64,000 bases of DNA, taken from NCBI GenBank assembly GCA_035946615.1, contig DASYZB010000034.1, positions 1 to 64,000 on the forward strand. The letters run 5' to 3'. A program made the position numbers and the translations under genes. This stretch comes from Verrucomicrobiia bacterium (GTDB taxonomy: Bacteria; Verrucomicrobiota; Verrucomicrobiia; Limisphaerales; UBA8199). This document shows positions 1 to 64,000 of this stretch, piece after piece. Each line of letters starts with the position of its first letter. Positions within the stretch are counted from its first letter, which is position 1. The notes under the pieces are model-generated. The model saw nothing but the letters and a program-made list of their open reading frames with translations. It ran no database searches and was not told the DNA's origin.

Positions 1-1550
1 TCCTGGCCCAACTCGGACGCCATGAGCCGCGCCACGGCTGGGGCCATTGCGATTGCCGCCCGGGCATTCAGGAATAATGCGCGGGTGCGTCGCGCCAGCA
101 CATCGTCGAGGGTGCGGGCCATTTCCTCGCGCGCCGCCCACCCCACCTGCGCCCCGTTAATGGCCAGGGCCGCATGCAACGGTTGGGCCAGGGCGGGGTC
201 GGCTTGCATGAGGCTCCGAATCGCCGCGGCGTCCGAGCCATAAACCCCCAGCGCGTCCCGGGTGTCCGGGTGAAATCCATGAATGCGCAAATCGCGAGTA
301 GTGCATGGCCGCTCGGGCAGGCGCCCCAGGACGACCGCATGATCCACGGCGTCCTGGGCCATTTTTCGATAGGTGGTCCACTTGCCTCCCAGGATGGTGA
401 GCAGGCCGGAGCTGGAAATGGCGATGGTGTGGTCGCGCGAGAGGCTCGCCGTGTTTCTGGCCCAGCCCTCTCCCTCTCCCCTTCCCAAGGCGAGGGGGCC
501 GGGGGGAGGCGTCCTTCTCCCGCCTCCTGCGCTGACCAGTGGCCGGATGCCGGTAAAGACACTCAGGATGTCCTCGGTCCGCGGGCGTTTGGCCAGGTAA
601 TCGCTCGCCGTCTCGAGGATAAACTCGATTTCTCCCGGTTGCGGCCGCGGTTCGATGGCGATGTTGGAGATAGGAGTATCGGTGGTGCCCACCAGGGCGT
701 GGCCATGCCAGGGAATGGCAAACATCACACGCCCATCGCGGGTGTGGGGGACCATGATGGCGGTGTCACCGGGCAGAAAGGAGGAGTCGAGCACCAGGTG
801 AACGCCCTGGCTGGGGGCCAGCATGGGCTCGGCCCGCGGGTCATCGAGCCGGCGCACCCCGTCTGAGAACGGCCCGGTCGCATTGACAACGCAGCGCGCC
901 GCCACGGCGTGTTCCTGGCCGCTTTCCTGGTCGCGGAAGCGCAGGCCCTCGACCAGCCCGTCGCGGTCTTTGAGCAAGGCGAGGACGGGTGCGTAATTCA
1001 ACAGGGGCGCGCCCAGGCCGGCAGCGGTTTGGGCCAGGTTGATGAGCAGGCGCGAGTCGTCAAACTGGCCGTCGCGGTAGAGAACGCCGCCGCGCAGGCC
1101 GTCCCGGTCGAGGGTGGGGATGCGCTCGAGGACCTCGTCCGGGGAGAGCAAGCGCGAGCGGCCAAAGCCGTATTGGCCGGCCAGCATGTCGTAGATTTTG
1201 AGGCCAAGGCCGTAGAACGGGGCTTCCCACCATTGGTAATTAGGCACGACAAAGGAAAGGTCGTGGACAAGGTGCGGCGCGTTTTGGAAGAGGATGCCCC
1301 GTTCTTTGAGCGCCTCCATCACCAGCGAAAGGTTCCCCTGCTGGAGGTAGCGCACCCCGCCATGAACCAGCTTGGTCGAGCGGCTCGATGTGCCTTTGCC
1401 AAAATCGCTCTGCTCGACCAGCATGACCCGGTAACCCCGCGCCGCGGCGTCCAAGGCAATGCCCACGCCCGTGGCGCCCCCGCCGATGACCGCCAGGTCC
1501 CAGGGGGCGGTGCTGCCGATGATTTGCCTCAGGGTGTCTTGTCGATTCAT
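1..1550 (-). CDS. glpD: Aerobic glycerol-3-phosphate dehydrogenase, C-terminus beyond window
   Basis: FAD-dependent oxidation of glycerol-3-phosphate to dihydroxyacetone phosphate at the membrane, feeding electrons to quinone. The N-terminus has a dinucleotide-binding motif ([19 protein letters not shown]), then the GlpD signatures [28 protein letters not shown] and [18 protein letters not shown]. The start ATG overlaps the glpK stop as ATGA, so the two are translationally coupled. The frame is open to base 1, so the gene is partial at its 3' end. Oddity: between IRPLV and [10 protein letters not shown] there is a Gly/Pro/Arg-rich stretch of about 18 extra residues encoded by a palindromic repeat, absent from ordinary GlpD and still in frame. 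Function is firm; the effect of the insert is unknown. Confidence 0.93.
467..515. repeat. Palindromic GC-rich element inside glpD
   Basis: The plus strand shows a CCCTCTCCCCTT-type arm followed by a G-rich arm (GAGGGGGCCGGGGGGAGG). It matches the elements at 3127-3154, 13670-13696 and 43438-43464. It lies within an open reading frame and keeps glpD in frame. Confidence 0.8.
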
Positions 1551-3052
1551 GAGCCGCTCGACGCCCGTTCTTCCCAGTCGCGCGAGCGCTTGAGCGCCTC
1601 ACCCCAACGGCTCCGGCGGTGGGCCGCTTCATCCCGGCTCATTCGCGGCTCGAACACGCGCTCGGTTTGCCAGGTCTTTTGGACTTCTCCCCGGTCCTTC
1701 CAGAAGCCGGCCGCCAGGCCCGCCAGGTAAGCCGCCCCCAAAGCCGTGGTTTCCACTACCTTGGGGCGCGCGACGGGCACCCCCAGGAGGTCCGCCTGGA
1801 ATTGCATCAGCAGGTTATTGGCCGAGGCGCCGCCATCGACCCGCAGTTCATCCAGGGCGATTTGGGAATCCTCTTTCATCACATCCAGGACGTCGGCCAC
1901 TTGAAAGGCAATCCCTTCCAGAGCGGCCCGCGCTAGGTGCGCGCCGGTCGTCCCTCTGGTCAGGCCCGAGATTGACCCTCGCGCGTATTGGTCCCAATGC
2001 GGCGCCCCCAACCCGGCGAACGCTGGCACCAGGTACACCCCCCCGGAATCCGGGACGCTCGCGGCCAGGGGCTCCACCTCGCCCGATGAATGGATTAATC
2101 CCAGGCCGTCCCGCAGCCACTGGACGACCGCCCCCCCAATGAACACGCTGCCTTCCAATGCGTATTCCGTTTTGGAGCCGCATCTCCACGCAACCGTGGT
2201 CAGAAGTTGATGCCGCGACGGCGTTGGCTCGAAGCCGATGTTCATCAGCATAAAACAGCCCGTGCCATAGGTGTTTTTGGCCAGTCCATGGCTGAAGCAG
2301 TTCTGTCCGAACAGTGCCGCCTGCTGATCGCCCGCAATGCCCCCTATGGGGACCGCAGCGCCGAGCAAATCCGCCGCTGTTCGCCCGTACATCTCGCTCG
2401 AAGAACGCACTTCGGGCAACAGGCCGCGCGGCACATCGAGGGCCTTCAACAGTTCCTCGTCCCATGCGCCGGTGTGGATATTGAAGAGCATCGTGCGCGA
2501 GGCATTGCTCGCATCGGTAATGTGCTGCTCCCCTCCGGTCAGTTTCCACACCAGCCAGGTATCGACGGTCCCAAAGGCCAGCTCCCCTCGCTCCGCCCAT
2601 TGCCGCGCGCCGGGGACGTTGTCCAGCAGCCAGCGCGCCTTGCTCCCCGAAAAATAGGCGTCTATCACCAGACCGGTCTTGCTCCGGACCAGGTCCGCTG
2701 CCCCGGACCGCTTTAGTTCATCGCAAAAGCCCGCCGTGCGCCGGTCTTGCCAGACAATGGCGTTGTGAATGGGCTGGCCGGTGCGGCGCTCCCAGATAAG
2801 GGCCGTCTCGCGTTGGTTGGTAATGCCCACCGCGGCGATGTCCCCCGCGCTCAAGCCCGCCTTGGCCAGGGCCGCGCGGGCCACAGCCAGTTGCGAGTCC
2901 CAAATGGCGTTGGGGTCGTGCTCCACCCAGCCGGATTGCGGAAAGTGCTGCGGAAATTCCTTTTGCGCCGAGGCCCGTATTGCCCCCTGGTGATCGAAGA
3001 TAAGCGCCCTCGAGCTGGTTGTGCCCTGGTCCAGTGAAAGAATAAACTCCAT
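1547..3052 (-). CDS. glpK: Glycerol kinase
   Basis: ATP-dependent phosphorylation of glycerol to glycerol-3-phosphate in the cytoplasm. The 501-residue length is typical of FGGY kinases. Visible signatures are [16 protein letters not shown] at the N-terminus (phosphate-1 loop), [35 protein letters not shown], the C-terminal-domain motif [19 protein letters not shown], and [18 protein letters not shown] near the C-terminus (adenosine site). The start at 3052 gives the family's usual [12 protein letters not shown] beginning; an upstream in-frame TTG-type extension to 3136 reads through intergenic repeat DNA and is unlikely. First gene of a glpK-glpD pair with a 4-nt ATGA overlap. No glpF or regulator is visible upstream. 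Confidence 0.96.
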
Positions 3053-3115
3053 AGGTCGCTCTGCTCTTCGGGGGCTTGCTTTCGCGTCCGTTACATGAAT
3101 TACTTCTCTAATCTG

Positions 3116-3173
3116 CCCTTGCCTCTCCCTCTCCACTTCCGAAGCCGCGAGGGGCCGGGGCGCGGGGGCCCCC
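3116..3173. repeat. Degenerate copy of the palindromic GC-rich element
   Basis: A CCCTCTCCACTTCC arm followed by a GAGGGGCCGGGG arm, the same architecture as the copies at 472, 13670 and 43438. It lies between glpK and a small gene on the same strand. The rest of 3053-3237 shows no gene. Confidence 0.65.
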
Positions 3174-3237
3174 TATGTGTTGGCCTTCCCGCCGTCCCCG
3201 CGGTAACCTGTCTCAGGCCCCCATCCACATCCCGCTT

Positions 3238-3516
3238 TCAAGGCTTGCTCTCCCCCGGACCCTCTCCCGCGCGCAATCCCACCGACTGCGCAATGTCGTC
3301 GAGTTCCTCCCGCGTGACCTCTTCAAGCTGCTTGCCTCTTGCCGCCAGCTTCTCGTTTATCTTTGCCACCTTCTCCGTCATCGCGTCGTGGGTCTGCTCA
3401 CTGCCGCCTGCCAGCAGAAAATTGGGACCCGTCGTGAGCCGTTTATGCCCATCTGAATCCAGGCCAAGCCCAACCATCACTGCCTTGCGCCTGCGATTCT
3501 TGCTCGAATTCGCCAT
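3238..3516 (-). CDS. Small conserved-looking protein, unknown function
   Basis: 92 residues beginning MANSSKNRRRKAVMVGLGLD. It contains a predicted helical, charged C-terminal half (KVAKINEKLAARGKQLEEVTREE) and no signal peptide or membrane segment. I do not recognise the family. The start at 3516 is chosen over a longer in-frame start at 3729 because the longer version would cover the start of the divergent PEP-CTERM gene and has a non-protein-like composition; an AGGA lies about 10 nt upstream. The tail has features of a coding sequence (balanced charge, no repeats), so I think it is real, but it could be spurious. Confidence 0.55.
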   Translation of the reverse strand: MANSSKNRRRKAVMVGLGLDSDGHKRLTTGPNFLLAGGSEQTHDAMTEKVAKINEKLAARGKQLEEVTREELDDIAQSVGLRAGEGPGESKP

Positions 3517-3670
3517 GCGCGAAATCCTAAAGCCCACGCCCCCCTTCGTCAATCCGCCAGAAACCGCCCCGGCAACCCACAAAGTCCCACTACATCTCTT
3601 TACAAAAGACTTGCCTTCCCGTCCCATTTCGCCTAAACATTCCACCCCAGAAGGGAAATTTAGTTTATCT

Positions 3671-4447
3671 ATGAAAAAACAATTCACATCCTGCGTGGCA
3701 GCTCTCACCTCCATCCTCCTCACCCACACCGCGGCCCTGGCCGCCGTTACCTACTACGGCAACCTCTACGATGGCAATGGGGGCGGCGACGTTGTCAGCG
3801 GCGGCACCCTCACCCTCAGCGACAACTCCACTCGCGTCTCCGCTGTCCTCAACAAAACCTCGCTCACCTTCAACTACAACGTCGTCCTCTATATCGATTC
3901 CCTCCCCGGCGGCTTTGCCAATACCTCCTCCTTTGCCGACTCCCAATCCCCCGCCCGCTCCGCCATCTCCATGTGCAGCAACTTCGGCTCACGCTCCTCC
4001 GCCCTCTTCGCCCCGGGCTTCCTCGCCGATTACGCCATCGCCCTCAGCCCCTATGATGGTCGCGGTGAACTCTACAAACTCGCCGCCGGCGGCCCCGGCT
4101 CCCTCCAACTCGTCGGCTCCGTCAACTTCAACCCACAATGGGACACCGGCAGCGCCCGCTACACGTTCAACTTCTATTGGTCTGACATCGGCCAGCAGCC
4201 CGCCTCCGGCAACGGCTTCCGTTTCCAGTCGGCCTACATAACCGACCAAGGACGCACTACCTTCGAAAGCTATGAATCAATCTCCGGCACCGCCGGATAC
4301 GGCAACACGCTCGTGTTTAACAATTACAACGTATATGGCATCGAACCGGTCCCCGAGCCCTCGAACGCGGCGCTGTTGGTCTTTGGGGGGATAGTTGCCG
4401 GCGCCGGCACCCTTTCGAGGCTGGCACAGTGGAAACGCGGGGCGTAG
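3671..4447 (+). CDS. PEP-CTERM exported protein
   Basis: 258 residues. An N-terminal signal peptide (MKKQFTSCVAALTSILLTHT, then AALA) is followed by a beta-rich, Ser/Thr/Gly-rich body. The C-terminus is a PEP-CTERM sorting tail: VPEPSNAALLVFGGIVAGAG, then a basic end (QWKRGA). Such tails are processed by exosortase during export and surface anchoring (family knowledge). No exosortase gene is visible here. The ATG at 3671 begins the signal peptide; longer in-frame starts run through the intergenic repeat. The sense strand is very C-rich compared with neighbours. Function beyond being an exported surface protein cannot be told. Confidence 0.85.
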   Translation: MKKQFTSCVAALTSILLTHTAALAAVTYYGNLYDGNGGGDVVSGGTLTLSDNSTRVSAVLNKTSLTFNYNVVLYIDSLPGGFANTSSFADSQSPARSAISMCSNFGSRSSALFAPGFLADYAIALSPYDGRGELYKLAAGGPGSLQLVGSVNFNPQWDTGSARYTFNFYWSDIGQQPASGNGFRFQSAYITDQGRTTFESYESISGTAGYGNTLVFNNYNVYGIEPVPEPSNAALLVFGGIVAGAGTLSRLAQWKRGA

Positions 4448-7221
4448 GCATTTATTTGAACGCTTATCGAGAGCGGCCAAGCGCCAGGCATTGGTTGCCG
4501 CGACTCGGGGGCTGGGCCTGCGGGGCAACATTTGTCGTTGCAGCGCGAATGACCAGTTTGGCAGCGACATTGGTAGTGACGAATACCCATGACGCTGGGC
4601 CAGGCTCGCTGCGGCAAGCAATTCTGGATGCCAATGCTACCAGTGGACCCAACAGCATTGTCTTCAGTATCGCCGGGCGAGGTGTGCAAACCATTTGCCC
4701 GGCATCATCTCTGCCCGCGCTGTCGTCTGCGATAGTGCTCGATGGCATGACTCAGCCCGGATCGAGTCGCGGCTTGCTCATCGAGTTGAATGGCGCATTG
4801 GCCGGTAATTGTCCCGGTCTGCGGCTTAGCGCCGGCACCTGCACTATTCGAGGGTTGGTAATCAACGGATTCTCCGGAGGGGGGATACACGTTGCGGCCT
4901 GCGGGAACAATGTCATCCAGGGGAATTACATTGGGACTGCGGCCTCTGGAACCACCAGCAAAAGCAACGGGCTGGAAGGCATTTGGCTCGATAATTCCTC
5001 GGACAATCTCATCGGCGGAACCAACAGCGCCCAAGGCAATCTCATTTCGGGCAACCGCGATGCGGGAATCTACCTGCTCAACGGCAGCGGAAACTGCGTG
5101 CAGGGCAATTGGGTCGGGACAACATGGGGCGGTGCAGGGCCATTGGCAAACGCGAATAACGGCATTGTGATTTATAACTCGGCAAGCAACTGCATTGGTG
5201 GACCCGCCGCCGGGGCTGGGAACACCATCGCGGGCAACCGGGGCAGTGGAGTTTACCTGATAGGAGCCGGAGCGGCGGGAAATAGGGTGCAGGGGAATAA
5301 GATCGGCATGACTGCCAATTCTGGCTTTCCTGCGGCCAATTCGGCTGACGGAATCACCATTTTCCAGGCAGTGAGCAATCTGGTCGGCGGCACCCATTCA
5401 GGCGAAGGGAACCTGATTTCAGGAAACGGCCAGGCTGGCATCCTTCTGTTCGGTAGCAACGCGAACATTATCCAAGGCAACTTTATCGGAACCGATTCGA
5501 CAGGCAAAACTCCAGTGCCGAACAATTTTGCCGGAATTTCAACTCTGGAAGCAGCGGGCAACCAGATAGGCGGCGCCGAACCCGGCGCCCGGAATGTCAT
5601 CTCCGGGAACCGGCAGGACGGAATCTTTTTCGCCACAAACAGTGCTGGGAATGTCGTTGCGGGCAATTTCATCGGGGTTGATGTGACCGGGACCAACGCG
5701 GTGCCGAATCTGTATAATGGCGTCACGTTCGCCGCGGCTGGCTCGAACGACCTTGGCGGAGCAGCCCCCGGCCTGGGCAACCTAATTTCCGGCAATGCAA
5801 ATTACGGCGTCCAACTTCTTGCCGACGACAAAGGCGAGACGGTCCAAGGCAACTTTATTGGGACGGATTGGAGCGGGCTTCGGCGGGTTTCCAACGGCCT
5901 CTGCGGCATCCGCCTGGAATCGTCTGACAATTTGATCGGTGGGGATGCCGCGCAAGCCGGAAACATTATCTCGGGCAACGGCCAGGACGGAGTCATTTTG
6001 ATCGGTCGAGGGGCCACCCACAACCGGCTCGATGGAAATTGGATTGGCGCCGCCGCCGATGGGGCAAGCCCGCTGGGCAATGGGCGGGCCGGAATTGGCA
6101 TTTCGGGTGCGCCTGGGAATCTTATTGGTGGGACTAGCCCTGGCGCGGGCAATCTGGTTTCAGCCAATCATGATGCGGGGATTTACCTGATTGGCAGTGA
6201 TGCCGTGGGCAATGAGCTGCAAGGAAACCGAATCGGGACCGATGCCACAGGAGGAATGGCTCTGGGTAACGCGCTCGAGGGCATTTATGCTGAAGGCGTA
6301 TCGAAGACGATTATCGGCGGAGCTTCAATCGGGGACGGCAATGTCATCTCGGCCAACCATACTCGTGGCATTTATTTGGTCAACGCGTCCTGGACCAGCA
6401 TCCAAGGAAATTTCATCGGGACAACAATCGATGGAACTGCTGGCTTAGGCAATGCCTTCCATAATGTCGAAATTGAATCCGGCTCGAGCAACAACCTCAT
6501 CGGTGGCGCGGCGGAGGCGGGCAATTGGATAGCATTCGCCCAAGGCATCTTTGCCGGGTTGCGAATTCGCAACGGCAGCGCCAATAACCGGATCAGTGCT
6601 AATTATATCTTCGACAATGGCGGTTTGGGAATTGACCTCGGACCGGCAGGGATAAACGCCAATGACCCTTGTGATCTCGATAACGGGGCCAACCAACTAC
6701 AGAATTTCCCCCTTTTGTCGGGAGCTGTGGCCGATCGAGTCACTGTCGTGCGCGGCACTCTCAATAGCACGCCCAATCGTGCTTTGCTCATCGAGTTTTA
6801 CGCCAGTGAGACTTGCGATGGCTTAGGGAACGGAGAAGGCCAAGTCTATCTGGGAGATGCGATGGTGCTTACAGACCAAAATTGCGCAGCCAGTTTTGTC
6901 GTGCCCTTGTCTGCTCAAGTTCCCATTGGTTACATGCTAACGGCAACGGCAACCGACCTGGACGGGAATACATCCGAGTTCTCCCCTTGCATCCGCGTCG
7001 AGCCGATGCCCAGCCTGGAGCTGGCCTTGTTAGACGATGGCCGCGTGCGCCTGGCCTGGACCAATACCGCCAGGGACTTTCAACTCATGAAGGCCACCAG
7101 CCTCGCCCCTCCCATTGAATGGCTCAGCGTCACTAACTCCCGGTCCGACACCGTCGGCCAATTCATCCTGGTGTTGCCGCTGCAGCCCAACAATTGCTTT
7201 TACACGCTGGATTTTAAGTAA
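4429..7221 (+). CDS. Right-handed beta-helix repeat protein, exported
   Basis: About 930 residues from a GTG at 4429, overlapping the previous gene by 19 nt. A later ATG at 4549 is also possible, but the stretch WACGATFVVAARMTSLAA looks like a signal-peptide core and favours an upstream start. The opening domain has TNTHDAGPGSLRQAILDAN, a common start of bacterial beta-helix surface proteins. The body holds about ten repeats of roughly 61-66 residues with the pattern N-x-I-GG...GN-x-IS-GN...GI-x-L...N-x-x-QGN-x-IGT, typical of parallel beta-helices. The final 65 residues (VRLAWTNTARDFQLMKATSL onward) form a separate small beta domain common at the C-termini of verrucomicrobial exported proteins. 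Probably a surface adhesin or glycan-binding/lyase fold; no catalytic residues are assignable. Confidence 0.8.
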   Translation: METRGVGIYLNAYRERPSARHWLPRLGGWACGATFVVAARMTSLAATLVVTNTHDAGPGSLRQAILDANATSGPNSIVFSIAGRGVQTICPASSLPALSSAIVLDGMTQPGSSRGLLIELNGALAGNCPGLRLSAGTCTIRGLVINGFSGGGIHVAACGNNVIQGNYIGTAASGTTSKSNGLEGIWLDNSSDNLIGGTNSAQGNLISGNRDAGIYLLNGSGNCVQGNWVGTTWGGAGPLANANNGIVIYNSASNCIGGPAAGAGNTIAGNRGSGVYLIGAGAAGNRVQGNKIGMTANSGFPAANSADGITIFQAVSNLVGGTHSGEGNLISGNGQAGILLFGSNANIIQGNFIGTDSTGKTPVPNNFAGISTLEAAGNQIGGAEPGARNVISGNRQDGIFFATNSAGNVVAGNFIGVDVTGTNAVPNLYNGVTFAAAGSNDLGGAAPGLGNLISGNANYGVQLLADDKGETVQGNFIGTDWSGLRRVSNGLCGIRLESSDNLIGGDAAQAGNIISGNGQDGVILIGRGATHNRLDGNWIGAAADGASPLGNGRAGIGISGAPGNLIGGTSPGAGNLVSANHDAGIYLIGSDAVGNELQGNRIGTDATGGMALGNALEGIYAEGVSKTIIGGASIGDGNVISANHTRGIYLVNASWTSIQGNFIGTTIDGTAGLGNAFHNVEIESGSSNNLIGGAAEAGNWIAFAQGIFAGLRIRNGSANNRISANYIFDNGGLGIDLGPAGINANDPCDLDNGANQLQNFPLLSGAVADRVTVVRGTLNSTPNRALLIEFYASETCDGLGNGEGQVYLGDAMVLTDQNCAASFVVPLSAQVPIGYMLTATATDLDGNTSEFSPCIRVEPMPSLELALLDDGRVRLAWTNTARDFQLMKATSLAPPIEWLSVTNSRSDTVGQFILVLPLQPNNCFYTLDFK

Positions 7222-7892
7222 CCTACGACAATTCTAGATCGAGCCAGCAGAACAAGACCGCCCAAAGCAACCCATGCGAATGTGCCAGGCTCCGGGACCG
7301 GGCTCGCTTCAAACCTGGCCGCGAAATTCATCGGCATTGTATTCGTTTTCAATTCCCAAACGTTGCCACTGAGTTCCCAATAATCTGGATAAGCCTGCCC
7401 GGAAGCCGGGGGCGAATACAGGTCCACACCGGCGGCATCTCCGGCGCCAAACCCCTGGAACTGCACGCTCCAGGTCATATCTGAGACGACCGGCAAAAAA
7501 ATGCCGCCGCCGTTCGGGTCCTGGCTGAGATCAAATACCAGGGTGTTGCGCGAAGTCGGTTGACCGATGGAAACCCAATCGCTGTCGTAAAAGAGAGTGC
7601 CCGGGGCATGATAACCGCTCACCAGAGCGCCATCGTTTTGATAAAAGCGCACTCTGGCCTCGACGGGCGCCGCAAACGAACCGTTGCGGGCGGTCCCCCA
7701 AAATTCAAAAGAGAAGTTTGTCAGGAATCTGGCGGAACCCGATAAGAGAATTTCATCACCCACTTCGATCATGCCCGGGTCGAAACGGGTTTCCAAGTCA
7801 CTCTTGCTGTTGTCATAGATTACATCTGCCCGCAGACTAACAGCAAACGCGAGTACACCTAGCGCGAGGCAACGGAATATTGAAGTTTTCAT
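7200..7892 (-). CDS. PEP-CTERM exported protein
   Basis: 230 residues with signal peptide MKTSIFRCLALGVLAFAVSL. The body resembles choice-of-anchor beta-sandwich proteins (GTLFYDSDWVSIGQPTSRN). The C-terminal sorting signal is VPEPGTFAWVALGGLVLLAR, then a basic tail. Convergent with the beta-helix gene, overlapping it by 22 nt at the 3' ends. Two PEP-CTERM proteins flanking a beta-helix protein suggest a surface-protein locus. The precise role is unknown. Confidence 0.85.
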   Translation of the reverse strand: MKTSIFRCLALGVLAFAVSLRADVIYDNSKSDLETRFDPGMIEVGDEILLSGSARFLTNFSFEFWGTARNGSFAAPVEARVRFYQNDGALVSGYHAPGTLFYDSDWVSIGQPTSRNTLVFDLSQDPNGGGIFLPVVSDMTWSVQFQGFGAGDAAGVDLYSPPASGQAYPDYWELSGNVWELKTNTMPMNFAARFEASPVPEPGTFAWVALGGLVLLARSRIVVGYLKSSV

Positions 7893-8030
7893 TGCAAAGT
7901 TTTCCCTTCGTCTGAGACCGACTCCGATTGGAGCTGAGCATAAATAGTGAACTTACAAAGTCAATGAGCTTTTTTGCGATTGACTTCTCGCTATATCTGT
8001 CACTTGAATGCTGTGGCTTTAGGGCGCGCT

Positions 8031-9719
8031 ATGAAAATCCCGATGAGGTTTATTCTGCTGGTGGTGGTTGTTGGTGCTGCGGCCATTTGGCTTTGGGCCC
8101 GGCCGATTTACCGGCAGCACAAGGAGGCGCAGGCTGTTCAGAGGGCTGAGGAATACTTCGCGAAAGGAGATTTCCAAAATGCCTCGTTGAGCGCGCGCCG
8201 AGGGCTGGGGCTGAACCGGAGGAGCATTGGGGCGTGCCGGGTGATGGGAGCGTTGGCAGAGGCGGGCGGGGGGCCTGGGTTGCTGGAGTGGCGGGGGCGG
8301 ATTGCTGAGCTTCAGCCCGATATGAGCAATAAACTCGCGCTGGCCGAGGCCGGGCTGCGCGTCCAGGGCCGGCCTTGGCCAATGGCGGGGCAGGTGCTGG
8401 AGGAACTGGCCGGGTGCGGCGCAACGAATGCGTTGTTTCAGGTTTTATCGGCAGAGTTGGCGCTCAAGAAGGGGGATGCGCAGGAGGCAGAGGCGCACTT
8501 TGAGAAGGCGAGCGAGATTGAACCCAATAACCCGCTGCACCAGTTGAATCTGGCTGCGCTGCGGCTCGAGTCGGTTGATAGCGCAAAGGCGGCGCGGGCG
8601 CGGGCAGTGCTTGAGGGGCTGAGTGGCGAGAGCCGGGTGGGGCTGCTGTCGTTGCGGTGGCTGATTGCTGATGCTCTGAGGCGCAAAGATTTGCCAAGGG
8701 CGGAACAAGTGTCACGCCGTTTGCTTGAGGAAAAGGGCGTCACCATTGCGGATAGCCTTAAGCACGTGGAAATTCTGGAGGCGTCGCAGAGCACGGAGTG
8801 GGAGGGGTACCTGCAGACGGTTGAGGAGCGGGCGGCGACCAATGCGCCAGATGTTTATAGAGTGGCCTCGTGGCTCATGAGTCGTCAGATGGCGGGGCGC
8901 GCATGGGCCTGGCTTTCGGGGCTGCCTGAGGAAGAGCAGGGGGAAGGAGCGGTGCGGTTGGCAAAGGCGGAGTGTTACCTTGCGCGAAGGGATTTCGGGG
9001 GGGCGCAGGATTTTCTGGAGGGGCAACGGTGGGGTGAGCTGGAATTTCTTCGACTCGGGTTGGGGGCAGTGGCGGCAGGTGGTGAAAAGAATTTGGTGAG
9101 CGCCCGAGCCCAGTGGGGATTGGCGCTGCGCGAGGCGGGGGCGCGGCTGGAAGGGCTGGTGAGCCTGCAGGAGCTGGCGGGGCGGTGGGCGTCAGAATCA
9201 GTGGCAGCGTCGGAGGCAAAGGAGGCTGTGCTGTGGCAAATAGCGGAGAGATTCGCAGGGCAAGGTTGGGCGTGGGGTGAGCTGGAAAGGGGATATGCGG
9301 CGCGGGGCAATACGCGAGGCCTGCACAAGTTGTATGGGGCGATGGTAAGGGGCGATCCGAAGGATGCGGTGGCGCGGAACAATTTGGCGGCGACGTCGAT
9401 GTTGCTTGGGGTGGAGAGCGTGGGTGCGTATCGGCTGGCCGGGGAGGTGTATGGGGAGCATGGTGGCGAGGCGGTGTTTGCGACGACGTATGCGTGGGGG
9501 CTGCACTTGCAGGGGCGAACCCGGGAGGCATTGGCGGTGGTGGAAGGGCTGCCGCCGGAGAGGTTGGAGGCACCCGGGGTGGCGCTTTATTACGGGTTGC
9601 TGTTGAATGCGGATGGGCAGACGAATAAAGCCGCGGCGTACCTCGAACGGGGGCGGCAGGGGAGGTTATTGCCGGAAGAAGAGGAGTTGGTGAAGGAGGC
9701 GAGGAGAAACCGCAGATGA
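8031..9719 (+). CDS. Membrane-anchored TPR-repeat protein
   Basis: 562 residues. One N-terminal transmembrane segment (MRFILLVVVVGAAAIWLWA) is followed by a helical, TPR-rich region (RAEEYFAKGDFQNASLSARR; AHFEKASEIEPNNPLHQLNL; YYGLLLNADGQTNKAAAYLE). The ATG at 8031 is preceded by AGGG about 10 nt upstream; an in-frame start at 7974 has no such site. Likely a periplasm-facing scaffold. The sense strand is strikingly G-rich (GGCGGGG runs), opposite in bias to the PEP-CTERM gene at 3671 and to dxs. No enzymatic motif is visible. Confidence 0.75.
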   Translation: MKIPMRFILLVVVVGAAAIWLWARPIYRQHKEAQAVQRAEEYFAKGDFQNASLSARRGLGLNRRSIGACRVMGALAEAGGGPGLLEWRGRIAELQPDMSNKLALAEAGLRVQGRPWPMAGQVLEELAGCGATNALFQVLSAELALKKGDAQEAEAHFEKASEIEPNNPLHQLNLAALRLESVDSAKAARARAVLEGLSGESRVGLLSLRWLIADALRRKDLPRAEQVSRRLLEEKGVTIADSLKHVEILEASQSTEWEGYLQTVEERAATNAPDVYRVASWLMSRQMAGRAWAWLSGLPEEEQGEGAVRLAKAECYLARRDFGGAQDFLEGQRWGELEFLRLGLGAVAAGGEKNLVSARAQWGLALREAGARLEGLVSLQELAGRWASESVAASEAKEAVLWQIAERFAGQGWAWGELERGYAARGNTRGLHKLYGAMVRGDPKDAVARNNLAATSMLLGVESVGAYRLAGEVYGEHGGEAVFATTYAWGLHLQGRTREALAVVEGLPPERLEAPGVALYYGLLLNADGQTNKAAAYLERGRQGRLLPEEEELVKEARRNRR

Positions 9720-9881
9720 ATTTTTTTGAACCGCGGAATACGTGGTTTTGGGCCGGATTTTTCGGTCTTGTCGAGTTGGGGGGGAGTGGACATTTTGGGC
9801 GGATGGAACCGTTGCATAGGCCGCTGAAGGATCGAGGACGAGGAGGAGGAGGCAGGAGGGGGTGAGGCATCGGCGCAGGGT

Positions 9882-10250
9882 ATGGCCTGGAAACGTAAAA
9901 TCACCGGAGGGATAGTGGTGTGGGTAGGCTACATGCTGTCGCCGCTCTCCTGGTGGAACGACCTGTTCGTCAATGTGCCCCTGGCGCTCGCGTTTGCGTG
10001 GGTGGTCAGCGCGTTGTATAAACCGGCGTTTGCGCCGGCGGTGGTGGTGGGGTATTGGCTGACCAACGTGCTGGGGTTCGTTCTGATGCACAAAGGCGCC
10101 GGGCAGGTCCTGTCGGATAAGCCGGTCAAGTACTCTCGGCGCGAGCTGGCCAAGGATGTGGTCATCTCGCTGGCTTACACCATCCTGATCCTCCTGTTGC
10201 TCAAATTCGGCGTCCTCAAGCCGCTGGGCAATTATCTCAAACCGCAATGA
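9882..10250 (+). CDS. Small integral membrane protein, unknown function
   Basis: 122 residues with about three hydrophobic segments (ITGGIVVWVGYMLSPLSWW; APAVVVGYWLTNVLGFVLMH; VVISLAYTILILLLLKFGVL). Basic residues flank the segments. The family is not recognised beyond a likely conserved membrane protein. The gene follows the TPR gene on the same strand after about 160 nt, and that gap shows nothing else. Confidence 0.6.
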   Translation: MAWKRKITGGIVVWVGYMLSPLSWWNDLFVNVPLALAFAWVVSALYKPAFAPAVVVGYWLTNVLGFVLMHKGAGQVLSDKPVKYSRRELAKDVVISLAYTILILLLLKFGVLKPLGNYLKPQ

Positions 10251-10280
10251 AGAAAACCAGAAACCAGAAAGCCGAAAGGC

Positions 10281-10904
10281 TCAGGGGTGCAGCAGTTGCG
10301 GGTTTTTGCGCAACAACATAATCGCCCCCAAGATGACAAATAGGAGCAACCCCAGCGCCAGCAGCGTCGCCAGCAGCTTCAACGCCCGCGCATGGCCAAA
10401 GGTGCGCGCCGTGCGCTGCCGCTCCGCTTCCATGAACAACGCAAACTCTCTGTCGGCTGAAATCACTTCCTCGATGTCCTCCTTCAGCTTCAACGTCAGC
10501 CAGCCCCCGCCCAGGCCCCGCCACGCCGCCGGCAGCTTTTCCAGCGCCTCGGGCCCCGCCTTGCCCAGCCCGCAATGGCTCCAGAACGGCGCCTCCTCCT
10601 GCGTCCACAACCGCACCAGGCCATGATTGGTGGCCACCGAATGAAGACGCTCCCAGAACATCGGGCGCAGCCCCTCGGCCATTGCGAAATCGGCGAACCC
10701 TTCGCTGTGAATCATCCCCTGCCGTTCCGCAATCTGCAACCCAATCGCCCCCAACACCTCCTCGGCCGGGCCGGTCGCCACCTGGAACTCCGTCACACGC
10801 CGCGACAGCTCATCGAGCGGGAACTGCATCGCCCCCCAAATCCCCATCAGTTGGGGCAGGTCATCCAGCGTGGCGCGCCGCACGCGGCAGTCGGCCGGTA
10901 TCAT
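10281..10904 (-). CDS. GNAT-like acetyltransferase with C-terminal membrane anchor
   Basis: 207 residues from the ATG at 10904; a longer start at 10946 is possible. The N-terminus (CRVRRATLDDLPQLMGIWG) is the usual beginning of a GNAT acetyltransferase, and the middle (TNHGLVRLWTQEEAPFWSHC) resembles its later strands. The classical acetyl-CoA loop is weak. A hydrophobic segment near the end (ALKLLATLLALGLLLFVILG) suggests tail anchoring, which is unusual for the fold. Convergent with the small membrane protein and divergent from xseB. Confidence 0.55.
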   Translation of the reverse strand: MIPADCRVRRATLDDLPQLMGIWGAMQFPLDELSRRVTEFQVATGPAEEVLGAIGLQIAERQGMIHSEGFADFAMAEGLRPMFWERLHSVATNHGLVRLWTQEEAPFWSHCGLGKAGPEALEKLPAAWRGLGGGWLTLKLKEDIEEVISADREFALFMEAERQRTARTFGHARALKLLATLLALGLLLFVILGAIMLLRKNPQLLHP

Positions 10905-11084
10905 CGCCAACACTGTAAAAACTCGAGGTCGCCTTTCAAAGAGCAAAGCGCGGCCGGCTGGAGCCGCCGTTCCGGACGCGCGGAACGCCGCCTTCAGGCG
11001 CCAGCGCCCCCCGCCAATAACCGATTCCGAATGCCACGACTACGGGCTGGACGCGCCCGGCCTTTTGTCTTAGGTTCCATTGTT

Positions 11085-11363
11085 GTGTCCAGTGCTCCTA
11101 AGAACGCGGGTCCCAACAACCCCGCACAAACTGAGAACCTGCCTTTCGAACAGGCCCTCAAGAAACTCGAGGCCATCGTCGAAGACATGGAAACCAATGA
11201 ATTGCCCCTCGATACCCTCCTGGCACGTTACCAGGAAGGCACGCTCTTAGCCAAGATCTGCCAAAACAAACTCGCCGAGGCCGAGGTCAAAATCCAGGTG
11301 CTCGAGAAAAAAGAACCCGGCCCACCACAACTCAAACCTTTCCCAGGCCCCAAGGGCGATTAA
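11085..11363 (+). CDS. xseB: Exodeoxyribonuclease VII small subunit
   Basis: 92 residues. The signature LPFEQALKKLEAIVEDMET and the following helix (LPLDTLLARYQEGTLLAK) match XseB, the small subunit that binds XseA to form exonuclease VII, a single-strand DNA nuclease. The GTG at 11085 is chosen; an in-frame ATG further upstream would add a basic non-family extension. The stop is 3 nt before the dxs start, an xseB-dxs arrangement known from many bacteria. xseA is not in the window. Confidence 0.88.
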   Translation: MSSAPKNAGPNNPAQTENLPFEQALKKLEAIVEDMETNELPLDTLLARYQEGTLLAKICQNKLAEAEVKIQVLEKKEPGPPQLKPFPGPKGD

Positions 11364-11366
11364 TCT

Positions 11367-13349
11367 ATGGGCCAATTCCTGCAAACGCTCGATAACCCGG
11401 CGCAGGTCAAAAAACTGTCCCTCGACCAGTTGCTGAAACTGGCCGAGGAAATCCGCCAGGAACTCATCGCCACACTGGCCCGCAACGGCGGCCACCTGGG
11501 CCCTAACCTCGGCGTCGTCGAACTCACCCTGGCCCTCCACTGCGTCTTCTCCACCCCCAAAGACAAGTTCATCTGGGATGTCAGCCACCAGGCCTACGTC
11601 CATAAACTCCTCACCGGTCGCCGCGCCCGCTTCCCCTCCATTCGCAGCACCGGCGGCCTCTGCGGCTTTGCACTCCGCTCCGAAAGCGAACACGATTGCT
11701 ACGGCGCCGCACACGCCGGCACCGCCCTCTCCGCCGCCCTCGGCTTCTGCGCCGCCCGCGACCAGCGCGCCTCCTCTGAACACGTCGTCGCTATCTTCGG
11801 CGACGCCGCTCTCACCAATGGCATCTCCTTTGAAGCCCTCAATAATATCGCCCATACCACCAAACGCTTCATCGGCATCCTCAACGATAACGAATGGAGC
11901 ATCGCCAAAAACGTCGGCGCCATCTCAAGCTACCTCAACAAGCTCATCACACACCCCTCCTACACCAAATTGGCCAAAGACTTCGAACGCTTCCTCCGCC
12001 GCCTCCCCAAAGGCGAGGTCGCCCTCAAACTCGCACACAAGGCCGAGGAAGGCTTCAAAAGCGCCCTCACCGAAGTCGCCCTCCAGCCCAACCCTGCCGT
12101 CATGGAATCCGACGGCCGCGGCGGCTACGGCAGCAGCCTCATCTTCGAGGAAATGGGCATCCGCTATTTAGGACCTATCGACGGACACAACCTCCCTCTG
12201 GTCATCTCCACCCTCGAATTCGCCAAAACCTGCGAGCAGCCCATCGTCATCCATGTCCTGACCAAAAAGGGCAAAGGCTTCGACGCCGCCCTCAAAAACC
12301 CCGAGAAATTCCACGGCCTCGGCCCCTACGACGTCGCCACCGGCGCTACCTTGCCCGCCAAACCCGGCGCCCCACCCAACTGGCAGGATGTCTTCGGCCA
12401 AACCATGGTCCGCCTTTGCCAAAAAAATGACCGCGTCGTTGGCATCACCGCCGCCATGCCCAGCGGCACCAGCCTCAAGCTCCTCGAAAAGGCCATGCCC
12501 AACCGCTATTACGATGTCGGCATCGCCGAAGAACACGCCGTCCTCTTCGCCTGCGGCATGGCCGCCATGGGCTTCCACCCCGTCTGCGCCATCTACTCCA
12601 CCTTCCTCCAGCGCGCCTACGATTGCATCGTCCACGATGCCGCCCTCCAGGACCTCCCCGTCACCTTCTGCATGGACCGCGCCGGCCTCTCCGCTCAGGA
12701 CGGCCCCACCCACCACGGCCTGTTCGACATCGCCTACCTCCGCCATGTCCCTAACTGCATCCTCATGGCCCCTAAAGATGAAGATGAACTGGCCGACATG
12801 ATGTTCACCGCCACTCAACAGCCCCATCCCGCCTTCATCCGCTACCCCCGCGGCCCGGCCGAAGGCGTACCCATCAAGGAACTCCCCCAAATCCTCCAAA
12901 TCGGCAAAGCCGAACTCATCCACGGCTTCCAAAACAACGGCGGCCGCAAAGTCGCCCTCTTCCCACTGGGCAACATGATGCGCCTCGGACGCCAGACCGC
13001 CTCCATCCTCGCCGCCGAGGGCTACGACGTCGCGCTCGTCAACCCGCGTTTCGCCAAACCCCTCGACGCCGGAGCCACCGAGTTCTTTGCCCGCTCCGCC
13101 GACGTCCTCGTCACCTTCGAAGACCACGTCCTCATGGGCGGCTATGGAAGCGCCGTGTTGGAATTCCTCAACCAAAAACGCATCTCCCTGCCCGTCGTTC
13201 AAATCGGCTGGCCCGACCAATTCATCGAACACGCCTCCACCGTCGAAGACCTCCGCCGCAAATACGGCCTCACCGCCGAGTCCGCCGCCGACAAAGTCCG
13301 CGCCGAATTCGCCAACGGCGCCCCCGTCCGCGAAAGCGTCGTGGCCTAG
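11367..13349 (+). CDS. dxs: 1-deoxy-D-xylulose-5-phosphate synthase
   Basis: Thiamin-diphosphate enzyme joining pyruvate and glyceraldehyde-3-phosphate, first step of the MEP isoprenoid pathway. 660 residues. Visible are the N-terminal NGGHLGPNLGVVELTLALH, the ThDP/metal motif GDAALTNGISFEALNN, GYDVA in the C-terminal domain, the catalytic-Glu motif DVGIAEEHAVLFACG, and AGLSAQDGPTHHGLFD. The ThDP motif has Ala-Leu-Thr-Asn where many family members have Ala-Leu-Thr-Gly, and the usual GHSSTS-type stretch is replaced by YGAAHAGTALSAALG. The gene is strongly biased to C-ending codons, so its sense strand is C-rich. Coupled to xseB. Confidence 0.93.
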   Translation: MGQFLQTLDNPAQVKKLSLDQLLKLAEEIRQELIATLARNGGHLGPNLGVVELTLALHCVFSTPKDKFIWDVSHQAYVHKLLTGRRARFPSIRSTGGLCGFALRSESEHDCYGAAHAGTALSAALGFCAARDQRASSEHVVAIFGDAALTNGISFEALNNIAHTTKRFIGILNDNEWSIAKNVGAISSYLNKLITHPSYTKLAKDFERFLRRLPKGEVALKLAHKAEEGFKSALTEVALQPNPAVMESDGRGGYGSSLIFEEMGIRYLGPIDGHNLPLVISTLEFAKTCEQPIVIHVLTKKGKGFDAALKNPEKFHGLGPYDVATGATLPAKPGAPPNWQDVFGQTMVRLCQKNDRVVGITAAMPSGTSLKLLEKAMPNRYYDVGIAEEHAVLFACGMAAMGFHPVCAIYSTFLQRAYDCIVHDAALQDLPVTFCMDRAGLSAQDGPTHHGLFDIAYLRHVPNCILMAPKDEDELADMMFTATQQPHPAFIRYPRGPAEGVPIKELPQILQIGKAELIHGFQNNGGRKVALFPLGNMMRLGRQTASILAAEGYDVALVNPRFAKPLDAGATEFFARSADVLVTFEDHVLMGGYGSAVLEFLNQKRISLPVVQIGWPDQFIEHASTVEDLRRKYGLTAESAADKVRAEFANGAPVRESVVA

Positions 13350-13369
13350 GGAGCTATGCAAAGTCAAAG

Positions 13370-13420
13370 CCTTTTCGTTCTTTCCGTTCTTTGCGCTCTT
13401 TTGCGCTCTTTTGCGCCTGA
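13370..13420. repeat. TTTGCG-rich short tandem repeat (dispersed family)
   Basis: A run built on TTGCGCTCTT repeated two to three times directly after dxs. Related TTTGCGTTC...TTTTGCG stretches occur near 29530-29560, 32424-32453 and 37310-37330, always in intergenic DNA. Confidence 0.55.
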
Positions 13421-13460
13421 ACCGTCATAGCTCACTGTTTATGCGACCGCCGCGAGCCAA

Positions 13461-13525
13461 ACTGAAGTCCCGCAGGGACGATATGAGAATAGCCCAGGGC
13501 AAGCGAAGCGCCGCCCTGGGTCGGG
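13461..13525. repeat. REP-like double hairpin
   Basis: A palindrome GTCCCGCAGGGAC at 13467-13479, then a stem CCCAGGGC (13493-13500) with its complement GCCCTGGG (13513-13520). Both lie in the dxs-carB spacer. The layout resembles REP-type elements; it could also act as a transcription terminator after dxs. Confidence 0.6.
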
Positions 13526-13564
13526 GCGCCAAAATGATTTTCTCTTTTTTCCCTTCCGGTGAAG

Positions 13565-13666
13565 AAGAACCAGATCACAACATTCGACAATTCATCGGCT
13601 CGGCTCTCCCTCGAAAGGAGCCTGCATTGCGAAAAGCCCGCCGATTTTTGCAAGAACCCCGATGCT
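13565..13666. repeat. 102-bp direct repeat, copy 1
   Basis: Matches 13761-13862 almost base for base, with a handful of substitutions and an offset of 196 bp. It contains no convincing gene. The palindromic element at 13670-13696 separates the two copies. Confidence 0.8.
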
Positions 13667-13669
13667 TCT

Positions 13670-13696
13670 CCCTCTCCCCTTCCGAAGGGAAGAGGG
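13670..13696. repeat. Palindromic GC-rich element (intergenic)
   Basis: CCCTCTCCCCTTCC then GAAGGGAAGAGGG, a near-perfect palindrome with 12-13 bp arms, followed by a second G-rich arm to about 13712. Same family as 472, 3127 and 43438. Confidence 0.8.
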
Positions 13697-13760
13697 CCGG
13701 GGGAGAGGGGTCCCATTCAATGCGCGCGCCCATTGCTTACGTTTTCCAGAAATGAAGAAT

Positions 13761-13862
13761 AAGAACCGGATCCCAACATTTGACAATTCATCGGCTCGGC
13801 TCTCCCTCGAAAGCAGCCTGCATTGCGCAAAGCCCGCCGATTTTTGCAAGAACCCCGATGCT
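13761..13862. repeat. 102-bp direct repeat, copy 2
   Basis: Second copy of the 13565-13666 repeat. It ends about 40 bp from the stop codon of carB, which is on the opposite strand. Confidence 0.8.
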
Positions 13863-13901
13863 GCGTCAGGATATATTCATTACGGTCGCCCTTCGGCTTC
13901 C

Positions 13902-15410
13902 CTACATCCCCTTTGTTGCGGCCAGTTCCTCCTCAAAATCCACAATTTCTTTGATTTGGGTCAGGAACCAGGGGTCGATCTTTGTCAATTGAAACATCTC
14001 TTCGATGCTGAAGCCGGCGCGCAGCGCGTGTCTCAGGAAGAAAACGCGCTCGGCATTGGGCGCGCTCAGCCTCTGCACAATCAGCTCCCGCGGCAGGATG
14101 TCGCGGTCCCCATAAAGAGTTTCCCCTACCCGCCAGGGCTTTCCGTCGCCCCCCAGGCCAGAGCGCCCAATTTCCAGCGAACGCAGCGCTTTCTGCAGCG
14201 ATTCCTTGAAGGTGCGTCCGATGGCCATCGCCTCGCCCACGCTCTTCATCTGCGTGTTCAGCGTCGGGTCGGCCTGGGCGAATTTCTCGAATGCGAAGCG
14301 CGGCGCCTTGGTAACGACGTAATCAATGGTCGGCTCGAAACTGGCCGGAGTGACCCGCGTGATGTCGTTGCGTATCTCATCGAGCAGATAGCCCACGGCC
14401 AGTTTGGCCGCGATTTTGGCTATGGGAAACCCAGTCGCCTTCGACGCCAAGGCCGACGAGCGCGACACGCGCGGGTTCATCTCGATGATGACCATTCTCC
14501 CATTGGCCGGATTGACGGCGAACTGGATGTTCGAGCCGCCCGTCTCCACACCAACGGCCCGAATCACGGCAAACGAGGCGTCGCGCATGACCTGGTACTC
14601 TTTGTCGGTAAGGGTCTGGATGGGGGCCACGGTGATGGAATCGCCGGTGTGCACGCCCATCGGATCGAAATTCTCAATCGAACAGACGATCACGCAGTTG
14701 TCCTTGCGGTCGCGCATGACCTCCATCTCGAATTCCTTCCAGCCCAGCAACGATTCTTCGATGAGGATTTCCGAGACAGGGGAGAATTCCAGCCCCCGTT
14801 TGGCGATGCCATCGAACTCCTCGCGATTGTAGGCGATGCCGCCCCCGGTGCCCCCGAGGGTGAAGGCGGGCCGAATAATAAGGGGCAAGCGCCCTATCTC
14901 TTCGGCTATCTCTCGCGCCTGGGCCAGCGAATGGGCCGTGCCGCTGATGGGCACGTCCAGGCCGATGGAAATCATCAGGTCCTTGAATACCTGGCGGTCT
15001 TCGCCGCGTTCGATCGCTGCGGCATTGGCCCCAATCATCTCGATGCCAAACTTGTCCAGCGTGCCATTGCGAAACAACTCCATGGCGGTGTTGAGGGCCG
15101 TTTGCCCGCCCAGCGTGGGGAGCAGCACCAGCTTGCCTTTGGCTCCGTCCCGGCGCATCTCTTCGGCTTCTCTCGCGATGATTTTTTGCACGCACTCGGG
15201 AGTGATGGGCTCGATATAGGTGCGATCCGCGAACTCCGGGTCGGTCATGATGGTGGCCGGATTCGAGTTGACGAGGATAACGCGGTAGCCCTCTTCCCTC
15301 AGGGCTTTGCAGGCCTGGGTGCCGGAGTAATCGAACTCGCAGGCCTGCCCGATGATGATTGGACCGGCGCCGATTATCAGAACCGAATGGATGTCCGCGC
15401 GTTTGGGCAT
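13902..15410 (-). CDS. carB: Carbamoyl-phosphate synthase large chain, N-terminal half only
   Basis: 502 residues, while full CarB is about 1070. Start [20 protein letters not shown] is classic. ATP-grasp signatures follow: [53 protein letters not shown], and [20 protein letters not shown]. The protein ends after [18 protein letters not shown], within the region corresponding to the oligomerisation domain, so the carbamoyl-phosphate domain and allosteric domain are missing. No other frame downstream continues the family. Split CarB is known in some archaea and Aquifex; here the end abuts a repeat-rich spacer, so a natural split or a truncation are both possible. It follows cobA-hemD on the same strand after 65 nt. 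Confidence 0.9.
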
Positions 15411-15475
15411 TGGGCGCCCAGAATTAACAGTATCGCCCCCCCTTTGGCAAGGCCGGCGCGGACAGCCAAGAACTC

Positions 15476-16999
15476 TCAAATGGACCGTTTCGCTTTACAC
15501 AAAGCAACCAGGCAGTCCACCAGGCCCGGGATGGTGTGGGACTTGGCTTCGACGGCAGGCTTGAGGCCCAGGGCCGCCAGGGCCGCCGAGGTTTCCGGAC
15601 CGATGGAGGCCACTTTTAACTGGGGAAACTTCTTCAGCAATTGCGGCAACTCGAACCGGGCGTGAAAATGTTCAACGGTTGAGGCGCTGGTGAAGGTAAT
15701 CCAGTCAGCGCCGCTTTCCAGCAGCCGGGCAGCGGCGCCTCCAGGATCCGCCGTATCGGGCGCCGTGCGATAAATGGCGATGTCATCCACTATAGCACCC
15801 ATGGCTTCGAGCGCTGCGGGCAGTTCGCGGTTGGCGACCTCAGCGCGCAGCAGGCAGATTTTGAGATTCTCGACGCTCTCGTATTCGGCAAAGGCTTCCG
15901 CAATCGAGGAGGCCAGCGCATCGTCCGGCATCAAGTCCACCTGGAGATGCAACTCTTTGAGCTTGCCGGCGGTGGCTGGGCCAATGGCCGCAATGCGCGC
16001 CCCGCCGATGTCGCGCATATCATGAAAGTGCCTGAAAAAATAATCAAAAAACCTTGTGACCCCGTTGGGGCTTGTGAAAACCAGCCAGTCGTAAGAGTTC
16101 AGTTCGAGAAGGGCATCGACCAAACCCTGCGGCTTGGAAGGCGGCTCGATTTTAATAGTGGGGATTTCGAGTGTCTCCGCGCCCAGTTCCTGGAGCCGGC
16201 GCGAGAGTTGAGGGGCCTGTTCCTTCGAGCGCGTCACCACCACGCGCCGCCCAAAGAGAGGGCGCTGCTCGAACCAGTTGAGTTTGGAGCGCAGTTTGAC
16301 CACCTCGCCGATTACCGCGACGGTCGGGGGGCCGATCTTGGTGTTGGCGGCGACCTGGGCGATGGTGCCCAGCGTCCCCTCAATAGACTGCTGCCGGCCA
16401 GTAGTGCCCCAGCGCACCATGGCCACGGGCGTCGCGGCGTTCATCCCATGCCCAACGAGAGTTTCGGCAATTTGGCCTATCCGGTCTGTCCCCATCATGA
16501 TGACCTTTGTGCCCGGGGTCCTTGCAACCTGCGCCCAATCGATATGGGAGGCCTCCTTGGCCGGGTCTTCGTGGCCGGTGATCAGGGTCAACTTCGAACA
16601 AAAATCCCGGTGAGTGAGGGGGACCCCGGCATAATTGGGCACAGCAACAAAGGAAGACACCCCGGGCACAACTTCAAAAGGAACGCCCGCATCGGCCAGT
16701 TGTTCGGCTTCTTCGCCGCCGCGTCCAAAAACGTAGGGGTCCCCGCCCTTGAGGCGCACGACAGTTTTGCCCTGGCGCGCCTTATCGATGAGCAACTGAT
16801 TGAGTTGCGGCTGTGGGATCGCATGGTCGCGGGCGCGTTTGCCGCCGTAAATGATTTCGGCGGACGCCGGGGCCAGGGCGAGCAGCTCCGCATTAACCAA
16901 AGCGTCGTACACGACGACGTCGGCCCGCCCGAGCAACTCGGCTCCGCGCAGCGTCAGCAGGCCGGCGTCACCGGGTCCAGCGCCAACCAGATAAACCAT
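15476..16999 (-). CDS. Fused uroporphyrinogen-III C-methyltransferase and uroporphyrinogen-III synthase
   Basis: 507 residues. Residues about 1-245 are a SAM-dependent uroporphyrinogen-III methyltransferase (CobA/SUMT): [40 protein letters not shown], and [10 protein letters not shown]. Residues about 265-507 are Hem[40 protein letters not shown], and [13 protein letters not shown]. One polypeptide thus makes uroporphyrinogen III and methylates it toward sirohaem/cobalamin precursors. Such fusions are known in several phyla. Start at 16999 gives the standard [11 protein letters not shown]; the longer form to 17068 reads through a non-family leader. Probably co-transcribed with carB. Confidence 0.94.
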
Positions 17000-17105
17000 G
17001 GCGTTTGATTTCAAGCCGGGACACTGTATGCGGGAAAAGTGGGAGCCGCAATGCGGCAGGGAGAGCAAACTTCACACGACGCTTCGCGCGCACCGGCGCC
17101 GGGGT

Positions 17106-17208
17106 TGTAGGAGACGACGTAAGGAGTCTCTGATCAAGATTGTCAGATGGCCGCTTTTGGTTCACCCGGAAGTTGCTGATCAGAGACTCCTTACGCTCGT
17201 CTCCTACA
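17106..17208. repeat. MITE-like element with terminal inverted repeats, copy 1
   Basis: 103 bp bounded by TGTAGGAGACGACGTAAGG and its inverted complement; arms of about 31 bp are near-perfect, with one inserted base in the right arm. Copies at 35143-35243 and 47249-47333. The sequence on the right side (to about 17241) is also shared, in inverted orientation, with 47213-47248, so the mobile unit may be longer than the inverted repeat. Confidence 0.85.
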
Positions 17209-17255
17209 CTCAGGAATGGCGGCTCGATGCTTCGACTCTGCCATTTGCCCAGTGC

Positions 17256-18128
17256 TCAGGGCTGGACGGTTTCGTACACGGTCACGCCGTTCTGCATCAC
17301 AGCCAGGAAGTACGCTCCGTCAGCCTGATAATAAATGGCCCCGTTAATGTTGACGGGCACCGCGCCCGGAGGCAGGTAGGTGATAATAATCCCCGGGGGC
17401 GGCGCCACTACGACGAAGCCCTGGGGCTCCTGCAAGTAAAAAGCACCCGCCGCGTAATAATACACCGTTGGTCCGACCGGAATGGCTTCGGCCCCCGGGG
17501 GTGGTTGGGGAACGACCGCCCCGAGGGGTGGAGTTACGACGATGTACCCGGAGGAGGAGGGTTGATAATAAACGCCCTGATAATAATCATAAGGGTTCCC
17601 GCCGACGTAAAGCGGGACGTAGCCGGCGGGGACCGCTCCCAGCACGGCTCCGAGCGAATAATTGTTCCAATAATAGCCGTGCCGGCGCTCCTCGTCGAAA
17701 TCCCGGATACGCGGCTCGTATCCTCCCTCAACTTCAGGCCCTCGGGCGACCGCGCCGCCTCCTTCGAAATGGCGCTCCTCTTCGGGTCTCCTCTCAGGCT
17801 CGGGCCGCCGGCCTTCGGCGATGGCGGGCCTGCGCCCTTCTGGGACAACAGGGCTGCGCCCGCGCTCTTCCTGACGATTGAAAGCCGGGCGCGAACTCGG
17901 CGCGCGCGCGGCGGGCGCCCTACCCGGAGCGCGGCTGGCGGGGGCGGAACGTTGCGGAGCGCTGCGGTTATTGCCGCGAATGCTGCCCCACTGCGCCTGC
18001 GCCTGCGCCATCGCAAGCAGGATTACCAGCGTCCTGAGCCAGAACGCGATTAAACGCCGGCTCGATTTCCTCGCCGCCGGCAGCGAAGCAACGCGCGGGT
18101 TCGTTGGATTGCTTTTAACGGCATTCAT
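17256..18128 (-). CDS. Exported Pro/Gly/Tyr-rich protein, DUF6515-like
   Basis: 290 residues. A hydrophobic signal segment (FWLRTLVILLAMAQAQAQ, after a basic leader) is followed by an Arg/Pro/Glu-rich linker (about 50-140). The C-terminal region repeats a YYY...GY-x-VV-x-PP-x-G pattern (YYQPSSSGYIVVTPPLGAV; GFVVVAPPPGIIITYLPPGA), which I associate with DUF6515. It follows the DUF2092 gene by 9 nt on the same strand, so the two form an operon. Probably an envelope protein of unknown role. The linker has low-complexity composition. Confidence 0.7.
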   Translation of the reverse strand: MNAVKSNPTNPRVASLPAARKSSRRLIAFWLRTLVILLAMAQAQAQWGSIRGNNRSAPQRSAPASRAPGRAPAARAPSSRPAFNRQEERGRSPVVPEGRRPAIAEGRRPEPERRPEEERHFEGGGAVARGPEVEGGYEPRIRDFDEERRHGYYWNNYSLGAVLGAVPAGYVPLYVGGNPYDYYQGVYYQPSSSGYIVVTPPLGAVVPQPPPGAEAIPVGPTVYYYAAGAFYLQEPQGFVVVAPPPGIIITYLPPGAVPVNINGAIYYQADGAYFLAVMQNGVTVYETVQP

Positions 18129-18137
18129 AAATATGCG

Positions 18138-18935
18138 TTATTTTGTTTGCGCTCCGGCTGATGACTCCTGCTGCGTGCCAGTCGCTGCGGCTTGTTGCTG
18201 GGCGACGTCTTTTCGCATTGGGATTTTCAGCGCGCCTTCAGGCGCCTCAAACGCAAATGCGGCGTCAGAAATGCGGTCCGACATATCCCATTGGGTAATC
18301 AAAGCCGTGAATTCAGGCTGGCCGGGCTCATTTTTCTGCGTGATAACGAATTTGCGAATCAGCGGTTGGGGTCCGTCCTGAATCCAAACCTGCCAATCAA
18401 TGTTATCCTGGACAAAGGCCAGGTGATGGCAACTAAAGCCCATGGCAGCGGACAAGCCGAAGTACATTCCTTTGCGCACCTTGGCGATGGCGTTGGCGTA
18501 GGGGTCGCTCAGTGCCAGGTCCATTAACGGCAGGTCAATCCCATACTCATCGTGGATGGTGTCCAGAGCGGCGTCCAAACTGGGGGGCATCGGCGCGGTG
18601 CTGTAAAAATTTCGCTTCCCATCCAGCACCGTGAGAGACTTGCCGTCATACCAGAATTGCCGCTGGACGTAGGATGAGTGGATATTCATGTGCAGCCCAT
18701 TGGGTCGTTTGACTTGAAGTTCCACCTGGCGGGTGAATTGGAGCTTTTCGCCTTCGGGATTGATGTGTTCGCGCCAGACCTCGGCTGTCAGGCCGAAATA
18801 GGGGGCTTGGGCCATGTATTGGCAGGCGGCCCGAAGGACCTCCTCAGCCCGTGGGGCAATATTGGTTTGATCCTGCGCTTTTGCGCCACTCATTCCACAC
18901 AGGAGGCCGACGCTGATCCAGAATAAAGTTTTCAT
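18138..18935 (-). CDS. Exported DUF2092-type protein
   Basis: 265 residues with signal peptide MKTLFWISVGLLCGMSGAKA. The body shows the DUF2092 pattern: LRAACQYMAQAPYFGLTAEV, VQRQFWYDGKSLTVLDGKRN, DALDTIHDEYGIDLPLMDL. This family is thought to be periplasmic and related to LolA/LolB-like folds (family knowledge, uncertain). The start at 18935 is preferred because it begins the signal peptide. First gene of an operon with the DUF6515-like gene; such a pair suggests a joint envelope function. Confidence 0.78.
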   Translation of the reverse strand: MKTLFWISVGLLCGMSGAKAQDQTNIAPRAEEVLRAACQYMAQAPYFGLTAEVWREHINPEGEKLQFTRQVELQVKRPNGLHMNIHSSYVQRQFWYDGKSLTVLDGKRNFYSTAPMPPSLDAALDTIHDEYGIDLPLMDLALSDPYANAIAKVRKGMYFGLSAAMGFSCHHLAFVQDNIDWQVWIQDGPQPLIRKFVITQKNEPGQPEFTALITQWDMSDRISDAAFAFEAPEGALKIPMRKDVAQQQAAATGTQQESSAGAQTK

Positions 18936-19048
18936 TCGATTATCGCCCGAGATTCGGCTGAGCCTCAATGTTCCTGAGACCTCCTGCTTACCATACAAAG
19001 GGAATCAGTTATTTGCAGCGAGGGTGATTGCCCCAGGGCGCGCCTCAT

Positions 19049-19111
19049 CTTCCTTTGTCGGAAACCGGCCAGGGCCAGCGAAGTCTCCGACAAGGTTTCC
19101 GACAAAGGAAG
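19049..19111. promoter_or_regulatory. 18-bp perfect inverted repeat in the GMC-operon leader
   Basis: CTTCCTTTGTCGGAAACC (19049-19066) is exactly complementary to 19094-19111, separated by 27 bp. It lies upstream of the GMC dehydrogenase gene. It could be a terminator for the divergent side, a regulator site or a small mobile element. Confidence 0.6.
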
Positions 19112-19144
19112 GCAAAAGGCGCATGCTAAATGTCCAAACTCCAA

Positions 19145-19169
19145 GGGGTCTGCGCGCGGAGCAGACCCC
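19145..19169. promoter_or_regulatory. GC-rich hairpin close to the GMC start
   Basis: GGGGTCTGC (19145-19153) pairs with GCAGACCCC (19161-19169) around a 7-nt loop, ending 37 nt before the ATG. Possible attenuator or mRNA-stabilising hairpin; the role is inferred only from position. Confidence 0.45.
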
Positions 19170-19206
19170 GGTTGACCGCGCAAGGCAGAGCGACTTAATT
19201 ATCCTT

Positions 19207-21054
19207 ATGGCTTTTATCACAAGCAGTAAAACCAAACCTTCCTATGATGTCATTGTGGTCGGCTCCGGTGCTGCCGGCGGTCAGAGCGCCTATGTGCTGG
19301 CAATGGCTGGGCTGAAGGTGTTGATGCTCGAAGCGGGCCGCAAGTACGACCCGGTCATGGAAACGCCGATGTTCAACACTTCCCACCAGGCTCCGCTTGG
19401 GGAGGCCGGAACGCCCGACAAACCGTTCGGGTTCTACGATGCGACCGTGGGCGGGGGTTGGACGGTGCCAAAGGAGCCGTACCTGGTGAAACGCAGCCGG
19501 CGAGGCCCCGGCTGGCACGAAGCCACCGACTCGGAAGTGGGCTGCACGGACCAGAATTTCATGTGGTGGCGTCCGCGCATGCTGGGCGGGCGGACCAATC
19601 ATTGGGGCCGGATTGCTTTGCGGATGGGGCCTTATGATTTCAAACCGCGTGAGCGGGATGGTCTGGGAATCGATTGGCCGTTGGATTACAAGGACCTTGC
19701 CCCCTATTATGACAAAGTGGAAGCCCTCATCGGTGTTTTTGGCAGCAACGAAGGTCTCGAAAACACCCCCAACTCTTCCCCGGAAGTTCTTTTGCCTCCG
19801 CCTAAACCGCGCGCGTATGAGCTGCTTATCAAAAGAGCCTGCACTCGGCTCAAAATCCCGGTCATCCCGGCGCACCGCGCAATTCTTACCCAGAGGCAGG
19901 ACGTGAAAAAGGTCCCGGCCATGCTGCATCCAGAGGATGCGCGGGCGAGGGGACTTTTGGCAGACGCTATGGGAGCACGGTTGCCTTGCTTCTATGCCAC
20001 CCCCTGCGGGCGCGGCTGTTCCATTAAGGCGAACTACCAATCGACAACAGTGCACCTGCCGCCCGCGCTGGCTTCCGGCAATTTGGATATCCTGACCGAC
20101 GCGATGGCGCGCGAAGTAACCCTCGGCACTGACGGCAAGGCAACTGGGGTCAATTATATTGACAAAAAGACCGGACAGGATGGGCATGCCGCGGGCCGGG
20201 TCGTTGTGCTGGCGGCGAGCGGGTGCGAGTCAGCTCGAATTCTTCTGAATTCCAAGAACGCATCGTTTCCCAACGGGCTTGCCAATAGCAGCGGCAAGGT
20301 GGGGCGGTACTTAATGGACTCCGTGGGCAGTGATCTGCTTGGGCAAATCCCCGCCCTCGAGAATTGCCCGGCTTACAATGAGGATGGGGCCTCCGGGATG
20401 CACCTGTACATGCCTTGGTGGTTGTACCAGGAGCAGCAGGCGCGGCGGCTCGATTTCCCGCGAGGTTACCACATCGAACTGGGTGGCGGGCGCGAGATGC
20501 CTACAGCGGGAATCTTTGACGGGCTGGACGATTTTACCGCCGGCAGCTATGGCCGCAAGCTCAAGCAAGACGCCCGGCGCTACTACGGCACATTCGTCGG
20601 CTTTGCTGGACGAGGCGAAATGATCCCCAATGAGGACAGCTATTGCGAAGTTGATCCGGACAGGAAAGATGCGTTTGGGATTCCCGTCCTGCGTTTTCAT
20701 TTCAAATGGTCCGCGCACGAAGAAAAACAAGCTGCCCACATGCAGAAGACCTTTGCCGAGATAATCGAGGCGATGGGCGGGCGGGTTGTCGGTGGGCCGG
20801 AACTCGACGGCAAAAAGGCCATCGACGTCGGCGGCTCGATCATTCATGAAGTCGGCACAACGTGCATGGGCGCCGAACCGAAGCACTCGGTCCTTAACCA
20901 ATACTGCCAGGCGTGGGATGTCAAAAACCTGTTTGTGACCGATGGCGGGCCGTTTGTCTCGAATGCAGACAAAAACCCGACGTTGACGATCATGGCCAAT
21001 GCGTGGCGGGCTTGTGACTACCTGCTCGACCAGGCCAAAAAAGGAAATCTCTAA
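19207..21054 (+). CDS. GMC-family FAD dehydrogenase, large subunit
   Basis: 615 residues. An N-terminal Rossmann motif (YDVIVVGSGAAGGQSAYVLA) and FAD-binding MLEAG start the protein. The GMC signature GGRTNHWGRIALRM lies about residue 125. The C-terminal GMC_oxred_C region has IIHEVGTTCMGAEPKHSVLN and FVTDGGPFVSNADKNPTLTI with the catalytic-type His and Asn. The following gene, 1 nt downstream, is a gluconate-2-dehydrogenase subunit 3 homologue, so this is the flavoprotein of a sugar/polyol dehydrogenase complex. No cytochrome subunit is adjacent. Start at 19207 chosen; a 61-codon upstream extension runs across hairpin DNA. Confidence 0.88.
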   Translation: MAFITSSKTKPSYDVIVVGSGAAGGQSAYVLAMAGLKVLMLEAGRKYDPVMETPMFNTSHQAPLGEAGTPDKPFGFYDATVGGGWTVPKEPYLVKRSRRGPGWHEATDSEVGCTDQNFMWWRPRMLGGRTNHWGRIALRMGPYDFKPRERDGLGIDWPLDYKDLAPYYDKVEALIGVFGSNEGLENTPNSSPEVLLPPPKPRAYELLIKRACTRLKIPVIPAHRAILTQRQDVKKVPAMLHPEDARARGLLADAMGARLPCFYATPCGRGCSIKANYQSTTVHLPPALASGNLDILTDAMAREVTLGTDGKATGVNYIDKKTGQDGHAAGRVVVLAASGCESARILLNSKNASFPNGLANSSGKVGRYLMDSVGSDLLGQIPALENCPAYNEDGASGMHLYMPWWLYQEQQARRLDFPRGYHIELGGGREMPTAGIFDGLDDFTAGSYGRKLKQDARRYYGTFVGFAGRGEMIPNEDSYCEVDPDRKDAFGIPVLRFHFKWSAHEEKQAAHMQKTFAEIIEAMGGRVVGGPELDGKKAIDVGGSIIHEVGTTCMGAEPKHSVLNQYCQAWDVKNLFVTDGGPFVSNADKNPTLTIMANAWRACDYLLDQAKKGNL

Positions 21055-21055
21055 T

Positions 21056-21706
21056 ATGACTGATCCAAAACGCATGGATAGGCGCGAGGCAATCAAATGG
21101 ATGCTCGCCGCGACTGCCACTGTTTCAATGCTGGACGCCCGCAGTTTTGGCGCGACGCGCGCCCTGTCCGGTTATGGCCGGGACCCCAATTTGATGGAGG
21201 TCTATAAGCCGGGTGACTTCTGGCCGCTGACCTTTACTGCTGAGCAGCACCGGGCCGTGTCCGCGCTGTGCGATGTCATCCTGCCGGCAGACGACCGGTC
21301 GCCCAGCGCCAGCCAGCTCAAGGTGCCGGATTTCATTGACGAATGGATCAGCGCGCCCTACGAGCGCCAGCAGCGGGACCGTAAAGAGTTGCTGGCGGGC
21401 CTGGCCTGGTTGGAAACCGAATCGAAGAAACGATTCCGTTGCGGGTTTGCTGATTTGGCCGATGCGCAGAAGCAGCGCATCTGCGACGATATTTGCTCCC
21501 TGCAAAAGGCCCGGCCCGGATTCAAAAAGGCGGCTGGTTTCTTCCGGACCTTTCGGAACCTGGCGATGAGCGGGTTTTACACCACGCCCGAAGGGATGAA
21601 GGACCTGCAATACCTCGGTAATGTTCCGCTGCTGAAGTTCGATGGACCACCTCCAGAGGTATTGGCGTTCTTGAGACTCGAAGGAGTACCACCTCACAGA
21701 ACTTGA
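21056..21706 (+). CDS. Gluconate 2-dehydrogenase subunit 3-type small subunit
   Basis: 216 residues. The N-terminus has a twin-arginine signal: RMDRREAIKWMLAATATVSM. The body (FTAEQHRAVSALCDVILPAD and VPDFIDEWISAPYE) is characteristic of the subunit that escorts GMC dehydrogenases through the Tat pathway (family knowledge). Starts 1 nt after the stop of the large subunit. The complex is expected in the periplasm. About 140 nt of untranslated DNA follow before the molybdopterin gene. Confidence 0.87.
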   Translation: MTDPKRMDRREAIKWMLAATATVSMLDARSFGATRALSGYGRDPNLMEVYKPGDFWPLTFTAEQHRAVSALCDVILPADDRSPSASQLKVPDFIDEWISAPYERQQRDRKELLAGLAWLETESKKRFRCGFADLADAQKQRICDDICSLQKARPGFKKAAGFFRTFRNLAMSGFYTTPEGMKDLQYLGNVPLLKFDGPPPEVLAFLRLEGVPPHRT

Positions 21707-21849
21707 GATTCCCTACACCTTAGCAGCAATTAAATGTCAATAGATGCCAAGTCGGAGTGCGCCAACTTGGGTTGCGAAAACTTGCTCCGAGCGCCAATTC
21801 GGCGCAGATTGTCCACGCGGTGGAAACAGCCCGGGCGATTATGTGAATT

Positions 21850-23007
21850 ATGAGAGACCCTCTGACAGTGCCGGAACCCCCAGCGGCGCCTTCATTGCGC
21901 GAACAAGACGCCTTTCGCGGATTGATCATCCGCGAGCGTGAACCTGAAAACCTTGAGTTCGTCTTTTCGGGGCTTAACAGCGCAGTGACTCCTAACGAGC
22001 AGTTTTTCGTTCGCAGCCATTTCCCCGTTCCTCAGATTGATCTCGCGAGCTGGCGTCTGAAGATCGAGGGGCAGTTGGAACGGCCACTGGAGTTGACCTA
22101 TGCTCAATTAACCCAAATGCCGGCAAAGACGGTGGCCATGGTGATGGAATGCGCAGGCAATAGCCGGATATTTCTTTCACCAAAAGTCAGCGGGCTGCAA
22201 TGGGAATTGGGAGCGGTGGGCAACGCGGAATGGACCGGTGTGCCCTTAGCGGAGGTCTTGCATCAGGCCGGACTCAAGCCCGGGGCGCGGGAGATTGTGC
22301 TCGAAGGCGCGGACAGCGGTGAGATCAAGAAAGAGCCGCTGTCGCCCGGCAAGATAACTTATGCCCGCAGCCTGCCCCTGGCCAAGGCACTGAGTTCGGA
22401 TGTGATTTTGGCCTACCAGATGAATGGCGAGAGGTTGTCTTTGGCTCATGGCTACCCCGTGCGAGCGGTGGTCAGCGGGTGGTATGGCATGGCCTCGGTT
22501 AAATGGCTCAGCCGTATTCTGGTGACGGAGCGGGTTTTCCGCGGCTATTTTCAAACGGCAGATTACACCTTTTGGGAGCGGCGCGACGGCCTGCCGATTC
22601 AATTGCTGCCGGTCGGGGAACTGGAGGTCAAAGCCCAAATTGCGCGTCCTGCGCTGCACGAGGTGGTGCCGGCCAGTTCGATTTACAGGATTCATGGAGC
22701 GGCCTGGACCGGGGAGTCGGAGGTGACAAAAGTGGAAGTGAGCGCCGATGGCGGGATTATCTGGCTGCCGGCGCAGTTATTAGGGCCGCCCAACGGCTAC
22801 GGCTGGCGTTTATGGGAACATCATTGGCACACGCCTGCCCAACCCGGCCACTGCACTCTCATGGCCCGCGCCACGGATGGCCGGGGGCGCACGCAGCCAT
22901 CCGAGCGGGATTCCCATCGTGGGACTTACATGATTAGCCATATCCAACCCATCGAAATTGAGGTTAGGAAAGTGCCGGGCCGCTCGGCAGAGAGTTACAC
23001 CATATGA
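21850..23007 (+). CDS. Molybdopterin-dependent oxidoreductase (sulfite oxidase-like)
   Basis: 385 residues. The N-terminal part is a sulfite-oxidase molybdopterin domain; the Mo-ligand cysteine is Cys101 within VAMVMECAGNSR. The motif HGYPVRAVVSGWYGMASVKW follows. The C-terminal third (VHRIHG-type IYRIHGAAWTGESEVTKVEV, WRLWEHHWHTPAQPGHCTLM) resembles the dimerisation domain. No Tat or Sec signal is evident, so location is uncertain. Follows the GMC pair on the same strand. The substrate is not predictable; nitrate reductase-like or sulfite oxidase activity would need tests. Confidence 0.85.
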   Translation: MRDPLTVPEPPAAPSLREQDAFRGLIIREREPENLEFVFSGLNSAVTPNEQFFVRSHFPVPQIDLASWRLKIEGQLERPLELTYAQLTQMPAKTVAMVMECAGNSRIFLSPKVSGLQWELGAVGNAEWTGVPLAEVLHQAGLKPGAREIVLEGADSGEIKKEPLSPGKITYARSLPLAKALSSDVILAYQMNGERLSLAHGYPVRAVVSGWYGMASVKWLSRILVTERVFRGYFQTADYTFWERRDGLPIQLLPVGELEVKAQIARPALHEVVPASSIYRIHGAAWTGESEVTKVEVSADGGIIWLPAQLLGPPNGYGWRLWEHHWHTPAQPGHCTLMARATDGRGRTQPSERDSHRGTYMISHIQPIEIEVRKVPGRSAESYTI

Positions 23008-23136
23008 AAACTGCTTGCGTCTGTTGCGGGCTTCGAGGACGAGGGGACGGCCAGCTATTTTAAAAAACACGCTCTTGGAGGGCGTTTGAAAAACCTTGTT
23101 CAGGTACGTCGGCTGCTACATTTTCAAAAGTGGCTC
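23008..23136. other. Intergenic spacer, convergent genes
   Basis: No gene or convincing terminator was seen between the molybdopterin gene and the TMTC-like gene. Confidence 0.4.
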
Positions 23137-25050
23137 TTAGAAAAGCTCGTTCAGGCGTTGCGTGGCTTCCGGGTAATTGGGGCGCAGCTTAAGTGCCAGC
23201 TTTAATTGTATGATTGCTTCCTCACGCCGGCCAGCCGCGGCCAGCGCCGCACCAAGATTGAAGTGGGCTTCAGGGGAGTTGGAGTCCAGCCGTGCCGCTT
23301 GCTCGAACTCACCGAGCGCTTCATCGAGACGGCCCAAATTGAACAACACGCTTCCCAAATCATTGCGCGTGGACGAATCGTCTGGATTCAACTCGACCGC
23401 CTGGCTGAGTTCTGCAACCGCTTCCTGGCTGTGCCCCTGCGCCACCAGCACACCGGCCAGGTTGAGATGGATGCGAAAATCTTTCGGGTCCAACTTCAAG
23501 GCCTCGCGGTATTCGAGCGCAGCCTGCTCGAGGCGGCCTTGGCGTTGATAAAGATAGCCGAGGTTGCTGCGCGCCTCCGCAAAAGTTGGTAAACGTCTGA
23601 GTGCCTCATCGAACTGAGCGATGGCATTGTCGGTGCGGCCCAACTCCAGGAACAAACTGCCCAGCCCGTTGCGCGTGTTCACATCATCCGGTTTCAGGCG
23701 CAGCACCTCTTCATACTCCCGCAGGGCTTCAGCGAGGCGTCCCTGCTTTTCCAAGGCGTTTCCCAGATTGCCGTGCGCGAGATAATTATCCGGAACGACG
23801 GCGATGGCATGACGGAACAGCGTCTCGCTATCTTTCCAAAAGCCGGTTTGATGAAAAGTGATCGCGCCGCATAGCAGCGCCAGCGCGAGCCCAACTGCCG
23901 AGAAAACCGTTGCCCGGGAGCGCGCTGCTTGGGGGCTTGGAACCAACCAGGTTAAGGCAACCAGCACGCCAAGCGATGGGAGATAGGTATAACGGTCTGC
24001 CATGGCTTGGCGGCCAACCTGCACGAAGCCAATCACCGGGACCAGTGTCCCTAAAAACCAAAGCCAACCCATCAGCAGATAAGGCCGCTCGCGCCGTGTC
24101 AAAAATACAATGACGGTGATGGCCACGAGCAGGACTGAAGCCGCTAGAACGGAGCCCGCAGGCCAATTGCCTGGATGCGGGTAGAAGATGGCCAAATTCG
24201 CCGGCCAAAAGATGTCACCGAGATACCGGCAATAGGAAACCACAGCGTTGGCAAGACGATCGCCAAAGGACAAGCGGCCCAGCAACAGCGTGGCCCCGGC
24301 ATTGTTCTGGACCAGGAAAGTCACAAGACTCGAAAGAAGCGCCAGAACAAGGAAAGGGAGCTTTTCAAGCAGGAGAAGTCCTAACGGAGAGGAGGAGAGC
24401 CGCCGCAGAGGCCAGAAATCCAGTAACAACAACACAAATGGAAGGGTCACCAGCATTGGTTTACTCATAAGCCCGCAAGCAAAGAAAGCCAGAGCCAGGA
24501 TATAGTAGCGCCACGCGGCTGGTTTTCGCTGAGCGTAAGTCGTATAAGCCCAAAGGGTGAGCAGGAAGAACAAAGCGCTCAGCACATCCTTGCGCTCGGC
24601 AACCCACGCCACCGATTCGACTCTCAGCGGGTGCAAGGCCCAAATGCCGGCCACAAACAGGCTGCGCCAGGATGAATTGGTCATCTTCATTAGCAGCAGG
24701 AATACGAGCACGCTATTTGCCCCGTGAAAAAAAATGCTGGTCAAGTGATGTCCCCATGGCCTGAGACCGTAAACCTGGTAGTCCAGCATGTGCGACAGCC
24801 AGGTTAGCGGATGCCAGTTGCTCCCGTGCGAGGTGGTAAACGCCCAGCGCACTCCTCGCCAGCTCAAGCCGGTCTGCACATGCTGGTTTTGCGTCACGTA
24901 CGTCCCGTCATCGAAGCTGATAAAGTCGTTATTCAGTGCGGGAACAAAGGCTGCCAGGACGGCCAAAAACAGCAGGAGACAGGCGACCCAATTGCCGCCG
25001 CACTCCAAAAGGTCGAGGGTCTCTTTGAATTGTCGCTTTGCGCTCTCCAT
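23137..25050 (-). CDS. TMTC-like membrane glycosyltransferase with TPR tail (third of three)
   Basis: 637 residues. About ten membrane helices occupy residues 20-400, with conserved polar motifs: ISFDDGTYVTQN (acidic DD), SNWHPLTWLSHMLD, ALHPLRVESVAWVAERKDVL and GLMSKPMLVTLPF. Residues about 420-630 are TPRs (NYLAHGNLGNALEKQGRLAE; AHFNLGAALAAAGRREEAI). The layout matches TMTC/DUF1736-type proteins, which in eukaryotes are O-mannosyltransferases; a bacterial GT-C role is inferred. Last gene of a three-gene tandem array; 15 nt after the previous gene. Highly similar to the gene at 25066. Confidence 0.83.
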   Translation of the reverse strand: MESAKRQFKETLDLLECGGNWVACLLLFLAVLAAFVPALNNDFISFDDGTYVTQNQHVQTGLSWRGVRWAFTTSHGSNWHPLTWLSHMLDYQVYGLRPWGHHLTSIFFHGANSVLVFLLLMKMTNSSWRSLFVAGIWALHPLRVESVAWVAERKDVLSALFFLLTLWAYTTYAQRKPAAWRYYILALAFFACGLMSKPMLVTLPFVLLLLDFWPLRRLSSSPLGLLLLEKLPFLVLALLSSLVTFLVQNNAGATLLLGRLSFGDRLANAVVSYCRYLGDIFWPANLAIFYPHPGNWPAGSVLAASVLLVAITVIVFLTRRERPYLLMGWLWFLGTLVPVIGFVQVGRQAMADRYTYLPSLGVLVALTWLVPSPQAARSRATVFSAVGLALALLCGAITFHQTGFWKDSETLFRHAIAVVPDNYLAHGNLGNALEKQGRLAEALREYEEVLRLKPDDVNTRNGLGSLFLELGRTDNAIAQFDEALRRLPTFAEARSNLGYLYQRQGRLEQAALEYREALKLDPKDFRIHLNLAGVLVAQGHSQEAVAELSQAVELNPDDSSTRNDLGSVLFNLGRLDEALGEFEQAARLDSNSPEAHFNLGAALAAAGRREEAIIQLKLALKLRPNYPEATQRLNELF

Positions 25051-25065
25051 GTTTACAAAACGTCC

Positions 25066-26883
25066 CTATTGCCTTGTAAGGGCCTGAAGCTGCTCCTGGG
25101 CCGGATGGTAATCGGGTTGGAGCTCTAAAGCTTTTCTCAGATGAACTATCGCCTCGGGCCGGCTGCCTTTCTGGAGCCAGGCCATAGCGAGGTCAAGCTG
25201 CGCCGAGGCCGACTGCGGGCGCAATTTCACCACCTGTTTGAAATGAGTAATGCCTTCTTCGTAGCGGCCAGCAATGCATAGCGTTACACCCAGATTGTGA
25301 TGGACTTCCGCCGACTCAGGTTTCAGGCGGGCCGCTTCTTCGTATTCGGCCAACCCACGCTCAATACGGCCCTGCCTGCAATAGACGTTCGCCAGGTTGC
25401 CGCGGGTTTCAGCATCCTCCGGCCTCAGTCTGACCACTTCCTGGAATTCAAGGGCTGCTTCATCGAGCCGCCCCTGTTTTTCATAAACCAGGCCGAGGTT
25501 GTTATAAGCCAGAAAATTATTCCGGGTAACGGCTGCCGCGTGAGTCCACAAGGTTTCATTGTCGCGCCAGTAGCCAGCCTGGCGCCGAGTTGAAATGGCA
25601 CACAACCCGATGAGCGCGCCGCCCGCAGCCCACCAGGCCACGCTGCGATAATGCCATGTCCCCAACAATTCCTGGGCGCTCCAGGCAACGATCACGAATA
25701 CCCCGAGCAGTGGGATGTAAGTATAACGGTCTGCCATCGCCTGGCGGCCAACCTGGACCAAACCAATGACCGGAACGAGCGTCCCCAAGAACCAAAGCCA
25801 GCCTACCCACGCATAGGGGCGCCGGCCTCTGCTGCGCCATGCCAGCAGGGTCAGCCCAAATACCGGCGCTGCAGCGAAGACCACGCTCCAGGCAGACCAA
25901 CGGCCCGGGTGTGGATAAAAAATGGCCAGGTCCGCAGGCCAGACCGTTTTACCCAGGTACCGTGCGTAAGACACCAAGGCGTTTTCGAGTCGCAGGCTAA
26001 CCGGGAGCTGGATAACATGGGCTACGGCGCCGCCCTTCTGCTGAACCAGGAAAGTAACGACGCGGGAAATGGCAGAGAGGAAAAAGAACGGGAGCTTTTC
26101 GAGGACCAGTCGTCCCCACGCCCAGGTTTGGCTTTGAGCGCTGAGTTTAGAGCCAGGTGGTCTTTCAGATTGGGTTTGGCGAACAGCGCCGCGCTGGAAC
26201 GGCCAATAATCCAGCAACAGCAGCACAAACGGGAGAGTCACCAACATCGGTTTGCTCATCAATCCAAGAACGAAACAGAGCAACGCGCTGCCGTACCAGA
26301 GCCAGCCGCCTTCAGCCGTCCGGCGCTTTTCCACAAAGCGGCAGTAGGCCCAAAGGGTCAGTAGAAAGAACAAGGTGCTCAGGACATCTTTCCGTTCAGC
26401 TATCCAGGCAACCGACTCGACATGCAGCGGATGAATCGCAAAGAGCGCCGCAACAAAAAAGCTGCGCCAAAGCGCCCCGGTCATGCGGGTGAAGAGCAGG
26501 AAAACAAGCCAGGCATTAAGGCCATGGATCAAGAGACTCATTAAATGATGTCCCCAGGGCTGAAGCCCAAAGAGCTGGCAATCGAGGCTGTGCGCCAGCC
26601 AGGTCAACGGATGCCAATTAGTTGCTTCGGTGCTCGAAAAGGCCCATTTGACGGAAGGCCAGGCAAGCCCGGCGCGCACATGGTCGTTGGCCGTTACGTA
26701 CAGGTCATCGTCGAGGTCGATGAAACCAGCCCGCAGGAGCGGGGCAAAAGACCAGGCGATCAGCGCGCCCAGGCATAAACAAAGGAGCAGTATCGAGGAG
26801 AACGGGTTGCGCTCAATCGGCAGAGGCCCGGTCATGCCAGCACGATTAAGGCGAGGCTTGTCTTTTGAGAGGTGCGTTGCCAT
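25066..26883 (-). CDS. TMTC-like membrane glycosyltransferase with TPR tail (second of three)
   Basis: 605 residues. The same motif order as its neighbour: DLDDDLYVTANDHV, NWHPLTWLAHSLDCQLFG, AIHPLHVESVAWIAERKDVL, GLMSKPMLVTLPFVLLLLDY, GRQAMADRYTYIP. TPRs fill roughly residues 420-600. The ATG lies immediately after the stop of the upstream gene (TGA-ATG), indicating translational coupling. The lumenal-face acidic pair (DD) is the expected catalytic element of GT-C enzymes. Probably a recent duplication of the 23137 gene. Confidence 0.83.
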   Translation of the reverse strand: MATHLSKDKPRLNRAGMTGPLPIERNPFSSILLLCLCLGALIAWSFAPLLRAGFIDLDDDLYVTANDHVRAGLAWPSVKWAFSSTEATNWHPLTWLAHSLDCQLFGLQPWGHHLMSLLIHGLNAWLVFLLFTRMTGALWRSFFVAALFAIHPLHVESVAWIAERKDVLSTLFFLLTLWAYCRFVEKRRTAEGGWLWYGSALLCFVLGLMSKPMLVTLPFVLLLLDYWPFQRGAVRQTQSERPPGSKLSAQSQTWAWGRLVLEKLPFFFLSAISRVVTFLVQQKGGAVAHVIQLPVSLRLENALVSYARYLGKTVWPADLAIFYPHPGRWSAWSVVFAAAPVFGLTLLAWRSRGRRPYAWVGWLWFLGTLVPVIGLVQVGRQAMADRYTYIPLLGVFVIVAWSAQELLGTWHYRSVAWWAAGGALIGLCAISTRRQAGYWRDNETLWTHAAAVTRNNFLAYNNLGLVYEKQGRLDEAALEFQEVVRLRPEDAETRGNLANVYCRQGRIERGLAEYEEAARLKPESAEVHHNLGVTLCIAGRYEEGITHFKQVVKLRPQSASAQLDLAMAWLQKGSRPEAIVHLRKALELQPDYHPAQEQLQALTRQ

Positions 26884-29058
26884 TCAATGCAGCTCATTCA
26901 ACTGCCGTTGCGCTTCTTGGTAGCCTGGCCTGAGTTCGAGCGCCCGGCTAAACTCCTCGCGCGCCTCGCCGGCGTTGCCCTGGCGCAGCAGGACCAATCC
27001 CAAACCGCAGTGGGCTTCCGGGTTATTGGGAATGAGCCGAATCCCTTCACGATATTGGGCCACAGCCTCGTCCAGCCGGCCCTGGGTCGCCAGCCCGGCT
27101 GCGTGGGCATTTACGACTTCAGCCGCTTTGCGAAAATGCGCCTGAGCCTGATTTGTCTGGCCGAGGGCATTGAGGGCGATTGCCAGATTAATGTGAGTCA
27201 TCGGTTGGTCGGGGTTGACCTCCAGCGCCTTGGCATAATGTTCGAGGGCCTCTTTGAATCGGCCCTGCGATGCCAGGGCAACCGCCAAATTAACATGCGC
27301 CGTGATATGTTTTGGGTTCACCTGAATGGCCTTGCGATCGTGTTCCATCGCTTCTTCGATCTGGCCGCGGTTGGCCAGAATGACCGCCAGATTCACATGC
27401 GCCTCGGGATTATCCGGATTGACCTGCAGGGCCCTTTCGTAAAACTCCATGGCTTCATCCTGCCGGCCCTTGGCAAATAGAGCGTTTCCAACGCTGACAA
27501 GCCCATCGACCGTGTTTGGACCGGTCCGGAGGGCCTGGCGATATTCTTCAAGCGCCTCGTCGAATTGGCCGCGATGCAGCAAATCGCGGCTTAGATTATA
27601 GCGCGCCAGCCAGGAATCAGGGTTCTTCCTGACGGTATCACGCCAGAGGGTTTCGACATCCTTGTAGGCCTGCGCCTGGCGCCAGGTCAAACTCCCCAGG
27701 CCAAGCACCAGCAGCCCGCAAAAGACCGGCTCCAGCCATGGCCGCTGTTGGCGCAAACGCTTCGCCACAACCGCAAGCCCGGCCGCAACCAGGGCAAAAG
27801 GCCCGATACAGGCCATATACTGATAGTGATCGGCGACGAAGCTGTAGCGAAAGGTAAACAGCATGATGAACCCCAGGGTCGGCGCCAGTGTTGCCACATA
27901 ATATGCGGCGGCCAATAGCGGACCGCGTCCAGCATATCGCCGCGCAAAAAGCAGCAGCCCACAAAATAGAACTCCCAGGGCTAGCCAGGCATACGCGAGA
28001 GGGTCGGTTGTGTGAATCACCCAACGCGGGTAGCTAAAAGTCAGGTTGACGGGCCATAGAAGTTTCCAGGCATAAAACCACACGCCGCGGCTGGCGATGA
28101 GCACTCGTTCCAGCGGGCCGATGGCGAAAACTCCCCCGTTTGTCCCAATATGGTGGCGCTCCCACCACATCGTCAATAGGCCCATCCCCAAGCCCATGGC
28201 CACGAACGGCGCGATTTGCGCCCAACGCCACCGGGTGATTGGCTTCCTTTTGAGCCAGAGACTCACAACCAGTGCGGCAGGCACGGTGCAGGCCGTGGTT
28301 TTGCTGAACAATGCCAGTAGGTACAAGACAAGAGCGCCCGTATAAAATCCCCATCGCTTCGGTCGTTCCTCGATAAACGCGAGCCAAGCCAATAAAGACC
28401 ACAGGACGAAGAACAGTGAGAGGAGATTCTTGCGTTCAGTAATCCAGGCAACGGATTCGACCTGCACCGGGTGCAGGGCGAACAGGGCCGCTGCGAGCCA
28501 GGCGCCCGGGAGTTCCAAGCGCTTTAAGAGCCTCCAGACCAGCAAGGCGTTGGCCGCTTGAAAGAGGATGTTGACCCAATGATAGCCAGCCGGATTGAGG
28601 CCCCACAGGGCGTATTCAACCCGGAACATCGAATAAACCAACGGAAAGTACTGCGAAGGGGAATCCTCGGAAAACCAAATACGCCGCAGCCCATCAGGGG
28701 CGGTAAGCAGTTTGTTTTTTATGACATAAACATCGTCATCCCAGATAAACCCGCCATGCCAGACCGGTTGGTAGGCCAGAATCGTGGCCCAAACCAACAG
28801 CAACCCCAAAAACCGAGGATGGCGCCAAAAGGGCGGCTGCTGGGAAGGCCGCACCAGAGGCTGGCTGATAAGGTGCTCGGTTGGCCGGGCAGCCGCCAGC
28901 ATAGCCGGCATCGAGGACCTGGTGGAGGCTGCGGATGGAGAGTTGATCGTAGTGCGGGATATGGACTCTTGTGCCGCCTTCCTCCGCGAACCCGAGCTGT
29001 CCTGGCCAGCATCGGTCGCTCCGCCAGACCTGGCCCGGCCACCTCGTCGCCTTTTCAT
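26884..29058 (-). CDS. TMTC-like membrane glycosyltransferase with TPR tail (first of three)
   Basis: 724 residues. An N-terminal Arg/Ser-rich extension of about 75 residues (no counterpart in the others) precedes the membrane region. Motifs: GFIWDDDVYVIKN, FALHPVQVESVAWITERKNL, ALFSKTTACTVPAALVV, FVADHYQYMACIGPFAL. At least seven TPRs follow (AHVNLAVALASQGRFKEALE and similar). Most divergent of the three: SKTTA replaces SKPML. First gene of the array. A shorter start such as the ATG of MPAMLAAARPTEHL would remove part of the extension. Confidence 0.8.
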   Translation of the reverse strand: MKRRRGGRARSGGATDAGQDSSGSRRKAAQESISRTTINSPSAASTRSSMPAMLAAARPTEHLISQPLVRPSQQPPFWRHPRFLGLLLVWATILAYQPVWHGGFIWDDDVYVIKNKLLTAPDGLRRIWFSEDSPSQYFPLVYSMFRVEYALWGLNPAGYHWVNILFQAANALLVWRLLKRLELPGAWLAAALFALHPVQVESVAWITERKNLLSLFFVLWSLLAWLAFIEERPKRWGFYTGALVLYLLALFSKTTACTVPAALVVSLWLKRKPITRWRWAQIAPFVAMGLGMGLLTMWWERHHIGTNGGVFAIGPLERVLIASRGVWFYAWKLLWPVNLTFSYPRWVIHTTDPLAYAWLALGVLFCGLLLFARRYAGRGPLLAAAYYVATLAPTLGFIMLFTFRYSFVADHYQYMACIGPFALVAAGLAVVAKRLRQQRPWLEPVFCGLLVLGLGSLTWRQAQAYKDVETLWRDTVRKNPDSWLARYNLSRDLLHRGQFDEALEEYRQALRTGPNTVDGLVSVGNALFAKGRQDEAMEFYERALQVNPDNPEAHVNLAVILANRGQIEEAMEHDRKAIQVNPKHITAHVNLAVALASQGRFKEALEHYAKALEVNPDQPMTHINLAIALNALGQTNQAQAHFRKAAEVVNAHAAGLATQGRLDEAVAQYREGIRLIPNNPEAHCGLGLVLLRQGNAGEAREEFSRALELRPGYQEAQRQLNELH

Positions 29059-29099
29059 CGAGCGACCATGTTATCGAGGGTGGCTTATCAGTTCAATAC

Positions 29100-29339
29100 A
29101 TGAGCAAGAGAATGAACCGAGAACTTTCTCTCTTTTACTCTGGCCCATTACTTGCTGTCACCGAAACTATGAAGCGTGCTGCGTTCAAAGTACAATCTGC
29201 AAAAGGTGGTTGGATTCGAACATCCATCGCCCCAATCAATCACAAGAATGATAGGAACTTCGGTGTGGTGGATGTCCTCATGTTCATGTCATTAGTGGCT
29301 CTGGTTGTGGCTGTTGCGAGGGTTTTGATCGCCCATTAA
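29100..29339 (+). CDS. Possible small membrane protein
   Basis: 79 residues ending in a hydrophobic segment (VVDVLMFMSLVALVVAVARV). Unlike any family I know. The body contains a WIRTS stretch, a sequence seen when tRNA-like DNA is translated, so the ORF may be spurious. Confidence 0.25.
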   Translation: MSKRMNRELSLFYSGPLLAVTETMKRAAFKVQSAKGGWIRTSIAPINHKNDRNFGVVDVLMFMSLVALVVAVARVLIAH

Positions 29340-29477
29340 AGGCTCCCGCCGGGCACCCGGTTAGGTGGTGGGCGCCACAATCCGAAACAGTTCCCATTTT
29401 ACCGCCGCTACCATTGCCTTACGCAAACTGCGCCTGTCCCATTTTTGGCCCCGAAAAGTATCACACGACGACATATA

Positions 29478-29576
29478 GCCGCGAAGGAACGCAAAGAAAT
29501 GCGGTACAAAACACAGAGGGATTCTTCGCTCTTTGCGTTCCCTGTGTTCTTTTGCGACGATTAATTCTGCGGCTCT
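29478..29576. repeat. Inverted-repeat element of the TTTGCG family
   Basis: GGAACGCAAAGA (29486-29497) is complementary to 29530-29541. An outer AGCCGC/GCGGCT pair also matches. Its right part holds the TTTGCGTTC...TTTTGCG stretch shared with 13390, 32430 and 37310. It ends at the purN stop. The region 29340-29477 shows no gene. Confidence 0.6.
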
Positions 29577-30202
29577 TACCTTTTCCAGATCACCTGTCTT
29601 CCGCGCACCTGGACTTTGCCAAGCGCGATAGCAGCGATGCAGCGGGGGTATAACTCGTGTTCGGCGGCATGGATTCGTTGATGCAGACTCTCGGGGGTGT
29701 CGTCATCCAGCACGGGCACAGTCTGCTGGCCAATAATCGGCCCCGAATCGACGCCGGCTTCGACAAAATGCACGCTGCAGCCAGTAACCTTTACGCCATA
29801 TTCGAGCGCCTGTTTCCAGGCCTCAAGCCCGGGAAACGACGGCAGCAGAGACGGGTGAATGTTGACGATGCGCCCGTCGAATCGGGCCAGAAACTCTCCT
29901 TTTAAGACTCGCATGAAGCCTGCCAGGGCGATCAAATCGACTTTCGCCTCGAGCAGCGCCTCCACATAAGCCCGCTCCGCGTCCTCATCTAGTTTGGTGC
30001 GAAATTTCCCAGGCGCAATGAAACGTGCCGGGATGTTCCGTTGTTGTGCCAATTGCAGAATACCAGCCTCAGCGACATCGCTGAGCACGAGGGCCACTTG
30101 CGCCGGCACTGTGCCTGCCGTGCAGGCATCGGCAATGGCGGCGAAATTCGAGCCTCTGCCCGAGCCCAACACCCCAATCCGGAACTTTTGCTCGTGGCTC
30201 AC
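29576..30202 (-). CDS. purN: Phosphoribosylglycinamide formyltransferase
   Basis: 208 residues. Uses 10-formyl-THF to formylate GAR in purine synthesis. Signatures: RIGVLGSGRGSNFAAIADA at the N-terminus; the active-site run IALAGFMRVLKGEFLARFD and VNIHPSLLPSFPGLEAWKQA with the catalytic His; TGCSVHFVEAGVDSGPIIGQ with the catalytic Asp. Length is normal for PurN. Single gene; its start is followed upstream by an inverted-repeat element. Confidence 0.95.
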   Translation of the reverse strand: MSHEQKFRIGVLGSGRGSNFAAIADACTAGTVPAQVALVLSDVAEAGILQLAQQRNIPARFIAPGKFRTKLDEDAERAYVEALLEAKVDLIALAGFMRVLKGEFLARFDGRIVNIHPSLLPSFPGLEAWKQALEYGVKVTGCSVHFVEAGVDSGPIIGQQTVPVLDDDTPESLHQRIHAAEHELYPRCIAAIALGKVQVRGRQVIWKR

Positions 30203-30269
30203 CGCAGTCTCTTACCTGCACAAGGGCGCACCTCACAAGCAAAAATGGGAGGCGGCGTTTGATGGCTTT

Positions 30270-30371
30270 TGGAGTGCGCCGGCAAAGCGCAGCAACAACG
30301 GCGCTTTTGGACGCTGCGGCGCCGGTGAACCCTCCAAAGCGGCGTCGCGCTTCGCTTGCCGCCGCACCCCA
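30270..30371. repeat. 102-bp palindromic element with about 40-bp arms
   Basis: The left arm TGGAGTGCGCCGGCAAAGCG (30270 onward) pairs with the right arm ending CGCTTGCCGCCGCACCCCA (to 30371), with some mismatches. It lies between divergent purN and the FGE-like gene. Unlike the other repeat families here. Confidence 0.7.
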
Positions 30372-30443
30372 CGACGTTGGGGTAAAGTCTCCATCCATTC
30401 GGGGGCAAAAAGGGGCTAGGTTGCGCCAAATCTAGAGGTGCAA

Positions 30444-31598
30444 ATGACGCAGAAATTCTGTTTGTATGGTAATCGCCTAATGGCCTTAGGGATTCTCTTT
30501 TCGCTCACCCTCACAAGCAGGGCGGCTCCGCCGGCCATTGCCAGTATCATCCTCACCGAGGGGGGGCTGGAACTGAATATCTCGAGCGATCTCGGCATCA
30601 CCAATCAAATCCAAACAACGAGCGATATAGGCCAGGGAAACTGGGTGACGCTGACGAACCTGCTTGTGTCCCAAAGCCCGTATTCATTTGTGGACTCGAT
30701 GACGGTCACCGGTTCCCAGCGCTTTTATCGGGTTGTGGGCCTGAGCCAAACCAATAATCCCATCCCTCCTGGCATGGTCCTGATTCCTGCCGGCAGCTTT
30801 CAGATGGGAGACACCTTCAACGAAGGAGAATCCTACGAACTGCCCGTCCACACTGTTTATGTGAGCGGCTTTTATATGGATAAATATGAAGTCACTAAAG
30901 CGCTGTGGGACCAGGTAAAAGGATGGAATGGCGGCAACGGCTACACCTATGACAATCCCGGTTCGGGGAAGGGGACCAATCATCCGGTCCAGAGCATTGA
31001 TTGGTACGACATGGTGAAGTGGTGCAACGCGCGCTCGGAGATGGAGGGGCGGACGCCTGCATATTACACCGATGCCCGACTCACCCAAGTTTATAAAATG
31101 GGACAGGTCGCCCCTTATGTGAACTGGTATGCTGGATACCGCTTGCCAACCGAGTCGGAATGGGAAAAAGCGGCGCGGGGCGGGGCCAGCGGTCATCGAT
31201 TTCCGTGGGCAGACGTAGATACCATCACTCACAGCCAGGCCAACTATTACAGCGACAGCAGCTTTCCTTACGATATCAGCCCGACCCGGCAGTATGACCC
31301 GCCATTCGTCGATGGGGTCATGCCTTATACCAGCCCGGTGGGTTCGTTTGCCCCCAACGGTTACGGCCTATACGACATGGCCGGCAACGTTTGGGAATGG
31401 TGCTGGGATTGGGCGGGCGCCTACCCAAGCGCCCCGCAAACCGATCCGCGCGGCCCGGACACCGGCTCAACTCGCGTCGGCCGGGGCGGCAATTGGAATT
31501 ATTACGCGGAGCACTGCCGCAACTCCTATCGTTATGGAAACTCGCCGGATTATAGCGCGACCAATATCGGATTCCGGTCTGCCCTGCCGGCGCAATAG
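30444..31598 (+). CDS. Exported formylglycine-generating enzyme-family protein
   Basis: 384 residues. A signal peptide (RLMALGILFSLTLTSRAA) is followed by a small beta domain (about 30-105, ending in a RFYRVVGLS stretch often seen in verrucomicrobial exported proteins). The FGE/SUMF1 domain fills 110-384: PPGMVLIPAGSFQMGDTFNE, GFYMDKYEVTKALWDQVKGW, YRLPTESEWEKAARGG, YDMAGNVWEWCWDW, and RVGRGGNWNYYAEHCRNSYR. Sulfatase maturation is the classical role, but many paralogues are binding proteins, and I cannot assign catalytic cysteines. ATG at 30444 has AGAGGT 5 nt upstream; a GTG two codons earlier is the alternative. Confidence 0.85.
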   Translation: MTQKFCLYGNRLMALGILFSLTLTSRAAPPAIASIILTEGGLELNISSDLGITNQIQTTSDIGQGNWVTLTNLLVSQSPYSFVDSMTVTGSQRFYRVVGLSQTNNPIPPGMVLIPAGSFQMGDTFNEGESYELPVHTVYVSGFYMDKYEVTKALWDQVKGWNGGNGYTYDNPGSGKGTNHPVQSIDWYDMVKWCNARSEMEGRTPAYYTDARLTQVYKMGQVAPYVNWYAGYRLPTESEWEKAARGGASGHRFPWADVDTITHSQANYYSDSSFPYDISPTRQYDPPFVDGVMPYTSPVGSFAPNGYGLYDMAGNVWEWCWDWAGAYPSAPQTDPRGPDTGSTRVGRGGNWNYYAEHCRNSYRYGNSPDYSATNIGFRSALPAQ

Positions 31599-31640
31599 GC
31601 CTCGCGGCAGATTGAAACGCTAATCTACGCTGATAATCGA

Positions 31641-32285
31641 TTAGCGAAGATTAGCGGTTTTGACGCCCAACTGGGCCGCTTTGGACAGAAGCTGGCCGAT
31701 ATTTTCCAGACAAAACCGGGACCAGGATTCGTAAGCCGTCGCTTCTTTTGCAGCTTCGGGAATCGGGATGAATTCCGGCGCCACAATCCCCTTGCACCGG
31801 CCAGTAATCGTACGGCTGGCCACTGGCATGACATGCACAACCCCAAAGTGCACGTATCCGACATCAGTACTGTCGTCATTGATGAGCGCTACAGGGGCCT
31901 CTTTTGATTCATTAAGGGCCACCTCCTCGCGTATCTCGCGCAGCATGGCATCGTGATAGCCGATGCCGGATGAAAAAAGCCCATGGTCTTCTTCCGCGAT
32001 GTGGCCCCCGACCCCCACTGAAAAGAGTCCATGCAAGCGGGTTTCCTGGCCGCCTTTGCCTCGGCGATAGCGCAAGATGCTGCCATTACAGACCAGCAGC
32101 ACATAAGGGATAAGCTGCTTGTAGTTTCGGTCCTGCTCGGCCTCGCTCCGGTTCCGGTACGCGAGCTGCGACGCATCGGTCACAACCGGCAGATATTTCT
32201 CCACATCAAGGCTCAGCCCCTGGAACACTCCTAGCTCTTCCAGAACCTTCCGCTTAAAACATAGCACTCTTTCTTCCGCAGCCAT
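31641..32285 (-). CDS. Nudix-like phosphoesterase (MutT-type, degenerate box)
   Basis: 214 residues. The segment HDAMLREIREEVALNES is a Nudix-like helix, preceded by SVGVGGHIAEED; the box Glu before the helix is not in its canonical place. This resembles the COG4112-type predicted phosphoesterases. N-terminal part (RVLCFKRKVLEELGVFQGL) precedes the fold. The substrate is unknown. Convergent with the FGE-like gene with about 40 nt between. Confidence 0.65.
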   Translation of the reverse strand: MAAEERVLCFKRKVLEELGVFQGLSLDVEKYLPVVTDASQLAYRNRSEAEQDRNYKQLIPYVLLVCNGSILRYRRGKGGQETRLHGLFSVGVGGHIAEEDHGLFSSGIGYHDAMLREIREEVALNESKEAPVALINDDSTDVGYVHFGVVHVMPVASRTITGRCKGIVAPEFIPIPEAAKEATAYESWSRFCLENIGQLLSKAAQLGVKTANLR

Positions 32286-32534
32286 GGGTTGAATTTCGTT
32301 TCGGTTTTCCGGCTTTCAATACTGGTTGCGCCCAGGCTGCGCGACGAGCAAAACCTGTTGGCCGTTATTAACCGCTTATTGAAAGGTTATTAACAACCGA
32401 CTTTCCCTTGAAGCTTCCTCAGTTTCTGCGTTCTCTGCGTTCTTTTGCGGCTGATTCGCACACCTCCGCTTTTTCGGGGCGCAACCAAAACTACCGGGTG
32501 GTGTTCATTAAGGAAAAGTGTATAATAGGGTTAA
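32286..32534. other. Intergenic region with TTTGCG repeat
   Basis: Contains a TTTCTGCGTTCTCTGCGTTC stretch followed by TTTTGCGGC at about 32424-32453, a member of the dispersed family. Promoters for the divergent genes at 32285 and 32535 should lie here; a GTGTATAAT stretch at 32518-32526 is a fair -10 candidate for the plus-strand gene. Confidence 0.45.
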
Positions 32535-33488
32535 ATGAGGCAAAGTCTCACAATCTGTATAGGTTTGGCCCTTGGGCTGATATTGGTTGGGAATGCGGGG
32601 GCGGTGGCCCGGAATCCCTCACCGGATCGGTATGCGAGCATTCCGGAACGCAACGCCTTCGGGCTCAAGTCGCCACCGCAAATAAATGTCACCTCAGCAC
32701 CACCCCAACTGCCAAAGCTCATACTCACGGGCATTACAACAATTCTGGGCAATAAACGCGCCTTAATGCTTGAGGCGCCCCCGGCCAACAAGCCCGCCGA
32801 CCGGCCCAAAGAGGAGTCTTTGATTTTAACAGAAGGCCAGCGCCAGGGAGACGTTGAGGTGCTACAAATTGATGAGAAAGCCGGCAGCGTGATGGTGAAT
32901 CATTCGGGACAGATAATGACCCTTACATTCGAGAAGGATGGGCTCAAGCTGCCGAATACGCCAATGCCGATGCCGATGCGCCCCGGCGCTCCAGGGATGG
33001 TTCCCACCCCAACCTATCTGCCTCCCGGCACTCAAAGTCCGAATCGGGGCGTGCTTGGCCTGCCGCAGTATCGAGTTCCCGGGCGTGTTCCTCCTGGTCC
33101 GGCGGGCGGCTTGACTCCGACCGGTCGGATGGCTTTTCCCGCGCCCTCAGCCCCAGTGACACCTCCTCAAGCTGCGCCAACCGAATCCTCCGCTGCGTCT
33201 GGCTCGGCCCCTCAACCGAGCCCTCCCGCCGACCTGGCTCAATCCCCGGCTGCCAACCCGGCTCCACTGCCGCAAGCTGCTGCGATTTCTCCGCCCTCCC
33301 TGAGCACGCCTTCCGATTCCGGTGTTGCGGCAGCAACCGAACCGGCGCCCACTACAGATGCGCTTTCCCTTACCGGTTTGCCAAATGACCTTACGCCCGA
33401 AGAAAAGATGATTTTTTTGGACCTGCAGCAGCAGGGGAACATGGACCTTGGGATTCCGGCATCGCCGGCCAGCGCGCCGGCTCAGTAA
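32535..33488 (+). CDS. Exported Pro/Ala-rich protein, possible secretion/pilus accessory
   Basis: 317 residues. Signal peptide MRQSLTICIGLALGLILVGN. Residues 30-130 have IPERNAFGLKSPP and a GspC-like short beta unit (ILTGITTILGNKRALMLEAP; GDVEVLQIDEKAGSVMVNHS). Residues 150-290 are a Pro/Ala-rich linker, and the last segment is LTPEEKMIFLDLQQQGNMD. The N-terminal pattern resembles the periplasmic part of type II secretion GspC (inference). AGGG lies 8 nt before the ATG. The 3' end overlaps the ubiE-like gene by 7 nt on the other strand. Confidence 0.6.
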   Translation: MRQSLTICIGLALGLILVGNAGAVARNPSPDRYASIPERNAFGLKSPPQINVTSAPPQLPKLILTGITTILGNKRALMLEAPPANKPADRPKEESLILTEGQRQGDVEVLQIDEKAGSVMVNHSGQIMTLTFEKDGLKLPNTPMPMPMRPGAPGMVPTPTYLPPGTQSPNRGVLGLPQYRVPGRVPPGPAGGLTPTGRMAFPAPSAPVTPPQAAPTESSAASGSAPQPSPPADLAQSPAANPAPLPQAAAISPPSLSTPSDSGVAAATEPAPTTDALSLTGLPNDLTPEEKMIFLDLQQQGNMDLGIPASPASAPAQ

Positions 33489-34225
33489 TCGGTGCATTTC
33501 TGGCCGTAGTTGATGCTCATGGCTCCGCCGAGCAGGTTGACTACGCCGACCTGTTCCAGACGCAGTTGGCGCATTTTGGCTGCCACGCCTTCTTGAGCCG
33601 GGTAGTGCCTCAGCGATTCAAGGATATAGGCGTAAGCAGCGGCATTGCCGCAAAAGAGCCGGCCCAGGCAAGGCACAAACGCGCGCAAATACCCCATGTA
33701 GAAGGCGCTCCAGACTGGATTTCGAGGTTTGCCAAAATCCAATACCAGCAGGCGACCACCTGGTTTCGCCACCCGCCGCATTTCACACAGGCCGGTCTCC
33801 CAATTCGAGAGGTTGCGCAACCCGTAGCCGACCGTCACAATATCGAAACTATTCTCACGGAATGGCAGATTCTGCGCATCCCCGCGCACCAGATACAGGC
33901 CGTCTGCTGGGATTGTGGCTGCGCTGCGCATCCGGCTTTTCCTGCTCTCAGCCACGGCGAGCATCTGTTCGCTAAAATCCAATCCAATTACCCTCAAGCC
34001 GCGCCGGCACAATCCCAAAGCCAGGTCGCCGGTCCCGCAGCAGAGGTCCAGGGCAGACTGCCCAGGTTGGGGCTGGGCCAGCTCGATGACGCGTTTTTTC
34101 CAACGCCTGTGCAGGCCCAGGCTCTGGAGATCGTTAATCAGATCGTAACGCAACGCGATTCGGCCAAAAAGAGCCCTTACCTGCGCTGCGCGTCCCCGGC
34201 CAGGGTCGAAAAAGGGATTCGGCAT
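33482..34225 (-). CDS. Demethylmenaquinone/ubiquinone C-methyltransferase
   Basis: 247 residues. SAM-dependent methylation of the quinone ring. Visible: RIALRYDLINDLQSLGLHRR, motif I LDLCCGTGDLALGLC, NSFDIVTVGYGLRNLSNW, and MRRVAKPGGRLLVLDFGKP. These are the UbiE/MenG hallmarks; the respiratory chain here (Rieske/cytochrome b) would use the quinone. Whether the product is mena- or ubiquinone is not decided by sequence. Downstream of a TIM-barrel gene by 8 nt; likely one transcript. Confidence 0.9.
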   Translation of the reverse strand: MPNPFFDPGRGRAAQVRALFGRIALRYDLINDLQSLGLHRRWKKRVIELAQPQPGQSALDLCCGTGDLALGLCRRGLRVIGLDFSEQMLAVAESRKSRMRSAATIPADGLYLVRGDAQNLPFRENSFDIVTVGYGLRNLSNWETGLCEMRRVAKPGGRLLVLDFGKPRNPVWSAFYMGYLRAFVPCLGRLFCGNAAAYAYILESLRHYPAQEGVAAKMRQLRLEQVGVVNLLGGAMSINYGQKCTDY

Positions 34226-34233
34226 AACTCAAC

Positions 34234-35067
34234 TCAAGGCACTGGACCCGCCGCTTGAGCGAAGGTTTCCTTCAAGTAATCGATGCTTTTCCGGGCGATG
34301 ACCTCCGCCCCGTCGCTGAAATCGAACACCTCAACAGAAACGTAGCGGCTGTAGCCCACCTCCCTTAGAGCTGAGGCAATAGGTCTGAAATCCACTTTGC
34401 CAAATCCCGGTCCTTTCAGGTTCTTATCATTGGCGTGGAAATGCGCAAAGTGGGGCCAGGATTCGCGGATGATGCGCGGGATGGGTTTGGACTCCGAGCA
34501 CATCGCCTTTACATCGAGAATGATTTGGACGCTGGGCGAGGCCAGGGCTTGGACGAACTCGATGGCCTCGGCGGCTGTGTTGATGAAATTAGTTTCTGCC
34601 GGAGCCAAAGGCTCAAAACAGATGGTCACTTGCCGTTGCGCTGCGGCATCGGCTGCGCTGCGAAAGGTCTCAAGAGCCCAATCGCGCGCCTGCTCGCGCG
34701 AGACACCCGGCAAAACATTGCGCTGCCGGGGCGAGCCGGCCACCATGCAGTCACCACCGATGTCGGCGCAAAAATCCACCAGCGCTCGCAAATATTCGGA
34801 GGTCCGCCTGCGGACGCCAGGGTCTGAATGGTTGAGGTAAAGTCCTTCGGGTTTGACCAAAATCCAATGGATTCCAACGACGGCTATGCCGTTGCGCGCT
34901 GAGGCCTCCCGAATCGATTTCCTTTGGCCGGATGTTATTTCAGTCACCGAGTTCGCCAGAGTAAATGGGGCGATTTCGAGGCCTTCATAGCCCAACTGGG
35001 CGGCGTGGGCAAAAACCTCCTCGATTTTCCAGCCCTGAAAAATCTCGTTGCAAATGGCGAATTTCAT
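34234..35067 (-). CDS. Sugar phosphate isomerase/epimerase-like TIM-barrel protein
   Basis: 277 residues. N-terminus MKFAICNEIFQGWKIEEVFA, then GYEGLEIAPFTLANS and AVVGIHWILVKPEGLY. Metal-site residues appear as ICFEPLAPAETNF, IILDVKAMCSES, HFHANDKNLKGPGFG, and YVSVEVFDFSDG. These match the xylose isomerase-like/AP endonuclease 2 fold, where Glu/Asp/His bind two metals. The substrate is unknown; no catabolic neighbours. Upstream of the ubiE-like gene on the same strand. Confidence 0.85.
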   Translation of the reverse strand: MKFAICNEIFQGWKIEEVFAHAAQLGYEGLEIAPFTLANSVTEITSGQRKSIREASARNGIAVVGIHWILVKPEGLYLNHSDPGVRRRTSEYLRALVDFCADIGGDCMVAGSPRQRNVLPGVSREQARDWALETFRSAADAAAQRQVTICFEPLAPAETNFINTAAEAIEFVQALASPSVQIILDVKAMCSESKPIPRIIRESWPHFAHFHANDKNLKGPGFGKVDFRPIASALREVGYSRYVSVEVFDFSDGAEVIARKSIDYLKETFAQAAGPVP

Positions 35068-35142
35068 CGCGGGTGAGAGTCGGGAGTTCGAGGAGGAACT
35101 TCAAGCCGGCATTTCAGTTCGCCGAGGCCAGTTCCAAGCCTT

Positions 35143-35243
35143 TGTAGGAGACGACGTAAGGAGTCTTAATCGAAATTGTCAATTGCCTGCTTTTGCTTGA
35201 CTGGGAAGTGGCTGATCAGAGACTCCTTACGTCGTCTCTTACA
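35143..35243. repeat. MITE-like element with terminal inverted repeats, copy 2
   Basis: 101 bp, same orientation as 17106. The inner part has diverged (left arm TCTTAATCG rather than TCTCTGATCA) while the outer TGTAGGAGACGACGTAAGG is intact. It sits between the TIM-barrel gene and prfB, about 63 nt before the prfB ATG. Confidence 0.82.
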
Positions 35244-35306
35244 TGCGGGGATTTCGCCTCCAAAGGGCACTTGCAACCGTTGTGCCCGCAACCTACATTC
35301 CGCCGG

Positions 35307-36453
35307 ATGTTTGATACCATTCGAGCTGAATTGACGACCGCCGCCGATAAACTTGCTCATCTGCGGAGGTTTCTTTGACGTGCCCGGCGCGCAGAAACGC
35401 CTGGGCGAACTCAACGCCTTGATGGCGGCGGAAAACTTCTGGAACAATCGTGAGAGCGCCCAGAAGCTGATAGAAGAGGCCAATTTACTCCGGGCAAAAA
35501 CCGAGCCATTGCTCAAAGCGGAGAAGGAAGTGGAAGATTTCCGCGTGATGGTCGAATTGGGCGAGGCGGAGCCCGAAGCAGCGCAAGGAAAAATCCAACA
35601 GGAACTCGAAGGAGACCTTTCCCGGTTTTTCAAGGAATTGGACGCGCTCGAATTGAAGGTTTTCCTCAGCGGCCCTCATGATCGGAGCAACTGCATTCTG
35701 AGCATCAACGCCGGAGCGGGCGGAACGGAATCGTGCGATTGGGCGAACATGCTGATGCGGATGTATCAGCGCTGGGGCGAAGCGCGCGGCTGGAAAGTCG
35801 AACTCGAAGATGCTCTGGCCGGTGAGGCCGCCGGCATCAAGAGCGCCACCTTGGTATTCGAGGGCGAGAATGCCTATGGCTTTGCCAAAGCCGAGCGAGG
35901 CGTGCACCGCCTGGTGCGTATCTCGCCTTTTGACTCCAATAAACGGCGCCATACCAGCTTTGCCAGCGTGGATGTCATTGCCGAAATCGAGGAGACCAAC
36001 AGCGACATCGTTATCCCACCCGTCGAACTGAAGGTGGACACCTACCGCTCAGGGGGAAAAGGCGGACAGAACGTGAACAAAGTCGAGACCGCCGTCCGAA
36101 TCACCCATCTGCCTACCGGCACGGTGGCGGCTTCGCAAAGCCAGCGCTCGCAACATCAGAATCGCGCCACAGCCATGAAGCTGTTGCTGTCCAAATTATT
36201 TGCCCAACGGCAAGACGAGCAAAAAGCCGAGATGGAACGCTTTTACGGAGAGAAGGGGAGCATCTCTTGGGGCAACCAAATCCGGAGCTACGTCTTCCAG
36301 CCCTATCGCATGGTCAAAGACCTGCGCACCGGCGTTGAAACGAGCAACGTGCAGGCGGTCATGGACGGCGAGTTGGACCCTTTCGTGAACGGTTGGTTGC
36401 GCGCGGGTTGTCCGGCCAAACGAATGCAGGGCATTAAGGATGAAGAGGAATAA
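35307..36453 (+). CDS. prfB: Peptide chain release factor 2, programmed +1 frameshift
   Basis: Recognises UGA/UAA stop codons and triggers peptide release. The first frame reads MFDTIRAELTTAADKLAHLR then RFL and meets TGA at 35376-35378. The main frame restarts at GAC (35377), giving join(35307..35375, 35377..36453), 381 residues. Features are the stop-recognition motif in VRISPFDSNKRRH and the catalytic GGQ in YRSGGKGGQNVNKVETAV. The autoregulatory frameshift is a known RF2 trait. The stop overlaps trpC by 14 nt. An inverted-repeat element lies just upstream. Confidence 0.95.
35365..35379 (+). promoter_or_regulatory. Programmed +1 frameshift site in prfB
   Basis: GGAGG (35365-35369), three bases, then CTT-TGA-C (35373-35379). 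The internal Shine-Dalgarno-like sequence and the slippery CTT next to a weak UGA context reproduce the E. coli RF2 frameshift signal. It makes RF2 synthesis depend on RF2 level. Confidence 0.93.
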
Positions 36454-37282
36454 TCCTCGGGCCTCAATTCTCGACATGATTGTTGAGGCGAAAAAGGGCG
36501 AGGTGGCACGGTTGCCGCCAAAGGCGCTTTCGGGAGCCGCTTTGAAAGAGGCCCTGCGCGCCCGCGGCGATTCGCGAGATTTTCTGGCCGCCCTGCGCCG
36601 GACTGCCAAGGGGGCTGTCGCGCTCATCGCCGAGGTGAAAAAGGCCTCGCCTTCTGCAGGCGTGATTTGCCCGGATTTCGATCCGGTGATGATTGCGCGC
36701 CAATACGAGGCCGCCGGCGCAAGCTGCCTCTCGGTGCTGACGGACGAGAAATTCTTCCAAGGTTCGCTCCAGTATTTGAAGGACATCCGGGCAGCGGTTC
36801 GCCTGCCGCTGTTGCGGAAGGATTTCATCATTAATGAGCGGCAGATTCTCGAAAGCATTCAGTGGGGCGCGGACGCCATCCTCCTGATTGTGGCTATCCT
36901 GATTGACTCACAACTGAGGGATTTGCACCAACTCGCGCGAGAAGCGGGTTTGGCGGTCCTGGTTGAGGTTCATGACGAGGCTGAGTTGGAGCGTGCTTTG
37001 TCCATCCGGCCTGAACTGGTCGGGGTGAACAACCGCGATTTGAAAAGCTTCAAGGTGGATTTGAGCACCACCGAGCGGCTGGCCTCGCGCGCGCTCGGCT
37101 CTTCGAGGGCCGCTGGTGAAGCGCCCGTGCTGGTTTCCGAGAGCGGCATCCATTCCCGGGCGGACATGATGCGTGCGGCCGCCTGCGGCGCGCGCGCCAT
37201 TCTAGTTGGCGAATCGCTCATGCGCGGCAAGGATATTGGCGCCAAGGTACGCGAGTTGATCGGAGAAGCAGGTGTGGCCTGA
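36440..37282 (+). CDS. trpC: Indole-3-glycerol phosphate synthase
   Basis: 280 residues. Converts CdRP to indole-3-glycerol phosphate in tryptophan synthesis. Motifs along the TIM barrel: VALIAEVKKASPSAGVICPD, AGASCLSVLTDEKFFQGSL, LPLLRKDFIINERQILES, VLVEVHDEAELERAL, ELVGVNNRDLKSFKVDL, and LVSESGIHSRADMMRAA. All catalytic Lys/Glu/Ser positions look intact. Length normal. ATG at 36440 lies inside the end of prfB (14-nt overlap), so the genes are translationally linked. Other trp genes are absent. Confidence 0.95.
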   Translation: MKRNNPRASILDMIVEAKKGEVARLPPKALSGAALKEALRARGDSRDFLAALRRTAKGAVALIAEVKKASPSAGVICPDFDPVMIARQYEAAGASCLSVLTDEKFFQGSLQYLKDIRAAVRLPLLRKDFIINERQILESIQWGADAILLIVAILIDSQLRDLHQLAREAGLAVLVEVHDEAELERALSIRPELVGVNNRDLKSFKVDLSTTERLASRALGSSRAAGEAPVLVSESGIHSRADMMRAAACGARAILVGESLMRGKDIGAKVRELIGEAGVA

Positions 37283-37387
37283 CTGACTGATTCTGTCCTT
37301 TAGCATTCTGTCCCTTGCGCTTTCTTTGCGATTTCAGCTTTAACGAATCCCCTGTAACCTTTGTCTGCAGTGGCCTCAGGAACAGGC
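37283..37387 (+). promoter_or_regulatory. Leader of the kinase-sigma operon, possible ECF promoter
   Basis: Contains a CCTGTAACCTTTG stretch at 37351-37363. GTAAC-type elements are common -35 motifs for ECF sigma factors, which would fit autoregulation by the downstream sigma gene; this is inference. It also holds a TTTGCG repeat remnant near 37310-37330. Confidence 0.3.
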
Positions 37388-40300
37388 ATGAGCGTAACAT
37401 CTCAATCGAAATGCTGTCCAAAATGCGGCGGGCCGATTCCTCCCGAGGCGCCGCAGGGGCTTTGTCCCAAGTGCCTTCTGCAACAAGCCAGCGTCTCCAC
37501 CGAGGCAGGGCAGGGGGGATCGGTCAAATCTGTCCCGCCAACGCCTGAGGAGTTGGCGGCGGCTTTTCCGCAACTCGAAATCCTGCAACTCATCGGGCAA
37601 GGCGGCATGGGTTACGTCTTCAAGGCGCGCCAGCCCAAACTCGACCGGTTTGTGGCATTGAAGATTCTGCCTCAATCCCTCGCGGCCGACCCTGCATTCG
37701 CCGAACGCTTTGCCCGGGAAGGACGGATGTTGGCAAAACTTAACCACCCCAACATCGTCACCATCCACGACTTCGGCCAGGCCAACGGCTTATTTTACCT
37801 GCTGATGGAATTCGTGGATGGTGTGAATTTGCGTGAGGCAATGAGGGTTGGGCGGTTCACGCCGCAACAAGCCCTGGCGGTGGTTCCCAAAATCTGTGAG
37901 GCGCTCCAATTCGCCCACAACGAAGGAATACTTCACCGCGACATCAAGCCGGAGAATATCCTGCTCGACGCCAAAGGTCGTGTGAAGATTGCCGATTTCG
38001 GCATCGCCAAGCTCGTCGCCATCGAAACCCAAGTCCTCGCGGCATCAGGTCCGCTCAAAGCCCAGGCCGGCGTTTACCTACCGGCACAAGGAGCGCCGCC
38101 TCCGATCACGCTTACCGAAACGAGCAAAACTCTCGGCACCCCACACTACATGGCGCCAGAGCAAATCGAACATCCAGAGGATGTGGACCAACGAGCAGAC
38201 ATCTACTCGCTGGGTGTTGTGTTCTACGAAATGCTAACGGGAGAATTGCCAATTGGCCGCTTTGCGCCGCCATCGGAAAAATCGGCGGTGGATGAGCGCG
38301 TGGATGATATCGTCCTGCGCGCCTTGCAGAAGGAACGTGAGCTGCGGCAAAAGAGCGCCGAGGAAGTCAAGACGCAGGTTGAAACCATCGCTGCGAAAGG
38401 AAGTGGTGGCGCCGAATTTCGCGGCGGCCCGGCTCCCCTCCCAGAGCGGCCCGGAGCGGCCCGGCACCTGGTCCGCGGCGCCATAGCGGCGTTGGTAGTG
38501 TTTTTTCTGATTACATTTGGCGCTACACTGATCACCTTTCTGATGCCCGAGTCCTACCGGGCCACCGCGCGCATCAGATTGGAGGCCGCGGTGCCACTGC
38601 AATCGGCAGAGTGGGGATTCAACCCGTACCTGCTCCAGAGCGAACTTGAGACGATCAGGTCCAGGCCTGTCCTTGATCCGGTCATCCAGCACCTCAAGCT
38701 CCAGTCGCGTTGGGCGCAAAGCTACGGCCTGCCAGGGCTCTCCCCCACCGAAGCCCTCCAGTTGCTAATTAGTCGGTTGGAACTTCGCCCTGTTCGCAAC
38801 ACCATGCTAATCGAAGTTCAAGCCTTCAGCGAACAACCCCAGGAAGCGGCCGAAATGGCGAATGATATCGCGGAGAATTACTCGGCCTATTGTTCAGAAA
38901 GGATCCATGCAGCACAAAGCCGCGGCGCGTCCGCGATCCTGGCTCGCCTGGTGCGCGTCGAAATTCTTGATCGCGCTGTGCCGCCCCTGCTCCCCGCCCG
39001 CCCCAACAAGCCGTTGAATATTGCCCTAGGCATGTTGGTGGGGGTTGCAGCGGGGTTTTTCGTGGGCCTGTCAGTGGGGCTGCTTTCCGTGTTGCGAGCC
39101 CGCCCGCCTGGTTCGCGGGCTGCCAGTTCGCCTGCGCCAAGACCTGACCGGTTCTGGAGATGGGTTGCCGTTGTTGTCATGGCCCTCATCATCATTCCGA
39201 TCGGCGTTGCGATTGTGGGAATTGTGCTTGGGATCGCCGTGCCGAAGTTCATGCTCGCGCGCCAGAGAGGAGGGCATGGGCCGGGGCTGGAGGCCCCTGG
39301 CAATGCAGCGGCTTCCAAAGCCGAAGGTGACCTCGTCATCAGTTTTTCGCCCACGCTGCGCTTTGCTCAATCTGCGCCCGGTTGGGGATTCGATTGTTTT
39401 GTGCCGGCAAACCACCTCGCGAGCATTTTATTTGTGCGCTGGGACAATGGTGTGCCCACCATCGATCCGGGGCTCAGCGCGTATTTCAAGGTTGGCCCAG
39501 CCGGCGTCGTCGATGTTCCATTTTGCGCTATATCGTGCGATCCGATTTCCCAAGCGCAGCTTGCCAGCATGACCAACGTAGTCGATCGCCAGACTTTATC
39601 CACTTGGGGTATTACCAAGGCGCGGTCAAATGAATTAAGCAAAGTCGTTCAGTGGAATGTCAACTGGGGCCTTGGGTTTACCTCGAGCAAATGGTTATCC
39701 ACGCCGCCTTATCGCTGGGTCGAAATGGTTCTCCCACAGAGCGTGCGCGCCGGTTATCAGCGAGCGATTCGCCTGGTAGATTTTGAGCAGCCACCGGGAG
39801 GTAACGGAAATCATGGCCTCTCCGGGATTGAGCTGCGCATTCTGCTGGAACCCCTCACGTCGCCTCCAATCAAGACAGCTCCACACAAGATTGAGCGAAC
39901 GAATTACATTGCCGGCACCGGGTTACCAGAATCAATGGAGCAGGCGCTGAAGTCTATAAAATCGCTGCCACTCGAGCAGCAGGTGCCCTCGCAAAGCGCA
40001 ACGAACCAAGCATCAGCAGAAACCTGGTCGCCAGCGGTGGTGCCCGGAAGCGCGCCGGATTTACAGAAAATTCTGAATGAGGCCAAGCAAAAGATGTCCC
40101 AAGGTCAATACGAGGAAGCGATGCAACGCTACATCTGGTATCACAATCACTCGAAATCCGATCCAAGCCAGGTTGGCGTGCGCAATTCATTCGCTCTGTC
40201 CGATTGGGTCGAACTAGGCCGCCGCTATCCCAAAGCCAGGCAGGCGCTCATCGAGATTCGTGACGCCGATGCCGGCGAATTCTCCCAGGGCCGCGGTTAT

Positions 40301-40483
40301 TTCGACTTATTCATGGAACTGGCTGCCATCAATCGGTACCTCGGCCAGGAGGAAGCCACCGTCGCCGTTTTCAAGGGCCTCGTCGCGCACGACAAAGCCC
40401 TCGCCCAGCAATGCTATAGCCTGATAGAACCCCAGCTCATTCAGCGCAGTGAATCTGATGCGGAGCAAAAGCTCCACAAATGA
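37388..40483 (+). CDS. Zinc-ribbon Ser/Thr kinase fused to a Wzz-like chain-length module
   Basis: 1031 residues. N-terminal zinc ribbon (CCPKCGG...LCPKCLL). Kinase domain about 65-330: P-loop GQGGMGYVF, Lys92 in VALKIL, HRDIKPENILL (Asp185), DFGIAKL (Asp203), and GTPHYMAPEQIEHPED. The DFG-to-APE loop has a long Pro/Ala-rich insertion. A membrane helix at about 363-385 is followed by a Wzz-type periplasmic segment (PESYRATARIRLEAAV, ARPNKPLNIALGML) ending in a second helix, then a third helix and a C-terminal region with a helical tail (LNEAKQKMSQGQYEEAMQRY). The fusion suggests membrane signalling tied to exopolysaccharide assembly (inference). ATG at 37388 follows AGGAACAGGC; an upstream TTG is less likely. 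Confidence 0.85.
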   Translation: MSVTSQSKCCPKCGGPIPPEAPQGLCPKCLLQQASVSTEAGQGGSVKSVPPTPEELAAAFPQLEILQLIGQGGMGYVFKARQPKLDRFVALKILPQSLAADPAFAERFAREGRMLAKLNHPNIVTIHDFGQANGLFYLLMEFVDGVNLREAMRVGRFTPQQALAVVPKICEALQFAHNEGILHRDIKPENILLDAKGRVKIADFGIAKLVAIETQVLAASGPLKAQAGVYLPAQGAPPPITLTETSKTLGTPHYMAPEQIEHPEDVDQRADIYSLGVVFYEMLTGELPIGRFAPPSEKSAVDERVDDIVLRALQKERELRQKSAEEVKTQVETIAAKGSGGAEFRGGPAPLPERPGAARHLVRGAIAALVVFFLITFGATLITFLMPESYRATARIRLEAAVPLQSAEWGFNPYLLQSELETIRSRPVLDPVIQHLKLQSRWAQSYGLPGLSPTEALQLLISRLELRPVRNTMLIEVQAFSEQPQEAAEMANDIAENYSAYCSERIHAAQSRGASAILARLVRVEILDRAVPPLLPARPNKPLNIALGMLVGVAAGFFVGLSVGLLSVLRARPPGSRAASSPAPRPDRFWRWVAVVVMALIIIPIGVAIVGIVLGIAVPKFMLARQRGGHGPGLEAPGNAAASKAEGDLVISFSPTLRFAQSAPGWGFDCFVPANHLASILFVRWDNGVPTIDPGLSAYFKVGPAGVVDVPFCAISCDPISQAQLASMTNVVDRQTLSTWGITKARSNELSKVVQWNVNWGLGFTSSKWLSTPPYRWVEMVLPQSVRAGYQRAIRLVDFEQPPGGNGNHGLSGIELRILLEPLTSPPIKTAPHKIERTNYIAGTGLPESMEQALKSIKSLPLEQQVPSQSATNQASAETWSPAVVPGSAPDLQKILNEAKQKMSQGQYEEAMQRYIWYHNHSKSDPSQVGVRNSFALSDWVELGRRYPKARQALIEIRDADAGEFSQGRGYFDLFMELAAINRYLGQEEATVAVFKGLVAHDKALAQQCYSLIEPQLIQRSESDAEQKLHK

Positions 40484-40487
40484 TCCA

Positions 40488-41228
40488 ATGTCCGAACTGC
40501 CATCCCCGCCAACCGGCTCGCCCGCCGCCTTCGTGACGACGCAATGGACGCGAGTCCTCGAGGCGCGAGGCGACTCTCCGGAAGCCAAAGCGGCGTTGAG
40601 CGATTTGTGCGCTGCCTATTACGCGCCAGTCTTTGCCTTTGTACGCCGCAACGCCCTGGGCGAAGACACCGCACGCGACCTCACCCAGGAGTTTTTCGCC
40701 CGCCTGCTGGCTCGTCATGGCATCGACCAGGTCGATCCGCAACGAGGCCGGTTCCGTTCCTTTCTCTTAGGGGCCGTCAAACATTTCCTGGCCGACACGC
40801 GTGACCGGGATCGCCGACTCAAACGCGGCGCAGGCCAGGTTCTTGTGCCAATCGAATCCGAGGCCGATACGTCGCTCGGCCTGCAAGTGGCCGACCGTAA
40901 CGCGCCCAGCCCGGACCGCGAATTCGATCGCAAATGGGCACTGACGCTGCTGGATCGCGCCCTTGCCGCCCTCGCCCAGGAACAGCAAACCTCTGGAAAG
41001 GCCGCCCAGTTCGAGGCGCTCAAGCCCTGGCTGACTGGCGATACCGAGAACCTCTCGCAAGCTGATGCAGCCGATGCCCTGCGGATAAACGAGGGGGCCG
41101 TCAAGGTCGCCATTCACCGCCTCCGCCGCCGCTTTCGTGAATTCATCAAAAACGAAATTGGCCGGACGGTGAGTGATCCCGCCCAGGTCGATGCAGAGTT
41201 GCATTGCCTCATGGAGGCGCTGCTGTGA
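40488..41228 (+). CDS. ECF-type RNA polymerase sigma factor
   Basis: 246 residues. Region 2: YYAPVFAFVRRNALGEDTAR then DLTQEFFARLLARHG; region 4: LSQADAADALRINEGAVKVA then HRLRRRFREF. This long-form ECF group (about 240 residues with a TQWTRVLEA start) usually pairs with a Ser/Thr kinase gene. Here the kinase gene is upstream, with the sigma start 4 nt after its stop. The start at 40488 gives MSELPSPPTGS; starts at 40458 or the GTG at 40449 overlap the kinase gene and are alternatives. The kinase may control sigma activity (inference). Confidence 0.85.
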   Translation: MSELPSPPTGSPAAFVTTQWTRVLEARGDSPEAKAALSDLCAAYYAPVFAFVRRNALGEDTARDLTQEFFARLLARHGIDQVDPQRGRFRSFLLGAVKHFLADTRDRDRRLKRGAGQVLVPIESEADTSLGLQVADRNAPSPDREFDRKWALTLLDRALAALAQEQQTSGKAAQFEALKPWLTGDTENLSQADAADALRINEGAVKVAIHRLRRRFREFIKNEIGRTVSDPAQVDAELHCLMEALL

Positions 41229-41285
41229 CAAGCCTTTGGGTTTGAGTTGCCGTCCTCAGGTTCCGCAGCTTTAACAAGCATTTCC

Positions 41286-41857
41286 ATGAACTGGTTCAGA
41301 TCATTTTGGAAAAGGTTCACGACGCCGCAAACACGCAGAGAGCCCGCTGTTGTCGAGGATTTGTGCAGCTTCACCCCCCGAGCTCAGCAAGTGTTGTCAC
41401 TGGCACGTCGCGAAGCCGACCGATTCCACCATAACTTCGTGGGCCCCGAGCACCTGATACTTGGCTTGATACGGCTTGGGCAAGGCACCGCAGTGACCGT
41501 TCTTGGAAAGCTGGGCGTTGACCTCGAAACCGCGAGGCTGGAAGTGGAAAAGCAGGTGGGACAGGGACCGGACCAAAAGTGGTCAGGGGCAATTCCCTAC
41601 ACCCGCGTGTGAAAAAGGTCCTGGCTTTGGCGGTGAGAGAAGCCAAAGCCCTCAATCATGCTTACGTAGGAACCGAACACATCCTCCTCGGTTTGCTTCG
41701 AGAGGGGGATGGTGTTGCGGGCCGCGTATTGAAAAATCTCGGGGTGGACCTTGAGCGAACGCGGCATGAGCTCTGGGACTCCGAAGCCTTGAAGACTCGC
41801 GCCTTCGCATATTTCCTCGCAAAACCAGCAGAGCGCCATAAGATTTATGCCATGGAA
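41286..41857 (+). pseudogene. Clp N-domain protein (two Clp_N repeats), frameshifted
   Basis: Double Clp N-terminal domain (ClpA/ClpC-type R-domain) that binds adaptors or substrates. Repeat 1: FTPRAQQVLSLARREADRFH then NFVGPEHLILGLIRLGQG. It stops at 41612. Repeat 2 continues in the next frame: KKVLALAVREAKALNHAYVG then TEHILLGLLREGDG. The family would read IPYTPRVKKV across the junction; here ACACCCGCGTGTG appears to lack one C, so a single-base deletion (near 41602) explains the break. Beyond about 41790 the second frame is degenerate. Either a real pseudogene or a sequencing error. No AAA+ modules follow. Confidence 0.75.
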
Positions 41858-41939
41858 TTGAATCCAGCTAACAACGGAACCGAAGTGCCTTGCACCCACC
41901 GCAGCCCGCAATGGACGAAAACAGGGGCCTCAAGAGTTA

Positions 41940-42031
41940 TGAAATGGAGGGCCTTCACGCTAATCGGAATGCTGATGGTCCTTGGCATCCTGGTGGCGCT
42001 GATGCTCGTCTCCTGTATAAGGCTCAATTAG
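41940..42031 (+). pseudogene. Type IV pilin-like N-terminal stub
   Basis: 30 residues: MKWRAFTLIGMLMVLGILVA then LMLVSCIRLN. This is a prepilin-type hydrophobic helix with the processed FTLI motif, but Gly replaces the conserved Glu5 (FTLIG versus FTLIE) and no body follows. It is in frame with the degenerate end of the Clp_N gene. A remnant of a pseudopilin gene or a chance ORF tail. Confidence 0.5.
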
Positions 42032-42043
42032 ACTCTGCGTTAT

Positions 42044-42319
42044 TTAAGGTTTCTCAACCAGGGATGGACATGGTCGTGGTCTTCGACAGTCTATTAACAC
42101 CGCCACGTCCTTGGAGAGTGTGAACACCACTCGCAAGCGCAACCCCGCGCGCACCTCGAAGATACCCGGTTTGAGCCGGCGCACACTGGCGCCGCGATGT
42201 TCGTGCGGCTTGCCGACAACTGCTGGCAGCCGGGCAATTGCCGCGTCCACCTCCTTCTGATCCAGGTCCGCAAGCTTTTTGAACGCGCGAAGGAATGCAT
42301 TTTCAGGGTAGATCGTCAC
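42044..42319 (-). CDS. RelE/ParE-type toxin
   Basis: 91 residues beginning from GTG (MTIYPENAFLRAFKKLADLD). The C-terminal RRLKPGIFEVRAGLRLRVVF then TLSKDVAVLIDC shows the RelE/ParE beta-sheet with basic residues. The start GTGA overlaps the antitoxin stop (42316-42318). Predicted ribosome-dependent RNase or gyrase inhibitor; the exact type is unknown. Antitoxin-toxin order with a 4-nt overlap is the usual type II arrangement. Confidence 0.75.
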   Translation of the reverse strand: MTIYPENAFLRAFKKLADLDQKEVDAAIARLPAVVGKPHEHRGASVRRLKPGIFEVRAGLRLRVVFTLSKDVAVLIDCRRPRPCPSLVEKP

Positions 42320-42602
42320 GTCTTGGCCGACGCCGGCTTCCAGGGTTTGAGTTTCCCGGCTCTGATCCTGCGCATCGATGCCTCATGTTTAGCCAACAGC
42401 TTTCTCGCTATCCGTTCCATTTCCGGTTCTGCGATGCCGTATTCGGTGAAAGCGTAATCTTCGCTATACACTTCCACTGGGGCCGCAACGCGACGATCCG
42501 GCCAGAGGAAGAATCCAGGATTCCAATGTCTTCGCCGTGGACCGCCCGTTTAATTAAACTGCCCAGTTTCCCCCTCGCTTTGGTTGGTGTAAGTGTCAGC
42601 AT
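42316..42602 (-). pseudogene. Phd/YefM-like antitoxin, frameshifted
   Basis: The first frame reads MLTLTPTKARGKLGSLIKRA then VHGEDIGILDSSSGRIVALRP, then derails. A neighbouring frame continues VEVYSEDYAFTEYGIAEPEM then ERIARKLLAKHEASMRR and ends at the TGA overlapping the toxin GTG. Adding one C in the run CCCC near 42485 would join them into a 95-residue Phd-type protein. A lost antitoxin frame next to an intact toxin would be dangerous, which argues for a sequencing error or an inactive toxin. Confidence 0.7.
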
Positions 42603-42667
42603 AAGCCCATTTTAAGCGCATAGCCTGCAAACGCAAGTGTGGAAGAACTGAGGCCAGGATTCGATCG

Positions 42668-43966
42668 TCATTTTCTGAAGCTTTCCCCTCTGCTCTGAAC
42701 CAGCACGCGGAAGGCGCGTCCGAGATGCTCGGGGTGTGTGAGGGTTTGGAACTGGCGATTGAGCGCGCCTTTCCAGTTGCCAAACTGCATTTCCCCAATC
42801 CAAATACGCTCGGCAATGCGCGTAAGAAACTGAGTTTGTGTGCCGAAGAACTCGGTTTGTAAGCCGGCCAGGTGGCCAGCCGCCTGGAGGCCAGTGAAAT
42901 TGACATGGGCTGTGATGTCCTGCTCGCCAGGCTCGGCTAAAACATCCTCAAAGGCCCGATGGCAGCGGTACGCGCGCAGGGTGCCCCGGCCCCGTTCAGG
43001 CAACCAGAATCCCTCTTCGGTAAGTCCATAATCGAATACGAGGAGCTTGCCGGACGCCACCACGCGACTGGCCTCGCGCCACCACTGAGTGGCGGCGGGG
43101 CAAATCTCAAGAACGAATCCATCTGGCAGCACATCGAGCAGTTCGCGTGGGCATCCAGGCGCCTCAGGCATTGGACCCTTCTGCGATAGACTTGGCCCGT
43201 TCAAGCGGCTCCAGACAAACCGCTCTTTTTCCAGTGCCACCCCCCATTCAAACCATATTCGCGCGCCTGCATCCCAGCCCAGCCGATGCACCGGCAGGGC
43301 ATCGAGCAGTTCGTTGGCAAAAATGATTCGCTGCGCACCAGAGGGGGCGGCCAAACCCGGCGCAGCGGTTATTGCGGAGCCCCTAACATGGACCACATTT
43401 TTAATCTGCCGATGGGACGGACTACACATAAAGCTACCCCTCTCCCCTTCGGAAGGGGAGAGGGAAAAGCACGGTGCTCCCAGTAAATGCTCCGCCCAAA
43501 TCACTTTGGGGCTGAATTCGGAAAGGGTGTTCTGCTGCCGCCGCCGACGCCCCAATGACGGCTCGATAATCCAATACTCGAGATGCTCGAAAAGCCCCGG
43601 ACGCTCCCGGCGCATCCAAAGCAGGATGTCCCGCGCCAACTCGCCCCAATGGGCGCCAGCCTCGATGATTTGCAGAACTTGCTGGCGCGATGGTCCGGGT
43701 TGTTGTCTTTCCCCATGACACTCGGTTGAGGAACCTTGACACTCTCCAGCCTGGAACCAGCCGGCGAATTGGCAGGCTAACAATTGCCCAAACAATGGGC
43801 CGGCGCTGACGCTGGTGAAAAAATCGCCGTGGCGCCCAATGGTGTCTCTTTCCTTTTCATAATATCCATAAACGGGACAATAAAGGGCCAGTTCCATAAA
43901 CCGTGCAAAGGAGATTGCCCCTTGGTTTCGTATTTCAGCGGCAATTTTTTCAGTGACTTGGTTCAA
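42668..43966 (-). CDS. MidA-type SAM-dependent methyltransferase with an in-frame insert
   Basis: 432 residues. The family (COG1565, NDUFAF7/MidA) methylates an Arg in complex I subunits in eukaryotes. Motifs: IAAEIRNQGAISFARFMELA, CPVYGYYEKERDTIGRHGDF then FTSVSAGPLFGQ, IIEAGAHWGELARDIL, EYWIIEPSLGRR, IIFANELLDALPVHRLGWD, and LVFDYGLTEEGFW. A run of about 45 residues between HLLGA and SGAQRIIFAN is absent in typical members and is encoded partly by the palindromic repeat at 43438-43464. A shorter Gln/Ser-rich insert lies near residue 75-95. The gene is on minus strand, divergent from pilT. Confidence 0.85.
   Translation of the reverse strand: MNQVTEKIAAEIRNQGAISFARFMELALYCPVYGYYEKERDTIGRHGDFFTSVSAGPLFGQLLACQFAGWFQAGECQGSSTECHGERQQPGPSRQQVLQIIEAGAHWGELARDILLWMRRERPGLFEHLEYWIIEPSLGRRRRQQNTLSEFSPKVIWAEHLLGAPCFSLSPSEGERGSFMCSPSHRQIKNVVHVRGSAITAAPGLAAPSGAQRIIFANELLDALPVHRLGWDAGARIWFEWGVALEKERFVWSRLNGPSLSQKGPMPEAPGCPRELLDVLPDGFVLEICPAATQWWREASRVVASGKLLVFDYGLTEEGFWLPERGRGTLRAYRCHRAFEDVLAEPGEQDITAHVNFTGLQAAGHLAGLQTEFFGTQTQFLTRIAERIWIGEMQFGNWKGALNRQFQTLTHPEHLGRAFRVLVQSRGESFRK
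43438..43464. repeat. Palindromic GC-rich element inside a methyltransferase gene
   Basis: CCCTCTCCCCTTC then GGAAGGGGAGAGGG, a near-perfect 27-bp palindrome with 13-bp arms. It keeps the reading frame of the MidA-type gene open (coding CFSLSPSEGERGS on the minus strand). Confidence 0.85.
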
Positions 43967-44018
43967 GCGCTCAGAGTGGTGCGGATTTAGCTATAAGAGC
44001 CCCGGTTATACAAAATAT

Positions 44019-45113
44019 ATGGCGAAGATCGACGCATTCTTCAATTTGATGTTCGAGCAAAAGGCATCCGACCTCCACCTTTCCTCGGGCAATAACCCCA
44101 TGCTGCGCATCAACGGCGAACTCCAGCGGGTCGATCACCCGGCGCTGGAGAATGACGAGCTCAAAAAGATGCTCTACGAAATCGCCCCCGAATACAAAAT
44201 CAAGATATTCGAAGAAACCGGCGATGTCGATTTCGGCTACGAGATTCCCAATATATCCAGGTTTCGCGCCAATTTCTTCAACCAAAAGTACGGGATTGCT
44301 GCCGTATTCCGCCAGATCCCCAGCAAAGTCTTGTCATTCGAGGATTTTGAGAAGTTCGACGCCCCGCTGCCTGCAGTCTTAAAGAAATTCACCATGCTGC
44401 ATCGCGGGCTGGTGGTGGTGACCGGACCGACGGGCTCAGGCAAATCCACGACGCTGGCGGCCATGGTGGATTACGCGAACAAGAACCGCCGCGACCATAT
44501 CATCACCGTCGAAGACCCCATCGAGTTCGTCCATGAGAGCAAGAATTGCCTGGTCAACCACCGCGAGACGGGCGTTCACACCAAATCATTTGCCGCCGCA
44601 TTGCGCGGGGCGCTGCGTGAGGACCCGGACATCATCCTGGTAGGCGAGCTGCGCGACCTGGAGACCATCGAGTTGGCGCTGGTGGCGGCCAGCACAGGGC
44701 ACTTGGTCCTGGGCACACTTCACACCCCCAGCGCCGCCAAAACGGTGGACCGCATCATCGACGTGTTTCCTGCAGACCAGCAAAACAAGATTCGCGCGAC
44801 CCTCTCGGAAGCCCTCAAGGGGGTTGTGGCGCAAAACCTCTTCAAACGGATTGACAAAAAGGGCCGCGTGGCCGCTTTGGAAATCCTGGTGTTCACCACG
44901 GCAATCGCCAACCTGGTGCGCGAGGGCAAGACCCACCAAATCCCGGGTATGATCCAGGTCGGCAAGAAGCTGGGCAATCAACCGCTGGACGACGCCATCA
45001 TGGAACACCTGCGAATGAAACGGATTTCGCCCGAAGAGGCCTACGACAAAGCCATCGATAAAAAGAAATTCCGGACGTTCCTGCCTCATCCGCCGGACGA
45101 AGAGGAAACCTGA
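44019..45113 (+). CDS. pilT: Type IV pilus retraction ATPase PilT
   Basis: 364 residues. Hexameric ATPase that powers pilus retraction. Walker A GPTGSGKSTTLAAMV, the Asp box ITVEDPIEFVHESKNCLVNH (with Walker-like Glu), Walker B ILVGELRDLETIELALVAAS, and the His box TGHLVLGTLHT. N-terminus FFNLMFEQKASDLHLSSGNN matches PilT. The start at 44019 is preferred over an upstream in-frame start. First of a three-gene unit with pilU 3 nt downstream. Only the ATPases are here; pilins and assembly proteins must lie elsewhere. Confidence 0.93.
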   Translation: MAKIDAFFNLMFEQKASDLHLSSGNNPMLRINGELQRVDHPALENDELKKMLYEIAPEYKIKIFEETGDVDFGYEIPNISRFRANFFNQKYGIAAVFRQIPSKVLSFEDFEKFDAPLPAVLKKFTMLHRGLVVVTGPTGSGKSTTLAAMVDYANKNRRDHIITVEDPIEFVHESKNCLVNHRETGVHTKSFAAALRGALREDPDIILVGELRDLETIELALVAASTGHLVLGTLHTPSAAKTVDRIIDVFPADQQNKIRATLSEALKGVVAQNLFKRIDKKGRVAALEILVFTTAIANLVREGKTHQIPGMIQVGKKLGNQPLDDAIMEHLRMKRISPEEAYDKAIDKKKFRTFLPHPPDEEET

Positions 45114-45116
45114 TAT

Positions 45117-46322
45117 ATGCGCCGCCCTGAACTGGACTACATCCTCGGCTCGATGCTCGACTCGCAGCCCGAGGTCTCCGACCTGCTGTTCACCGTCGAT
45201 AAACCGCTGCAAGTGGAATCCTTCGGCGAACTCAAGCCGGTCACAATGGATTCGCCGATCGAAAAGCTCAGCCCGTTCCAAACGGAAATGGTGGCCCTCA
45301 ATCTGGTGGGCGACAATCAATGGCACCTGATTGACCTCATCCGCCGCGGGTCCTGCGATACGGCTTATACCCTCGCGGATAAGGCCCGCTTCCGTATCAA
45401 CATCTTTTCGCAACGCAACAATTACTCGATCGTTCTGCGCAAACTCAACACAGTCATTCCGACGCTGGAATGGCTCAAATTTCCCGAGATAATCCGGGAA
45501 ATTCCGCGCGAGAAGACCGGCCTGGTGCTGGTAACGGGCGCGACCGGCTCGGGCAAATCGACCACGCTGGCTGCGGTTCTCAACGAAATCAACCACACCA
45601 AGGCCGTCCATATTGTTACCCTCGAAGACCCGGTCGAGTTCGTCCATGTCCACGACCGCGCCACGTTTAATCAACGTGAATTGGGGACTGATTTTGACAC
45701 CTTCTCGAACGGGCTGCGGGCCGCATTGCGCCAGGCGCCCAAGGTGATTCTGGTGGGCGAAATGCGCGACCGGGAGACGGTCAAAATTGCGCTGAGCGCG
45801 GCAGAAACGGGCCACCTGGTGTTGAGCACCCTCCACACCATCGACGCAGGCCAGACGATTAATCGTATCCTGGGTCTGTTCGAGCCCGAGGAGCAGGAAC
45901 AGATTCGGGCGCGCCTGGCGGATACGCTGCGCTGGGTGCTGAGCCAGCGATTGGTGCCCAAGGCCGACGGCGGGCGCTACGCCATGCTCGAAATTATGGG
46001 GTCGAACCTGCGCACGCAGGAAACCATCCGCCTCGGTGAGAGCGAAGGCAAAAGCTTTTACGAGATTATCGAAGCCAGCCAGCCGTTCGGATGGCGAACG
46101 TTCGATTTCTCAGCCCTCGAGGCATACGAGCAGGGCAAAATTACTGAGGAAACCGCCTTGCTCTACTGCACCAAGCGCGGGCCAGTCATGCGCGGCATCG
46201 ATAACCTAAAGAAATCCCGCGGCGAATCGACCCATAACATGAACTCGCTCCGGATGAGGAGCGGTCAGGAGACTCGAGCCGGCGCCCCGCCACCCATCCC
46301 TGCCACCCTCAAACTTAAATAA
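45117..46322 (+). CDS. PilU/PilT-like secretion ATPase
   Basis: 401 residues. A paralogue of the upstream PilT: Walker A GATGSGKSTTLAAVLNEINH, Asp box IVTLEDPVEFVHVHDRATFN, Walker B ILVGEMRDRETVKIALSAAE, His box TGHLVLSTLHTIDAG. The N-terminus (LDYILGSMLDSQPEVSDLLF) and the 60-residue Pro/Arg-rich tail differ from PilT. PilU normally assists PilT in retraction; the assignment rests on context and divergence. Starts 3 nt after pilT. Confidence 0.88.
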   Translation: MRRPELDYILGSMLDSQPEVSDLLFTVDKPLQVESFGELKPVTMDSPIEKLSPFQTEMVALNLVGDNQWHLIDLIRRGSCDTAYTLADKARFRINIFSQRNNYSIVLRKLNTVIPTLEWLKFPEIIREIPREKTGLVLVTGATGSGKSTTLAAVLNEINHTKAVHIVTLEDPVEFVHVHDRATFNQRELGTDFDTFSNGLRAALRQAPKVILVGEMRDRETVKIALSAAETGHLVLSTLHTIDAGQTINRILGLFEPEEQEQIRARLADTLRWVLSQRLVPKADGGRYAMLEIMGSNLRTQETIRLGESEGKSFYEIIEASQPFGWRTFDFSALEAYEQGKITEETALLYCTKRGPVMRGIDNLKKSRGESTHNMNSLRMRSGQETRAGAPPPIPATLKLK

Positions 46323-46325
46323 ACC

Positions 46326-46802
46326 ATGCCTAGCAAATTCGATTTCGTCAGCGCCACAGACAAACCGGCACTTCTGGCCTTCTCCAGCCCCGAATGGCTG
46401 GATGCGGCTAAAAGCGCCCTCACCGAGCTGGGTTATAAGGTTCATACCGCGGCGACGCACAGCGATTTTCTGATCCGCTTCAGCCAGGTCCATTACCAGG
46501 TGGTGATCATCGAGGAACTCTTTGCGGCGAACAGCGTGAAGGAAAACCTCACTTTGCAGTCGCTCCACGCGATGCCGATGAACCAGCGGCGCCACGCGAC
46601 CGTCATTCTCTTCGGAGAATCATTCCAAACATTTACTCCCATGCAGGCCTTCGAGCACAGCGTTCATGCCGTCATCAACAGCTCCGAACTGTTCCTGCTC
46701 AAGCAACTCATCGAAAAAGCCGTCGCCGACAATACGCTCTTCCTCCAAAATTTCCGCGAAGCTCAAACCCGCGCTTACGCCAAAGCCGACAAAGAAGATT
46801 AA
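46326..46802 (+). CDS. Receiver-like small protein in the pilT operon
   Basis: 158 residues. The pattern ALLAFSSPEWLDAAKSALTE then LGYKVHTAATHSDFLIRF and YQVVIIEELFAANSV resembles a response-regulator receiver fold that lacks the phosphorylatable Asp (Glu-Glu in its place). The rest is unassigned. It starts 3 nt after the PilU-like gene, so a pilus-regulation role is plausible. Confidence 0.6.
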   Translation: MPSKFDFVSATDKPALLAFSSPEWLDAAKSALTELGYKVHTAATHSDFLIRFSQVHYQVVIIEELFAANSVKENLTLQSLHAMPMNQRRHATVILFGESFQTFTPMQAFEHSVHAVINSSELFLLKQLIEKAVADNTLFLQNFREAQTRAYAKADKED

Positions 46803-46816
46803 TAGTCAACAGGCGC

Positions 46817-47125
46817 TCATGCCCGAGCCTCGATCGCGCGCCATGCTTGCAGCGATTGCGGCGTCGAAAGGGCAGGGGAGGTCACCCGGCGTTCTGTCTT
46901 GGGCGTTAAGCCGAAGCGTTCGTCCATTGGCAGTCGAATGTCATATCGGGCATCCTCGAACGCAAACACCAGTTCCACTTCGCGCGTGTCCAAGCCTGCC
47001 GCGCGGACAAACCTGACCACACGCTCCGGGCATTTGAAATCGAACGCCCTCTGAGCCTGGGCCGTCCAGTCGTTGACGCCTTGAAAATAAAACCCTGTAA
47101 TTCGGTTCCTTAAAAGTGTCTTCAT
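46817..47125 (-). CDS. Small protein of unknown function
   Basis: 102 residues (MKTLLRNRITGFYFQGVNDW; RVVRFVRAAGLDTREVELVF). No signal or membrane segment. Convergent with the pilT operon end. I do not recognise it; balanced composition suggests a real gene. Confidence 0.5.
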   Translation of the reverse strand: MKTLLRNRITGFYFQGVNDWTAQAQRAFDFKCPERVVRFVRAAGLDTREVELVFAFEDARYDIRLPMDERFGLTPKTERRVTSPALSTPQSLQAWRAIEARA

Positions 47126-47248
47126 AAAACTCCATGGTCCGTCATTGATACCAAACGCGGGGCGACATGCACAGTGGGGTGTTGACCCGGGTTGCAGAAC
47201 ATCCCGGGGCTAATGACAGAGTCGAAGCAACGAGCCGCCATTCCTGAG

Positions 47249-47333
47249 TGTAGGAGACGACGCAAGGAGTCTCTGATCAGCAACTTCCGGATGAACCAAA
47301 CGCGGCCAGAGGCTCCTTACGTCGTCTCCTACA
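47249..47333. repeat. MITE-like element, copy 3
   Basis: 85 bp, inverted relative to copy 1: it carries the TGTAGGAGACGACGCAAGG arm and a matching right arm, but lacks about 16 internal bases. The 36 bp to its left (47213-47248, ending CGCCATTCCTGAG) are shared with the right flank of copy 1. Confidence 0.82.
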
Positions 47334-47353
47334 AAGGCTTAGCCCCTGAGAAA

Positions 47354-48904
47354 CTATCTTCCCCGGCTGGCTGGGGTCTCAACGACCAAAACCGGCGGAG
47401 GCATCTTGAGGTCGCCTTTGAGCTTGAGGCGTATTCTTTGGGAGGTTGCATCCACCTTCTCGCTGTGCCCGTCCAGAAAAACGATTTGCGCGCTCTCTGC
47501 CCGTGCGGGTATATCCACGATTGCATCGCCTGTGCCCGCCAGCGCCCAGACAATCCACACCCGCCTCGCATTCGACTCTGTGCTATCCGCATGGATGAAA
47601 GCCACAGCCTGACCGTGTGCAATAGAGATTTCTTTGGTGGCAAGGAGCATCGGAAAGGGGTTGGGCAAAACCCGAACATAGGCGCGAACGGCCGATTGCT
47701 CGGGTTTAGAGGCGTCCATGACCATGACCTTGCGAATGCCCGCCGCAAAGGCGCGCGTGAAGAATTGGAAGCGCCAGGCGGCACGGCGCTCTTTGGAGAG
47801 CACGCCGAGAAAATCATAGTTACCTTCAGTCTGCCAGTACTCCTCTTTGCGGTCGTAGCTGAATTGGGGTGATTGCTTCTCCCATTTCTGGAAAACCGAG
47901 CGGAGATCGTCAAAATCCCTCTCGATCGTCCAGCCATCCTTTGAGAAGGCTGTTTCGAGGCCCTCGTAACAATGGAAACTCACCACATCGGTGGGTCTCC
48001 CAATCGAGTAGGGGACTCCATTGTGCCGGAAAGCGGGGGAACCGGCCAGGCCCTGCGCGTCGAGCGCCTTTGCGACCCATTTTAAGGCGTGCCCGCCACC
48101 GGCGATGGCGGGCGTCAGGATGAGGACCTGCGGATCGACCTGCTTGATGCGCGCGGCAGCCTTGGTAACGAACTCCGCGTAATCACCGGCCTGGCCCTTC
48201 CAGCTTGTGCGGTAGCTTTCCGGTTCGTTGTCCAATTCCCAGGCTCGCACCCCATAGCCGGTCCAGCCTTGGTTCCTGGCGAGCGTGCCTCGGGGGCTGT
48301 AGCGGGAGGCCAGTTTGGCAGCAAAGTCCGCTGCAGCTTCCATGTTCGCCGAGGCCGATTTGCCCGGCTCGCGTCGCGAGGCCCATTTGGGCGGGCCACC
48401 CGCATTGCCGCCGACAACGGGGGCTTGCATCAGGATGTTGAGGCCGCGTTCGTGAGCGGCGATGACAAAGGCGTCCAGGGCCCGCCAGGCCGCAGGAGTG
48501 TCCCGGGCCAGGTTTACCGGGCCATCGGGTTCCATGGCCCTCCAATGGACCGGCATAAAGGTCCAGCGCAGTCCCATGGCGCGCTCGACTTCGAGGTCGG
48601 GAATCTTGGAAGTTCCAAATATCCCGCCTCCTTTTCCATCCCAGCTTCCGGTGTGACCCAGGTAAGGCGAGGCGAAGCCATCGAGGCCGCCGCCCAGCTT
48701 GCTGTTCACATTTGGCGCGCGGATTGGGTCGGTAACGGGAGGATAGGTTTTGGGTACCCTGTTCAAGAGCAGGAGGGCAAGGGCGATGACTCCAACAAGC
48801 ATCAGGACCAATAGGCCGCAACCCCAGGCACAGTAACGCCTAAGCCTGTGCGGGCGCTTGGGCCGGACGCCGGTTTTGGCCGGGTTGGAGCTGCCCTCAC
48901 TCAT
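47354..48904 (-). CDS. Membrane-anchored TIM-barrel glycoside hydrolase
   Basis: 516 residues. A basic leader and one helix (GLLVLMLVGVIALALLLLN) anchor the protein; the rest would face the periplasm or outside. Visible: FMPVHWRAMEPDGPVNLARD, LNILMQAPVVGGNAGGPPKW, YGVRAWELDNEPES (acid/base Glu of GH-A clan enzymes), and EYWQTEGNYDF (candidate nucleophile Glu). The closest feel is GH39/GH5-type, but the exact family is not clear. The C-terminal ~100 residues form a beta domain (RARRVWIVWALAGTGDAIVD-like). Isolated gene; the 295 bp upstream of its start show no other gene. Confidence 0.75.
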   Translation of the reverse strand: MSEGSSNPAKTGVRPKRPHRLRRYCAWGCGLLVLMLVGVIALALLLLNRVPKTYPPVTDPIRAPNVNSKLGGGLDGFASPYLGHTGSWDGKGGGIFGTSKIPDLEVERAMGLRWTFMPVHWRAMEPDGPVNLARDTPAAWRALDAFVIAAHERGLNILMQAPVVGGNAGGPPKWASRREPGKSASANMEAAADFAAKLASRYSPRGTLARNQGWTGYGVRAWELDNEPESYRTSWKGQAGDYAEFVTKAAARIKQVDPQVLILTPAIAGGGHALKWVAKALDAQGLAGSPAFRHNGVPYSIGRPTDVVSFHCYEGLETAFSKDGWTIERDFDDLRSVFQKWEKQSPQFSYDRKEEYWQTEGNYDFLGVLSKERRAAWRFQFFTRAFAAGIRKVMVMDASKPEQSAVRAYVRVLPNPFPMLLATKEISIAHGQAVAFIHADSTESNARRVWIVWALAGTGDAIVDIPARAESAQIVFLDGHSEKVDATSQRIRLKLKGDLKMPPPVLVVETPASRGR

Positions 48905-49198
48905 AAACCGAGAGAGGCGGCGGCGGGCATGTTGAGGCGTGATGGGACACCTGGCGGCACTGCGTTCTATTGAACTGTTACAAGCGGTTTATACCTCGGG
49001 AAGCAGCCCGTCAAGGACGCGAGACCGATGAGCGGGTGGCGGTGATTGAGTGAGTCGGATGGTGTAGGTGCTTTGCAGCCAAGCCATATCGGGGACCAAT
49101 TGGGTGGTGGCATGGATGCCGAATGCATTCCCGTTCCGAACGAGCACCGCTGAAAATGCTCGCTCGGCGACTAAAAATAGCGCACAACTCCGGCGGCA
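48905..49198. other. Intergenic region before the restriction-modification island
   Basis: No convincing gene or controller protein. It should hold the promoter of the glycoside hydrolase (minus) and of the nuclease gene (plus). No obvious C-box repeat was seen. Confidence 0.35.
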
Positions 49199-50022
49199 AT
49201 GGAATTAGAATTGATGGACCGAAGCAGGCGCGTGCAACCAGTTCTGGACGTGTTTGTGCGGTGTGCGAACGCAGTCAGGGCCGGCAAACTCATCCACCGG
49301 GAGAGCCGTCAGGACAAGGAATTTCATTTTCAGAATTGGTTCAAGGCTCGCATTGCCGAGACCGCGATGAACTTTGAGGTGGGGGGGTCGCAACGCTTAT
49401 CCCGATTTCCGCCTGGTGGAGCCGCCGGTTGGGTTCGAGGTCAAGGGCTTGGCATATCCAGGGCGCGAGGCCAATTACGATTGCAACAGCCAAGTGCCTT
49501 CGGGAAACCACAACGGCCGCACGATTTATTATGTATTCGGACGCTATCCGGCGGAGCCCGACGGCGACACTTACCCGCTTCTGGACCTGGTGGTCTGCCA
49601 CGGGGACTTCCTGAACGCAGACCGCACCTACGTGCACAAGAACAAAAGTGTGAAAGGGTTCGGCAGTTACGGGGATATCATGATCCGCGACAGAAAAATG
49701 TACGTTGCGCCGACGCCGTTCGGGCTGACGAGTGGGGCGGCACACAACCAGACGCTAATCGTGCCCTCAGGAACTTCGGTTGATGACCGGTTTTTCGAGG
49801 TCGGCCGGTTGGTGCGGCACGGCTAACAAGGTGATCGTGGCCTACACTTTTAATTTAAAGACGAACTTCCTCACACCCGAACTGGTGGATAACCTATCGG
49901 CCGGTAAAGACCACGTTTTCCGAGCGTACAGATTTAAAGGGGCAAAGGACGAAACCGTTTCGATGCGGCTGACCGTTGCAACGGTCGCGGTCGAGGGTGA
50001 AAATGAACCGGCAGATGATTAA
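49199..50022 (+). pseudogene. Restriction endonuclease gene with two frameshifts
   Basis: Three successive frames together give a coherent 273-residue protein. Frame 1: LELMDRSRRVQPVLDVFVRC to FKARIAETAMNFEV. Frame 2: NAYPDFRLVEPPVGFEVKGL (a PD-(D/E)XK-type PD...EVK core), then GDIMIRDRKMYVAPTPFGLT. Frame 3: NKVIVAYTFNLKTNFLTPEL to the stop at 50022. The first shift sits at a G7 tract (49380-49386), where six Gs would restore the frame; the second near 49817 where removing one G would. 824 nt minus two bases is a multiple of three. The MTase start overlaps the end. Phase variation or sequencing error remain open. Confidence 0.75.
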
Positions 50023-52315
50023 AAGTGAAGTTGATGAAAAGCAGGCGCCCCCAGCGCGAAGACTGATCGAGTCGGACGCTTTCCCATTCGAGTTCGTTTC
50101 GGAGTTAGCAGAGATGGAGAGTTGGCGGAAGGAGGTCTATCGGCCGATTTATCATATCCATAAATGGTGGGCGAAGCGGCTCGGCTCGGTGTTTCGGGCT
50201 GTGTTGCTCGGGTGCGTGCTCCCAGAGCGGGAACGCCTGTCGGATGCCTTCTACAGGTTACACAATTTTTCAGGGGTGTCTGTCTTTGACCCGTTCATGG
50301 GGAGCGGGACGACGATTGGCGAGGCGCACAAGCTTGGGCTCACAGCGCTGGGTCGAGACATCAACCCGGTCGCGTGTGAATCGGTGCGAGTGGCTTTGGG
50401 CAGGATGGACCGAGACGCGCTAGTTGCAGCATTTGGGCAGCTTTCCGGCGGGGTCGGGGAACGCATCCGGCGGCTGTATCGGACGACCGACGCGGCTGGA
50501 CATGAATGTGACGCACTGTATTTTTTTTGGGTAAAGACGCTGCCTTGTCCCGCGTGTTCCTGCGCGGTAGATTTGTTTTCATCGTACATCTTTGCCAGGA
50601 ACGCTTACCAGGACCGGAAGCCGGGAGTGCAGGTGTATTGCCCAGCCTGCGCGGGCGTGTTCCGGGGAAACGTGAATGACGCCCAGGCGTCATGTCCTCA
50701 TTGCGGCCAACGCTTCGATCCTCACACCGGCCCAGCTCATGGGGCAGCCGCGACGTGTCCAACCTGTCGCCAATCTTTCCCGATCGCTAAAACGATTAGG
50801 GCCGCGGGGCATCCTCCCTCGCACCGTCTGTTTGCTAAATTGGTACTGACGAGTTCGCAGGACAAGCTATATTTGCCAATTGGTGAGGAGGATAGGGCTG
50901 CGTATGATCGGGCCTCGCAGGAATTGGCGCGCGCCGGGGTTTTGCTCCCCAATCTTAAACTCGAGAAGGGGTACAACACGAAGCAAGCTATCAATTACGG
51001 CTACAGCGCATGGCGGGAATTCTTCAACGAGCGGCAACTGCTGGCTCTGGGCTGGTTGCACGAAGCCGTCGCGGGTTTGGCGGACGAAGCGGTTCGCGCA
51101 GCGCTCCTGAATGTGTTTTCTGGCGTGCTGGAGTTCAACAATATGTTCGCATCTTACAAGGGTGAGGGAACCGGCGCGGTCCGGCATATGTTCGCTCATC
51201 ACATTCTAAAGCCGGAACGGGTCCCGATCGAGGGGAATGTCTGGGGTACCTCGAAGAGTTCAGGGTCCTTCTCGACGTTGTTCAAGTCGCGATTGCTGCG
51301 AGCGATTGAATATCGCATGGCGCCCTTTGAGATAGCCGGTGCGAGTAATGGCACGAGCGAAGGCAGACGGGTGTTCCGAGCCAGCAATGCCTTTAGCGGG
51401 CGCATCGAAACTGAGTGGCCACCGTATGCGCTATACCCGCGCGCCATTTACCTGTCTTGCGGCAGTTCAGCAGCAACCGGGCTTCTGGATGGCAGCGTGG
51501 ACCTGGTCGTGACGGACCCACCGTTTTTCGACAATGTGCATTATTCGGAGTTGGCGGATTTCTTCTTTGCCTGGCAGTGCCTGGGGCCCTCCCAATTTGG
51601 CGCGCAGCGCCCCTCGACGCGGCATGCTGAGGAGGTGCAGGATGCCAGAGCGGATGATTTTGCGACCAAGCTGAGAGCTGTTTTTCGCGAATGTCATCGA
51701 GTGCTGCGGAATGACGGTTTGCTGGTGTTCACGTACCATCATTCGCGTGCGGAGGGCTGGATGTCATTGGCGGAAGCAGTACTCGGAGCTGGGTTTGCGG
51801 TGGTGAATGCTCATCCACTTAAGGCCGAAATGTCAGTGGCTACGCCCAAATCGCAGGCCAAGGAGCCGATTCAATTAGACGTGGTGCTCGTCTGCCGCAA
51901 ACGGGCCACTGACGCCCGGGGCAAGGCGGAGGACCGGGCAGCGCTCCGCCGGGCGACCGACCGCGCTGCAGCCAAGGCGCGGCGTTTGAACGGATGCGGG
52001 CTAAAGCTATCCGTTAACGACCGACGGATCATACTCATCAGCGAGTTTCTGGTGGCGGCGTGCGCCGGACGTTCCGTAGGGGAACTATCTGATCTCCTCT
52101 CTGCCAATCTGAGCGAGCTGGACGTGGCGGCGTGTGCGCCGCTGGAGGAGGACGCAGGTGCCAAAGAAAAAGGGACAAAACGGCCGGAGATACAACTCGC
52201 GCTTTTTGAAAAACCCATAGCAGGCGATGCGCCGGCTAGACGGCCGCGCCGGCAACGCGCCGAACGCCCAAGTTTGGCGAAATCAATTCCTGAACCCGCC
52301 CGGGGCCGGAAATAA
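50003..52315 (+). CDS. DNA methyltransferase with zinc-ribbon insertion (DUF1156/COG1743 type)
   Basis: 770 residues. N-terminal motif HIHKWWAKRLGSVFRAVLLG, then SAM motif I DPFMGSGTTIGEAHKLGL and later the catalytic DPPF in DLVVTDPPFFDNVHYSELAD. Between about 165 and 270 there are CxxC clusters (CPAC, CPHC, CPTC), a zinc-ribbon insert. The C-terminal ~150 residues are Ala/Arg-rich. Methylates DNA, probably adenine N6, to protect against the adjacent nuclease. ATG at 50003 has GAGGGTG upstream and lies inside the nuclease's last codons; alternative ATG at 50015. R and M genes coupled this way form a type II restriction-modification island. Confidence 0.85.
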   Translation: MNRQMIKSEVDEKQAPPARRLIESDAFPFEFVSELAEMESWRKEVYRPIYHIHKWWAKRLGSVFRAVLLGCVLPERERLSDAFYRLHNFSGVSVFDPFMGSGTTIGEAHKLGLTALGRDINPVACESVRVALGRMDRDALVAAFGQLSGGVGERIRRLYRTTDAAGHECDALYFFWVKTLPCPACSCAVDLFSSYIFARNAYQDRKPGVQVYCPACAGVFRGNVNDAQASCPHCGQRFDPHTGPAHGAAATCPTCRQSFPIAKTIRAAGHPPSHRLFAKLVLTSSQDKLYLPIGEEDRAAYDRASQELARAGVLLPNLKLEKGYNTKQAINYGYSAWREFFNERQLLALGWLHEAVAGLADEAVRAALLNVFSGVLEFNNMFASYKGEGTGAVRHMFAHHILKPERVPIEGNVWGTSKSSGSFSTLFKSRLLRAIEYRMAPFEIAGASNGTSEGRRVFRASNAFSGRIETEWPPYALYPRAIYLSCGSSAATGLLDGSVDLVVTDPPFFDNVHYSELADFFFAWQCLGPSQFGAQRPSTRHAEEVQDARADDFATKLRAVFRECHRVLRNDGLLVFTYHHSRAEGWMSLAEAVLGAGFAVVNAHPLKAEMSVATPKSQAKEPIQLDVVLVCRKRATDARGKAEDRAALRRATDRAAAKARRLNGCGLKLSVNDRRIILISEFLVAACAGRSVGELSDLLSANLSELDVAACAPLEEDAGAKEKGTKRPEIQLALFEKPIAGDAPARRPRRQRAERPSLAKSIPEPARGRK

Positions 52316-52588
52316 CCAGGCTTGCGGGCGGAGATGGTGGCGGCCTGGAAGCCCACCCCAAATGGGCCCACAACGCCGAAGGCAGCTCCTATCTATCAGC
52401 ACGCCGGGACCGAAGGAAAGGCGATATTCGCCATTGGCCCCGGTTTCGGCCGTTCCCGTGCAGAACAGTGAGCCGATGCCGCAGTGGGCAAGCACTTGCG
52501 CTCCCTCCATCGGCTTCCCGGCGGCATCGGTGATCTTACCGAAGACCACAAAAGCGGTCGGTGGGCGAGCGGGCTTGCCCGCCTTAGT
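52283..52588 (-). pseudogene. Truncated carboxypeptidase-regulatory-like domain remnant
   Basis: FVVFGKITDAAGKPMEGAQV then LAHCGIGSLFCTGTAETGAN and GEYRLSFGPGVL is a typical Ig-like regulatory domain. Then the frame shifts; GPFGVGFQAATISARKPGYF continues in another frame. The remnant overlaps the 3' end of the methyltransferase and a TAA lies just before its first coding residues. It looks like a gene cut when the restriction-modification island arrived. Confidence 0.65.
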
Positions 52589-52606
52589 TGCTTAAACCCT
52601 CCCGGA

Positions 52607-52817
52607 TCAAATTGATTCGAGCGGTGCCGCTTCGGCCAAGTCAGTCGTCCAGAGCCGCCGATATTTCAGGGTAGAGGTGAACGCTTCGATATTCTCAAAG
52701 TCCAATGGCTTCATTAGGAACGAATTGGCTCCCAATTGGTAGGCTCGATTCACATCCCGAATCTCGCTGGAGGAAGTGAGCACAAGACCTCAAACCCATC
52801 TTTGCCTGGCAGCTTCA
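52607..52817 (-). pseudogene. Response-regulator remnant (Rcp1-like)
   Basis: KLPGKDGFEV is followed, after an internal deletion and frame change, by VLTSSSEIRDVNRAYQLGAN then SFLMKPLDFENI and a stop at 52607. It matches the intact protein at 54475. It lies directly after the stop of the receiver gene at 52818. Confidence 0.75.
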
Positions 52818-53219
52818 TCAAATAGCGGATTTGTTGTGTGATTTAATGAGATTAGAGAGCGCCTTGCGGAGGCCCTTGGAATCGAATGGCTTGCCCACGA
52901 CCAAATCCACACCGGCAAGCGGATTGCCCGAGGACAACAACTCCTCAACGTGGGCCGTGATCATCAGAATGGGCTGGTTCGGGGCCAGGGCTTTGATCCT
53001 CAGCGCCAGCTCGTCGCCTTTCATGTCTGGCATTGCATAATCGATGATGACCAAATCGAAGGTGCCGCTATTGAACAAGGCCAGAGCCTCCTGGCCGCTG
53101 GTCGCCGTCTCCGCGATGTGCCCATCAACCTCAAGAAGCCGCTTGATGGAATCGCAGACCAAAGGGTCGTCATCAACGACCAGAATCTTCCGACGCGTCG
53201 TGGTGGCCGGGTTGTTCAC
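52818..53219 (-). CDS. Response regulator, receiver domain only
   Basis: 133 residues from a GTG at 53219; a TTG start at 53246 would add nine residues. The fold is a single receiver: KILVVDDDPLVCDSIKRLLE, the phospho-acceptor in DLVIIDYAMPDMKGDELALR, then the Thr/Lys positions ILMITAHVEELLSSGNPLAG and LVVGKPFDSKGLRKAL. No output domain. Likely a phospho-relay partner for the PAS/receiver gene just upstream. Confidence 0.88.
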   Translation of the reverse strand: MNNPATTTRRKILVVDDDPLVCDSIKRLLEVDGHIAETATSGQEALALFNSGTFDLVIIDYAMPDMKGDELALRIKALAPNQPILMITAHVEELLSSGNPLAGVDLVVGKPFDSKGLRKALSNLIKSHNKSAI

Positions 53220-53325
53220 GTTCCAGGGTGGCCCCCAACAAAACAAAACCCGCGAAGGTTGGCAAGTTGAACCGGGGATGGGATCGGGGGGATCGATTCG
53301 TCCGAGGGGGAGTCACGCACGCCGT

Positions 53326-54186
53326 CTACGACTCCGGATGTGTCTTCGTTGGCTCCAATTGGTCCTGCTTGGCCGCCAGAGCCGCCGTCAAATCCTGAAT
53401 GAGGCTCAACCGTTCCTTCTCCTCCTGCTTGCGGCGGGTGATGTCACGCGCCACTGTTGAAGTCCCGATGAAGCGCCCGCTCGCATCTTTAATTGGAGAA
53501 ATGGTTAGCGATACTTCCACCACTGAGCCATCCTTGCGAATGCGCAGCGTTTCAAAAGCCTGACACCGTTCGCCTTGGCTCAGCTTTTTCAACGTCTCAT
53601 GCGGGTTGTCCGGGCGATAGGAAGGAATCAGAACCGAAACTGAGCGGCCAATCATTTCCGAAGCCGAATAACCAAAAAGCCGTTCCGCGCTGGCATTCCA
53701 AGTCAAGACCCTTCCATCCAGCATTGTGCCAATGACGGCGTCATCGCAGGATTCCACCACCGAAGCCAGATAGGCCGTCGTGGCGTCTGTCTGGCTGCGG
53801 ATTCGACGTTCCTGAGCTGCGCCCAGTTCGCGGTTCACCGCTGGCACCAGGCGAGCCAAATTCTCTTTTATCACATATTCGTGAGCCCCGGCTTTAAGCA
53901 TCTCGACGGCGTGCTCCTCGCCCAGTCTCCCCGAGACCATTATGAACGGGATGTCCAAGCCCGTCCGGCGATACAGAGTCAGCACCGCTAATCCGTCAAT
54001 CCCCCGCAGACCAAAGTCACAGATAATAAAGTCCCAGGTCTTCCTCTTTAACGCTGCCTGAACCCCAGCCGCCGTATCGACTCGCTCGAACTCCACGTTA
54101 AGTCCGCCCCGTTGCAGTTCGCGGACAATGAAAAACGCATCGTCGATGGAATCCTCGACGACCAAGGCTTGATACTGGACGTTCAT
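53326..54186 (-). CDS. Receiver-PAS signalling protein
   Basis: 286 residues. A receiver domain comes first: ALVVEDSIDDAFFIVRELQR, FIICDFGLRGIDGLAVLTLY (Asp acceptor), FIMVSGRLGEEHAVEMLKAG, YVIKENLARLV. A PAS domain follows about 150-265: SCDDAVIGTMLDGRVLTWNA then SAERLFGYSASEMIGRSVSV. It ends in a coiled helix with no kinase or cyclase domain. A sensor-type protein without visible output; it may be truncated or work with a separate histidine kinase. Neighbours are receivers. Confidence 0.85.
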   Translation of the reverse strand: MNVQYQALVVEDSIDDAFFIVRELQRGGLNVEFERVDTAAGVQAALKRKTWDFIICDFGLRGIDGLAVLTLYRRTGLDIPFIMVSGRLGEEHAVEMLKAGAHEYVIKENLARLVPAVNRELGAAQERRIRSQTDATTAYLASVVESCDDAVIGTMLDGRVLTWNASAERLFGYSASEMIGRSVSVLIPSYRPDNPHETLKKLSQGERCQAFETLRIRKDGSVVEVSLTISPIKDASGRFIGTSTVARDITRRKQEEKERLSLIQDLTAALAAKQDQLEPTKTHPES

Positions 54187-54474
54187 ACATGGTTCTTCTA
54201 GTCGGCCCTCCGCAACGTCAATCCTGAGTATGGCAATATTATTCAGTTCTGCAAAATGGTCAAATTAGCTCACCGTTCGTCAAGCCAGGCGCGGGCCGAA
54301 CCGGAGTCCGCGGCCCTGGATAGAGCCTTCAATAATCCCTTTCTTCAATTGCTCGCAGCAAACTACCGCTGCTGGGACTTGCGGACCTTATCCCAGCGTT
54401 TTTGGGTTTCCGTAATCCTAGGAAATTCCTTGTAGCGGGGACGGCAGTGCGGCCTTATCGCTGAAGAGAGGTTC

Positions 54475-55026
54475 ATGGCTCACAAAGCACTTATCTTGAT
54501 GGTTGAAGACCAGGAGAATGATGCCCTTTTAATACGTCGGGCATTTACCAAGTCCGGGGTTCTCAACCCGATTCAGGTGGTCGGAAATGGTGAACAAGCC
54601 ATCGCTTATTTAAACGGAACAGGCCCCTTCGCTAACCGTGCTGAATTTCCGCTGCCATCGCTGGTGCTGCTGGATATAAACATGCCAGGCATGGATGGCT
54701 TTGAACTGTTGCGATGGATTCGGCGCGAGTCCCCTTTCCCCGGTTTGCGCGTTGTGATGCTGGCATCCTCTGGTGAAATCCGAGATGTGAACAGGGCCTA
54801 CCAACTGGGAGCAAACTCGTTCCTGGTGAAACCCCTGGATTTTGAGCGGTTCGCGGAAATCACCCAAGCCCTCAGCGGTTACTGGTTGTGGCTGGACCAA
54901 GCGCCCGAAGCGTCGCGCCAACCCGAAACCAAGGCCGTCAGTGACACTGAGATTCTCCGAAGGATTGGACTGGAACCCTTGGGCGACCCGTCGTCCAAAA
55001 GCAACTCGGCAGGAAATTTGTTGTGA
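54475..55026 (+). CDS. Response regulator (Rcp1-like), intact
   Basis: 183 residues. Receiver: LILMVEDQENDALLIRRAFT, LVLLDINMPGMDGFELLRWI (Asp acceptor), VVMLASSGEIRDVNRAYQLG then ANSFLVKPLDFERFAEITQA. The C-terminal ~50 residues are short and unassigned. AGAGAGG lies just before the start. The YQLGANSF-KPLDFE signature is shared with the broken copies at 52607 and 55278, so this is the surviving member of a local duplication. Confidence 0.9.
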   Translation: MAHKALILMVEDQENDALLIRRAFTKSGVLNPIQVVGNGEQAIAYLNGTGPFANRAEFPLPSLVLLDINMPGMDGFELLRWIRRESPFPGLRVVMLASSGEIRDVNRAYQLGANSFLVKPLDFERFAEITQALSGYWLWLDQAPEASRQPETKAVSDTEILRRIGLEPLGDPSSKSNSAGNLL

Positions 55027-55277
55027 GCAAGGCCGGAAATAATCCCTTCGGCGGCGCCAACGGTTATTTCGCTGCCAACTTCACCTCATCGACACGGAGG
55101 AAACGATCAAGTCGGCCCCACGATGCGGACCCCCGGAGGCGGGGTGGGTTTTGCCAGCGAATTGAACATCTCCCAGACCTTCGAAGGCGGTAGAAACTGT
55201 TTATGGGCACGAGGAGCATGGGGACCGGCGGGCTTTAACTTCCAACGGGCTTTGCAAACCTCAACCAGAAGTCCGGG
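55027..55277. other. Degenerate region without a gene
   Basis: Short coding-like fragments (such as FGGANGYFAANFTSS) can be read in shifting frames. No gene was supported. Confidence 0.35.
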
Positions 55278-55580
55278 TTAAAACCGCGATGGCCTCCGCC
55301 GAATTTCGACCTCTGAAAGCAAATTTTTCTCTGGCGCCTGGGACGATTCAGGCACTTCGTTCGACCAGAGCCAATAACCGCCCATTGCCTGGCTGAATTC
55401 TACAAAGCGCTCAAAATCGAGAGGCTTGATCAGAAAGGAATTCGCCCCGAGTTGGTAGGCCGCGCTTACATCGCGCGTTTCATCCGATGAGGTCAGTATC
55501 ACGACGCGGAGCGTGGCCAATTCCGGCTGAATGCGTATCCACTTGAGCACATCAAATCCGCTCAAGCCGGGCAGCTTGAT
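55278..55580 (-). pseudogene. N-truncated response regulator (Rcp1-like)
   Basis: Reads DIKLPGLSGFDVLKWIRIQP then VVILTSSDETRDVSAAYQLG then ANSFLIKPLDFERFVEFSQA. The N-terminal half with the first acidic residues is missing. Its upstream sequence (to 55620) does not complete a receiver. A relic of the 54475 family, on the opposite strand. Confidence 0.72.
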
Positions 55581-56058
55581 GTCGTCATATTTTGAGGGTT
55601 TGTTCGCCCCTCCGGTGTGCTCGTGAAATGTAGATCACCCCGAGCACTTTTTAGCAGCATGGGCAATTGACGACAGAGGGCGGAGGCAGCTCGTTGTTTG
55701 CAGGATGGACACGCCGGGCATGGCAATGGCTGTTTTCGCCCTGGAAACGCTTGTTCCTTGCCTTGGGCGGCGCAAAACAAGGGGCGTGGCATCGCTGCTG
55801 CTTTGCTGGCTAAACCAGCGGGCCGTCAGGAAGCAACTGGCTCCACGCCGACAGAAGCTTGAGGAGCTGCTCAGCAGCCTTAAATGAGAATACAATTGCC
55901 TGCACTCTGTCTGGCGCCCCCATTCAATCTTGTCGCAACAACTAAGCAACTGGCCAGCCTTGATGAACCTGTTCATCCAATCCGAAGCTCACCCGCGCAG
56001 CGTACAAAACAATTCGCGCAAGAAGCGCAATGAAGCGAGGCCGCCCGAATCGCGCCTG
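55581..56058. other. Region without a supported gene
   Basis: A short plus-strand ORF (55705-55887) ending KQLAPRRQKLEELLSSLK and a minus-strand Cys-rich ORF (CPACPSCKQRAASALCRQL) exist, but neither is convincing. Probably decayed DNA at the edge of the response-regulator cluster. Confidence 0.35.
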
Positions 56059-56544
56059 CTAAAAGCCAAGGTCTTCGCCCTTTGGCTTAAGGCTAATGAG
56101 GTAGGCGACCAAGTCCTCCATTTGTTGCTGGTTGATGAGGTCTTTGAATCCAGGCATGTGGAGAGGTGGAGTCGGGCCATTGGGGTCTAATTTTGGCTCG
56201 ATGGGGACCCCATTCTGAATTTTGGCGATCAGCTCATCCTTTTTGTAACCGTCCGCCACGTGAATGAGCGCCGGGACCTCCTGGGCAGTCTGCGCATTGT
56301 AGTTGTGCACACCCCCTTTGCCCTGCGGTCCGTGACAAGCCTGGCAACTGAACTCGTTGTAAACCTTGAGGCCGCGTTCCAATTCAGGACTGAGCGGCTT
56401 GGCGGGAGCGGCGGCGGAAGCGCTCGTCTGCTGCGCGTTTTCCTTTTTTCGGCGTTGGGTGTCGAGGTAGCCGGTGGCGATGACCGAGCCGGTCAGAATC
56501 AGGCCCAGAAAGCCGACGAGATATTTTTGCGCGGTAACGCTCAT
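56059..56544 (-). CDS. Monohaem cytochrome c, membrane-anchored
   Basis: 161 residues. N-terminal helix (YLVGFLGLILTGSVIATGYL) and a haem-c motif CQACHG at about residue 70. Met ligand probably in LHMPGFKDLINQQQMEDLVA. Last gene of the bc operon, 6 nt after cytochrome b. Electron exit partner of the complex (inference). Confidence 0.9.
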   Translation of the reverse strand: MSVTAQKYLVGFLGLILTGSVIATGYLDTQRRKKENAQQTSASAAAPAKPLSPELERGLKVYNEFSCQACHGPQGKGGVHNYNAQTAQEVPALIHVADGYKKDELIAKIQNGVPIEPKLDPNGPTPPLHMPGFKDLINQQQMEDLVAYLISLKPKGEDLGF

Positions 56545-56550
56545 GAGGGT

Positions 56551-57585
56551 TCAGCCTACAATCGCCTCCCAAAGCATGAAAACAATGGTCATTAAAAAAA
56601 ATGCGGTCCCGACAATCAGCCAGAGATGTTTGCGGGGCGCAATTTTTTCAAGGGCGGCATCAATAAAGGGCCAGAAAAATAAACCAAGCACATAAACAAT
56701 GCTGCCCCAAATGCCGACCGTGAGGGTCGTGAGCTTGAGCCAGCGATAAGTGGGAAAGAAGTACCATTCGGGCCGGATATGTCCCGGTGTATTGCCAGGA
56801 GTCGCCAGGGCTCCGACAGTAGGTGGAAAGAAAATCACATAATTGACAAGCCCAATGAGGATGAGAAGGCCAACGATAGCCTCACGCAACATGTGGTCTG
56901 GAAAGAACGGATACGTTTTGGGGTGCGGCTCGCCTTCGAGTGGCGCAACACTGTGCAAGCGCACGAGAACGAGATGGGCGCCCACGGTCAACGTCATCAA
57001 GGTGGGCAGCACGCCGATGTGAAAATCGTAAAAGCGGCTCAATGTATTGGGATTGACATTCGGTCCGCCACGCAACAAGTAGAGCAAAGGTTTACCGAGC
57101 AGAGGCAGTGCGGCAATCATGTTGGTGCCGATGGTGGTTGCCCAGTAAGAGAGCTGATCGTAAACGAGCGAATAACCCGTGAACGCAAATGTTAGGGTCA
57201 ACATAAACAGGGCCACGCCCAGGACCCAGTTGAGCTCCCTCGGTTTGCGGTAGGCGCGGGTAAAGAAGACCCGGATCATGTGCAGCAGGACGGTGACAAT
57301 CATCAATTGGGCCGCCCCTTGGTGTATGCCTCGAATGAACCAGCCCATGCGGACTTTGAAGGTGATGTTGCTCACACTGGCGAAGGCTTGCGCAGGGTAT
57401 GGCACATAATAGAAGGTCAACAGGATTCGAGTAACCGCCAGGATGCAAAAGAGCATCAAGGGGGTCCCGCCGAGGCAAAAGAGCCATGCTTTCATGTGAA
57501 CAGGGAGCGGCTCGCGCAGGGGTTTGCGCAGGACTTCCGGGTCCACAGGCACCCGCTCGTGAAGCCAATGCCCCGCCTGGCTCAT
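56551..57585 (-). CDS. Cytochrome b subunit of a bc1/b6f-type complex
   Basis: 344 residues with at least eight hydrophobic helices. Haem ligands are plausible in MIVTVLLHMIRVFFTRAYRK and FYDFHIGVLPTLMTLTVGAH; the Qo-site region GLVNYVIFFPPTVG and PGHIRPEWYFFPTYRWL match b6f subunit IV-like sequence. It is thus a fused b6/IV type with a shortened end. The ATG overlaps the Rieske stop as ATGA (57582-57585). Oxidises quinol and passes electrons to Rieske and cytochromes c. Confidence 0.93.
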   Translation of the reverse strand: MSQAGHWLHERVPVDPEVLRKPLREPLPVHMKAWLFCLGGTPLMLFCILAVTRILLTFYYVPYPAQAFASVSNITFKVRMGWFIRGIHQGAAQLMIVTVLLHMIRVFFTRAYRKPRELNWVLGVALFMLTLTFAFTGYSLVYDQLSYWATTIGTNMIAALPLLGKPLLYLLRGGPNVNPNTLSRFYDFHIGVLPTLMTLTVGAHLVLVRLHSVAPLEGEPHPKTYPFFPDHMLREAIVGLLILIGLVNYVIFFPPTVGALATPGNTPGHIRPEWYFFPTYRWLKLTTLTVGIWGSIVYVLGLFFWPFIDAALEKIAPRKHLWLIVGTAFFLMTIVFMLWEAIVG

Positions 57586-58055
57586 ACTTGTTCCTCCTTC
57601 AGCGATTTCATTACTACAAAGACCTCGTCATCCTTGAGCTTTACTTCGAGCTTTTCCAGCGGGCGCGGCGGGGGCCCCGATACGACGTTTCCGTTGAAAT
57701 CATAAATACCATGATGACATGGGCAGATGAACTGCCTGACACCCGGGTGCCATTGAACGATGCAACCCAGATGCGTGCACACGGCTGATAACGCTCGAAT
57801 TTCCTTGCCCTGTTTCTCCAACAGAACCGGACCCTCCGGCAGGTGGACCAGCCGCACCCCGTCAGCGGGGATATCACCGGGTTTGCCTGCCAGCACCTGG
57901 ATCAACTTGAGGGGCCGTATGACCGGATACAAATACTGCAGGAATCGGTATGCCAGGCTCCCCAGGCCCAAAGCTGTCCCCGCGGCCAGAATCAGGTTGG
58001 CAACAAACTCGCGGCGCGATGATTGCGTGCTTTCAAATTGCTGCGCCTCATCCAT
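57582..58055 (-). CDS. Rieske [2Fe-2S] protein
   Basis: 157 residues. Cluster motifs CTHLGC and CPCHHG. The N-terminal helix with a twin-arginine signal (STQSSRREFVANLILAAGTA) anchors it in the membrane. Quinol oxidation partner of cytochrome b. Starts 11 nt after the cytochrome c gene at 58067; ends overlapping cytochrome b. Confidence 0.94.
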   Translation of the reverse strand: MDEAQQFESTQSSRREFVANLILAAGTALGLGSLAYRFLQYLYPVIRPLKLIQVLAGKPGDIPADGVRLVHLPEGPVLLEKQGKEIRALSAVCTHLGCIVQWHPGVRQFICPCHHGIYDFNGNVVSGPPPRPLEKLEVKLKDDEVFVVMKSLKEEQV

Positions 58056-58066
58056 GGCACCTGCGG

Positions 58067-58528
58067 CTATTTGTACTTGCCTGTGACTTGTTTGATGGCG
58101 TCTTCTTGTTTCCGGCGTTCCTCCGGGGTCAGGGTCTTGAGCTTTGCGTCCAGGGCCTTCTTCTTGCGAACATTGGAATCATAAACAAGGAACTCATAGA
58201 TTTTTTTTGCGTCGGCCCTGCCGATATTCGAGCCGGGTTTGTACATCATGCGTTTGATGTACTGGGACCATTGTTCCGGCAAAACGTAGTCGGAATTAAT
58301 AGGACGGCTCAATTTGTGGCATTGGGAACATTTCTGAGCAAATACCTGGTAATAGTCCTGCAGGCTCTCGGGGTAGCTCGAGACATTAATGGTTGCCGGC
58401 CCCTTGTCGAATTGTTCGATGCGGGCCTTGGTTTGCGCATCCAGAGATTCGTCGGCAGCGCGCGCGACGAATGGCGCGCCCACGAGGGCGCCCAGCAATA
58501 ACGCGTTAAAGTGATGCCATATTTTCAT
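58067..58528 (-). CDS. Exported monohaem cytochrome c
   Basis: 153 residues. Signal peptide (ALLLGALVGAPFVARA) and one haem site CSQCHKL, with methionines in RMMYKPGSNIGRADAKKIYE. The C-terminus is Lys/Glu-rich. It resembles small c-type cytochromes near bc complexes. First of the four-gene operon. Confidence 0.88.
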   Translation of the reverse strand: MKIWHHFNALLLGALVGAPFVARAADESLDAQTKARIEQFDKGPATINVSSYPESLQDYYQVFAQKCSQCHKLSRPINSDYVLPEQWSQYIKRMMYKPGSNIGRADAKKIYEFLVYDSNVRKKKALDAKLKTLTPEERRKQEDAIKQVTGKYK

Positions 58529-58548
58529 GATGAGCTTCAGTACTTATG

Positions 58549-58719
58549 TTAAAATCCGCAGGAGACCTTTTTGCTCAATTCTTCGACCGTCCGTTTCAAG
58601 TCCTCAAAATCGTTTGTACTGACCTGTGCCCGGGCGGCCAGACACCCAGCAGATGCAGCCGTTACGAGAATGGAGAAAATCGCCTTACCCGTTCGATGGC
58701 GTAAAAACTCCCAAGTCAT
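58549..58719 (-). CDS. Short exported peptide, possibly truncated porin start
   Basis: 56 residues: MTWEFLRHRTGKAIFSILVT then AASAGCLAARAQ, a signal peptide, followed by FEDLKRTVEELSKKV, a coiled start like that of outer-membrane porins. It then stops. It lies 21 nt before the cytochrome c gene. Real small protein or the 5' end of a lost gene. Confidence 0.4.
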   Translation of the reverse strand: MTWEFLRHRTGKAIFSILVTAASAGCLAARAQVSTNDFEDLKRTVEELSKKVSCGF

Positions 58720-58827
58720 CCCTTTCATAGGTAAAGAAAAGCGAAACCAAGTCTCAGACACTCTCCTTGTTAAGACAACTAGGGTGCTCGCCCCAGGGGC
58801 TACCGCGGCGTGTTGGCGCAGGTTCAG

Positions 58828-58994
58828 CTAGGTGCGCCAAGTACGTTTGGGTTTACAGCCGAGCAGCGAGGGGCGACTTTTGAAGGGGTTGGCCCCTTGC
58901 GCCAGCTCCTCCAGTTGCTGCTTGAGCTGATTCGATTCCTGGACAAAATGTAAAAAACTCGCCATTTGGCGGAAGTGCTGATAGAGATTGACCA
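58828..58994. other. Spacer with no supported gene
   Basis: A minus-strand ORF (58828-59184) ending LKQQLEELAQGANPFKSRPS has odd composition and its frame conflicts with the sigma-like fragment; not accepted as a gene. Confidence 0.3.
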
Positions 58995-59168
58995 ATGTCG
59001 GCGGATTCAACGCGTAAGTCCGATGATCCGGTTGCTGCGCAGCAGCGGTTTCTTTGCCTGTTCCTGCGAAGCGTGCGGGAGGTCTTTCGTTACGTGGCCG
59101 CTCTGGTCGCGAACGTGATCGACGCTGAGGTCCGCGAGGTCTATGCTGAAGGCAGACCGCGGGCCTGA
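58995..59168 (+). pseudogene. Possible ECF sigma region-2 fragment
   Basis: 57 residues from ATG: MSADSTRKSDDPVAAQQRFL then SVREVFRYVAALVANVIDAE. The pattern F..L...S...VFRYVAALV.N..DAE resembles sigma-70 region 2 of planctomycete/verrucomicrobial ECF sigmas, but it stops before region 4. It lies 31 nt upstream of the xylanase gene. Confidence 0.4.
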
Positions 59169-59199
59169 ATGAATTCCTTGGCATCTAAATCTCACTCAT

Positions 59200-60480
59200 A
59201 TGAAGCCTCATAACTTGGACCTCAGCTCAAGTATCGGGTTGCTCACGGCGGCCTTGTTTGCCATGGGTACGACGGCTCCGTCTGCCGAAACACCCACCCT
59301 CAAGGAAGCCTATAAAGCCCATTTCTACGTCGGCGTCGCGATCAACCGCACGATTGCAACGGCTTCCTCCGCTCGGGCCTATAACGTTAGGCGGACCTCC
59401 GCACAGGTCGATAAGGACGTCGCGCTCGTACAGGAACAATTCAACCAGATTTCCCCGGAGAACGACCTCAAATGGGCCCTGATTCATCCGCGACCAGGCG
59501 CGGACGGCTATAATTTCGGCCCTGCCGACGCCTTTGTCGATTTCGGCATGAGCAACCACATGTATATCGTAGGACATACCCTGGTCTGGCACGGGCAGAC
59601 ACCCTTCTGGGTTTTCGAGGGTACCCATTTGCCGCCTGGGCTGACGAATGCTTCGTCCACGTCACCTGCGGCCATCTTGAACCTGGCCGGGTCGAATGCG
59701 CCCGGCGGCCGATTTGGGCGCGGCTTTGGGCGAGGTTTTAATGGACCGCACGCATCCCGCGAGGAGTTGCTGGAGCGGATGCGCGACCACATTCACACCG
59801 TCGTTGGGCGCTACAAGGGCAAGATCAAGGTCTGGGACGTCGTTAACGAAGCCGTCGCCGATGGCGGCACCAACATTCTCCGAAATTCCCTGTGGCTGCA
59901 GATCATCGGGCCAGACTTCATCGCCAAGGCATTTCAATACGCGCACGAGGCCGACCCGGATGCGCTCCTGCGGTATAACGATTACGGTCTGGAGAGTTCG
60001 GCAAAACGCCATAAACTCATCACCCTGATCAAGTCGCTGCAGCAACAGCATGTCCCGGTCATGGCCATTGGCTCACAAACCCACGTTAGCGTTTCGTCGC
60101 CGAGCTTCGAGGCGGAAGACAAAGCGCTCACGGAACTGGAGGCGCTGGGGTTGCCCATTCACATCACCGAACTGGATGTCAATAGCGCGCAGGGCGGCCA
60201 GCGCAACAACGGGGCGGACGTCACCCAGAATGCGGCGACTACTCAGGGTGGCCTGGTCGAGGATGCCAACCAGCGACTGGCCGACGCTTACGCGGGTCTT
60301 TTCCAGGCGTTCGTCAAGCACGACAAATCCGTGAAGCTCGTGACTTTCTGGGGCGTCAATGACGCGATCTCATGGCGTGCCCGAGGCCGCCCGTTGCTCT
60401 TTGACGGGGATGACCGACCCAAGCCCGCCTTCAAGGCCGTCATTCACATCGCCACCGGTGGCCAGCCGGATGCGCCCTGA
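59200..60480 (+). CDS. GH10 endo-1,4-beta-xylanase, exported
   Basis: 426 residues. Signal peptide about 1-29 (SIGLLTAALFAMGTTAPSA). GH10 motifs: ISPENDLKWALIHP, YIVGHTLVWHGQTPFWVF, VWDVVNEAVADGG (acid/base Glu217), and IHITELDVNSA (nucleophile Glu324). Two low-complexity inserts: a Gly/Arg-rich loop about 169-181 (RFGRGFGRGF) and an Asn/Gln/Gly-rich loop about 332-350. Cuts xylan chains. First of a xylan locus: the next gene starts 49 nt downstream. Confidence 0.92.
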   Translation: MKPHNLDLSSSIGLLTAALFAMGTTAPSAETPTLKEAYKAHFYVGVAINRTIATASSARAYNVRRTSAQVDKDVALVQEQFNQISPENDLKWALIHPRPGADGYNFGPADAFVDFGMSNHMYIVGHTLVWHGQTPFWVFEGTHLPPGLTNASSTSPAAILNLAGSNAPGGRFGRGFGRGFNGPHASREELLERMRDHIHTVVGRYKGKIKVWDVVNEAVADGGTNILRNSLWLQIIGPDFIAKAFQYAHEADPDALLRYNDYGLESSAKRHKLITLIKSLQQQHVPVMAIGSQTHVSVSSPSFEAEDKALTELEALGLPIHITELDVNSAQGGQRNNGADVTQNAATTQGGLVEDANQRLADAYAGLFQAFVKHDKSVKLVTFWGVNDAISWRARGRPLLFDGDDRPKPAFKAVIHIATGGQPDAP

Positions 60481-60493
60481 CCAGTTTCCCTAA

Positions 60494-64000
<3,507 letters not shown>

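Follow-up and report, generated by a model that had tools for sequence, protein, structure and literature searches.

A palindromic repeat bordered by TA, most likely an IS630-derived MITE, lies in frame in a MidA-type methyltransferase gene of a Verrucomicrobiia bacterium

How did a gene for a conserved enzyme come to carry a strong palindrome and stay open, and does the repeat family concerned tolerate such placement or favour it? These questions are raised by a MidA-type methyltransferase gene in the window, the 64,000-nucleotide stretch of DNA analysed here (Table 1). The ORF matches Pfam Methyltransf_28 (PF02636) with an E value of 2.7e-45, its closest solved relatives being 4f3n, 1zkd and NDUFAF7. 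Within it lies a complete repeat copy bounded by the ends TATTGCGGAGCCCC.../...GGTGCTCCCAGTA, and the net gain is exactly 114 nt, or 38 codons, encoding the residues LGAPCFSLSPSEGERGSFMCSPSHRQIKNVVHVRGSAI. The 27-bp palindrome had no chance matches in 100 shuffles. The original prediction of an in-frame palindrome insertion in this ORF is therefore upheld, although its borders had to be redrawn: the insert had been put at about 45 residues, a figure that took in the host residues TAAPGLAAP, and the LGA of HLLGA is already part of the insert.

The site of insertion is a loop of variable length among homologues, ahead of the conserved xIIFxNELLDAxPVHR strand. No homologue shares the insert at this place (0 of 30, from related genomes of other genera), in keeping with the insertion that had been predicted. 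In one genome (G009), MidA seemed to hold an insert at this position as well, but it proved to be a longer linker of unrelated sequence. The core of the window copy is inverted between its outer arms, an arrangement seen in two family copies (window 43413-43471 and L002 1500-1602); identity to the family consensus is 103/116 with the core inverted and 66/116 without. In its inverted form the copy has four open frames and would leave a gene open in 0.71 of insertions at TA sites within genes.

Table 1. Family members and associated features in the window, and copies lying inside genes of the same genome. Positions are those of the window.
Feature	Position	Strand	Remarks
Host gene, MidA-type SAM-dependent methyltransferase (PF02636)	42668-43966	-	ORF open through insert
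Full copy of the putative MITE, 116 bp from TA to TA	43370-43485	-	MidA coding strand is minus
TA target duplication, left copy	43370-43371	.	TA border
TA target duplication, right copy	43484-43485	.	TA border
Left outer arm, terminal inverted repeat TATTGCGGAGCCCCTAACATGGACCACA	43370-43412	+	Matches consensus left end TACTGAGGAGTCCCTAACATGAACTACA
Core, 59 nt	43413-43471	-	Inverted in place relative to family consensus
27-bp palindrome CCCTCTCCCCTTCGGAAGGGGAGAGGG	43438-43464	.	Strong hairpin
Right outer end CGGTGCTCCCAGTA	43472-43485	+	Consensus CGGTCCTCCCAGTA
Predicted insert-encoded peptide stretch within MidA			LGAPCFSLSPSEGER...
Core-only family fragment, in frame in GlpD (ORF 3-1598, minus)	460-505	.	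Without transposon ends
Divergent, nearly full-length copy immediately upstream of glpK (ORF 1547-3136, minus)	3077-3205	+	
Partial family copy, intergenic or in doubtful ORFs	13663-13703	-	
In-gene copy, MidA			Window
In-gene copy, HemW-like radical SAM protein			L004; match shows radical SAM kinship only
In-gene copy, UvrA			L077
In-gene copy, HypF			L190
In-gene copy, alpha-amylase/GDE_N protein			L189; copy truncated or diverged
In-gene copy, GDSL/TPR protein			L198; copy truncated or diverged
In-gene copy, protein without Pfam match			L199

The element belongs to a multicopy family. In the window's own genome, a 5.6 Mb draft, we found 67 palindromes with three mismatches or fewer and none of the reversed control pattern, along with 43 left and 31 right family ends. 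Copies were gathered locus by locus through searches of this genome, and a profile search of the collected loci gave approximately 90 non-redundant copies on many contigs, which puts a number on the family that had been proposed. The consensus runs TACTGAGGAGTCCCTAACATGAACTACA...palindrome...TGTAGTCCATCCCACGGTCCTCCCAGTA and is usually 116 or 128 bp long, with a 158-bp variant. Full copies, mostly 107-158 bp, are dispersed and have no transposase of their own. Their ends are imperfect inverted repeats and their borders are TA, which stands on both sides in 27 full copies of this genome and in 52 of a related genome (G008). TA is the only target choice of the family. Most copies in both genomes are intergenic, and many intergenic copies lack a length divisible by three (3n) or an open frame. 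No Rfam family matches the window.

Several copies depart from the usual form. Four (L073, L121, L176 and L189) contain roughly 30 nt of GC-rich sequence within the palindrome, the 3n length being kept in the 158-bp form, and at the start of contig C74 the palindromic core forms a tandem array (L020 1-256). Three copies, one in this genome (L103) and two in G008 (L242 and L123), occupy the TA within the stop codon of a gene, where the element end TAC TGA gives back a stop after one added tyrosine. Two other kinds of repeat were seen in the window. In a second family (17105-17250, 35136-35260 and 47207-47340), TGTAGGAGACGACGTAAGGAGTCT occurs in inverted pairs separated by about 75 bp, with GTAG close to one end; in this it resembles the GTAG-type REPs reported from the verrucomicrobium O. 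terrae. A direct repeat of 106 bp, 94% identical (13561-13666 and 13757-13862), adjoins the partial copy of the first family.

A likely source of transposase is present in the same genome, which has four IS630-type (DDE_3) genes. Contig C49 carries an intact IS630-family transposon with a 347-aa frame containing the DDE_3 domain and 28-bp terminal inverted repeats (TIRs), TACTGACCAGTCCGTAATATAGACTACA / TACTCACCAGTCCCTAGCATAGACTACA. The left end of the repeat agrees with either TIR at 22 of 28 positions; the match of the right end is weaker, at 18-19 of 28. Among 14,156 background 28-mers compared with the TIR, counts above 15 were almost never reached, the top values being 19 (once) and 16 (twice). 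The matching transposase was seen as one copy, in a draft genome. Transposases of the same subgroup in G008 and G023 have the same TIR pattern. The three other IS630 elements have unrelated TIRs and were ruled out as parents. Because the left end resembles the C49 TIRs to this extent and the borders are TA, the sequence makes it most likely that the repeat is a MITE derived from IS630 and mobilised in trans.

In order to find copies inside genes, the sequence on either side of every copy was scored for coding potential, and copies lying between coding stretches of one strand were inspected. Gene-breaking copies were sought through the same kind of score, which old, decayed pseudogenes would escape. 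In the window's own genome, seven copies that retain one transposon end or both are located within a continuous ORF, and all seven ORFs stay open. Six of these copies share one reading frame ('-2'), the sole open frame of the consensus. For random insertion at TA in 164 genes of this genome, the fraction expected to stay open is 0.11 for the consensus and 0.20 as the mean of the 27 full copies; at 0.20, seven open copies out of seven have a probability of approximately 1e-5. In-gene copies are in frame more often than random TA insertion would give, the comparison that the original prediction had called for. Alignments of HypF, UvrA and GlpD to relatives in PDB and Pfam break at the insert positions. 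The GlpD fragment adds about 21 residues that are missing in solved homologues, and is apparently the other of the two in-frame insertions of one family that had been reported for these 64 kb, an assignment to one family that also stands. Presence in several unrelated genes, with a preferred and conserved open frame, is the behaviour of protein-coding palindromic elements, and by its sequences the family appears to share it.

Kindred elements occur in two other genera of the same taxonomic family, at 125 bp in G008 and 113 or 125 bp in G010. The main net lengths in the three genera (114, 123 and 111 nt) are all 3n, as are the +12 and +42 length variants, and each of the three consensus sequences is free of stops in frame '-2'. 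G008 has 89 copies, mostly intergenic and rarely in genes. A gene for a TPR membrane protein carries one of them in frame (L255), and another lies in an apparent signal peptide (L312). A third (L295, on contig C976, with the element at 1342-1466 of the locus) breaks a gene resembling a glycoside hydrolase through a stop at element codon 28; read as an empty site, this gene is continuous.

We consider it highly probable that the repeat is an IS630-derived MITE that inserts at TA and whose in-frame copies are those left after selection. The resident IS630-family transposase would recognise the 28-bp terminal repeats and paste the MITE into TA dinucleotides, doubling the TA. Where such a copy enters a gene with suitable orientation and phase, it would add about 38 residues without truncating the protein, because 114 nt is 3n and one of the six frames is free of stops. 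Copies landing otherwise in needed genes would be removed by selection. In MidA, the element would have landed in a naturally length-variable loop right before the conserved IIFANELLDA strand, and the enlarged protein is probably still made and active. The gene-breaking copy in G008 shows that insertion itself is not frame-selective and that survival is. All seven in-gene copies being open is no evidence of targeting, because copies that broke needed genes would have vanished, and purifying selection on random TA insertions is enough to account for the in-frame pattern. It had been proposed that the family tolerates or even favours in-frame placement. Tolerance is supported by the seven open copies, but favoured placement is unsupported, because copies are mostly intergenic at a target defined by TA only and one of them breaks a gene. 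The element could instead be adapted to genes, selection having maintained both the 3n length and the open frame because in-gene copies are a profitable niche, an idea already put forward for the coding palindromes of Rickettsia. Lengths that remain 3n across three genera and in the longer variants, together with the shared open frame, would fit such a history. Three 3n lengths would arise by chance in about 1/27 of cases if independent, but their ancestry is shared; moreover, the majority of copies are intergenic, many of these have neither constraint intact, and in-gene copies are rare in G008. We therefore regard adaptation as unlikely, and a MITE lineage specialised for life in protein-coding genes, selected across genera with its parental transposase still present, is to the same degree doubtful.

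Two further readings concern what the repeat is. Its most conspicuous feature is a strong GC-rich palindrome, and fragments consisting of the core alone occur, which could point to a palindrome of REP/BIME type mobilised by a RAYT (Y1) transposase. REPs, however, are only 20-40 bp long, whereas here the palindrome CCCTCTCCCCTTCSGAAGGGGAGAGGG, which has neither a GTAG nor a CGTC tag, is the core of a longer element whose full copies are bordered by TA duplications and end in 28-bp inverted repeats that match IS630 TIRs; a REP/BIME origin is thus very improbable. The extra residues of MidA might also be a native, lineage-specific loop that resembles the repeat by convergence or chance, at a site whose length varies naturally among homologues. 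Against this, 116 bp match the family from end to end with TA at both borders, the identity to the core-inverted consensus is high, and the 30 homologues lack the insert. The end-to-end match in practice refutes a native loop.

If the repeat is an IS630-derived MITE, in-frame 'coding MITEs', best known from Rickettsia, extend to another bacterial lineage. The presence of a likely transposase in the same genome would make the origin of coding palindromes testable, the alternatives being ordinary TA insertion followed by selection and an element shaped to fit genes. For annotators and modellers the warning is that where conserved enzymes here carry extra stretches of about 40 residues, these appear to be transposon-derived.

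Reading frames of MITEs fused in frame to genes have been described for the Rickettsia RPEs, the 107-bp Correia element, ERIC and Yersinia YPAL (PMC2229807, PMC10969869). Compared by description, the Correia/NEMIS 107-bp form and the 127-bp ERIC element differ from the present family in name, size and host. Open papers were searched for such elements in this lineage, and none turned up. The RUP element of Streptococcus pneumoniae, which IS630-Spn1 mobilises at TA sites, is similar in being a 107-bp MITE with a TA target and terminal repeats common with a resident IS630 (PMC2229807). In the passages drawn on here, RUP differs in being described as intergenic and often located in IS elements, and in-frame insertions in conserved genes are not among the features reported for it (PMC2229807). 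In behaviour, the family resembles the RPEs and the Wolbachia palindromic elements, which excerpts of two reviews describe as short palindromic repeats of about 100-150 bp that lie in frame in many unrelated conserved genes, where they contribute a peptide read in a preferred frame (PMC10969869, PMC2229807). Unlike the RPEs, for which those excerpts name no parental transposase, the family described here belongs to another bacterial lineage and has TA duplications and a matching IS630. In-frame coding insertion by such elements is thus already known, and what is new is the bacterial group and the identification of a likely transposase source.
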